Origin: Bacteroidaceae bacterium
GTDB taxonomy: Bacteria > Bacteroidota > Bacteroidia > Bacteroidales > Bacteroidaceae
DNA: 42,074 bases
Assembly (NCBI GenBank): GCA_017517605.1
Contig: JAFWYQ010000127.1
Span: 1 to 42,074 of the forward strand
Direction: 5' to 3'
In this document: in pieces, positions 1 to 42,074 of the stretch
How positions within the stretch are numbered: position 1 is the stretch's first letter
Layout of the letters: each line of letters starts with the position of its first letter
Made by a program: the position numbers and the translations under genes
The notes under the pieces: generated by a model
The model's database searches: none
The model's input: the letters and a program-made list of their open reading frames with translations, nothing else
What the model was told of the DNA's origin: nothing

Positions 1-90
1 GGGCAAAAGATATAAATCTTCAGTCCTCATCGTCCTAATCTTTTTTTGTGTGTGAAAGGGTTAGTGAAAATGAATGCAATGATAGGGCAT

Positions 91-132
91 GAAGAATACT
101 ATTCCGTCACCACTACGAATGCTATTCTTCTT
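91..132. repeat. Imperfect inverted repeat
   Basis: A 14-base arm starting GAAGAATA is mirrored by an arm ending TATTCTTC, with about 12 of 14 bases pairing. It sits just outside the larger hairpin at 156-213, in the 258-base gap beyond the lysA stop. No gene is visible in this gap. Confidence 0.55.
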
Positions 133-155
133 TGGTTATTGTGTTTCTTCCTTTG

Positions 156-213
156 AACAGTTAACTCGGTTCGGGAACGGAACAAACTCCATTCCCGAAC
201 CGAGTTAACTGTT
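156..213. terminator. Perfect 22-bp hairpin beyond lysA
   Basis: Arms 156-177 and 192-213 are exact reverse complements (arm begins AACAGTTAACTCGG) around a 14-base loop. It lies about 45 bases downstream of the lysA stop on the minus strand, so it may end the his-lys transcript. There is no clear U-run after the stem on that strand, so it could instead be an RNA-stabilising 3' hairpin or a protein site. The pairing is seen directly; the role is inferred. Confidence 0.6.
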
Positions 214-258
214 TAGACGGCTACATATATATCACATGTGGCTGAACATTATATTGTA

Positions 259-1419
259 TCAAATCAGTTCATCTGAAAGATAACCTACAGGGAGTTCGCG
301 ACAATTGTAACCTGATGCCATAATCTCACCGTAGGCTCCGGCACTGCGCATGGCAATAAGGTCGCCACGTTGGCAACGATTAAGGTCAATGGCTTTACCG
401 AACACATCGGATGATTCGCAGATGGGACCTACTACGTCGTAAGTCTCCGATTGGGCTTCGCTACTGATGTTCTCTATTTTGTGATAGGCTTGATAGAGGG
501 CAGGACGGATAAGGTCTGTCATACCCGCATCGACGATAGCAAATTGCTTGTGTGCCCCTTGTTTGACGTAAAGCACACGGGTGATGAGTGAACCGCATTG
601 TCCTACTACGGCACGTCCTAATTCAAAGTGGAGAGTTTGTCCTGGATAGAGCTTCAAATGCTTGTGATAGATGGCAAAGTATTCTGCAAAATTGGGGATT
701 GCTTGGCGGTTGGGGTGTTGGTAGTCAATGCCCAATCCTCCACCGACGTTGATGTGCTCCACGATAATGTGGCGTTGGACAAGGTGTTCCTGCAATTCGT
801 TTATGCGGTTACACAAGGCCACGAAGTCGCTCATGTCCAATATCTGACTGCCAATGTGGAAATGGAGTCCAACGAATTTGACATGTTGAAGTGAATTTGC
901 CATGCCAATCACGCGATCCATGTCCTCCATGGCTATGCCGAATTTGTTTTCTGCCAATCCGGTAGTAATGTTGGCATGGGTATGTGCTCCTACATTGGGG
1001 TTGATGCGGAAAGCTACACGGGCAATTTTATTCCTTGCTGCAGCCAATTCGTTGATAACTTCCAACTCGGGTACAGATTCAACGTTGAAGCAGAAAATGT
1101 CGTTTTCCAATCCCAATTCTATTTCCCAATCGCTTTTACCAACACCTGCATATACCACCTTTTCAGCAGGAAAACCAGCCTTCAGGGCTGCACGTATTTC
1201 GCCACCGCTTACGCAATCGGCTCCGAGACCACTTTGACGGATAATACCAAGTATCTTCGGATTGGCATTGGCTTTGACAGCGTAATGTACGCAGAAGTTA
1301 GTGTATCGGCTGGCTTCGCGATTGATAGTGTCGAGTGTTTCGCGGAGTAGGGTTGTATCGTAGTAATAGAACGGTGTACGCAATTGTACAAACCGCTCGA
1401 TGGGGAATGTTCCTTTCAT
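259..1419 (-). CDS. lysA: Diaminopimelate decarboxylase
   Basis: A fold-type III PLP enzyme that decarboxylates meso-diaminopimelate to L-lysine in the cytosol, the last lysine step. The 386 residues are slightly shorter than the usual 400-420. The PLP lysine is K49 in HYAVKANANP. The substrate-binding CESSD motif appears in GPICESSDVFG near residue 335, and a glycine-rich phosphate loop (VGGGLGID) is present. The common EPGR motif reads ELGR here. The ATG at 1419 is preceded by a repeat element rather than a recognisable promoter. It follows lysC in the same direction across a 146-base gap filled by that palindromic repeat, so it is probably co-transcribed with lysC. A related carboxynorspermidine or ornithine decarboxylase is less likely because CESSD is intact and lysC is adjacent. 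Confidence 0.95.
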   Translation of the reverse strand: MKGTFPIERFVQLRTPFYYYDTTLLRETLDTINREASRYTNFCVHYAVKANANPKILGIIRQSGLGADCVSGGEIRAALKAGFPAEKVVYAGVGKSDWEIELGLENDIFCFNVESVPELEVINELAAARNKIARVAFRINPNVGAHTHANITTGLAENKFGIAMEDMDRVIGMANSLQHVKFVGLHFHIGSQILDMSDFVALCNRINELQEHLVQRHIIVEHINVGGGLGIDYQHPNRQAIPNFAEYFAIYHKHLKLYPGQTLHFELGRAVVGQCGSLITRVLYVKQGAHKQFAIVDAGMTDLIRPALYQAYHKIENISSEAQSETYDVVGPICESSDVFGKAIDLNRCQRGDLIAMRSAGAYGEIMASGYNCRELPVGYLSDELI

Positions 1420-1427
1420 ATTTTTTT

Positions 1428-1564
1428 AGTTGACAAGTTGACGAGTTGACGAGGATTCAGTTGACGAGTTGACAAGTTGACAAGTTGACGAGGGCCATGC
1501 GGCACAAAGTATCCTCCTTGTCAACTTGTATCTTGTCAACTTGTCAACTGAATCCCTTGTTAAC
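1428..1564. repeat. GTTGACAA/GTTGACGA palindromic repeat, copy 1
   Basis: Tandem octamer units GTTGACAA and GTTGACGA form one arm, and their complements (TTGTCAAC) form the other. The centre reads GGCCATGCGGCACA. It fills the whole lysC-lysA gap. Related copies are at 14988-15072, 17811-17848 (half) and 35574-35663. It could fold into a long RNA hairpin between two genes of one operon. Confidence 0.85.
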
Positions 1565-1565
1565 T

Positions 1566-2885
1566 TTACTTGTTGTTGAACAATGTATCACTCAAGCTCT
1601 GTAAGGCACGTTTCGTATCTGCTTCGCGAATGAGGAAGGAGATGTTGTAGTTGCTTCCTCCATACGATACCATACGCACAGGGATATCCTTCATGGCCTT
1701 CATGGCAAGAGTCTCGAATCCGATATTCTCCCAAGTGAGGTCGCCTACTACGCAGATGATACACATATCCTTATCGACTGTTACCGTTCCATACTTCTTC
1801 AGGTCAGCGACAATTTCGTTCAAATGCTTGGTGTTGTCGATGGACATGCTGACACCTACTTCGGAGGTACATACCATGTCGATGGATGTCTGATAGCTCT
1901 CGAATATTTCGAATACCTTACGCAAGAATCCATGAGCAAGCAACATGCGGCTTGACTTGATTTTGATGGCTGTAATATTTTCCTTGGCGGCAACAGCCTT
2001 AATTTTACCATATTCGGTATCGTTGGAAATCATAGTTCCAGGAGCCGCGGGATCCATCGTGTTTAGCAAGCGCACGGGGATGTTGGCATACTTGGCTGGT
2101 TGGATACAGGTGGGGTGCAGAATCTTGGCACCGAAGTAAGCCAACTCGGCAGCTTCGTCGAAATTGAGTTGACGTACGGGTGAGGTATGATCCACTACAC
2201 GAGGGTCGTTGTCGTGCATTCCGTCGATGTCTGTCCATATCTGAATTTCTTTGGCATCTACGGCTGCACCAATTAAAGACGCACTATAGTCACTACCACC
2301 ACGTTGTAAGTTGTCTATTTCGCCGTATGCATTGCGGCAAATGAATCCTTGTGTGATGTAGATGTCTGCATCGGGATATTTTTGCAATTGGATGGCCAAC
2401 TTTTCGCGGATATATACGGGGTCCGGTTCGGCATTCTTGTCGGTACGCATGAAATCCAAGGCAGGAAGTAGTACAGCATTCACTCCTTGTTCCTGCAAGT
2501 AGTTGGTAACCATGTTGGTGGACATCAGTTCGCCTTGTGCCAATACAACCTTTTCTTCGAATAAAGTGAAGAGGTCTTTGGTGTAAGCCCGAATGTTGCT
2601 GAATACGCCATCGAGCACTTCCTGTGTCTTTTGCCTGTATTCGTCGGTAGAAAACAGTTCGTTCAGATGCTGTTTGTATTTTTGCTCCAGTTTGTTGATA
2701 ATGTCGTTTGCACCATCAGGATTCTTCTTATACAGATAGTCCGAAATCTCAACCAATGAATTTGTTGTGCCTGACATGGCAGAAAGAACTACGATTTTCT
2801 TTTCTCCGTCAGTAATCAACTTGGCTACACTTTTCATCCGTTCGGCGCTGCCTACGGAAGTTCCTCCAAACTTTAATACTTTCAT
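1566..2885 (-). CDS. lysC: Aspartate kinase, monofunctional
   Basis: Phosphorylates L-aspartate to aspartyl-4-phosphate, the entry step to diaminopimelate, lysine, threonine and methionine. The 439-residue protein begins with the kinase signature KFGGTSVGS (about residues 5-13). The amino-acid kinase domain runs to about residue 285, including RGGSDYSASLIGAA (near residue 195), and two ACT regulatory domains follow to the C-terminus. There is no homoserine dehydrogenase domain, so this is the stand-alone type. It sits 36 bases after ftsE and upstream of lysA in one minus-strand run. The lysA pairing suggests a lysine/peptidoglycan-oriented isoenzyme, probably feedback-inhibited through the ACT domains; that is inferred from the family. 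No leader or riboswitch is visible in the short upstream gap. Confidence 0.95.
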   Translation of the reverse strand: MKVLKFGGTSVGSAERMKSVAKLITDGEKKIVVLSAMSGTTNSLVEISDYLYKKNPDGANDIINKLEQKYKQHLNELFSTDEYRQKTQEVLDGVFSNIRAYTKDLFTLFEEKVVLAQGELMSTNMVTNYLQEQGVNAVLLPALDFMRTDKNAEPDPVYIREKLAIQLQKYPDADIYITQGFICRNAYGEIDNLQRGGSDYSASLIGAAVDAKEIQIWTDIDGMHDNDPRVVDHTSPVRQLNFDEAAELAYFGAKILHPTCIQPAKYANIPVRLLNTMDPAAPGTMISNDTEYGKIKAVAAKENITAIKIKSSRMLLAHGFLRKVFEIFESYQTSIDMVCTSEVGVSMSIDNTKHLNEIVADLKKYGTVTVDKDMCIICVVGDLTWENIGFETLAMKAMKDIPVRMVSYGGSNYNISFLIREADTKRALQSLSDTLFNNK

Positions 2886-2921
2886 TTTCTTATATTGTTT
2901 TTTTTGTGATTATTCAATTAT

Positions 2922-3677
2922 TTATTGGTTGTTATTGTCATCTTCTACCATCTCTTGGTGTTCGCTATTGAGAGGGCTGATGATGTTGTATTCGCGAGTA
3001 ATATCCTCAATCCGATGGTTTTCGCACCGATAGACAATGCCTGGGTAATCGCGTAATAGTTGTTGGTTGTGGGTGGTCATTACCACGGCTGTTCCTCGTG
3101 ACGAGATGTCGCGCAGAAGCTCTACAATGTGTTTACCCGTTTCGGTGTCCAAGTTACCTGTCGGCTCGTCGGCCAGAATGATTTGAGGATTGTTCAGAAT
3201 GGCACGAGCTATCACGATACGTTGTTGCTCACCACCGGAGAGTTGGTGGGGGAGTTTGTATCCTTTGGTTGACATACCTACCAGCTCGAGCACTTCGGTA
3301 ATACGGTTTGCCCGAGCTTGTTTATCCTTCCATCCAGTTGCGCGGAGTACAAAATCGAGATTCTCTGTCACCGTACGGTCAATCAGTAATTGGAAGTCCT
3401 GAAAAACTATACCCAATTTACGGCGTAGGGCAGGGATATGCTTGCGCTTGATGGTACGCATGTTGTATCCAAGTACGGTAGCCTCGCCTTCTTGAACCTC
3501 TAATTCAGCATAGAATGTCTTAAGCAAAGAGGTTTTTCCCGAACCTACTTTGCCAATGAGGTACACGAATTCTCCAGCATCCAAATGGAAATCTATTCCA
3601 TCCAAGATGCAAACTTCTTGTTGGTTTATCGTTACGTTGCGATAGTCAATCAAGCGTACTGCCGAACTGTTCTCCAT
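2922..3677 (-). CDS. ftsE: FtsE-like cell-division ABC ATPase
   Basis: ATP-binding subunit of the FtsEX complex, which couples ATP hydrolysis at the septum to activation of peptidoglycan hydrolases. Visible motifs are Walker A GKVGSGKT (42-49), Q-loop Q93, signature LSGGE (146-150), Walker B IILADE (166-171) and the FtsE/LolD-like EPTGNLD. At 251 residues it is longer than typical FtsE (about 220-230); the extra part is an acidic, Asn/Asp/Gln-rich C-terminal tail. No ftsX is adjacent: the neighbours are hisIE (21-base gap) and lysC (36-base gap). The partner must be encoded elsewhere. A LolD or MacB-type ATPase is the main alternative, but the sequence around Walker A and the 90-110 region fits FtsE best. 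Confidence 0.8.
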   Translation of the reverse strand: MENSSAVRLIDYRNVTINQQEVCILDGIDFHLDAGEFVYLIGKVGSGKTSLLKTFYAELEVQEGEATVLGYNMRTIKRKHIPALRRKLGIVFQDFQLLIDRTVTENLDFVLRATGWKDKQARANRITEVLELVGMSTKGYKLPHQLSGGEQQRIVIARAILNNPQIILADEPTGNLDTETGKHIVELLRDISSRGTAVVMTTHNQQLLRDYPGIVYRCENHRIEDITREYNIISPLNSEHQEMVEDDNNNQ

Positions 3678-3698
3678 TGATGGGTATTGAATAGGTGC

Positions 3699-4292
3699 TT
3701 ATTTATGTCTTTTCTTCAACTCTGTAGCCAAATCCTCGATGCGCATACCTTTGCTGGTAAGTAATACGATGAGGTGGTAAATCATGTCCGAAGCCTCGTA
3801 AATGAGTCGGTCATCAGTACCATTGGTAGCTTCGATAACGGTCTCTACGGCTTCTTCGCCTACCTTTTGTGCCATACGGTTGATACCTGCTTGGAAAAGA
3901 GAGGTTGTGTATGACTTTTCGGGCATTTCTGCATATCGTTTGGCAATGAAATCTTGTAAGTAGCTGAGGAACATGATGGGTTCGTCGTTCGTTTCCCCCC
4001 AACAGGTGTCCGTGCCAGTGTGACATACGGGGCCTACAGGATTCACCTTGATAAGCAGTGTATCTTTGTCACAATCTTCTTTGATGGAGACTACATGGAG
4101 GAAATTGCCACTTTCCTCACCCTTTGTCCACAAACGGTTCTTGGTACGGCTGAAGAATGTAACTTTTCCTGTTTCCACCGTTTTGTCGAGAGCCTCTTGG
4201 TTCATGAAGCCCAACATCAGCACCTTCTTGGTGTAATTATCCTGTATAATGGCGGGTACGAGGCCATCCATTTTGTCAAAATCCAATTCCAT
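3699..4292 (-). CDS. hisIE: Bifunctional phosphoribosyl-AMP cyclohydrolase / phosphoribosyl-ATP pyrophosphatase
   Basis: Carries out histidine steps 2 and 3: pyrophosphate removal from PR-ATP and ring opening of PR-AMP. The N-terminal HisI domain (about 1-105) shows the metal-binding DCDKD (D73, D75, D77) and the zinc cysteines C74, C90 and C97 in CHTGTDTCWGE. The C-terminal HisE domain (about 108-197) carries KVGEEAVETVIEA and the helical EASDMIYHLIVLL segment. The length of 197 residues is normal for the fused protein. It lies 44 bases after hisF and 21 bases before ftsE in one direction, so it is the last histidine gene of this run. Confidence 0.96.
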   Translation of the reverse strand: MELDFDKMDGLVPAIIQDNYTKKVLMLGFMNQEALDKTVETGKVTFFSRTKNRLWTKGEESGNFLHVVSIKEDCDKDTLLIKVNPVGPVCHTGTDTCWGETNDEPIMFLSYLQDFIAKRYAEMPEKSYTTSLFQAGINRMAQKVGEEAVETVIEATNGTDDRLIYEASDMIYHLIVLLTSKGMRIEDLATELKKRHK

Positions 4293-4336
4293 ATATATAA
4301 TGTATATTTAATTCTTTATTCTTGTTTTATTACTCT

Positions 4337-5092
4337 TCATTTTCTTACGTTTATTCCTTGGGTGCAAAGGTACGACTTTAATTCGGGAATACCTATCTCT
4401 CCGAAGTGAAAAACACTGGCGGCCAATGCGGCATCTGCTTTTCCTTGGATAAATGCATCGCGGAAGTGCTCCATTGTACCTGCTCCACCGGAGGCTATGA
4501 CGGGGATGGAGACTTCGTCGGCCAATCGGGCAAGGGCTTCGTTGGCAAAGCCGGTCTTCACACCGTCGTGATTCATGCTGGTAAAGAGGATTTCGCCTGC
4601 TCCGCGGTTGTTTGCTTCGCGTGCCCAGTCAAACAAACCACGCTCGGTAGGTATGCGTCCACCGTTCAGGTAACAATGCCATCCTGCCTCTGTCTCTTTA
4701 GCGTCAATTGCCACTACACACACTTGGCTTCCAAAATGACTGGCGATTTCATCAATCAGTTCCGGTCGGCGTAGAGCAGCGGAGTTGATGCTTACTTTAT
4801 CCGCTCCGGCATTTAACAGGCGGTCAACATCGCTCAGTTCATTGATGCCACCACCTACGGTGAAGGGGATGTTGATGGTGGCCGCTATCCGGCGGACCAA
4901 GTCGGTAAAGGTCTTGCGCCCTTCGTGGCTGGCGGTGATGTCAAGATATACCAACTCGTCGGCTCCTTGCAAACTATAGGCTTGTCCCAACTCTACAGGG
5001 TCGCCTGCTTGCCGTAAGTTTACGAAGTTGGTGCCTTTTACCGTTTGTCCATCCTTAATGTCAAGACAGGGGACTATTCTTTTTGCTAACAC
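4337..5092 (-). CDS. hisF: Imidazole glycerol phosphate synthase, cyclase subunit
   Basis: Takes ammonia from HisH and converts PRFAR to imidazole glycerol phosphate and AICAR, which links histidine and purine synthesis. It is a 251-residue TIM barrel with catalytic D11 (PCLDIKDG) and D130 (VVAIDAK). The phosphate loops GGGI (about 80) and ASGGAG are intact. The family length is about 250. The gene starts 11 bases after hisA ends, so the two are tightly linked. HisF needs HisH, encoded one gene further upstream. Confidence 0.97.
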
Positions 5093-5098
5093 AATTCT

Positions 5099-5123
5099 TT
5101 CAATTATGAATTATCAATTATGA
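5099..5123. repeat. Short AATTATGAATTATC direct repeat
   Basis: A degenerate duplication of AATTATGA with an ATC insert lies across the hisA stop and the hisF start. Its 11-base gap means the repeat also supplies part of the hisA C-terminal coding sequence. It is one of several short-period repeats found at gene junctions here. Confidence 0.4.
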
Positions 5124-5835
5124 ACTCACTTAACTCTTTCAGGGTGAAGCATCCTTCGTAGAGGGCTTTTCCGAACACCACGGCAGGGATACCGGCTTCG
5201 TCCAACGCACGGATGTCTTCCAACGAACTGACTCCGCCACTGGCAATCAGGTGCAAGTCGGGGAAGGCCGTCATTATCTCTTTGTAAAGACCGATGGAGG
5301 GGCCTTGCAACATGCCATCCTTGTGGATGTCGGTACAGAGCACATTGTTCACTCCATGCTGGATATAATCATTCAGATAGGGAAGCAATTCCTGCTTGCT
5401 TTCCTCTTGCCAACCGTTTACGGATATGAATCCGTCGCGTGTGTCGGCTCCAAGAATCATCTTGTCGCTTCCGTATGCATCCAACCATTTCAAGAACAGT
5501 TCGGGCTTTTGGCTGGCAATGCTTCCCACGGTCACCATCTGTGCTCCGTTATCGAAGGCTATCGCCAAGTCCTCGTCGCTTTTGATTCCTCCTCCGAAAT
5601 CAATCTTCAGCGAGGTTCGGCCGGCAATCCTGTCTAGTACGCGGTAATTCACTACGTGTTTTGACTTGGCTCCGTCAAGATCCACCACGTGCAGACGTTG
5701 CAAGCCGTACGACTCTATTTCGAGGGCCACTTCCAAAGGGTCTTCGTTGTAGACCTTCGTGGTGGCATAATCTCCCTTGGTCAAGCGTACACACTTGCCG
5801 TCGATGATGTCTATGGCGGGTATCAGTTCTATCAT
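5104..5835 (-). CDS. hisA: Phosphoribosyl-formimino-AICAR ribotide isomerase
   Basis: Isomerises ProFAR to PRFAR, the HisF substrate. It is a 243-residue TIM barrel with the two catalytic aspartates in AIDIIDG (D9) and GADTRDGF (D131). The phosphate-binding FGGGIKSD (about 80) and ASGGV loops are present. It is clearly distinct from HisF by its own motifs and length. The order is hisH, hisA, hisF, hisIE; a 102-base gap containing a direct repeat separates hisA from hisH. Confidence 0.96.
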
Positions 5836-5855
5836 AATCAGTCTCTTTATAAGTA

Positions 5856-5916
5856 AGGTTGCCTTAGTCGGCCTTTAAGGATGCTTCAATTGGCCATTGA
5901 GGTTGCCTTAGTCGGC
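5856..5916. repeat. 17-bp direct repeat in hisH-hisA gap
   Basis: AGGTTGCCTTAGTCGGC occurs at 5856-5872 and again at 5900-5916, 44 bases apart, in the otherwise empty gap between hisH and hisA. It could be a duplicated regulator site or a spacer duplication; nothing else distinguishes these. Confidence 0.7.
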
Positions 5917-5937
5917 GTTTGATGTCAGCCTCTTTGC

Positions 5938-6534
5938 TTATGGGGTAAGATCGAGGAAGTTCTGCAATATACGTTCGCCTACCTTGCCGCTCTTTTCGGG
6001 ATGGAATTGAGTGGCATAGAAGTTGTCCTTGTGAAGGGCCGAACTGTAGGGACGGGTGTATTCAGTGCAAGCAGCCGTATGTTCGTTCAGCGGTACATAG
6101 TAGCTATGCACAAAATAGACAAACTCCGGTTGATGGAATCCCTTGAACAATTGGCTACGGGTGTCCACAATGGTGTTCCATCCCATTTGTGGCACTTTGT
6201 CTTCGTGGCACAGAGGTTGGAAGCGTTTTACATTCGCATCGAATATGCCCAAGCATTCGGTGTCGCCCTCTTCTGAATGGCTACACATCAGTTGCATACC
6301 GATGCAGATACCCAATACGGGTTGCTTCAACGAGCGTATGACTTCGTCCAATCCCCGTTCGCGCAGATAGGCCATGGTACAGCTTGCTTCGCCTTGTCCG
6401 GGGAAGATGACACGGTCGGCGGCCATCAGCTTTTCAGGGTCGTCCGTCACCAGAGGCTCCACACCCAACCGCTTCATGGCATTCACCACCGAGCAGATGT
6501 TACCGGCATTGTATTTTACGATTGCTACATTCAT
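5938..6534 (-). CDS. hisH: Imidazole glycerol phosphate synthase, glutaminase subunit
   Basis: A class I glutamine amidotransferase that hydrolyses glutamine and channels ammonia to HisF. The nucleophile is C77 in LGICIGMQL. The catalytic His and Glu are in QFHPEKSG near residues 178-180. The oxyanion-region motif PGQGEA (about 45-50) is present. The length of 198 residues is normal. It starts 21 bases after purU ends. Confidence 0.96.
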   Translation of the reverse strand: MNVAIVKYNAGNICSVVNAMKRLGVEPLVTDDPEKLMAADRVIFPGQGEASCTMAYLRERGLDEVIRSLKQPVLGICIGMQLMCSHSEEGDTECLGIFDANVKRFQPLCHEDKVPQMGWNTIVDTRSQLFKGFHQPEFVYFVHSYYVPLNEHTAACTEYTRPYSSALHKDNFYATQFHPEKSGKVGERILQNFLDLTP

Positions 6535-6555
6535 ATTATCCTCTATCTGTATGCT

Positions 6556-7437
6556 TTAGCTGAAAAGCACGGTTTTGTTTTTATAAGCCAACACCTTGCG
6601 TTCGATGTGCTTTTGTACGGCACGCGAAAGGACAATCTTTTCCAAGTCCTTGCCTTTGTTCACCAAGTCTTGCGGAGTGTCTTTGTGGGTAATGCGCACG
6701 ACATCCTGCTCGATAATAGGACCGGCATCCAAGTCGTTGGTCACATAGTGGCTGGTGGCTCCGATAATCTTTACACCACGCTCAAAGGCCGCATGATAGG
6801 GCTTTGCTCCCACAAATGCGGGGAGGAACGAGTGGTGGATGTTGATGATACGGTTGGGATATTCCTCTATCATCTGTTCCGAAATCACCTGCATATATCT
6901 GGCCAACACGATGAAGTCAATGTCCAGTTCGCGCAACAGCTCCATTTCGGCTTTCTCCTGCTCCAACTTGTTTTCCTTCGTGATGGGGAATACCCGATAG
7001 GGGATGCCGAAACGCTTGGCGGCAGGTTGCATGTCGGGATGGTTGCTTATTATAATAGGTATATCCACATCCCATTCACCGGCAGTATAGCGTGCCAACA
7101 TATCATAAAGGCAATGACTCATTTTGCTTACAAAGATGGCCATGCGCGGTTTCTCGTCGCTGAAGTAAAGGCGAAGATCCATGTTGTACTTCTTTACATA
7201 TAGTGTATTGAAGTAATCCAATATCTTGTCACGCGGAATCATGAACCCCTTCAATTCCCATTCGATGCGTCCGAAAAAAACATTTTCCATACGGTCAACA
7301 AATTGGTCGATATAGATGATGTTTCCTCCGTTGATGGTAATGAAGTTGGTTATCTCTGCCAAAATGCCCGGTCGGTCAGGGCAATGAAGCAGTAATTTCG
7401 CGGTAGTATTCATTTGTTTTTCTTTGTTATTCGTCAT
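6556..7437 (-). CDS. purU: Formyltetrahydrofolate deformylase
   Basis: Hydrolyses 10-formyl-THF to THF and formate, setting the balance of one-carbon units. An N-terminal ACT domain (about residues 10-85, with the CPDRPGILAEI motif) is followed by a formyltransferase-fold domain. That domain carries the catalytic Asn-His-Asp set in NIHHSFLPAF and DLDAGPIIEQD. The upstream ATG gives 293 residues; an ATG eight codons in, at 7413, gives 285, closer to the family, and may be the true start. A promoter matching TAnnTTTG lies just upstream. It is the first gene of the his-lys run, 21 bases before hisH. A link to histidine synthesis through AICAR, a purine intermediate that needs formyl-THF, is plausible but inferred. 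Confidence 0.93.
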   Translation of the reverse strand: MTNNKEKQMNTTAKLLLHCPDRPGILAEITNFITINGGNIIYIDQFVDRMENVFFGRIEWELKGFMIPRDKILDYFNTLYVKKYNMDLRLYFSDEKPRMAIFVSKMSHCLYDMLARYTAGEWDVDIPIIISNHPDMQPAAKRFGIPYRVFPITKENKLEQEKAEMELLRELDIDFIVLARYMQVISEQMIEEYPNRIINIHHSFLPAFVGAKPYHAAFERGVKIIGATSHYVTNDLDAGPIIEQDVVRITHKDTPQDLVNKGKDLEKIVLSRAVQKHIERKVLAYKNKTVLFS

Positions 7438-7457
7438 GCTTGCTAATTTTTGAGCGG

Positions 7458-7486
7458 CAAAGATAGCAATTTATTACGAAAACAAA
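7458..7486 (-). promoter_or_regulatory. Bacteroidetes-type promoter for purU-his-lys run
   Basis: On the minus strand TATCTTTG (7465-7458) matches the -7 consensus TAnnTTTG, and TTTG (7486-7483) lies 17 bases upstream. It is 20-odd bases before the purU start and follows the fhs terminator. Confidence 0.6.
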
Positions 7487-7525
7487 GAATATCGTGACAA
7501 ATAGTTTTAGATATTGATAAAAATA

Positions 7526-7550
7526 AGCCCTTTAGGTTGGCTAAAGGGCT
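7526..7550 (-). terminator. Rho-independent terminator after fhs
   Basis: AGCCCTTTAG (7526-7535) and CTAAAGGGCT (7541-7550) form a perfect 10-base-pair stem with a five-base loop. It is followed by a U-rich tail on the minus strand (TATTTTTATC). It lies just beyond the fhs stop and could act on both strands. Confidence 0.85.
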
Positions 7551-7577
7551 TGTTTTTGCTTCATTCTTTCAATTTAT

Positions 7578-9248
7578 TTACGACAAACCTTCTATTTCGC
7601 CATTCTTGATGTCGATGTGCAAGGCTTGGGGTTCTTTGGGTAATCCAGGCATACGCAGAATGTCGCCGGCAATGATGACGAGCATCTCTGCTCCTTGGTT
7701 GATGACGATGTCGCGTACATGAAATTCCATTCCATCGGCTACACCATACAACTTCGGATCGGTAGAGAATGAATATTGTGTCTTGGCAATACAGATGGGG
7801 AAGTGGGCAACTCCCAATTGCTGTATCTTCTTTATCATTTTCCGTGCCGTAGTGCTGTATGTCACCATGCTGGCTTTATAGATATTTTCGGCTACCTTGC
7901 TAATCTTCTCTTCAACCGATTCCTCATTTTGGTAAGCAAAACGCAATGGTGCGGATGGAGATTTGTCAATGGTATCAACCACTAATTGGGCCAATGGTAC
8001 AGCACCTTCACCACCACGGGCAAAGGCATCATTGATGGCGAAACCAACTCCTAAAACCTCTTCGCAATGTTGGCGCACGAGTTCAACCTCTTCGTCTGTG
8101 TCAAAAGCATAACGGTTGAAAGCAACAATCACCGTTTGTCCAAAGGATTGCAGATTGCGTACATGCTTGTCGATATTGCAGAAACCTTGTTTCAATCCCT
8201 CGATGTTTGGCTCCTTGATGGCATCGGCATTTACTCCTCCATGCATCTTCAACCCTTGTGCTGTAGCTACAATTATTATCAAACGTGGTTGTAAACCAGC
8301 TTTCCGGCACTTGATGTCATAGAATTTTTCTGCTCCTAAGTCTGCACCAAAACCTGCTTCGGTAATCACGTATTCGCCGAATGTCATAGCCAACTTCGTG
8401 GCTAATACCGAGTTGCACCCGTGAGCAATGTTGGCAAAGGGACCTCCATGTATAAACGCAGCTCCTCCTTCGGTCGTTTGTACCAAATTGGGGCGCAAAG
8501 CATCTTTCAAGAGTACGGTAATGGCACCCGCTACACCCAAATCCTTTACCGTGAAAGGCTTGTTGTCCAATGTGATTCCCAATAATATGTTCTCTATGCG
8601 GCGACGCAAATCATTTTCATCGGTAGCCAAGCAGAGGATGGCCATAATTTCAGAGGCAGCAGTGATGTCGAAGCCCGACTCCTGGGTAAGCCCATTGCTC
8701 TTAGGCCCAAGTCCTGTAACGATATAGCGAAGCGAGCGGTCGTTAACATCAAGTACTCTGCGCCAAAGTATCTCCTTTAATCCGAAACCATGATCCTGAT
8801 TTTGATACAGATAATTGTCAAACAATGCCGAAATCATGTTATGAGCCGATGTGATGGCATGGAAATCACCAGTAAAGTGAAGGTTTATCTTTTCCATCGG
8901 GAGCACTTGGGCATATCCGCCACCGGCGGCTCCTCCCTTCATATCGAAACAAGGGCCTAATGAAGGCTCGCGCAGAGCTACAATAGCCTTTTTCCCTAAT
9001 TTCTTCAATCCTAAAGACAGGCCAATGGAGACGGTGGTTTTTCCAATGCCGGCTTTAGTGGGAGTGATGGCCGTTACCAATATCAGATTGCTTTTGGCCA
9101 CTCGTTCGTTGTCAATTAGCTTTTCGTCCACTTTGGCAATGTATCTACCGTAATTCTCTATGCCTTTGCGGGGGATACCAGTTTCGTCAGCAACCTGTTT
9201 GATTTTCTTCAACTGTATGCTTCTTGCTATTTCTATGTCTGATTTCAT
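7578..9248 (-). CDS. fhs: Formate-tetrahydrofolate ligase
   Basis: ATP-dependent synthesis of 10-formyl-THF from formate and THF in the cytosol. The 556-residue length is standard for the bacterial enzyme. The P-loop region reads [11 protein letters not shown] (about 62-72), a variant of the usual TPxGEGK(S/T)T. Other family stretches are [23 protein letters not shown] (about 93-115) and FTGDFHAI. Its ATG overlaps the stop of the GH127 gene by four bases (ATGA), so translation is coupled to that gene. The opposing enzyme, PurU, is the next gene downstream, behind a terminator and its own promoter. Confidence 0.97.
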
Positions 9249-12169
9249 TTTGTAAAAAGTCTATTCAATCGTTTTTCTGCATTCTTAATCATATCTATTG
9301 TGCCACTTCCATCAGAGACGTATTTTACCACCATCTCGGCATAACTGATAGCTTCAGTCGTTGCAGGAGTGGGATTGTCCTCTGCAAAAGCACGTACATT
9401 CCTTAAAAGGGCGAGTAGTTCGTTTAAGTCCTCCAATTCGGCTAAGTTGCCAGGTCGCATGGTGTTGATAGCTGCATTGAGTGATGCAGTAATGCTATTG
9501 ACCTCTTCAGTAGATGCCTTTGGAGAGGCATATATCGTTTTCGCCTGTTTCAAAACCTCCATTAAGTTGCTGTATCCTCCTGGTGCCCAGGGGGCATACT
9601 CTGGTACTTTTATAGTCATAGCTTGCCATGTTTCTTGAGCATGCTGACGTTCCTCTGCAACAAGAATCAGTTCCTTCAATGTCTGCTTATTCGTGCTCAA
9701 TAGAGCATTGTTTGATTGGAAATCAGTTTGGTGTATACGTAAATAGTGGGTCGAACCCCGATCGGCATAATAGTCGGGCACAAAAGTGTATTCACCAACG
9801 GTAAGGGTATATAGATTGCCATTAGTGCCTTCGTCTGTAGTGGCTTCATTGGGTTTGATAGTCTCTAAATGCGAATCGAGATAAATATCTCCGTCCTTCC
9901 AATGCTCTATTCCTGTAGTGGCCATTGCTAAAGGACCATACATGAGTGTACCAACCCAAGCTGATGGGAATGTGGTATTGGTTTCGCCGGGAGCCGTGAC
10001 TGCTGTTTCCATTTTGTCAGGGCCATAGTGTATATGCTTGCTAAAAGGCATGGTTACCTCTACCATATCACCCTTCTTCCATTTGCGTGAAGGAATCTCA
10101 ATATAACTTGATGGAGTATATTGGGCAGAGATGGATTTCCCATTCAATTTTATGTCGAATCCTTCAGTTGCCCAATAGGGTACTCGCAGTTTCATGGAAA
10201 ACGTACCTTTTCCTTCCACAATGTGTAGTGTCGTTTGTTCTGCCGGCCAACGGCACTCTTGGTTGATTGTCACCCCTTTTTCCTTCCACATAGCAGTAGT
10301 TGGCATGTAAAGTCCTACCCACAATGTGTTTTTGGATGTGAAATAAACGGCTTCTTGATATTTCACATGGTTTTCAGAACCAGTACCTCCACAACACGAT
10401 TCTTGTGGTGTGCGGTTACCCCACGGTTTGGAGGCATTCAGTCCTACGGCATAGTGGTAGGTCGTCAAGTAATGAGTTGGGTGTAGAGAGCCAATTATCT
10501 GATTGTATAGTACACGCTCATAATAATCCATATAGGCGGCATTGTCTGGATCAAAACAGTTCAAATCCTTCGTTAGTTTGGCCAGGTTGTATGCACAACA
10601 GGTTTCGTTCAACGTCGGATTCGGGCAAAGTTGTCCATTTCGGTCAGTTGTCACATTGGTGTTCATGCTCAAAACCTGAGTATAGGGCTGACGGAACATT
10701 TCCCCGTTTCCTACACCTCCGGTAGAGTATGCATAGCGTCCTTGAACCATCTGCCAAAAGTTGTATGCAAGGTTGTAGTAGTAGGGATTTGCATTTCCTC
10801 GATAGCTACGCAGAGCGTTGGTGATTTTGGGTATATGCTGATTGGCATGGCGGGTACGGATGTCATCGATATTTCTTGATAAGGGTTCATAAAAGGCTGG
10901 ACTGTCAAAGAATGATGCCGCCTCCAACAATCGGGCTTTCTCCTTCTTGTCTTTTACCATTTCGGAAAGGCGGCTTAATGACTCTCCTGTACCCCCATCT
11001 TCACCAGCAATGTACATATTCCACATTTCATACCGATTGCCAGGTTTCGCACGTCTCTCCTCGCGCGTACCTTTATTATTTATATAGGTGCGGTAGTGTA
11101 GGCGGTTCCATATCCATAATCCCATATCCTTGGCTATAAGCAGGGCTTTGTCGGCAATATTCTTGTCGTCGACATAAGTGGCAATGTCGATGAGGCCCGC
11201 CAATTGCTTGTGGATAGAATAGTATGGGGCCCATACCCAATCGTTGTTGTTATATGGGCGATACATTTCTATAAGAACGGCATGGTGAGCAGGTATAGCA
11301 TTCAAATATCCATATCCATAGTGGGTATAATCTTGCTTGTATTGGTCAAAGGCTTCCCAGGTTCCTTTCATTTCCCGTAATTCTGCTTCTGGTGCAAAGT
11401 CACGGGCCTCCCAATAGCGACCCAACGAGTCGTCCCATACAAAAGTACGCTCCTGACATTGCCGTAATTCATCTACCATGCGTTTGATACGGCTACGCAA
11501 AGAATCTTTGATTGCAGTATCGTCAGCACTGGCAAAGGCAAATGCGAGGGCTGACATATAATGTCCTGAGCCATGTCCCTTCAGTTTGGTGGTTGGTGAA
11601 TCCCAACCATTGGAGCGTGTATAGCCTTCAGTAGATAAACCATAGGTGTCGCGATAATTGTAAAGTTGTTGGCTGACATCCCAACTAAGAATGGCCTGTA
11701 TGGCCAAGTTGCGGTTCGAGGTTAACCGATTGTTTCCTTCAATAGTCACTTGGTCAAGTGGCATCGGTTCTGCTATAGGAATGTTGGATGGAGTCGCGTA
11801 AGTTTGTCGGCATACCTTGATTTGAGCCTTGATGGGGTATCCTTCAGCAGTTGTATTGTCTCCAATGATGAAACCGTCAATGGTGTATTCCTTTCCTATA
11901 GGATATAGGGATTCATCGGCCATGACCTGTTCGGTTGCCAATGATGCATTGCTCCATCGTACTTGTCTGTACTCTGCCGTACTGTCTGTATAGGTAACCC
12001 ATACTTGATAAGGCAATCGGGGAACTGTGCCAACAGGGGATTCTACATATACCTGATGTGTATAGAGGATAGTACGTGCCTTGGTCGATTGTGCGCAGAC
12101 AACCGAAGGTATGCAGAAAAGAAAAATCAGGTATATAATGCCTTTGTAAAATCTGTATCTGTTCATCAT
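9245..12169 (-). CDS. Secreted GH127-family beta-L-arabinofuranosidase-like hydrolase
   Basis: A 974-residue protein of the GH127 (former DUF1680) family, which removes beta-L-arabinofuranose from plant glycans through a zinc-bound cysteine nucleophile. A signal peptide (about 1-26, ending VVCAQ) sends it to the periplasm or beyond. The catalytic alpha/alpha barrel (about 180-640) shows NETCC (E522, C524) and ESCCGGTG (C592-C593). These match the Glu-Cys and Cys-Cys zinc ligands of characterised GH127 enzymes. A beta-sandwich follows, then a helical tail (about 870-974). There is no SusC/SusD pair or other glycan gene nearby, unlike a usual polysaccharide-utilisation locus. A second ATG follows the first directly. 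The stop overlaps the fhs start. GH146 is a close alternative family; the substrate is not provable here. Confidence 0.85.
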
Positions 12170-12208
12170 GGGTGCATATATTATATAGAATACTGCAGTT
12201 TACAAGGG

Positions 12209-12216
12209 CAAATTTA
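12209..12216 (-). promoter_or_regulatory. Possible -7 box for GH127-fhs
   Basis: TAAATTTG on the minus strand fits TAnnTTTG about 40 bases before the GH127 start. No good -33 TTTG is seen at the right spacing, so this is weak. Confidence 0.4.
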
Positions 12217-12272
12217 CGGATAAATATTGAATTGAAGAAATATTCTTTAGGGAACCCGAAAAAAAGCGATAG

Positions 12273-12983
12273 TTATCCTACTCCTAAATCCGTATTTTCT
12301 ATTAACACTTCAATATGTGGGTCATTTTTGAGGTGAGGATATACTTCGTGTATAAACCAACGAACAAGTTTTTCATCGCGTTGTACGGTAGTGCTGTTAG
12401 GATTGAAAACGTTGATACTGAAATATTCGAAATGTTGACGGGCGGTCTTAATGTCTGCAAGGATGCGTTCTCGAGAATCTCCTTCGGTACAACAAAGCAG
12501 ACATACCCCTTGGAAATAATGGGCAATGTCTTCAGGACTGACTTGTGCAGGAATGCCTTTTCTCCATTGTTGCCGTAAAGTTGGATTAAAACTTTCTACA
12601 CCGCAACGGAATTTTACAGTGGCTGGAGCAAAACGGGCAGCAAAGTCTGCTAATTGATGCCTATACATGTAATGTGCTTCGAACCAAAGGGTATGGATTT
12701 GCTTTTCAAGAACAATCTGGGTAATCAAAGTCAATGTTTCCTCATCCAATTCCATTGCCGAACCAGAGTTGATAATATCCAATACTCCATATTGTCCTGT
12801 AACTTGTTCAAGTACAGAACGGTTTATGCTGAATGGATATGAACTTGTATCCTCATGATAATCGCAGAATGTGCATTGCTTCCAACGACATCCTTGCCCT
12901 TGAAGCAACACGAATTCGCGTGGCATTTTGGTGTGTATCAGAGAGTAACGTTCCACTTGTTTGTTGGGGCTTATTTGAGCCAT
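12273..12983 (-). CDS. Radical SAM protein, candidate queuosine-salvage enzyme
   Basis: A 236-residue radical SAM-like protein. Its cluster motif is C32-RWKQ-C37-TF-C40, that is CX4CX2C instead of the common CX3CX2C; I checked the codons and there is no misread. The third cysteine follows an aromatic residue, as in most radical SAM enzymes. Later motifs are NSGSAMELDEE (about 92), an ExH in WFEAHYMYRH and RCGVESFNP (about 147). The start overlaps the end of the queuosine-precursor transporter gene by 13 bases, so the two are translationally coupled. Known biology: QueL, a radical SAM queuine lyase, works beside YhhQ/QueT-type transporters in queuine-salvaging bacteria. Assignment to QueL is an inference from context and fold; only the radical SAM type is seen. 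Confidence 0.65.
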   Translation of the reverse strand: MAQISPNKQVERYSLIHTKMPREFVLLQGQGCRWKQCTFCDYHEDTSSYPFSINRSVLEQVTGQYGVLDIINSGSAMELDEETLTLITQIVLEKQIHTLWFEAHYMYRHQLADFAARFAPATVKFRCGVESFNPTLRQQWRKGIPAQVSPEDIAHYFQGVCLLCCTEGDSRERILADIKTARQHFEYFSINVFNPNSTTVQRDEKLVRWFIHEVYPHLKNDPHIEVLIENTDLGVG

Positions 12984-13642
12984 TTGTTTATACTACGAAT
13001 GACTGCGTATGCCATGGGAGTTCCGAATACACTTTCTATCAGTAATTTGGAGAAATACTGGAAAGCAAGCATCAATAGCAGTTCATGGATGGTGACCGTA
13101 CCCCAAAAGGCAATGAGGACAAAAGGTACTGTATCGAACAGGTAAGCAATGGCTGAACTTCCAATAGTACGTACCCATAACCGGCGTCCGCGCGTCCACA
13201 ATTTGATACGTTCCATCAGCCAGGCATTACTCAATTCGCCCAACAGAAAACCTGTAAGCGAAGCTACCACTATGCGGGGGACATAGGTGAATATATGATT
13301 ATATGCCGCTGCTGTATCTGCCAAATGGTCGGGCGAAGGTAGCCATACTCCCACTTGTGTGCATACTACCATCAGAATGTTGCAGAAGAAGGTCATCCAA
13401 ATAACGCGCTTGGCCGTGCGGAATCCCCATAATTCGGTAAGTACATCGCCTAACATATAGGCAAAGGGAAAGGTAATTGTTCCAGCATCGAAATAAAAAA
13501 GGTTGGCCAAACCTATGACCTTGACCGCCATGATGTTGGACGTAAGATAGAGAGTCACGAAAAGAGCCGTTACAATCATCAGCAATGTGTTGCCCTGTCC
13601 GGCTGTTCGGTTTTTGAAAGGGTTTTCCGATACCTTGTTCAC
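12971..13642 (-). CDS. yhhQ: Queuosine precursor transporter (YhhQ/QPTR family)
   Basis: An inner-membrane carrier of the DUF165 family that imports queuosine precursors such as preQ0, preQ1 or queuine. The 223 residues contain about six or seven hydrophobic segments (for example residues 18-45, 55-75, 80-100, 125-145, 165-215). Family motifs include ADVLTELWG-like text (MLGDVLTELWGFRTAKRV, about 63-80) and the late DTVPFVLIAFWG. It begins 24 bases after the cyuA stop and overlaps the radical SAM gene downstream by 13 bases. Which precursor it carries depends on its partner enzyme. Confidence 0.88.
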   Translation of the reverse strand: MNKVSENPFKNRTAGQGNTLLMIVTALFVTLYLTSNIMAVKVIGLANLFYFDAGTITFPFAYMLGDVLTELWGFRTAKRVIWMTFFCNILMVVCTQVGVWLPSPDHLADTAAAYNHIFTYVPRIVVASLTGFLLGELSNAWLMERIKLWTRGRRLWVRTIGSSAIAYLFDTVPFVLIAFWGTVTIHELLLMLAFQYFSKLLIESVFGTPMAYAVIRSINKWLK

Positions 13643-13666
13643 ATGTATAGTTTTTAGAGTTAAAAA

Positions 13667-14983
13667 TCAGCACCGACCAGTTTTGTGTGTCATAATATCC
13701 AGCACCAGACGGTCTGTTTCGTTCATTCCTTGTGCACCTATGCGGGTGAGGTTGCGGATGCATTGATCCACATCCTCGTCGATGATACCTTCGCAGGCTG
13801 TGACACACTTTTGTTGCATGGCCAATAGGGCTGAGAATACAGCTGTGGCTACACCGCTTGTCACCTTCATGGCACAACTGGGCTTGGCTCCATCGCATAT
13901 CATGCCCGTAATGTTGGCAATCATATTCTTTACCGCGTATGCTACCTGTTCGTATGTACCTCCCATCAGATAAGTGATGCCGCAACTACTTCCTGTAGCG
14001 GCTACAACGCAACCGCAGAGGGCAGACAAACGGCCTAAACTTTGTTTGATGTAAATGACAGTCAAGTGACTCAGTATGAGTGCACGAATCATCTGTTCTT
14101 CACTCTTGTGTGTATCCTCTGCATAGACAACTACGGGCATAGTGGCACTGATACCTTGGTTTCCACTACCTGAATTACTCATTACGGGTATCATGGCTCC
14201 AGCCATACGGGCATCACAGGCTCCACTGGTATAGGCTAAGATGTGGGCAAAGATGCTGTCACCCACTACGGGTGTTTCCATAGGTTCACGGATGGCACGT
14301 CCCAACCCATGACCATAGTCTATCTTGAACGACTCCTCGGCTGCCGCCTTGTTCAGTCGGCGGGCTTCGAGGATAAACTCTATCTCATCAATCGGGGTAG
14401 TTGTTGCAAAATCGAACACTTTGCGCAGGGTGAGGGTGGGAGAGTCGGATTCTTGTAGACTTTCAGTCGTTCCGTTTTCGGGGGAGGTCTTTACTCTTTT
14501 GTCAACCAAGACCTCTTCTCCTTTTCTGAGGAATACAAAATTGGTATGTCCGGTGGCGATTATGGCTTCCGCTTGATGACCATCCGCTTCGCAAAGCACT
14601 TCGATATATAGCTTTTCGCTGATATTCTCTTTCAGTGCTATATGGATACGTCCTTCATCAATGAATCGTTTGCCTTGTTCTACAGCCTCAGGCGTGCAAT
14701 CGCGGAGGACCTCCAATTGGTATTCCGATTTTCCGATGAGTGCACCAAGGGCAATGGCTATGGGTAGTCCAATCATACCTGTGCCGGGGATTCCTACTCC
14801 CATGGCATTTTTCAAGATGTTGGCACTCAATTGTAGCGAAATCTTTTCAGGAGTGCAACCTAACAATTCCGTAGCCTGTGCAGTACACAGGGCTACAGCT
14901 ATCGGTTCGGTACATCCGATGGCGGGTACCACTTCGCGCTTTATCAGGTCAATGATGCGTTGGCGTTCGTCTTTGGGTAACAT
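13667..14983 (-). CDS. cyuA: L-cysteine desulfidase / serine dehydratase-like protein (UPF0597, CyuA)
   Basis: A 438-residue member of the UPF0597/YhaM family. The family breaks L-cysteine into pyruvate, ammonia and sulfide using an iron-sulfur cluster. Visible motifs are AIGCTEPIAVAL (C24), NSGSGNQGISATMPV (central), GSSCGITYLMGG and MICDGAKPSCAMK, giving conserved cysteines suited to a 4Fe-4S cluster. The full length fits the family. It opens a short run with the queuosine-precursor transporter, 24 bases away. Its upstream gap is filled by a GTTGACAA palindrome and shows no clear promoter. An L-serine dehydratase activity is the main alternative. Confidence 0.85.
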   Translation of the reverse strand: MLPKDERQRIIDLIKREVVPAIGCTEPIAVALCTAQATELLGCTPEKISLQLSANILKNAMGVGIPGTGMIGLPIAIALGALIGKSEYQLEVLRDCTPEAVEQGKRFIDEGRIHIALKENISEKLYIEVLCEADGHQAEAIIATGHTNFVFLRKGEEVLVDKRVKTSPENGTTESLQESDSPTLTLRKVFDFATTTPIDEIEFILEARRLNKAAAEESFKIDYGHGLGRAIREPMETPVVGDSIFAHILAYTSGACDARMAGAMIPVMSNSGSGNQGISATMPVVVYAEDTHKSEEQMIRALILSHLTVIYIKQSLGRLSALCGCVVAATGSSCGITYLMGGTYEQVAYAVKNMIANITGMICDGAKPSCAMKVTSGVATAVFSALLAMQQKCVTACEGIIDEDVDQCIRNLTRIGAQGMNETDRLVLDIMTHKTGRC

Positions 14984-14987
14984 GATT

Positions 14988-15072
14988 AGTTGACGAGTTG
15001 ACGAGTTGACAAGTTGACAGGTTGTTTGTGCCGTGTGGCCTTGTCAACTTGTCAACTTGTCTCTTGTTAACT
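14988..15072. repeat. GTTGACAA/GTTGACGA palindromic repeat, copy 2
   Basis: Tandem GTTGACGA/GTTGACAA units on the left, TTGTCAAC units on the right, with a centre that reads GGCCACACGGCACA on the minus strand. It fills the dsbD-cyuA gap almost exactly from start codon to stop codon. Confidence 0.85.
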
Positions 15073-15077
15073 ATGTA

Positions 15078-17078
15078 TTACTTCTTATAATTCTTCAATC
15101 CGGTTTTCAGGAAGTCGATGTACTTGTTCACATCTTCGTCGTATGAATAGGATTGGTTCAGAGGCATTCCTTCGTTATCTACCAACACGTAGAAGGGCTG
15201 TGCATTAGCTCCGAACTTTATGCGTTGCAAGTAGCTCCACTTGTCACCTACGGTACGCAGGGTACGTTCCTTGCCATTCTCCATGACGGTGATATGCTCG
15301 GGCAGGGGAGCCTTTTCATCTACGTACAGTGAAATCAATACGTAGTCGTTGTCGATAATCTGCTTCACATTCTGGTCAATCCATACAGCATTTTCCATCT
15401 TGCGGCAGTTTACGCAACCGTGTCCGGTGAAGTCCAACAATACGGGCTTTCCTGCTTTCTTGGCGTATGCCATACCCTCTTCGTAGTCGAGGAAGTGAGT
15501 TTTCATCTCATCCTTGTTCAGCACGAAATCCTGGGTGGTGGCAGGGGGGGCAAAGGCACTGATAGCACGCAACGGAGCACCCCACAAACCAGGAACCATA
15601 TATACGGCAAAGGCCAACGAAATCAAGGCAAGGAAGAATCTTGTAACACCCACCTTGTCATCTTCCTCCTCGTCGTGCGGAAATTTGATTTTGCCCAACA
15701 GATAGAAGCCGAGCAGGGCAAATATCATAATCCAGAGAGAGAGGAATGTTTCGCGGTCGAGAATGTGCCATCCGTAAGCCAAGTCTGCAACAGAGAGGAA
15801 CTTCAAGGCGAATGCCAATTCCAAGAAACCGAGGGTCACTTTGATGACGTTCATCCAGTTGCCGCTCTTAGGCATAGACTTCAACCACGAGGGGAACATG
15901 GCGAACAGTGTGAACGGCAGAGCCAATGCAATGGCAAAGCCCAACATTCCCACTGCAGGGCCGATGATGTTGCCCGAAGTGGAAACCTCCACCAACAAGA
16001 AGCCGATAATGGGACCTGTACATGAGAAGGATACCAATGTCAGGGTGAAGGCCATCAGGAAGATGCTGAGGAAACCTGTAGTGTTCTCAGCCTTGCTGTC
16101 CACGGCATTGCTCCATGAAGCAGGCAAGGTGATTTCAAATGCCCCGAAGAACGATGCGGCAAATACTACCAACATCAGGAAGAACAGGATGTTGAACACC
16201 GCATTGGTCGAAAGGGCATTCAGTGCACTGGCACCGAAAATCAGTGTTACAGCCAATCCTAAGATTACATAGATAACAACGATGGAGGCACCGTAGAGCC
16301 ATGCATCACGGATACCCTTTTTCTTGTCGTCCTTTGAACGTTTCAAGAAGAAACTTACTGTCATGGGGATGATAGGCCATACACAGGGGGTGAACAGCGC
16401 TACCAAGCCACCTACCAGACCGGTAAAGAAGATGACCCAAAGTGATTGGTTGGCGGCACTGCTGTCCTCGGCTTGTCCGAATGCGGTCAATTCGTCAATG
16501 ACGGGTGTCCATAAGTCGTTTGCGGCCACTTCATTGATGACGGGTGTTGCAGCTACGGGAGTTTCACTAATCTTCAAAGGTTCAGTTTGTGCAGTAGAGG
16601 CAACTTGTGTGGTTCCTCCCTTTGCCTGTCCGGTATAGTTGAACTCCACATCCGTCGGGGGCAGACAGTTCTCGTCGTTGCAGGCACCGTATTGCAAGTA
16701 ACCCTTCAATGTGTAGGCTCCGCCGGTGAACTTTACCTTCTGCACGAAAGTACCCTTGTGCTCAAAGTAGCGGTGATTCATTTCGAACATGCTGTCGAAG
16801 TGTTCTACAACCTTTCCTTGCGGAGTCAGTTTGCCTACCAATTCGGCACCTTCCAACTTGTCGAAGTTGATGGTAGCCGACACGGGACCATCTTCAGGCA
16901 GGTCGGTAGAGTAGAGATGCCATCCGGCATCAATTGTAGCGTTGAATACCAATTCCGCTTCTGTGTCGGAAATCTTTTTCAGCTCAGTCTGGAACTTGAC
17001 AGGTTCCTGCATTTGCGCCAGCATGGGCAACACGCCGATGAGTGCAAACAGATACGTCAAAACGATTGTTTTTTTCAT
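15078..17078 (-). CDS. dsbD: Thiol:disulfide interchange protein DsbD
   Basis: Carries electrons from cytosolic thioredoxin across the inner membrane to periplasmic reductases. The 666-residue protein has all three parts: a signal peptide (1-21, ending MLAQ); an N-terminal beta domain with C133 and C138; a membrane core of about eight segments (about 213-500) with C232 in FTPCVWP and C353 in FSCTGP; and a C-terminal thioredoxin domain with C555-VN-C558 in GHGCVNCRK. Every redox cysteine pair is intact. Likely uses include cytochrome c maturation and repair of periplasmic proteins; that is inferred from the family. It may be read alone: a terminator-like gap filled with a palindrome follows it, and a promoter lies upstream. 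Confidence 0.95.
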   Translation of the reverse strand: MKKTIVLTYLFALIGVLPMLAQMQEPVKFQTELKKISDTEAELVFNATIDAGWHLYSTDLPEDGPVSATINFDKLEGAELVGKLTPQGKVVEHFDSMFEMNHRYFEHKGTFVQKVKFTGGAYTLKGYLQYGACNDENCLPPTDVEFNYTGQAKGGTTQVASTAQTEPLKISETPVAATPVINEVAANDLWTPVIDELTAFGQAEDSSAANQSLWVIFFTGLVGGLVALFTPCVWPIIPMTVSFFLKRSKDDKKKGIRDAWLYGASIVVIYVILGLAVTLIFGASALNALSTNAVFNILFFLMLVVFAASFFGAFEITLPASWSNAVDSKAENTTGFLSIFLMAFTLTLVSFSCTGPIIGFLLVEVSTSGNIIGPAVGMLGFAIALALPFTLFAMFPSWLKSMPKSGNWMNVIKVTLGFLELAFALKFLSVADLAYGWHILDRETFLSLWIMIFALLGFYLLGKIKFPHDEEEDDKVGVTRFFLALISLAFAVYMVPGLWGAPLRAISAFAPPATTQDFVLNKDEMKTHFLDYEEGMAYAKKAGKPVLLDFTGHGCVNCRKMENAVWIDQNVKQIIDNDYVLISLYVDEKAPLPEHITVMENGKERTLRTVGDKWSYLQRIKFGANAQPFYVLVDNEGMPLNQSYSYDEDVNKYIDFLKTGLKNYKK

Positions 17079-17094
17079 TCTTTGTTTATTGTGA

Positions 17095-17682
<588 letters not shown>

Positions 17683-17718
17683 TCGATTGGGGGTAATCCG
17701 GCAAGTCTATAAATCGCA

Positions 17719-17762
17719 AATCCTCCGTTCACTCGCGTCATCATGCGAATGAGCGGAGGATT
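17719..17762. terminator. Hairpin after esterase remnant
   Basis: AATCCTCCGTTCACTCG (17719-17735) pairs with 17746-17762 at about 15 of 17 positions, with a ten-base loop. It lies between two convergent coding ends (the remnant and the 722-residue gene), so it may terminate either. No strong U-run follows. Confidence 0.5.
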
Positions 17763-17810
17763 CATCTTTCTACGCATTGAAAAGAAATGTCCTCCATTCT
17801 TCATTTCGGT

Positions 17811-17848
17811 ACATCCTTGTCAACTCGTATCTTGTCAACTCGTCAACT
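17811..17848. repeat. GTTGACAA/GTTGACGA repeat, half copy 3
   Basis: TTGTCAAC and TCGTCAAC units occur in one orientation only, beside the stop of the 722-residue gene. The matching arm and most of the core are missing, so this looks like a decayed or partial element. Confidence 0.7.
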
Positions 17849-17849
17849 T

Positions 17850-20018
17850 TTAATTATTCACCCCCACCTTTCCACTCTCGCGCCGTCCGTCGGGATAGGT
17901 CACGATGTAGAGGTACGTTGCCGGAGTCTTACCTACCTTCACCGTAGCTTCCCCGCTTGCAAAGGCGGCTTCGCCTACCTTCACGGCATCCATGGTGTAG
18001 ATTTCGAGCTTGGTGGCTGTGGGAGCGGTACAAGTGATGGTAGAACCATTGACTTGAATAATGAAGGGACTCACATCGGTCACTTCGCCAATCTTGGATG
18101 GATTCAATGCGCAATCGTCTTCTTTGAAGTGGTCGTAATCATTATACAATTTGTCGTGTGGGCCTGTATAAACATTCGTTCGCGGATTTTTCCAAATCAC
18201 ACTGCTGTCTGCAGAGCAGAAATAATTCAAGGTGCGTCGACAAGGGCAATCAACTTCCGCGGGGGTATATGGTTCAAGTAAATCATACGTTGAACCGATT
18301 CCTTCAATCCAGGTATCCCAACCCTGGCAACTTTCAATATCTATTTGTTTAAGAAATTGCTTGTTCACTGTTTGGGTTGAATCTATCCCTATTACGGTTA
18401 CAGGGAGATTGTAAATCGTGCAATATTCTTCTCCCATGTTTAATGAGAAATCGTAAAGAATATAATCATTTCCAATTTCTTTTAGTACTACATCGTCATA
18501 GAAAGGATGGGCTATTCCTATGTTTTTGTAGTCCTCTTTTCTCACTAAAACCTTTTTTCCTTCCTGTCTGATACGATAAACAGCTTCTTCGTTTCCTTCT
18601 ATGTATTCACAGGTGGTGTACTTTACCAATGGATAGTATGTTTTTCCATCAATCTCTTCCGGTCGGTCAAGCACAGTATAGCGGAAGTATGAATAGTCTT
18701 CATCTTGGTAGCTATAGTAGCTCCACACTGCTCCAACCCATGAGCATATAGGTTCTTTATTTGCTTGTGGGGTGGTGCAATCAATGAAATCAGGATGCAA
18801 GTATATATTCTTGCCATCGTAACGTAAGCAGGTAATTCGGCTGGGATTGTACACTGTTGAATTTGTAGATACCCTTTCGTCAATGGGGAATACATGGCTC
18901 AATGAACCAACGCCTTCAATCCAAACATCATCACGGTCTCCCGTCAAAGTGAAGCGTTTGCGCATCACTCCGTTAATCTCCACTGAATCCACTTTGGATA
19001 CGGTGCAAGTGTCATATTCTCGTATGGGGTATGAATAATCTATCGGGTCTTCAATGTCGTATAAAGACAATATTTCGACATTGTCTCCTTCCTGCAGAGT
19101 GAAATCGTAGCATAACTCGAAATTATTAAAGTATTCATCAATGGCATACACTTTACCGTTGAAATCCTGCAACTTGTCGAATGGGAACCAATACTTAGGC
19201 CCTGTCCAACTAAATGTGAAAGTGCCAGGTCTCACCTCCTCGCCCAATGTGATTTGTCGGAACTGCCCATCTGATGTCTCATTGTAATTCCAATTTTGTG
19301 TCCAAGTCATGCCAGACTTCATCCACGGCGTGGCATTCGGGTCGGCCACTTCGCCATTGAAGTAGATGGTTTTCCCGTTGCTTGCAACTTGATAGATGGT
19401 TTCCGAATAGTTTGAGCCATCGGTAGGGATAGCCATCCATCTACTGAAAAATGGGGCTTCAGCACTGCCTACACCTTCAATCCATTGTTGAAAACCGAAG
19501 TCTATCACCTTGCGGCCATGCTCGAATCGGACATCCTTTACAACTATCGGGTAAGGCCAATTATCAGGATGGTCTATCGGGGCATACGTGTATCCTATAA
19601 TTCCTTCGTTCTCATAAATGGTATCCCCCTTCTGCAACGAAAAATCGTACAACATGAAGGGCTTTCCTTTTTCAACTTCAACCCAGTTCAAGTTATCAAG
19701 ATATTCAGAGAAAGCCCACACCCGTCCTTCTGATTCACGAATATATGCCAAAAAGTCTTTCCCTTCATACAGCCTTCTCCATATATTGCCGTCAATAAGA
19801 GTATCCGTACCTAAACTGTAACAGACAGGAGTGTTGCTATAATCACGCGAAAAAGAATTGGTATAAACTAAATTTGCATACCATTTTGTACCTGTCATCG
19901 AGAACTCCGTAGAGTCTTTGTAATCCTTTACAACATCTTCATTCGAAGAATTTCCGGCATTAAGGGAAAGAATCCATGCCGATGCCGATATACACAAAAA
20001 GCAAATGATTCGTTTCAT
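17850..20018 (-). CDS. Secreted three-repeat protein of unknown function
   Basis: I do not recognise a named family. The 722-residue protein starts with a signal peptide (about 1-22, ending SLNAG). It contains three diverged units of about 190 residues. Each has a YDF(S/T)L strand followed by GD or GE (124-128, 304-308, 522-526) and ends in WIEG(V/I)GS (179-185, 366-372, 570-576). A linker (about 640-655) leads to a final beta domain whose last residues TYLYIVTYPDGRRESGKV resemble type IX secretion sorting tails. It is rich in Tyr, Trp and Asp, as in surface or glycan-binding proteins. Surface display is inferred; no T9SS gene is in the window. No clear promoter box was found. It stands alone, flanked by repeats. 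Confidence 0.8.
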   Translation of the reverse strand: MKRIICFLCISASAWILSLNAGNSSNEDVVKDYKDSTEFSMTGTKWYANLVYTNSFSRDYSNTPVCYSLGTDTLIDGNIWRRLYEGKDFLAYIRESEGRVWAFSEYLDNLNWVEVEKGKPFMLYDFSLQKGDTIYENEGIIGYTYAPIDHPDNWPYPIVVKDVRFEHGRKVIDFGFQQWIEGVGSAEAPFFSRWMAIPTDGSNYSETIYQVASNGKTIYFNGEVADPNATPWMKSGMTWTQNWNYNETSDGQFRQITLGEEVRPGTFTFSWTGPKYWFPFDKLQDFNGKVYAIDEYFNNFELCYDFTLQEGDNVEILSLYDIEDPIDYSYPIREYDTCTVSKVDSVEINGVMRKRFTLTGDRDDVWIEGVGSLSHVFPIDERVSTNSTVYNPSRITCLRYDGKNIYLHPDFIDCTTPQANKEPICSWVGAVWSYYSYQDEDYSYFRYTVLDRPEEIDGKTYYPLVKYTTCEYIEGNEEAVYRIRQEGKKVLVRKEDYKNIGIAHPFYDDVVLKEIGNDYILYDFSLNMGEEYCTIYNLPVTVIGIDSTQTVNKQFLKQIDIESCQGWDTWIEGIGSTYDLLEPYTPAEVDCPCRRTLNYFCSADSSVIWKNPRTNVYTGPHDKLYNDYDHFKEDDCALNPSKIGEVTDVSPFIIQVNGSTITCTAPTATKLEIYTMDAVKVGEAAFASGEATVKVGKTPATYLYIVTYPDGRRESGKVGVNN

Positions 20019-20112
20019 GACCTTGATTTTTTGAGGAGTTAATAAATCGCCCGCAAGTTACTCATAATATCTTATTTTTCCAAAGAACAATGCGACTTTT
20101 TTCTGTATATTC

Positions 20113-20288
20113 TTCATTTTGAAGTGTTATATGTGGTGTCATGCCACCGAGCCGCCTATATGCGTGGAAAGGTATACGGCGCGTGCGCATGCATAGGTTA
20201 AACGATTTTAACTTATACGTGCGCACACACGCATTATAAATATTCACATATAGGGTGGCTCGGTGGCATGGTGAGTGTTGAAATGAAC
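20113..20288. repeat. Long MITE-like palindrome
   Basis: The arm at 20140-20161 (CATGCCACCGAGCC then GCCTATAT) is mirrored at 20247-20270 with one or two mismatches. Pairing continues inward with about 70 percent identity to an inner match ending GGTTAAA/TTTAAC around a three-base loop. A weaker outer match (TTCATTT / AAATGAA) extends it to about 175 bases. It encodes nothing. Full folding would give a hairpin over 60 base pairs long. No clear target-site duplication was seen. Confidence 0.7.
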
Positions 20289-20374
20289 GTTATGGAGTAT
20301 GGAATACTATACAGCTTTCGTCTTCGTACTATACTCGTTGCGGCCTTATACTATATTCGTTACGCCTCCGTGCA

Positions 20375-20499
20375 CCGTAGGGGCAGACCTGTGTGTCTGC
20401 CCAGATATATGCCGCACGATACATTTGGGCATCCCCTTGTGGGTGCCCAAATGTTTGATTCCACACATATCAGGGCAACCACAAGGGATTGCCCTACGG
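20375..20499. repeat. Cruciform repeat with three hairpins
   Basis: Outer ends CCGTAGGG and CCCTACGG enclose three perfect stems: GGGCAGAC/GTCTGCCC (20381-20402), CATTTGGGCA/TGCCCAAATG (20422-20453) and AGGGCAA/TTGCCCT (20472-20495). The pattern resembles REP/BIME-type intergenic repeats. The stretch 20500-20920 holds further short hairpins but no gene. Confidence 0.8.
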
Positions 20500-20669
20500 A
20501 GAACGGTGAACGATGGCAAAAAGAACCTCTCCTAAAATTCCACCGAAATTTAGGAGAATTTCCGTTCGTGCGCAACTGCGCACCGGCGGATGCGCAGGAG
20601 AATTTCGGCGAAACTTTAGGGATGAATCTTCGGAACTTTAGGAACGGTAATCCTACTGATAAAAGATAG

Positions 20670-20701
20670 CATTCTTCCATTAGCAAGAATGCCATTCTTG
20701 T
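20670..20701. other. Pair of mutually exclusive hairpins
   Basis: GCATTCTT (20670-20677) pairs with AAGAATGC (20686-20693), while CAAGAAT (20685-20691) can instead pair with ATTCTTG (20695-20701). The middle segment belongs to both stems. It lies in the non-coding stretch downstream of the TlpA-like gene. Confidence 0.45.
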
Positions 20702-20724
20702 GGCAAAAACAAGATGCGGATGTT

Positions 20725-20776
20725 GGGCATGAAAGAACCGTATCTTCAACGCTTAACGTACGTATCTTTCATGCCC
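20725..20776. terminator. 12-bp hairpin downstream of the TlpA-like gene
   Basis: GGGCATGAAAGA (20725-20736) and TCTTTCATGCCC (20765-20776) are exact reverse complements around a 28-base loop. It lies about 150 bases past the stop of the TlpA-like gene on the minus strand and may protect or end its transcript. Confidence 0.45.
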
Positions 20777-20921
20777 GACGAACGGTTCTTCACGTGGGTT
20801 TTCTAATATCTTGACATATAAATTCAAAGAATGCTTACAAGGAAAAGCATTCTTCGCAATTGTTTGGCGCATTGCTATCTACTCCTTCCCATACAGGGAA
20901 AGGCAAGGGATGGGACTCCCC

Positions 20922-22070
20922 TTACTTCTTCAACAGCTTCACAATCTCAGCCTCCAGTTGGTCGGCATCCTGGATGTCGGAGCTGCGCTTATAAAGTCCG
21001 TTGGCTCGGTCAATAAGGAAATAGGTGGGCAGGTCGCTCACACGATAGGTAAGGGCCGAACCACCTTCGGCATCGCGCACACAAATCCAGGGGAGGTTAT
21101 CGGCCGAGGTCTTCCAGAAATGTTCGTCGGTATCGAAGGATACCTGATACACCTCCAGCCCCTGTGCCGCATACTTGTCGTAGAGTTCGCGCATGGCGAT
21201 GTTGCGCGCGGGCGATTCCTGATTCTTATACACGGTGAAGTCGAGCAACACCACCTTGCCCTTCAGGTCGGTCAGGCGACGGATGGCACCGCGCAAGTCG
21301 GGCAACTCCAAATCGAGCAGAGTGACTTCGCGGATAAGCTCTTCGGGGATGGGTGTAGAGGTCGGCTTGCGGGTGTTCCTGATGCCACGCATGGCGATGT
21401 TGTGGAGATTGACGGTGCGCAACGAATGGGGATAAAAGGCATCCCACGATGTAGCCACCGCACTGTAGGCACGCACATCCTCGCGCGAGCTTTCGGGATT
21501 GAACAGCTGTCCGCCATTGATGCGCTGGAACAGAGCGTAGTAGGCCGCAGCCGAACGGGGATTGCTGTAGATGTAGTCGCGGCAAATCTGCTGCTTGTAT
21601 TCACCCACCACGCGGTCTACACTGTCGCGATAGTCACCGATGGGCAATTGGCGGGCGGCCAACTGACGAATGCGCTCCTGCAAAGCGGTCTGCTTGGCAG
21701 CAAGTTCCTTGATTTTCGCGCTCTCCACAGAACCTTCGACGGTATAGCCGGTGGCCAACGAAGGAAGGAGTCCCTTCACCGTCACCACTTCGGTGGAGTC
21801 GATTCCCAAGTTCACCACCTGACGCTCGATGCGCAGACGGTAAAACTCAGGGCCATCGGGACGCTTGTGACGGAAGACAAAATCGCCCTTCTTATCCAAC
21901 TTCACCGAATCGAGCACCTTGATACCGTCGAGGGCCGATGCCTCGAAATAGAGCATCTTGCCCTCAGCTTCACCGATTTCACCCACTACCTGGAACTGTT
22001 CGCCTCTCTCTTCACACGCAGCCAATGCCAACACAAGCGATGCGGCTGCAACGATTGTATGTTTCTTCAT
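20922..22070 (-). CDS. TlpA-like thioredoxin-fold lipoprotein lacking CxxC
   Basis: A 382-residue envelope lipoprotein: the signal peptide ends in LALAAC, making C19 the lipidated residue. An N-terminal beta domain (about 25-110, DUF4369-like) and a helical linker (about 115-240) precede a thioredoxin fold (about 250-382). In the thioredoxin part the strand KGKVVLLDF (270-278) is followed by TVYKNQESP, where redox members have WCxxC. The cis-proline loop LPTY (347-350) is kept. The only other cysteines are C163 and C330, so no dithiol site exists. It is therefore probably a binding or stress protein rather than a reductase. It is read alone, with a promoter box near 22258. Confidence 0.82.
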   Translation of the reverse strand: MKKHTIVAAASLVLALAACEERGEQFQVVGEIGEAEGKMLYFEASALDGIKVLDSVKLDKKGDFVFRHKRPDGPEFYRLRIERQVVNLGIDSTEVVTVKGLLPSLATGYTVEGSVESAKIKELAAKQTALQERIRQLAARQLPIGDYRDSVDRVVGEYKQQICRDYIYSNPRSAAAYYALFQRINGGQLFNPESSREDVRAYSAVATSWDAFYPHSLRTVNLHNIAMRGIRNTRKPTSTPIPEELIREVTLLDLELPDLRGAIRRLTDLKGKVVLLDFTVYKNQESPARNIAMRELYDKYAAQGLEVYQVSFDTDEHFWKTSADNLPWICVRDAEGGSALTYRVSDLPTYFLIDRANGLYKRSSDIQDADQLEAEIVKLLKK

Positions 22071-22093
22071 TTTACTAATAGAACGTTTCTTAA

Positions 22094-22134
22094 TCTGGAG
22101 TTCAGAAGTTCAGGAGTTACAGGAGTTCAGACAA
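22094..22134. repeat. Short-period repeat GGAGTTCAG
   Basis: AGGAGTTCAG-like units occur about four times in tandem with small changes. The rest of the gap 22071-22423 holds divergent promoters for the TlpA-like gene and pnp, and no gene. Confidence 0.5.
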
Positions 22135-22257
22135 TAGTTTCGCCTGCATGGCATCTTCGTTTTCGCTCTCTGTAGGGGCATTCCTACGGTTTGCATCATT
22201 GTCACAACTATTGTCGTCTGCACTCCTTCTCCTACACTTCAGGAATAAATTAGGCCG

Positions 22258-22265
22258 CAAAGTTA
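22258..22265 (-). promoter_or_regulatory. Possible -7 box for the TlpA-like gene
   Basis: TAACTTTG on the minus strand fits TAnnTTTG about 190 bases before the start codon. No convincing -33 element was found, and the leader would be long. Confidence 0.4.
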
Positions 22266-22346
22266 CAATTCTTAGCCTCTAAAACCGCACTTTTTCGTAT
22301 TAAAATTATAAAAAATAAGAATATTAAGCACTTTTCTCACTTTTTC

Positions 22347-22378
22347 TTGCTCATTATCAGTGGAAAACTGTATCTTTG
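22347..22378 (+). promoter_or_regulatory. Promoter for pnp
   Basis: TTG at 22347-22349 and TATCTTTG at 22371-22378, 21 bases apart, match the Bacteroidetes consensus. The -7 box is about 45 bases before the pnp ATG. Confidence 0.7.
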
Positions 22379-22423
22379 CACGATTTTTGGAAAGATAGTA
22401 CAAAACTATAATTATTTTTTTAG

Positions 22424-24607
22424 ATGAACGTAATTACAAAAGAGGTCAAGTTGCCTGATGGAAGAACCATCACACTTGAGACGGGAAAGTTGGCAAAGCA
22501 GGCCGATGGTTCGGTGATGCTGCGCATGGGTAACACCGTGTTGCTGGCTACTGTTTGTGCCGCCAAGGATGCAGTTCCCGGTACAGATTTTATGCCTTTA
22601 CAGGTAGAGTATAAAGAGAAGTATGCGGCTTTCGGCCGTTTCCCCGGTGGTTTCACCAAACGCGAAGGCAAGGCTTCGGATTATGAAATCCTGACCTGCC
22701 GTCTGGTGGACCGCGCTCTTCGTCCTCTATTCCCCGATAACTATCATGCAGAGGTATATGTGAACATCATTCTGTTCTCTGCTGACGGTGTGGACATGCC
22801 CGACGCATTGGCCGGATTGGCAGCTTCTGCCGCCCTTGCTGTGAGCGACATCCCCTTCGGAGGTCCTATCTCTGAGGTACGTGTGGCCCGCATCAACGGC
22901 GAGTTCGTTATCAACCCCACCTTCCAACAGCTCGAAGAGGCCGATATGGACCTGATGGTTGCCGCCACTTACGAGAACATAATGATGGTGGAAGGCGAGA
23001 TGAAGGAAGTTTCAGAGCAAGACCTGCTCGAAGCCATGAAGGTGGCTCACGCTGCCATCAAGGACCACTGCAAGGTGCAGGTGGAGTTGATGGAAGAGTG
23101 TGGCACCGTACAGAAGCGCGAATATTGCCACGAAGAGAACGACGAAGATCTCCGCAAGGCCGTTCGCGAGGCTTGCTACGACAAGGCATACGCCATTGCA
23201 CAGAGCGGCAATTGCAACAAGCACGAGCGTGGCGAGGCTTTCGAAGCCATCCGCGAAGAGTTCAAGGCCCAGTTCACTGAAGAGGAGCTGGAGACCAAGG
23301 CGGCCCTTATCGACCGCTACTACCACGATGTGGAGAAAGAGGCTATGCGCCGTTGCATCCTCGATGAAGGCAAGCGTCTCGATGGTCGTAAGACTACCGA
23401 AATCCGCCCCATCTGGTGCGAGGTCAGCCCGCTGCCCGGTCCTCACGGTTCAGCCATCTTTACCCGTGGTGAGACTCAGTCACTCACCAGCGTGACATTG
23501 GGTACCAAGCTCGACGAGAAGATTGTGGACGACGTACTCGACCAGCACCGCGAGCGTTTCCTCCTTCACTACAACTTCCCTCCCTTCTCAACAGGTGAGG
23601 CCCGTCCCCAGCGTGGTGTAGGCCGTCGCGAAATCGGTCACGGCCACTTGGCATGGCGTGCGTTGAAGGGACAGATTCCTGCAGACTATCCTTACGCAGT
23701 ACGCGTAGTTTCTGATATTCTTGAGTCAAACGGTTCTTCTTCAATGGCTACCGTATGTGCCGGAACATTGGCACTGATGGATGCCGGTGTGAAGATGACC
23801 AAGCCCGTATCAGGTATCGCTATGGGACTTATCAAGAACGCCGGTGAAGAGAAGTATGCCGTATTGAGCGACATCCTTGGCGACGAGGACCACTTGGGCG
23901 ACATGGACTTCAAGGTGACAGGTACACGCGACGGTATCACCGCCACTCAGATGGACATCAAGGTGGATGGCCTTTCATACGAGATTCTGGAGAAGGCTCT
24001 GTTGCAGGCCAAGGAAGGCCGCGAGCACATCCTCGGCAAGATTACCGAGTGCATCGCCGAGCCTCGTGCCGAACTGAAGGACCATGCTCCCCGCATCGAG
24101 GTGATGATCATCCCGAAGGAGTTCATCGGTGCAGTGATTGGCCCTGGTGGCAAGATTATCCAAGGTATGCAGGAAGAGACCGGTGCCACTATCACTATCG
24201 ACGAGATTGACGGTGTAGGCAAAATTGAAATTGCCGGTACCAACAAGCAGTGCATCGAGTCGGCCATGAACATGATCAAGGCCATCGTTGCCATCCCCGA
24301 GGTAGGTGAAGTTTATACCGGTAAGGTACGCAGCGTAATGCCCTACGGTTGCTTCGTAGAGTTCCTGCCCGGCAAGGACGGATTGCTCCACATCTCAGAA
24401 ATCGACTGGAAGCGTCTGGAGACTGTAGAAGAGGCAGGCATCAAGGAAGGTGACGAGATTGAAGTGAAGTTGCTCGACATCGATCCCAAGACCGGCAAGT
24501 TCAAGCTCTCTCACCGCGTGCTCCTCGAGAAGCCCGAAGGATACGTAGAGCGTCCCGCCCGCCGCGAGCGTCCCGAACGTGGTGAACGTCGTCCGAAGAG
24601 AGACTGA
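22424..24607 (+). CDS. pnp: Polyribonucleotide nucleotidyltransferase (PNPase)
   Basis: A phosphorolytic 3'-5' exoribonuclease that degrades mRNA and can add tails. The 727 residues show two RNase PH domains (about 10-230 and 325-550) separated by a helical domain. They are followed by a KH domain (about 560-615, [12 protein letters not shown] with the GxxG loop) and an S1 domain (about 625-695, [17 protein letters not shown]). The C-terminus is an Arg/Glu-rich tail, a possible RNA contact. The length is typical. It stands alone between a promoter and a strong terminator. Family members are often autoregulated through the 5' leader; the leader here is too short to say. Confidence 0.98.
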
Positions 24608-24629
24608 TTGACAAATGTCATAAAGCAAA

Positions 24630-24666
24630 AGAGGGTGTGTCAGTGTTGACATACCCTCTTTTTTTT
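24630..24666 (+). terminator. Rho-independent terminator after pnp
   Basis: AGAGGGTGTGTCA (24630-24642) pairs with TGACATACCCTCT (24647-24659), followed directly by a run of eight or more T. Confidence 0.92.
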
Positions 24667-24751
24667 CACCTTTTATCTATATTTTATATAATATACCCTA
24701 AAAATAATATTTTTTAATTTTTTAAACCTTCTCTCGTTCAAATAAAAGGAG

Positions 24752-24759
24752 TACCTTTG
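24752..24759 (+). promoter_or_regulatory. -7 box for the FKBP pair
   Basis: TACCTTTG matches TAnnTTTG about 108 bases before the first FKBP gene. The -33 region is poor, so the assignment rests on the -7 box and its place after the pnp terminator. Confidence 0.5.
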
Positions 24760-24866
24760 CGCGGTTTTCAGTAAAACATTGATTCATAACCAAACATAAT
24801 GGCATCATAAAGGGTTTACTGATAAGAAGATTTGATTGAATATATATAATAAAGGAATTAAGAGAT

Positions 24867-25451
24867 ATGGATAAATTCAGTTATGCAATTGGCTTAGGAA
24901 TTGGCCAGAACCTGTTGGGCATGGGTGCCCGCGGCATCAATGTAGAGGACTTTGCCCAAGCCATACATGATGTGCTGAATGGTAACGAGACTGCTATCAC
25001 TCACACCGAGGCACGTGACATTGTGAACAACTACTTCGAAGAAATGGAAAAGCGCATGAATGCTGAAAACATCGAGAAAGGCAAAGCATTCTTGGCCGAG
25101 AACCAGAAAAAAGAAGGAGTGAAAGTAACCGCCAGCGGTCTTCAGTACGAGGTGTTGCAGGAGGGTAACGGCAAAAGTCCCAAAGCTACAGATAAGGTAC
25201 GTTGCCACTATGAAGGTACACTCATCGACGGAACCTTGTTCGACAGTTCCATCAAACGTGGCGAACCCGCCGTGTTCGGTGTAAACCAAGTAATCCCCGG
25301 ATGGGTAGAGGCTCTGCAACTGATGAGCGAAGGTGCCAAGTGGCGCTTGTATATTCCCTCAGAATTGGGATACGGTGCACACGGTGCAGGCGAAATGATT
25401 CCTCCCCACAGTACACTCATCTTTGATGTGGAACTGATTGAGGTATTGTAA
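24867..25451 (+). CDS. FKBP-type peptidyl-prolyl isomerase, no signal peptide
   Basis: A 194-residue FklB/Mip-type isomerase that speeds proline cis-trans isomerisation in protein folding. A helical dimerisation part (about 1-95) precedes the FKBP domain (about 105-194), with HYEGTLIDGTLFDSS, VIPGWVEAL and YGAHGAGEMIPPHSTLIFDVEL. The N-terminus (MDKFSYAIG) has no signal peptide or lipobox, so it is probably cytoplasmic. The paralogue 77 bases downstream has a lipobox instead. Confidence 0.93.
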   Translation: MDKFSYAIGLGIGQNLLGMGARGINVEDFAQAIHDVLNGNETAITHTEARDIVNNYFEEMEKRMNAENIEKGKAFLAENQKKEGVKVTASGLQYEVLQEGNGKSPKATDKVRCHYEGTLIDGTLFDSSIKRGEPAVFGVNQVIPGWVEALQLMSEGAKWRLYIPSELGYGAHGAGEMIPPHSTLIFDVELIEVL

Positions 25452-25457
25452 GATTCT

Positions 25458-25493
25458 CGTTGAAAGGTTGAGAGGTCGAAAAGTTGAGAAGAA
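25458..25493. repeat. Short-period GTTGAGA repeat between FKBP genes
   Basis: Degenerate units of about eight bases (GTTGAAAG, GTTGAGAG, GTCGAAAA, GTTGAGAA) fill the gap between the two FKBP genes. Confidence 0.5.
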
Positions 25494-25528
25494 ATAAATT
25501 TAAATAATTCATAAACAAAAAAGTAACA

Positions 25529-26398
25529 ATGAAAAAAGCAAGTTTTTTAATGGTTTTGGCCGCAGCTGCTGGTATGGTTTCATGCACAGCTCAGGCTCCT
25601 AAGGCTAATTTGAAGAGCGACACTGACTCTTTGTCTTATGCATTCGGTCTGACTCAGACTCAAGGTTTCAAGGAATACATGGTTCAGCAGTTGCGTGTAG
25701 ACACTGCAAAAATCGGTGATTTGGTAAAAGGTTTGGTTGACGGTGCTGCCGGCAAGGATGCACAGAGCCAGATTGCATACGTAGAAGGTTTGAAGATTGG
25801 CCAGATGATGGCTGAAAGCTGGGTAAGTGGTCTTACTGCTGACGTTTATGCAGACGATTCTACCAAATCAGTAGACAAGGACAACCTGGTTGCCGGATTC
25901 ATTGCCGGTGTATTGGGCAAGGACATGAAGATGAGCGTAGAGGATGCACGCGACTATGTTCAGGCTGTAATGGAAGCTGCCAACGAAAAGCAGATGGAAG
26001 CCCAATATGGCACAAACCGCGAAGCCGGTGAGAGATTCTTGGCTGAAAACAAGACCAAGGAAGGCGTAAACGAAACTCCCAGCGGATTGCAGTACAAGAT
26101 TATCAAGCAGGGTAAAGGCGCTATCCCCACCTCATCTGACAGAGTAAGCGTACACTATCGTGGTACTTTGATTGACGGTACTGAGTTTGACAGCTCATAC
26201 AAGCGCAACAAGCCCACAACTTTCGCTGCCAACCAAGTTATCCCAGGCTGGACAGAGGCTTTGACTATGATGCCCGTAGGCTCAAAGTGGGAGCTTTACA
26301 TCCCCGAGTATTTGGCTTATGGTTCACGCAACCAGGGTCAGATCAAGCCTTTCTCAACTCTGATTTTCGAAGTTGAGTTGCTCGGTATCGAGAAATAA
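25529..26398 (+). CDS. FKBP-type peptidyl-prolyl isomerase, lipoprotein
   Basis: A 289-residue lipoprotein paralogue of the gene upstream. The signal peptide ends GMVSC with C19 as the lipidated residue, so it acts in the envelope. The N-terminal helical domain (about 30-185) is longer than in the paralogue and contains two similar segments, DSLSYAFGLTQ (about 33) and AYVEGLKIGQ (about 83). The FKBP domain (about 200-289) shows HYRGTLIDGTEFDSS and VIPGWTEAL. It probably arose by duplication followed by a change of location; that is inferred. A terminator follows at 26423. Confidence 0.93.
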   Translation: MKKASFLMVLAAAAGMVSCTAQAPKANLKSDTDSLSYAFGLTQTQGFKEYMVQQLRVDTAKIGDLVKGLVDGAAGKDAQSQIAYVEGLKIGQMMAESWVSGLTADVYADDSTKSVDKDNLVAGFIAGVLGKDMKMSVEDARDYVQAVMEAANEKQMEAQYGTNREAGERFLAENKTKEGVNETPSGLQYKIIKQGKGAIPTSSDRVSVHYRGTLIDGTEFDSSYKRNKPTTFAANQVIPGWTEALTMMPVGSKWELYIPEYLAYGSRNQGQIKPFSTLIFEVELLGIEK

Positions 26399-26422
26399 AA
26401 TTGCATAAGCAATAACTTTTAG

Positions 26423-26485
26423 GCGCGGATTACGCGGATTACACCAAACAAGGAGTGTGAATCCATGTAATCCGCGCTATTTTTT
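26423..26485 (+). terminator. Terminator built on a GCGCGGATTAC motif
   Basis: GCGCGGATTAC (26423-26433) pairs perfectly with 26467-26477, with a second partial pairing inside, and then TATTTTTT. It ends the FKBP pair. The GGATTACAC-type stem recurs at 29289. Confidence 0.9.
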
Positions 26486-26620
26486 ACACCTTCTGATTTA
26501 TCTTTTGTCTTCCCTTCAACGATTTTACTATCATCTTGTCAAGCCCAAAATTATGTTATAAAACATCTTTATTTGACTTAAATACTAAATTTTGCAGAAT
26601 TTAATCAGTTTTTTCTCTAT

Positions 26621-26655
26621 TTTTGCGGAGAAACGAAAAAAAAGTTCTACTTTTG
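26621..26655 (+). promoter_or_regulatory. Promoter for the Lrp-family operon
   Basis: TACTTTTG (26648-26655) lies 39 bases before the ATG, with TTTTG (26621-26625) 22 bases upstream. That upstream TTTTG is itself part of a second TAnnTTTG box (26618-26625), so two overlapping promoters are possible. Confidence 0.45.
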
Positions 26656-26694
26656 CTTACGTTTTGATAACAGACAACAAACTTATTAATAACA

Positions 26695-27156
26695 ATGGAA
26701 AAAATCGATAGTCTTGACAAGAAGATTTTAGAAATCATTTCGCAGAACGCACGCATCCCATTCAAAGATGTAGCTGCTGAGTGTGGTGTGTCACGCGCCG
26801 CCATCCACCAACGTGTACAACATTTGTTTGACATGGGTGTCATTGTAGGTTCGGGCTATCATGTAAGTCCCAAAACCTTGGGATATAATACATGCACCTA
26901 CGTGGGTATCAAACTGGAAAAAGGCTCCATGTACAAAAGTGTAGTGGAGGAACTGGTAAAAATCCCCGAAATTGTAGAATGCCATTTTACCACAGGTCCT
27001 TACACCATGATGGTAAAGCTCTATGCACGCGACAACGAGCATCTGATGGATTTGCTGAACAACCGTATGCAGGGTATTCACGGTGTGGTTTCAACCGAAA
27101 CTTTGATTTCGCTTGACCAAAGCATCAAGAAGGAGATTCCTATCTGTACAGAATAA
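26695..27156 (+). CDS. Lrp/AsnC-family transcriptional regulator
   Basis: A 153-residue regulator that typically senses amino acids. A winged helix-turn-helix (about 5-62; LDKKILEIISQNARIPFKDVAAECGVS region, with SRAAIHQRVQ as the recognition helix) precedes an RAM/ACT-like effector domain (about 68-145, with GIKLEKGSM and TTGPYTMMVK). The family usually forms octamers or tetramers of dimers. It is 15 bases before the DUF4491 gene and shares the run with an amidotransferase/dipeptidase fusion. That suggests control of peptide or amino-acid use, an inference from context. Confidence 0.92.
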   Translation: MEKIDSLDKKILEIISQNARIPFKDVAAECGVSRAAIHQRVQHLFDMGVIVGSGYHVSPKTLGYNTCTYVGIKLEKGSMYKSVVEELVKIPEIVECHFTTGPYTMMVKLYARDNEHLMDLLNNRMQGIHGVVSTETLISLDQSIKKEIPICTE

Positions 27157-27171
27157 AAACGCACCGCCAAT

Positions 27172-27474
27172 ATGGAGTTCTTGAACGAATATCACTTGGC
27201 GGGATTGTTTATAGGTATTTGCACATTCCTGATTATCGGGTTGTTTCATCCGATGGTCATTAAGTGTGAATACCATTGGGGCACAAAATGTTGGTGGATA
27301 TTCCTGCTATTAGGTATAGTAGGAGTAGCCACCTCTATTTTTATAGCAGACATCATCCTTTCTTCCCTGTTAGGGGTGTTTGCCTTTTCATCCTTTTGGA
27401 CAATCAAAGAGTTGTTCGACCAAGAGAAACGGGTAAAGAAAGGATGGTTCCCCAAGAATCCCAAGAGAAAGTGA
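27172..27474 (+). CDS. DUF4491-like small membrane protein
   Basis: A 100-residue protein with three hydrophobic segments (about 10-27, 42-60 and 64-80) and a basic C-terminus (KRVKKGWFPKNPKRK). The N-terminal HLAGLFIG and the HPMVIKCEYHWGTKCWW stretch fit the DUF4491 family, whose function is unknown. It sits 15 bases after the Lrp gene and 43 bases before the amidotransferase fusion, so it is likely co-transcribed with both. Confidence 0.82.
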   Translation: MEFLNEYHLAGLFIGICTFLIIGLFHPMVIKCEYHWGTKCWWIFLLLGIVGVATSIFIADIILSSLLGVFAFSSFWTIKELFDQEKRVKKGWFPKNPKRK

Positions 27475-27500
27475 AGAATGAAGAGTGAAGAGTGAAGAAT
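27470..27500. repeat. Short-period GAAGAGTGAA repeat
   Basis: Tandem GAAGAATGAA/GAAGAGTGAA units overlap the DUF4491 stop and fill most of the gap to the fusion gene. Confidence 0.6.
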
Positions 27501-27517
27501 CCAATAGTTGAACCAAT

Positions 27518-29275
27518 ATGAACAACCATTCATACAATATCAATTCTGTTTGCAAAGAGATACATGCCAAGTTTCCCACGTACAAAGAGAGACCTACAAT
27601 AGGCATTACAGGAAATTTCAACGAGGGTAATTGTGCCGTGGCCGACGGATACATCCGTTCGGTTTTGGCCGCAGGAGGCACACCGTTGATTATCCCGCCG
27701 TACGAGGAGAAGGAGGCACTCTTGAGCACACTCGAACGCATTGACGGTTTGTTACTGACAGGTGGAGGAGACATCAATCCGCTTTTCCTCGGTGAAGAGC
27801 CGGTAAAGAACTTGAGTAGCATCAACCACCGGCGCGATCGACAAGAATTGATTCTCACCCGCTTGGCCGCTAACCGTCAGATACCCATCCTTGGAATTTG
27901 TCGGGGCATACAGATTATGACCGCCGCTTTGGGAGGCAAACTTTACCAGGATATCCATTCGCAACACTCCGAACCTTGCATCAAACATAGTCAGGAGTTG
28001 GACAGAAGTTACCCATCGCACACCGTAGAGGTAGAGAAAGAGAGTCTGTTGAGCCGTATTTTTGATGGAGAAGAGCGACTGAATGTCAACTCTTTCCACC
28101 ACCGAGCGGTGAAGGAACCGACACAAGGATTCATGGTCAGTGCCCGTGCCACTGACGGCATTATCGAGGCGATAGAATCGACCGAATACAAGTCGATGTT
28201 GGGTGTGCAATGGCATCCAGAGTGTATGATTCTTTGTGACGATGAATCGATGCTCCCACTCTTCCGTTGGTTGACAAAGGAGGCAACCTCTTATCGCGAA
28301 GCACGCCGATTGCACGAGCGTATCCTCACATTGGATTCGCATTGCGACACACCAATGTTCTTTGACCAGCACATAGAATTTCATACACGCGACCCAAAGA
28401 TTTTGGTTGACCTGCACAAGATGACCGAAGGCGGATTGGATGCAACCATCATGGTGGCTTACCTGAAGCAGCTGGAGCGCGACGAGGAATCGCTCCTGGC
28501 CGCTACGGCCAAGGCCAACCGCCTGCTGGACGAGATAGAGGAGATGGTGGCCCGCAACTGCACCGCCATCGAGATTGCCCGCACACCCGACGACCTCTAC
28601 CGCCACAAGGCCGAGGGAAAGAAATCCATCATGCTGGGTATTGAAAACGGATATGCCATCGGCAAAGATGTGTCGCTCGTCGAACACTTCCGCAAGCGTG
28701 GCGTGGTATATATGACCCTCTGCCACAATGGAGACAATGACCTTTGCGATTCGGCACGAGGAAACAACGAACACGGAGGTGTAAGCCCCTTTGGTGCACA
28801 AGTGATTCACGAAATGAACCGCACAGGTATGATGGTCGACCTTTCGCACGCATCGGAAAAGAGTTTTTACGATGCGTTGGAGATAAGCCGCACACCCATC
28901 GTATGCTCGCACTCGTCGAGTCGCGCCCTGTGCAATCATCCGCGCAACTTGACGGATGAGCAACTTCGTGCCTTGGCCGCCCGTGGAGGTGTGGCACAAG
29001 TGACGCTCTATAGCGGATTCCTGCGCGAAGATGCACCGGCCACCATACGCGATGCAGTGGAGCACCTCAACCACATGGTCAACATCATGGGCGTAGAGCA
29101 CGTGGGCATCGGCACCGACTTCGATGGCGACGGTGGCATCATCGGATGCGCCTCGGCTTCAGAGCTCATCAACTTCACCCGCCAGCTCCTCCGCGAACGG
29201 TATAGCGAAGCCGACATCCGCGGCATTTGGGGAGAAAACTTCTTGCGGGTGATGAGGGAAGTGCAACGAATTTAA
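27518..29275 (+). CDS. Class I glutamine amidotransferase (C26) fused to M19 dipeptidase
   Basis: A 585-residue two-domain protein. Residues about 25-255 form a gamma-glutamyl hydrolase-type domain with nucleophile C128 (GICRGIQ) and the His-Glu pair H233/E235 (QWHPE), as in PuuD-like enzymes. Residues about 265-585 form a renal-dipeptidase-like M19 domain with the zinc ligands H275, D277 (SHCD), bridging E376 (GIENG), H444, H465 (CSHSSSRA) and D534 (GTDFDGDG). All catalytic residues are intact in both halves. No signal peptide is seen, so it is cytoplasmic. Joint release of glutamate from gamma-glutamyl dipeptides and cleavage of the remaining dipeptide is an attractive inference. The Lrp regulator upstream supports an amino-acid role. 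Confidence 0.93.
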   Translation: MNNHSYNINSVCKEIHAKFPTYKERPTIGITGNFNEGNCAVADGYIRSVLAAGGTPLIIPPYEEKEALLSTLERIDGLLLTGGGDINPLFLGEEPVKNLSSINHRRDRQELILTRLAANRQIPILGICRGIQIMTAALGGKLYQDIHSQHSEPCIKHSQELDRSYPSHTVEVEKESLLSRIFDGEERLNVNSFHHRAVKEPTQGFMVSARATDGIIEAIESTEYKSMLGVQWHPECMILCDDESMLPLFRWLTKEATSYREARRLHERILTLDSHCDTPMFFDQHIEFHTRDPKILVDLHKMTEGGLDATIMVAYLKQLERDEESLLAATAKANRLLDEIEEMVARNCTAIEIARTPDDLYRHKAEGKKSIMLGIENGYAIGKDVSLVEHFRKRGVVYMTLCHNGDNDLCDSARGNNEHGGVSPFGAQVIHEMNRTGMMVDLSHASEKSFYDALEISRTPIVCSHSSSRALCNHPRNLTDEQLRALAARGGVAQVTLYSGFLREDAPATIRDAVEHLNHMVNIMGVEHVGIGTDFDGDGGIIGCASASELINFTRQLLRERYSEADIRGIWGENFLRVMREVQRI

Positions 29276-29288
29276 AGAAATTATTTAG

Positions 29289-29348
29289 GCACGGATTACA
29301 CAGATGACACAGATAGAAAAACAACCGTGAAATCCGTGTCATCCGTGC
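29289..29348 (+). terminator. Palindrome between the fusion gene and tatD
   Basis: GCACGGAT (29289-29296) pairs with ATCCGTGC (29341-29348), and GACACAGAT pairs with ATCCGTGTC with one mismatch. The left arm holds an extra nine-base duplication. There is no strong U-run, so it is a weak terminator or RNA-stability element. Confidence 0.6.
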
Positions 29349-29365
29349 TTAAAATATATATGTTT

Positions 29366-30022
29366 ATGCTCCTCGATATCCACTCCCACTACACCCCTGC
29401 CCGATTGGACGGACAAAGCATCATCAGCCTTTCGGTTGGTGATAAAGATTTCGTTTCGTCATTGGAGGAGTGTCGCTCATTGGATATCCCTATCAGCATA
29501 GGGATTCATCCGTGGCACATAGATGAGGAATGGAAAGCCCAGGGCTATGGTGATCTTATCCCAAAGCTAAGCCTGCCTCAGGTGGCGGCTATAGGTGAAG
29601 CAGGTATCGACCGTGTGCGAGGAGGCGATATAACCCTCCAAATAGAGGCCTTCGAAATGCAAGCCTGCCTGGCCAAAGAGGTCGGCAAACCGCTCGTCGT
29701 GCATTGCGTCAAAGCCTTTGACGAGGTAATCCGCCTGCACAAACACGAATTCCCTCACGAACCTTGGATTATCCACGGCTTCCGCGGAAAACCCGAGCAG
29801 GCCCAACAGCTCCTCCGCGAAGGATTCTTCCTCTCCTTTGGCGAGCACTTCAACGAAGAGGTCCTCCGCCTCTGCCCCCTCAATCGTCTGTTGATAGAGA
29901 GCGACGAAAGCCTTCTCAGCATCGAAGAACTTTATATGCACGTCTCCACTATCCGTTGCATCGAGATGGAGAAATTGAAGGAAGAGGTAAACCGAAATAT
30001 CAAGGCATTGATGGAGAAATAA
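29366..30022 (+). CDS. tatD: TatD-family metal-dependent hydrolase
   Basis: A TIM-barrel metallonuclease of about 218 residues. Metal ligands numbered from this start are H6 and H8 (DIHSH), E78 (GEAGID), H113 (VVHC), H137 (IIHG) and D180 (ESD). A GTG further upstream lies inside the palindrome and is an unlikely start; ATG at 29360 or 29366 fits the family, where the barrel begins at once. It is shorter than the usual 255-265 residues, mostly in the loops. DNA repair or 3'-exonuclease roles are known for the family; no partner gene here narrows that. Confidence 0.88.
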   Translation: MLLDIHSHYTPARLDGQSIISLSVGDKDFVSSLEECRSLDIPISIGIHPWHIDEEWKAQGYGDLIPKLSLPQVAAIGEAGIDRVRGGDITLQIEAFEMQACLAKEVGKPLVVHCVKAFDEVIRLHKHEFPHEPWIIHGFRGKPEQAQQLLREGFFLSFGEHFNEEVLRLCPLNRLLIESDESLLSIEELYMHVSTIRCIEMEKLKEEVNRNIKALMEK

Positions 30023-30113
30023 GAAATCTCCTTTTCTAAGGGCAGTCCGAAAAGTCGGTTGCGTCCCTTTTGAACCTTTACCAGAGACCATCTGGAATAC
30101 AGACATAAGGCAA

Positions 30114-30201
30114 GTGCCAATGAACTTATATTAAATGGCCAATGAACCTATATTAAAGTGCCAATGAACCTATGTTCATGTGCCAATGGACATATTGAGT
30201 A
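30114..30201. repeat. Four 22-bp tandem repeats
   Basis: Four units of exactly 22 bases each begin TGCCAATG or close to it (30114-30135, 30136-30157, 30158-30179, 30180-30201). Units 1-3 are nearly identical over their first 16 bases. The rest of 30023-30324 holds only a terminator and no gene. Confidence 0.88.
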
Positions 30202-30261
30202 TCTGATATTCTATATTTACAACCGGGTTTTCGGATTGATCCCTTTTCTACTATTATAACT

Positions 30262-30303
30262 AAAGCGCGAATCTTCATTTGTTCAAAGGGAAATCCGCGC
30301 TTT
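30262..30303. terminator. Bidirectional terminator between tatD and barrel genes
   Basis: AAAGCGCG (30262-30269) pairs with CGCGCTTT (30296-30303), with T-rich sequence on one side and A-rich on the other. It lies between convergent genes. Confidence 0.75.
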
Positions 30304-30324
30304 ATTATTCTTTAAATCCTACAT

Positions 30325-30894
30325 TCAGAACGAATAATAAACTCCAAAAGACATATTGTTATCAAAGTCGAAGCCAAAACCGTTTCTATAAATAAGAGAG
30401 CCTCCAAGAAGATTGTCGTCAACCTTCTGATACCCTAAGAGTCCCATGTGGGCCACCAAACTGAACTTCTCGGTCAACGAATAAGAGATACCTGGTTTGA
30501 TGCCGACATTCCAAATAGTGTACTCTTGCTCATCGCTACCCATAGAAATGATTTCAAAACCTCCATCCAAGAAGAGTTTAAGATCACCCTTTCTAATAAA
30601 GTTATAGCGAGCATAGGGAGCAATAGAATATGAATGAGTAGCTTCAATCGGCGTTCCATTGAAATCTCCAAATTTGTGGTATCCGGATTCCAATCCTGCC
30701 GCTATCGCCCATTCTTCAGACAGGTTATAACCAACTTCCAACAAAACACTACGCCACGATTTGGTTTCTACTGACGAGGCATATTCCTCAGCATCACTAT
30801 TGCTCCAAAAGCCGAGCGAACCACCTATCCACACTTGAGCGTTAACTGCTACAGAGACAATCAACGCCATCAATGTCAAAAGGACCTTTTTCAT
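30325..30894 (-). CDS. Small outer-membrane beta-barrel protein (second of pair)
   Basis: A 189-residue protein with a signal peptide (about 1-19, ending VNAQ). The alternating aromatic/polar strands and the C-terminal FGVYYSF are typical of OmpW/OMP_b-brl-type porin-like barrels. It is a paralogue of the gene at 30912-31445, 17 bases upstream, and shares a 56-base identical DNA tract (30428-30483) with it. Function unknown; a passive pore or a structural role is likely from the fold. Read in one run with its paralogue. Confidence 0.85.
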   Translation of the reverse strand: MKKVLLTLMALIVSVAVNAQVWIGGSLGFWSNSDAEEYASSVETKSWRSVLLEVGYNLSEEWAIAAGLESGYHKFGDFNGTPIEATHSYSIAPYARYNFIRKGDLKLFLDGGFEIISMGSDEQEYTIWNVGIKPGISYSLTEKFSLVAHMGLLGYQKVDDNLLGGSLIYRNGFGFDFDNNMSFGVYYSF

Positions 30895-30911
30895 AATTCA
30901 CACAGATTAAA

Positions 30912-31445
30912 TCAGAATGCGTAATAAATACCGAAGGATACATTGTTATCAAAGTTAAAGCCAAAACCTCTCTGAATATCGCCCCTCAAAGCTTCGTCAG
31001 CATCTTGATACCCTAAGAGTCCCATGTGGGCCACCAAACTGAACTTCTCGGTCAACGAATACGCAATACCAGGCTTGATACCAATTCCCCATGCAGAAGA
31101 TTCTTCATCACCATCGTCTACAGAGGCGATTTTAAAAGCGCCATCCAAAAAAAGTTTGAAGTTTCCAGCCTTGAGGAGATTATAACGAGCATAAGGCATA
31201 ACAGATATTGCTTTGGTACTCTCACCATCTTCTGGCTTGTTCACATTATAACTAAACATAACGGCAACAGACCAATCTTCAGACAAGTCGTATCCTACCT
31301 CAGGAGCAAATTTGAACATTGTTTTAGTTTCAGACCCTTCTGCTTCACTATTGGTCCAAAAACCAAGTGAACCACCTGCCCAAATTTGAGCATTCGCAGC
31401 CATAGCCACCACCATAACCAGTAAAGTTACAAAAATTTTCTTCAT
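30912..31445 (-). CDS. Small outer-membrane beta-barrel protein (first of pair)
   Basis: Start taken at 31445 (MKKIFVTLLVM), because a longer in-frame start at 31550 would place the promoter inside the gene and lacks a signal peptide. The 177 residues have a signal peptide (ending ANAQ), a barrel-like alternating pattern and a terminal FGIYYAF. It is preceded by a good promoter at 31520-31551 and is co-directional with its paralogue. The GLLGYQ region matches the paralogue exactly at DNA level (31006-31061). Confidence 0.86.
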   Translation of the reverse strand: MKKIFVTLLVMVVAMAANAQIWAGGSLGFWTNSEAEGSETKTMFKFAPEVGYDLSEDWSVAVMFSYNVNKPEDGESTKAISVMPYARYNLLKAGNFKLFLDGAFKIASVDDGDEESSAWGIGIKPGIAYSLTEKFSLVAHMGLLGYQDADEALRGDIQRGFGFNFDNNVSFGIYYAF

Positions 31446-31519
31446 GATACATACATTTTTAATTAGACAATAAAGACTCGCAGAAAGGATTTCTGTTTGT
31501 CCGATTTCCTTATCAGCGA

Positions 31520-31551
31520 CAAATGTACGCTTTTTTTGTATCGCAAACAAA
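31520..31551 (-). promoter_or_regulatory. Promoter for the barrel pair
   Basis: On the minus strand TTTG (31551-31548) and TACATTTG (31527-31520) are 20 bases apart, an excellent consensus match, about 75 bases before the ATG. Confidence 0.75.
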
Positions 31552-31569
31552 CTTTTGAAATATTTTCGT

Positions 31570-31577
31570 TAATTTTG
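31570..31577 (+). promoter_or_regulatory. -7 box for the aminopeptidase gene
   Basis: TAATTTTG fits TAnnTTTG about 30 bases before the ATG at 31608. The upstream TTTTG is too close (12 bases), so only the -7 part is supported. It diverges from the barrel promoter about 20 bases away. Confidence 0.4.
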
Positions 31578-31607
31578 CAGTCAAAATCAGAAAAACCGAA
31601 CCAACCT

Positions 31608-33416
31608 ATGACCAATCAGACCAACCCATTGGCAAATGAGGTGCGCGAACGCATCGCACATCTACGTGAATATATGAAGAGGGCGGACGTGCAAGCCGTC
31701 ATCATCCCCAGTACCGACCCGCATGGAAGTGAGTATGTGCCCGACCATTGGAAGGTGCGCGAGTGGATTTCTGGCTTCAATGGCTCGGCTGGTACAGTGG
31801 TAGTTACACTTACCGAGGCGGCCTTGTGGACGGATTCGCGCTATTTCCTCCAAGCCGAAGAGCAATTGGCCGGCACGAACATCCAGTTGATGAAGGAAAG
31901 ATTGCCCGAAACACCTTCCATTACCGATTGGTTGGGCGTGGTGTTGAAAAAGAACGAATCCGTGGGCATTGACCCTACGGTGAATAGTCACGACCAGGCA
32001 GAGGCATGGGCAAACGAGTTGATGGAGAAATTCTGCATCAATCTTACCCACATCCCTACCTCGTGGTGGGACGAGCTATGGCCTTCGCGTCCACAACTTC
32101 CCCTTGAGGAGGTGGAAATGCAACCACTCGCACTTGCCGGTGAGAGTTGCACCAACAAGTTGGCACGTATCCGCAAGGAGATTGGAAAGAAGACACTCGT
32201 CGTCTCTGCACTCGACGACATTGCTTGGACATTGAACCTCCGCGGCTCGGATGTGCATTGCAATCCTGTGGTGGTAAGCTACCTCGTAATCACCCCCGAC
32301 GAGGCTCACTTTTTTGCCCTACCTGAGAAAATTTTTTCTCCCGTTGGGGAAAATTTACGCTCCCACGGGGTAATTTTTCATCCCTACCCAGAGTTTTATA
32401 ACGAGGTGGCCAAGTTCGACACCTACCCTCTCTTATTACCCACCAATAGCAATTGCGAAATCAGCACCCGATGCCAACGTTTGATAGCGGAGGGACGATG
32501 TTCGTTTGCCCCCTCGCCCATCCCTGCCATGAAGGCCGTCAAGAACGAAGCGGAAATCAATGGCTTCCGCCAAGCTATGGTGCGCGATGGAGTGGCCATG
32601 GTGCGCTTCCTCATCTGGTTGGAAGAAAAAATGACAAAAGGCGAAGAGGTGACGGAATTGAGTGCCGATGCTGAATTGACGCGCCAACGCTCGCAACAAG
32701 AACATTTCCGCGACGTAAGTTTCGACACCATTGCGGGATACGGAGCTCATGGCGCCATCGTACACTACGAACCGACACCCGAAAGCGACATCCCTCTCGA
32801 CTCCAAGGGATTGCTCCTGCTCGATAGCGGAGCACAATACATGGACGGTACGACGGACATCACCCGCGCCATCCCCCTCGGCCCTCTAACCGAGGACGAA
32901 CGACGCGACTATACATTGGTTCTCAAAGGCAACATTGCCCTCAGCCGCGCCCACTTTCCACATGGCACATGCGGTACACAACTCGACGTGCTTGCCCGCC
33001 AATTCATGTGGGCCGAGGGCATCAATTACCTCCACGGCACGGGCCATGGCGTAGGTTCATACCTGAACGTACACGAGGGGCCTCACCAAATTCGCATGAA
33101 TCACGTGCCCACACTCCTGCTCCCAGGTATGACGGTGACCAACGAACCGGGTATCTATCGCACAGGTAGCCACGGTGTACGCATCGAAAACATGATGCTC
33201 ATCGTGCCAGACAAGGAGACGGAGTTCGGCACATACTACAAGTTCGACATCCTCACTCTCTGCCCCATTGACACGCGCCCCATCGTACGCGAGATGATGA
33301 CACCCGACGAACTCCAATGGCTCAACGCCTATCATCAACGGGTGTTCAACGAATTGGCTCCGCGCCTCGAAGAGAAAGAGGTTGCTTGGTTGAAAGAAAA
33401 GACGAAGGAAATGTAA
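31608..33416 (+). CDS. Xaa-Pro aminopeptidase (M24, three-domain type)
   Basis: Removes N-terminal residues that precede proline, using two metal ions. Start taken at 31608 (MTNQTNPLAN), giving 602 residues, because the in-frame extension upstream overlaps the promoter. Two creatinase-like N-terminal domains (about 1-300) lead to a pita-bread domain (about 310-540). Its metal ligands are D406, D417, H480, E513 and E527, with the same spacing as human XPNPEP1 up to one residue. A C-terminal domain (about 545-602) follows. No signal peptide, so cytosolic. It is likely involved in peptide recycling. Confidence 0.95.
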   Translation: MTNQTNPLANEVRERIAHLREYMKRADVQAVIIPSTDPHGSEYVPDHWKVREWISGFNGSAGTVVVTLTEAALWTDSRYFLQAEEQLAGTNIQLMKERLPETPSITDWLGVVLKKNESVGIDPTVNSHDQAEAWANELMEKFCINLTHIPTSWWDELWPSRPQLPLEEVEMQPLALAGESCTNKLARIRKEIGKKTLVVSALDDIAWTLNLRGSDVHCNPVVVSYLVITPDEAHFFALPEKIFSPVGENLRSHGVIFHPYPEFYNEVAKFDTYPLLLPTNSNCEISTRCQRLIAEGRCSFAPSPIPAMKAVKNEAEINGFRQAMVRDGVAMVRFLIWLEEKMTKGEEVTELSADAELTRQRSQQEHFRDVSFDTIAGYGAHGAIVHYEPTPESDIPLDSKGLLLLDSGAQYMDGTTDITRAIPLGPLTEDERRDYTLVLKGNIALSRAHFPHGTCGTQLDVLARQFMWAEGINYLHGTGHGVGSYLNVHEGPHQIRMNHVPTLLLPGMTVTNEPGIYRTGSHGVRIENMMLIVPDKETEFGTYYKFDILTLCPIDTRPIVREMMTPDELQWLNAYHQRVFNELAPRLEEKEVAWLKEKTKEM

Positions 33417-33420
33417 TAAA

Positions 33421-33580
33421 TCAACTTTCATAGCGAAAGTTGAGGGAATAAAGGAGATAACACTTCGTTAGGAGTTAAAGTAGTTATCGCAGGCTTTGCC
33501 TGCTAACCGATAGTTTGCAATACATTTGGCTTTAACTACTAACGTAGTGATAACTCCTCAAACTCCTTTAACTACTAAAT
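33421..33580. repeat. Long intergenic palindrome
   Basis: It starts with the hairpin CAACTTT/AAAGTTG (33422-33442). Then an arm GGAGATAACACTTCGTTAGG pairs at most positions with the region ending GTGATAACTCC near 33558. AACTCC and TTTAACTACT units recur in both arms. It fills the gap between the aminopeptidase and the carbonic-anhydrase-like gene. Confidence 0.7.
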
Positions 33581-33588
33581 TTATATTC

Positions 33589-34107
33589 ATGGCTCTAATC
33601 AAATCAGTGCGTGGATTCACTCCACAAATAGGAAAGGATTGCTACTTGGCCGAGAATGCCACCATCGTAGGCGATGTGGTGATGGGCGACCAATGTAGCA
33701 TTTGGTTCAACACCGTGCTTCGTGGCGATGTAAACAGCATCCGCATAGGCAATCGCGTAAACATACAGGACGGAAGTGTACTTCACACCCTCTACGAGAA
33801 ATCTACCATCTGCATCGGCGACGATGTATCCGTAGGTCACAACGTCACCATCCACGGTGCCGACGTGGATGACTTTGCCCTCATTGGTATGGGAGCTACC
33901 CTGCTCGACCATGCCCACGTGGGGAAAGGCGCTATCGTGGCGGCAGGTGCCCTCGTACTCGCAGGCACACAGATAGGCCCGGGCGAACTATGGGCAGGCG
34001 TACCCGCCAAGTTCATCAAGAAGGTTGCTCCCGACCAGGCCAAGGAAATCAACGAAAAGATTGCCAACGGCTACATCATGTATGCGGGATGGTATAAGGA
34101 GAGTTAA
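33589..34107 (+). CDS. Gamma-carbonic-anhydrase-like hexapeptide-repeat protein
   Basis: A left-handed beta-helix protein of the YrdA/PaaY/gamma-carbonic-anhydrase type. Start taken at 33589 (MALIKSVRG), the usual family N-terminus, giving 172 residues. The imperfect hexapeptide repeats span about 20-140, and the zinc histidines H66, H84 and H89 (SVLHTLYEK, VGHNVTIHG) are all present. It usually forms trimers with metal at the interfaces. Whether it hydrates CO2 cannot be judged, since many family members with these histidines show little activity. Confidence 0.9.
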   Translation: MALIKSVRGFTPQIGKDCYLAENATIVGDVVMGDQCSIWFNTVLRGDVNSIRIGNRVNIQDGSVLHTLYEKSTICIGDDVSVGHNVTIHGADVDDFALIGMGATLLDHAHVGKGAIVAAGALVLAGTQIGPGELWAGVPAKFIKKVAPDQAKEINEKIANGYIMYAGWYKES

Positions 34108-34186
34108 AAATTAAAGTTCAGAGTTAAGAGTTTAAAGTTCAAGGTTCAAAGCACTCACAACTCAGAACTTATAACTCAGCACTCAT
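34106..34186. repeat. Short-period AGTTCAGAGTTAAGAG repeat
   Basis: Degenerate AGTTCA/AGTTAA units on the left are followed by complements (CTCAGAACTTATAACTCAG) on the right, so the element is also an inverted repeat. It precedes the purD promoter. Confidence 0.55.
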
Positions 34187-34224
34187 AGGCGGCGCCTCGG
34201 GAATAAAAATAAATTCAGATTTAT

Positions 34225-34255
34225 TTTGTATTCCGCTCGGCTTGCACTATCTTTG
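34225..34255 (+). promoter_or_regulatory. Promoter for purD
   Basis: TTTG (34225-34228) and TATCTTTG (34248-34255) are 19 bases apart, an excellent match, about 37 bases before the ATG. Confidence 0.8.
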
Positions 34256-34291
34256 CCAATTATTTAGAATAATTAGAAAAATAATATAGAT

Positions 34292-35563
34292 ATGAAACTT
34301 TTATTGTTGGGTAGTGGCGGACGCGAACACGCCTTGGCTTGGAAAATAGCTCAAAGCCCGAAAATCGAGAAACTGTATGTAGCTCCCGGAAATGCGGGCA
34401 CAAGTAACGTAGCCGAAAATGTAGCTATCAAAGGCGATGACTTCGAAGGTATCCGTAAATTTGTCTTGGAAAATGGTATCGACATGGTAGTAGTAGGCCC
34501 CGAAGATCCATTGGTAAAGGGCATCTATGACTACTTCCAGAATGATGAGGAGCTGAAGGCTATCCCCGTCATCGGTCCTTCAAAGGCAGGAGCCGTGCTC
34601 GAAGGAAGCAAGGAGTTTGCCAAGGGATTCATGCAACGCCACGGTATCCCCACGGCCGGCTATCGCAGCTTCACAGGCGAGCAATTGGAAGAGGGACTTG
34701 CTTACCTGGAGACATTGCAAGCACCTTACGTACTGAAAGCTGACGGTTTGTGTGCCGGTAAAGGTGTGCTTATCCTCAACACCTTGGACGAAGCCAAGAA
34801 GGAATTGAAGGAGATGTTGGGCGGCATGTTCGGCAATGCCTCGTCAACCGTAGTGATTGAGGAGTTCCTCAGCGGTATCGAGTGCTCGGTATTCGTACTC
34901 ACCGACGGAAAGAACTACAAAATCCTGCCCGAGGCCAAGGACTACAAGCGTATCGGCGAAAGCGACACAGGATTGAACACCGGCGGTATGGGCTCAGTAA
35001 CCCCCGTCCCCTTTGCCACCAAAGAGTGGATGCAGAAGGTGGAGGACCGCATCATCCGCCCCACCGTGGAAGGTCTGGCTGCTGAAGGAATCGTCTATAA
35101 GGGATTCATCTTCTTCGGTCTTATCAACGTAAAGGGCGAACCGATGGTTATCGAGTACAACGTGCGCATGGGCGACCCCGAAACTGAAAGTGTAATGCTC
35201 CGCATCAAGAGCGACTTGGTGGATCTGTTGGAAGGTGTAGCCGAAGGCAACCTGAATGAAAAAACCTTGAAGTTCGACCCCCGCGCCGCCGTGTGCGTAA
35301 TGCTTGTATCAGGCGGATACCCCGAAGCATACGACAAGGGCTTTGCCATTACTGGTATCGACGAGGTGAATCCCGAAAGCATTGTCTTCCATGCCGGCAC
35401 AACCACTAAGGATGGTCAAGTTGTAACTGCTGGAGGCCGTGTAATTGCCGTCAGCTCTTATGGTGCCGACAAAGCCGAAGCACTGAAACTCTCTTTCGAG
35501 GGAGCCAAGAAAATCCAATTCGAAAAGAAGTACTTCCGTTCGGATATTGGAGCGGATTTGTAA
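34292..35563 (+). CDS. purD: Phosphoribosylamine-glycine ligase
   Basis: Joins glycine to 5-phosphoribosylamine with ATP, the second purine step. The 423 residues have the N-terminal [18 protein letters not shown] nucleotide-type fold, the ATP-grasp region with [11 protein letters not shown] (about 147-157) and the GDPETES metal/phosphate motif (about 291). The [10 protein letters not shown] segment (about 230) is complete. Normal length. It has its own promoter and is followed by a palindromic repeat. Confidence 0.97.
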
Positions 35564-35573
35564 CTGATTGATT

Positions 35574-35663
35574 CAGTTGACAAGACACAAGTTGACGAGT
35601 TGACAAGGCCATCCGGTACTAATTCCTCGTCAACTTGTCAACTAAAAAAATCCTCGTCAACTT
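35574..35663. repeat. GTTGACAA/GTTGACGA palindromic repeat, copy 4
   Basis: GTTGACAA/GTTGACGA units on the left, TCGTCAAC and TTGTCAAC on the right, centre GGCCATCCGGTACT. It occupies the gap between purD and the membrane-protein gene, up to nine bases before the ATG. Confidence 0.85.
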
Positions 35664-35671
35664 TAACCTTT

Positions 35672-36652
35672 ATGTCCCAACGTCTTCAACAACGTATCAT
35701 CAAATCCAAGATTACCTTTCCTCTGATGGTAATCTTGGCTTTGTTGTTGTGGATAGTTGGCATCGAATGGCCTCTGACAGAGGAAATCTCCTTGACCGGT
35801 TGGTGGGGGACATTCAACCTTCCTGCATGGGTGGTAGAAGGAGGCAATCTGCTACTTTGCTCCGTTGCCGCCTACCTGATGGCCGAATTGAACAACTCCT
35901 ATGCCTTAGTGGGACATCGTTCAACTCTCCACACCTCCTTCCTTCTGCTCTTATGGGTATCTCTACCTTTGTCCTGCCACTCGCTGACCGGCAATTTGTT
36001 CCTTGTCTGTCTGCTATGGAGCATTTTATTCCTCTTCCGTTGTTATCAGGTTGTTTTACCGGGCGAGGTCGCACATCTCTTTTTCTTTATCGGGATTTCC
36101 AGCTTGATACAATTCCCCATTGTAGTGTTTATCCCATTCCTTTATGCAGCTCTATTGATTTTCAAAGCCTTGTCCATCCGAACATTTTGTGCCAGCTTGA
36201 TCGGGTTGCTATTGCCCTATTGGTTGCTGTTTGTCTATGCCTTTTGGCACGGACAGACAGAACTCATCTTTGCTCCATGGCAATCCTTCCGCCAATCATT
36301 CGTATGGGATTATTCCACCATTTCCACCTCCAATTGGTTAACAATGGGATATACCGCCTTGCTTTTTCTGTATAGCGGAAGTTATGTATTGACGAACGGT
36401 CATCGCTATAAGATACGTACTCGTCTGTTCCTCTTCTTCTTGTTCTGGTGGAGTCTCTTCGCCCTGCTTCTGTGGGTTTTGAATCCTTCAGCATGGAGCG
36501 CATTGGCTGCTACTCCCATCATAGGTGTCAGCATTCTGTCAGGGCATGTGTTTGCACATTCGTCCACACGGGTAAGCAACATTCTTTTCCTTGTAGCGTT
36601 GGTATTGTTGATTGTGTTATCTGTTTACGGTAGTGTATGGATGCTTTGGTAG
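35672..36652 (+). CDS. Polytopic inner-membrane protein, unknown function
   Basis: A 326-residue protein starting at 35672 (MSQRLQQRII); the in-frame codons further upstream lie in the repeat. About ten hydrophobic segments span residues 12-320, with short charged loops, and no motif I recognise. The N-terminus is basic (RLQQRIIKSK), consistent with a cytoplasmic start. The last 16 bases overlap the next gene, a DedA/YqaA-like membrane protein, which suggests coupled translation and perhaps a shared membrane task. Confidence 0.75.
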   Translation: MSQRLQQRIIKSKITFPLMVILALLLWIVGIEWPLTEEISLTGWWGTFNLPAWVVEGGNLLLCSVAAYLMAELNNSYALVGHRSTLHTSFLLLLWVSLPLSCHSLTGNLFLVCLLWSILFLFRCYQVVLPGEVAHLFFFIGISSLIQFPIVVFIPFLYAALLIFKALSIRTFCASLIGLLLPYWLLFVYAFWHGQTELIFAPWQSFRQSFVWDYSTISTSNWLTMGYTALLFLYSGSYVLTNGHRYKIRTRLFLFFLFWWSLFALLLWVLNPSAWSALAATPIIGVSILSGHVFAHSSTRVSNILFLVALVLLIVLSVYGSVWMLW

Positions 36653-37089
36653 ATATTCTGTTGCAATACGGCTATGCAGGCATGTTCGTGGCCGCCTTTT
36701 TATCCGGCTCGGTGGTTCCGTTCAGTTCCGAGTTAGTGATGATAGGACTCATCAAGGTGGGTCTCAGTCCGTTGCTTACCATATTGGCCGGCACCTTGGG
36801 CAACACCTTGGGTAGCATGACATGCTATTGGGTAGGTCTTTTGGGAAACATGCGATGGATTGAACGCCTCTTCCACGTAAAACCACACCAGTTGGAGCGT
36901 GCCGAACGCTATGTGCGTGGACGCGGTGCCTGGATGGCATTCTTCTGCTTCCTCCCCGCCTTGGGCGAGGCTTTTGCCATCGTGTTGGGTATGATGCGCG
37001 CCAACGGTTGGCTGGTCTTTCTCTACATGACATTGGGCAAATTGGCCCGCTATGTCCTGCTTGCCTATGCTTCGGAACTGATTTTCTAA
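36637..37089 (+). CDS. DedA/YqaA-like small membrane protein
   Basis: A 150-residue membrane protein related to the YqaA branch of the SNARE-associated/DedA family. An early motif FLSGSVVPFSSELVMIGLI (about 22-40) holds the PxxSE feature, and ARYVLLAYAS lies near the C-terminus. Four or so hydrophobic segments are seen. DedA relatives include lipid flippases for undecaprenyl phosphate and phospholipids, but YqaA-type proteins are uncharacterised. It starts inside the preceding gene (16-base overlap). Confidence 0.82.
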   Translation: MDALVDILLQYGYAGMFVAAFLSGSVVPFSSELVMIGLIKVGLSPLLTILAGTLGNTLGSMTCYWVGLLGNMRWIERLFHVKPHQLERAERYVRGRGAWMAFFCFLPALGEAFAIVLGMMRANGWLVFLYMTLGKLARYVLLAYASELIF

Positions 37090-37130
37090 TTTTGAATTAT
37101 TGTTATTTCAGCACTAATATCGCTATTCCG

Positions 37131-37161
37131 TTGAATATCTCGTTGTTTTTCCGTACCTTTG
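37131..37161 (+). promoter_or_regulatory. Promoter for typA
   Basis: TTG (37131-37133) and TACCTTTG (37154-37161) are 20 bases apart, about 36 bases before the typA ATG. Confidence 0.75.
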
Positions 37162-37197
37162 CCGCGTTTTTAGGTAAAAAGACCATATAAATAAGGT

Positions 37198-38997
37198 ATG
37201 CAAGATATTAGAAACATTGCGATTATTGCACACGTCGACCACGGAAAGACTACATTGGTTGACAAAATGATGCTCGCCGGCCACCTCTTCCGTGGCGACC
37301 AGACAAACGGCGAACTGGTATTGGATAACAACGACTTGGAGCGCGAGCGAGGAATAACCATCCTGTCAAAGAATGTCTCCATCATCTACAAAGATACAAA
37401 AATCAACATCATCGATACCCCGGGACATAGCGACTTCGGTGGCGAAGTGGAGCGCGTGCTCAACATGGCCGACGGATGCATCCTGTTGGTGGACGCTTTC
37501 GAGGGTCCCATGCCACAGACACGCTTCGTGTTGCAGAAGGCTCTGCAAATCGGATTGAAACCCATCGTGGTGGTAAACAAGGTAGACAAGCCCAATTGTC
37601 GTCCCGAAGAGGTGTACGAAATGGTGTTCGACCTCATGTTCAGCCTCAACGCCACGGAGAACCAGTTGGACTTCCCCGTCGTGTATGGTTCGGCCAAGAA
37701 CAACTGGATGGGCGAGGATTGGAAGACTCCCACAGACAACATCCACTACCTGCTCGACCAGATTATCGAACATATCCCTGCCCCCAAGATGCTGGAGGGT
37801 ACACCGCAAATGTTGATTACCTCACTCGACTACTCTTCCTACACCGGACGTATCGCCGTAGGCCGTGTACACCGCGGTACACTCACCGAGGGCATGAACA
37901 TCACCCTCTCGCATCGCGACGGTAGCCAGACACGTAGCAAGATAAAGGAGTTGCATACCTTTGAGGGCCTTGGCCGCAAGCGTGTGGAGAGTGTCAGCTC
38001 GGGCGACATCTGCGCCATTGTAGGATTGGAAAACTTTGAAATCGGCGACACCATCTGCGACTTCGAAAATCCCGAACCCTTGCCCACCATCGCCATCGAC
38101 GAACCCACCATGAGCATGGTGTTCACCATCAACGACTCTCCCTTCTTCGGCAAGGAAGGCAAGTTCGTCACCAGCCGCCACATCCACGACCGTCTGATGA
38201 AGGAGTTGGACAAGAACCTGGCTCTGCGTGTACAGAAGGACGAGACTACCGACAAATGGACCGTCTTCGGTCGCGGTGTGCTCCACCTCTCGGTACTCAT
38301 CGAGACCATGCGCCGCGAAGGCTACGAACTACAGGTGGGACAACCCCAGGTTATCTACAAGACCATCAACGACACACGTTGCGAACCCATCGAGGAGTTG
38401 ACCATCAGTGTCCCCGAGGAATATGCCAGCAAAATGATTGATATGGTCACCCGCCGCAAGGGCGAGCTCACCTCCATGGAGACGGCAGGCGACCGTGTGA
38501 ACATCGAGTTCAACATCCCTTCTCGAGGCATCATCGGCTTGCGTACCAACGTACTGACCGCTTCGGCCGGAGAGGCCATCATGGCACACCGCTTCAAGGA
38601 ATACCAACCCTACAAGGGCGACATTGAGCGCCGCACCAACGGCTCTATGATTGCCATGGAGACAGGTACAGCCTTTGCCTACGCCATCGACAAGTTGCAG
38701 GATCGCGGTAAGTTCTTCATCTTCCCCCAAGAGGAGGTGTATGCCGGACAAGTAGTAGGCGAACATGCCCACGACAACGACCTTGTCATCAACGTCACCA
38801 AGAGCAAGAAGTTGACCAACATGCGCGCCAGCGGCTCTGACGACAAGGCACGCATCGTCCCTCCCATCGTCTTCTCACTCGAAGAGGCATTGGAATACAT
38901 CAAGGAGGACGAATACGTAGAGATTACTCCCAAGAGCATGCGTATGCGCAAAATCATCCTCGATGAACTGGAGCGCAAGCGGGCAAACAAGCAATAG
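37198..38997 (+). CDS. typA: Ribosome-associated GTPase TypA/BipA
   Basis: A translational GTPase that binds the 70S ribosome, with roles in ribosome assembly and stress or low-temperature growth. The 599 residues start with G1 AHVDHGKT (11-18), then the switch region ERGITI, G3 DTPGHSDFGGEVER (about 73) and G4 NKVDKP (about 127). Domains II and III follow (about 200-480), then a TypA-specific C-terminal domain with GTAFAYAIDKLQDRG (about 490) and TNMRASGSDDK. Normal length. It is separated from the ABC permease by a long hairpin. Confidence 0.97.
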   Translation: MQDIRNIAIIAHVDHGKTTLVDKMMLAGHLFRGDQTNGELVLDNNDLERERGITILSKNVSIIYKDTKINIIDTPGHSDFGGEVERVLNMADGCILLVDAFEGPMPQTRFVLQKALQIGLKPIVVVNKVDKPNCRPEEVYEMVFDLMFSLNATENQLDFPVVYGSAKNNWMGEDWKTPTDNIHYLLDQIIEHIPAPKMLEGTPQMLITSLDYSSYTGRIAVGRVHRGTLTEGMNITLSHRDGSQTRSKIKELHTFEGLGRKRVESVSSGDICAIVGLENFEIGDTICDFENPEPLPTIAIDEPTMSMVFTINDSPFFGKEGKFVTSRHIHDRLMKELDKNLALRVQKDETTDKWTVFGRGVLHLSVLIETMRREGYELQVGQPQVIYKTINDTRCEPIEELTISVPEEYASKMIDMVTRRKGELTSMETAGDRVNIEFNIPSRGIIGLRTNVLTASAGEAIMAHRFKEYQPYKGDIERRTNGSMIAMETGTAFAYAIDKLQDRGKFFIFPQEEVYAGQVVGEHAHDNDLVINVTKSKKLTNMRASGSDDKARIVPPIVFSLEEALEYIKEDEYVEITPKSMRMRKIILDELERKRANKQ

Positions 38998-39019
38998 TAC
39001 ATTTTGCACACAGAGATAC

Positions 39020-39140
39020 AAAAGACACAAGAGGTTCTCATTTTTTAGACAAAAGAACATAAGAACAAAAGACTTTAATTTCTTATGAACTTATGTTCTT
39101 CTGTCAAAAAAAAACAAAAAGAGAACCTCTTGTGTCTTTT
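39020..39140. terminator. Long hairpin between typA and the permease
   Basis: A 20-base arm (39020-39039) is exactly complementary to 39121-39140 (GAGAACCTCTTGTGTCTTTT). Inside, GACAAAAGAACATAAG (39048-39063) pairs with 39090-39105 with one mismatch. T-runs lie next to the arms. It sits between convergent genes, so a two-way terminator is likely; its size also suggests a repeat element. Confidence 0.85.
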
Positions 39141-39174
39141 TCTATTACTTCATTATCGTATATACCAAGTCCTT

Positions 39175-41625
39175 CTACCCTCTTCCTTTTGCTATCTCAT
39201 CCGCCGGGCGTGCCTTGGCCGTCTTCCACACGCGCCAGCCGACGCAGAGGGCCACGAGCAGGGCCACGGCCATGAAGATGCCGACGTAAATCCACCAAGG
39301 GATGGAGGTCTGCACCACATATTGCTCCAGCCACGGCTTCATGCAGGCATAGCCGATGGGGAAGGCCACGAGGGCGGCTACTCCTTGCAGCGCCATGTAT
39401 TCAACGATGAACATGTCCAGGATGTCTTTTGTCGTAGCTCCGAACACCTTGCGCACGGCAATCTCTTTGCGCCGTTGCTCACAGGTGAGCATTATCATCG
39501 ACCACACACCGAAGAGGGCGATGAGGATGCAGATGCCTGAAGTGATGGAGAGGAGGAGGCGGAGGTTGTCCTCGGACTTCAGCATATAGTTGTACATCTC
39601 CATCAAATCATTCCATTGATAGTCTTCGTATTTCAACTCCTTCTCCTTGAAGAATGTCTCTACCTTGGTCATCAAAGTCTCCTTCATGTCTGGCTTATAA
39701 CGGAAAAGAATATCAGGTGCAAGAGATGGAATTGGTCTATATTTGTAATACCTCAAGATATAAGGTTCTGACTTTATCAAAGGGGATACATTGTGGAAGT
39801 CTTTGACCACTCCCACAATCTTCTCGTGGTGAATCGATTTCTCTAACGGATTCATCCAACCTGACTGATGGACAAATGCCTCGTTGACCACAATGGCATC
39901 GTATTCACCTTCGTGGGGCCATCTGCCTTGCAACAGTTTCAATCCATAGAAATCAACAATTTCTTCTGATACGGCAGCATGTGGAACCTTCATTTCCTCT
40001 GCCAAATCCGGAAATTTGTTCTTACTCAATACTATGCTTGAAGTTGCGGTTGCAGGATAAATCGTGGAACTATATACAATTAAGGTATCCACTTCGGGAC
40101 ACGAACGGAGGAATTGGATGATACCTTCTTCCATGTGCCTGTCGTCACGACTCATTCTATAATACATTCGGTTCTCGATTTCAAAACCAATATCGCCATG
40201 GCGCAATGCATGCAACTGCTTCAATAGCACCACAGTGCAGAAAATGCAAAGAATGCTGATTCCTATCTGTATGCCCGTGCTGAAATATCTGAAGATGTTA
40301 TACTTGGCAAGTCCTCCCACTCCCGTAATACTGCTTTGTAACGATTGGCGACGGAAGTACCAGATGAAAGGAATGGAGATGAGTATGGAAACCACGAATA
40401 CCAGCACGGTGTACAGCAGTACCTCACGTGCAAAGAATGTTTTGAGTTCTGGCAGAATATCACTACTATAGCTTATAAAGAGCATACTTTGTGCACGTCG
40501 TCCCACTTGCAAATCTGCCAAGGTAAGGAAATCTTCCATCAAACCGAATGTAATAAGTAGACCAAGGAGCAGGGCAAGCACCAACAACAGACCGTATTCG
40601 GTAATGAACTGCACCATCAAATCCCTGCCCGATGCCCCAAACACCGTACGCAAGGCAATCTCCCGTTTGCGGATAAAGAGGCGGTTGATGAACATCGTCA
40701 AGTAGTTCAACAGAGCACACAAAATCAGCAATCCACACGCGATGGAGAAGAGGTAGATATGGTTGAACTTGAATTTAGTACTGTTCTCATACGCAGCATT
40801 GGAATGGTACAGTTCAGTTAATGGAACGATTTTAGGTCTCCAGCGAGAAGGGATAGAACCTAAATATTCCTCTAATGACATAGCTTTGTAATGTTCATAA
40901 TTGAAAAACCTTACCGAATCGAGCTTGGCATTCAGTTTCTCGATGTCAACTTTTGGAGAGACACGCGCCATGATATGTTCGCTTCGGCCAAATTCTTCCT
41001 GGAAATCTGCGGGTCTGCGACTCAGCATGTCAAAATTGAAATTGCTATGCTCACCCCACGAACGAAACACGGCCGATACGGTAAGGGTTTGTTCGTACGT
41101 CAACTTCTCACGAGTGCCACCCATTGATAATGTATGCCTTCCAGTCAATGGCTTTCCTATAGGAGATTCATCCTTCCATAGACGCTTGGCCAACCTGTCG
41201 CTGATAGCTATTTCGTGCTCGTTATGAACAAACGAGGTGGTTCCTTCCAGAATTTCCAATCCGAACAGGTTCACTAAGTTCGTGTCGTTCATCAGCCACC
41301 GCACACAACCAACCCGTTTCCCGTTGATGGAATCAATATAGTTGTTGGTCACATACGTCAAACTTTCCAACTCTGGTACCTCCTGCAATGCACGAATATT
41401 TATACTCTTGGAATTCGTATGCAGCACATATCCTTTATCTTGTGTTACCACATAGATATTCTCCGCATCCCGATGGAACGCATCATACGTCGTTTCATAC
41501 TTTATCCACATGCTTGCAAATGCAAAGCAGGCGAATCCGATGCCTAAACTGACGATGCTGACCAATGATTGCAGGCGGTACTTTTCCAGTTGCTGCCATG
41601 CGAGGCTTAGGTAATGTCGTATCAT
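39175..41625 (-). CDS. FtsX/MacB-type ABC transporter permease
   Basis: An 816-residue permease with two FtsX-like halves. A transmembrane helix (about 20-42) and a periplasmic MacB-like core domain (about 45-280) precede helices at about 290-310, 340-360 and 405-425. A second helix (about 450-470) and periplasmic domain follow, and the last helices are at about 690-710, 735-760 and 780-802. The REIALRTVFGASGRD and RRKEIAVRKVFGATTKD coupling-type segments after the first helix of each half are typical. No ATPase gene is next to it within the window; one may lie beyond either edge. Such permeases export peptides, lipids or antimicrobials or act in signalling. Substrate unknown. Confidence 0.9.
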   Translation of the reverse strand: MIRHYLSLAWQQLEKYRLQSLVSIVSLGIGFACFAFASMWIKYETTYDAFHRDAENIYVVTQDKGYVLHTNSKSINIRALQEVPELESLTYVTNNYIDSINGKRVGCVRWLMNDTNLVNLFGLEILEGTTSFVHNEHEIAISDRLAKRLWKDESPIGKPLTGRHTLSMGGTREKLTYEQTLTVSAVFRSWGEHSNFNFDMLSRRPADFQEEFGRSEHIMARVSPKVDIEKLNAKLDSVRFFNYEHYKAMSLEEYLGSIPSRWRPKIVPLTELYHSNAAYENSTKFKFNHIYLFSIACGLLILCALLNYLTMFINRLFIRKREIALRTVFGASGRDLMVQFITEYGLLLVLALLLGLLITFGLMEDFLTLADLQVGRRAQSMLFISYSSDILPELKTFFAREVLLYTVLVFVVSILISIPFIWYFRRQSLQSSITGVGGLAKYNIFRYFSTGIQIGISILCIFCTVVLLKQLHALRHGDIGFEIENRMYYRMSRDDRHMEEGIIQFLRSCPEVDTLIVYSSTIYPATATSSIVLSKNKFPDLAEEMKVPHAAVSEEIVDFYGLKLLQGRWPHEGEYDAIVVNEAFVHQSGWMNPLEKSIHHEKIVGVVKDFHNVSPLIKSEPYILRYYKYRPIPSLAPDILFRYKPDMKETLMTKVETFFKEKELKYEDYQWNDLMEMYNYMLKSEDNLRLLLSITSGICILIALFGVWSMIMLTCEQRRKEIAVRKVFGATTKDILDMFIVEYMALQGVAALVAFPIGYACMKPWLEQYVVQTSIPWWIYVGIFMAVALLVALCVGWRVWKTAKARPADEIAKGRG

Positions 41626-41640
41626 AATGGCTTAATTAGA

Positions 41641-41764
41641 AGACCCTCCCCCTTGCCCGACCTCCGTCGCATAGAGCACTATGCTCTCCTCGCTACGGCA
41701 CGAATTGATATTTAATCAATTCTCAAGGCCTTGCTACGCCACAAGGAAGTGGAGTGGATGGTCT
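41641..41764. repeat. Imperfect palindrome with inner hairpins
   Basis: Outer ends AGACC and GGTCT enclose GCATAG/CTATGC (41670s) and GAATTGAT/ATCAATTC (41701-41721), the second a perfect eight-base stem. It begins 16 bases upstream of the permease start and may form a structured leader. Confidence 0.55.
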
Positions 41765-41857
41765 GTTGTTGTTAATGATTTATTCTCTTTTCTATTTTTA
41801 CCGTTATAAATAACTGATAATCAACATTTGTTAGTATTCCTTTAGTTTTATCTTACA

Positions 41858-41967
41858 GGCACTACAGTTTCTCTTAAGTGGTACTGCAGTATCTCTTAAG
41901 AAGTACTGGAGTATCTATTAAGAGGTACTGGAGTATCTCTTAAGCGATACTGAAGTATGTATTATGG
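41858..41967. repeat. Five 22-bp tandem repeats
   Basis: Five consecutive 22-base units start at 41858, 41880, 41902, 41924 and 41946. Each contains a TACTGGAGTA-like dyad and most contain TCTTAAGA. They lie about 230-340 bases upstream of the permease. Apart from this array, the palindrome at 41641-41764 and a weak palindrome at 42010-42060, the region 41626-42074 holds no gene. Confidence 0.9.
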
Positions 41968-42074
41968 GGTGCTGTTTCTACTTTCATCTTTTATGTTTTA
42001 GCAGTTGTATTACCCCTCCACTGCAAGCGGTATCTCTTCCTAAGCGAGGGAAGGGGTGATTTTCCGCTAACAAA

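Follow-up and report, generated by a model that had tools for sequence, protein, structure and literature searches.

A QueL-type radical SAM gene and its adjoining QPTR transporter as a candidate queuine-salvage pair in a Bacteroidaceae bacterium

The window analysed here is a stretch of 42,074 nucleotides from a Bacteroidaceae bacterium (GenBank assembly GCA_017517605.1, contig JAFWYQ010000127.1). The locus of interest lies within a run of genes on the minus strand, and the two open frames at its centre were found where the initial annotation had placed them (12273-12983, 236 aa; 12971-13642, 223 aa; both minus strand). In the order of transcription the features are:

15078-17078, minus strand: DsbD-like gene
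13667..14983, minus strand: gene for a PF03313 protein ("cyuA"), with a 24-base gap to the QPTR gene
12971..13642, minus strand: QPTR/YhhQ-type queuosine-precursor transporter gene of the clade found in QueL genomes, GTG start, TIGR00697
12273..12983, minus strand: QueL (queuine lyase by homology), radical SAM, 236 aa from ATG 12983
12864..12890, minus strand: codons of C32-x4-C37-x2-C40 of QueL, 4Fe-4S cluster ligands by homology
9245-12169, minus strand: GH127-like gene, 3' of QueL
7578-9248, minus strand: formate-tetrahydrofolate ligase gene

Elsewhere, positions 2922-7437 carry an ordinary run of histidine and one-carbon genes (HisIE, HisF, HisA and HisH adjoining PurU and an FtsE-like ATPase, the FtsE model scoring below cut-off), and two long open frames, 17850-20018 (minus strand, 722 aa) and 20811-22175 (plus strand, 454 aa), have no NCBIfam match at 1e-5. 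A megablast search of 11500-15500 against plasmids gave no match. Rfam at gathering scores gave none within the window, and hence no preQ1 riboswitch was recognised there.

On the evidence of homology and predicted fold, the radical SAM gene is QueL, a further member of a known family. The characterised queuine lyase 6p78, whose structure is titled as queuine-bound, is the clear best match of its product both by sequence and by fold: the homology is full-length (residues 9-236, E 2.5e-47), identity is 40 % (Foldseek) and the predicted model overlays 6p78 at 1.4 A. This model was derived from alignment A2, which comprises 37 sequences (that of the window, six from the nine other QueL genomes and 30 from the 43 loci among the matches listed); a single-sequence model was poor (mean pLDDT 44.3) and was set aside in its favour. 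The radical SAM call made earlier was therefore right, though the Pfam Radical_SAM profile alone scores 16.1 bits, below its cut-off of 29.5. The suggestion that the protein is related to QueL and acts together with the transporter likewise proved right, on the 6p78 homology, the A2 model and its overlay, whereas that of a different salvage enzyme gained no support; the family with a known substrate that a profile search was meant to look for turned out to be QueL itself.

CX4CX2C is an unusual spacing for radical SAM enzymes in general. The motif C32-x4-C37-x2-C40 is exact in the window protein, as had been read from the sequence, but it does not set the protein apart from QueL, since all 37 aligned QueLs (part of them from the matches listed) share the spacing; 29 columns of that alignment, including all three cysteines, are invariant. 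A novel radical SAM family proposed on the ground of this spacing was rejected for the same reason.

QueL was reportedly described in a 2019 paper, and its chemistry is the removal of the cyclopentenediol group from queuine. The available parts of PMC11130926 and PMC11477304 have QueL consuming queuine and making preQ1, the former stating that it 'regenerates a preQ1 intermediate', and not releasing queuine as the initial annotation assumed.

Two QueL frames in other assemblies deserve mention. An open frame of 1138 aa in genome G005 runs through unreadable sequence and so provides no evidence of a QueL fusion, which was dropped as a candidate. At L085:5001-5696 (uncultured Oscillospiraceae, among the matches listed) a single TAG interrupts the QueL frame where relatives have an aromatic residue, and the frame stays open beyond it; the gene may be decaying, the stop may be recoded, or the assembly may be in error.

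The upstream gene was correctly recognised as a YhhQ/QPTR transporter: TIGR00697 scores 112.8 bits against a curated cut-off of 50.95 and Pfam Vut_1 scores 156.7 bits. The 13-base overlap reported between the two genes, however, holds only if QueL starts at ATG 12983. Most relatives lack an equivalent of its first nine residues, and the codon of residue 10, which is GTG at 12956 in the window, is ATG in eight of nine related genes and GTG in the ninth (G012). The conserved start is probably GTG 12956, which would give a protein of 227 aa and leave a 14-base gap after the QPTR stop. Eighteen further Bacteroidota loci (among the matches listed) all have ATG at this codon, 11 of them with overlaps of 1-29 bases and 7 with gaps of 1-53 bases; six other loci entered the comparison, and in five of these the codon is no start, so that spacing is not comparable. 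Tight spacing of the pair is the rule in relatives, whereas it is doubtful that the two genes overlap in the window.

Because the genome that carries the window is a bin of 80.5 % completeness, the comparison was made over 101 genomes. In the bin, no QueC, QueF or QueD was found over cut-off; bTGT, QueA and QueG are present, and the genome should thus be able to use preQ1. The bTGT pocket reads GGLAVG, which is the preQ1 type, the queuine-inserting type being GG[LS][AS]G (PMC11570991, available part). With a preQ1-type bTGT, and with QueA and QueG kept, queuine would need conversion before use, and this is the role expected of QueL.

Over cut-off, QueC is found in 47 of the 101 genomes, QueF in 56 and either in 58, and bTGT is found in 98 (95 over cut-off; not found in G013). 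QueL occurs in ten, in none of the 58 with QueC or QueF and in ten of the 43 others (Fisher 1.0e-4, shared descent uncorrected). Within the window's genus QueL is present in none of the six makers and in eight of the nine non-makers (Fisher 0.0014, shared descent uncorrected), although the eight are 65-85 % complete and the makers 88-99 %, so that incompleteness accounts in part for the missing synthesis genes. Two QueL genomes of another genus, 98 % and 94 % complete, likewise have no QueC, QueF or QueD. In a set of 17 genomes, the QueD family is present in five of six makers and none of 11 others, QueA in all 17 (the G014 call rests on a second, two-piece match), QueG in 16 (missing in G004; one stop each in the G013 and G006 frames) and QueH in none. 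The ninth non-maker of the genus, G006 (91 % complete), has a QPTR of the clade linked to QueL (L054:9764-10417), but neither QueL nor QueC nor QueF passes its cut-off there; the QPTR of G012 (L061:9096-9767) adjoins the same two neighbouring genes as the QPTR of G006, QueL lying elsewhere in the G012 genome.

We consider it very probable (roughly 0.88) that QueL and QPTR form an indirect queuine-salvage module standing in for the missing preQ0/preQ1 synthesis genes. QPTR would import queuine, and perhaps other precursors too; QueL, as a 4Fe-4S radical SAM enzyme, would strip the cyclopentenediol from queuine to give preQ1; and the preQ1-type bTGT, followed by QueA and QueG, would remake queuosine on tRNA, the module thereby substituting for the absent genes. 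We infer the QueL reaction in this organism, the substrate of QPTR (from its context) and the expression of both genes as one unit.

The pairing is conserved beyond the window. QPTR lies directly upstream of QueL in seven of the ten QueL genomes; the two genes are about 2.6 kb apart in G005 and G014, with one other gene between them in G014, and on different contigs in G012. The intervening gene in G014 (L046, about 7080-9700) encodes an 844-aa protein that by eye resembles an arabinan-degrading secreted glycosidase. A scan for QueL loci gave at least 48; 43 were kept after removal of five weak matches (L109-L113), which align with part of the query at 23-29 % identity; L091 among these is probably the G004 contig again. 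Among these matches listed, which come from named genomes, QPTR is upstream of QueL in 24 of the 43 and downstream in one, an ECF component is upstream in ten (from a QrtT-like cluster in nine cases, QueT in the tenth), and neither was recognised in eight, including L091, which starts inside QueL at a contig end. Where the upstream side of Bacteroidota loci is uncut (L066-L083, among the matches listed), QPTR is found in 18 of 18. The pairing is not absent from related genomes, the outcome that the initial annotation had named as refuting its reading. At L084:4300-5000 (uncultured bacterium, among the matches listed), a QPTR with one in-frame TAG lies upstream of an apparently intact QueL; recoding is unlikely, as five of the 14 open frames examined there end in TAG.

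QPTRs of QueL genomes also form a separate clade. The tree holds 89 rows: 65 come from 63 of the 67 QPTR-bearing genomes, and 24 are QueL neighbours among the matches listed, where there are 25 such QPTRs (G044, G046, G056, G074 and the broken L084 were left out); it was built by a quick method, and its long branches outside the two clades are unsure. Of the 34 rows that stem from QueL genomes or loci (part of them from the matches listed), 33 fall together with G006 into one clade (SH-aLRT 99); the sole QueL-locus QPTR outside it, L098 (among the matches listed), is a distant protein from Clostridia whose gene lies downstream of QueL. The second clade, of 48 rows (support 99), holds 36 of 38 maker rows, all ten QueF-only rows and two others, and in all six makers of the genus QPTR is beside QueC, with QueF near. 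With seven distant or unplaced rows left out and G006 grouped with the QueL clade, identity averages 67 % and 59 % inside the two clades and 30 % between them (range 23.8-38.6). The clades are told apart by 31 columns (one letter shared by at least 85 % of one clade, a different letter by at least 80 % of the other), while 26 columns agree in at least 97 % of the rows when all 82 are pooled. Distances of QueL and QPTR correlate at r 0.895 over 29 loci with both proteins (among the matches listed, shared descent uncorrected) and at 0.768 in 24 Bacteroidota (among the matches listed); none of 2000 permutations was as high.

We read these patterns as an old two-gene unit of QueL and a QPTR that would be specific for queuine; the pairing and the clade are observed. 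The chances appear evenly balanced for a stronger claim, namely that the QueL-linked QPTRs (found in Bacteroidales, Spirochaetota and one Oscillospiraceae genome) make up a separate subfamily dedicated to queuine import, and that with QueL they constitute a two-gene cassette passed on, by inheritance or transfer, in one piece; this cassette would have replaced preQ0/preQ1 synthesis within a single genus and would import the free base without QueK. A limited literature search (PMC11130926, PMC11570991 and PMC11477304 in their available parts) gave no description of such a clade in Bacteroidales.

The adjoining QPTR might instead still carry preQ0/preQ1 like the E. coli protein, with queuine entering otherwise and the adjacency reflecting shared regulation only. 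QPTR specificity does differ between members (PMC11130926, available part), and G006 keeps a QPTR of the QueL clade without QueL. Nevertheless QueF is over cut-off in no QueL genome, so that imported preQ0 could not be converted to preQ1 by the usual enzyme, although imported preQ1 would still be usable; considering also the separate clade, the differing columns and the co-variation with QueL, we regard this alternative as unlikely.

Less likely still is that the enzyme has the QueL fold but uses a different substrate derived from queuosine, such as nucleoside Q, for which no separate nucleosidase would be needed. Consistent with it, the QueK family (PF01156) is over cut-off in none of the 17 genomes (control genomes were positive in 5 of 14), so that the QueKL operon type of C. 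difficile was not found, and four of the 17, one of them a QueL genome (G013), have weaker matches; near QueL, a PF01156-type cluster occurs in seven of the 43 loci among the matches listed, all Bacillota, with one member checked. A search for Qng1 found none in the 17 genomes, yet it also gave no match in any control genome. The lack of a QueK-family gene over cut-off points to free queuine import, which would need no nucleosidase, or to a nucleosidase of an unrecognised family, and the window model overlays a structure titled as queuine-bound.

A functional role of the cyuA-like gene alongside the salvage pair seems very improbable. The gene, named CyuA in the initial annotation, is of the PF03313 SDH_alpha family (238.9 bits), has the same direction as the pair and adjoins it, or one of its genes, in four of the ten QueL genomes (window, G005, G014 and G012). 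It was not found in the stretches around QueL, some of them short, in the other six, other neighbour clusters (apart from QPTR, QrtT-like and QueK-type ones, all typed by Pfam on one to three members each) reach no more than six of the 43 loci among the matches listed, and there is no apparent chemical link; the adjacency appears to reflect a gene order local to close species, and we do not think that the gene belongs to the pathway. In four other loci among the matches listed (L085, L097, L102 and L103, all Bacillota), a gene of the serine dehydratase beta-chain type begins within 2.4 kb of QueL and is followed by an alpha-chain gene that shares its Pfam family with the cyuA-like gene (Pfam run on one of each), probably by coincidence.

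A radical SAM enzyme of another family unrelated to queuine, such as a RaSEA-like archaeosine enzyme or a RiPP maturase, is barely credible and was rejected on NCBIfam cut-offs: the window protein does match RaSEA (TIGR01210; 21.4 bits against 212.15) and rSAM_ocin_1 (18.8 against 281.85), but far below both, known C. difficile QueL (44.0 bits) and a protein close to 6p78 (57.2 bits) also match RaSEA weakly, and 6p78 remains the best match.

Hosts and gut microbes may compete for queuine, a micronutrient. The name of the transporter family alone does not separate queuine consumers from preQ0/preQ1 importers, but a QPTR clade defined by sequence and linked to QueL would do so in Bacteroidales genomes. 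Holding apparent Q makers and apparent Q recyclers together, the genus may be a convenient system for studying the switch.

Compared with the QueL of 6p78 (Clostridium spiroforme) and the queK-qrtT-queL arrangement of Clostridioides difficile, the window shares full-length homology, the CX4CX2C motif and the fold, and, as in C. difficile, a precursor transporter just upstream in a genome without recognised preQ1 synthesis genes. It differs in that the transporter is a QPTR and not an ECF component, that its genome has no QueK-family gene over cut-off and that C. difficile has a preQ1 riboswitch (PMC11477304, available part), of which the window has no recognised counterpart. With the QPTR/YhhQ (COG1738) of preQ0-making Bacteroidales it shares family, similar length and the 26 conserved columns, but at about 30 % identity, in a separate clade and found with QueL and not with QueC and QueF. 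Direct queuine salvage in Chlamydia trachomatis likewise involves a QPTR with predicted queuine specificity; the genome described here departs from that type in its preQ1-type GGLAVG bTGT and in keeping QueA and QueG.
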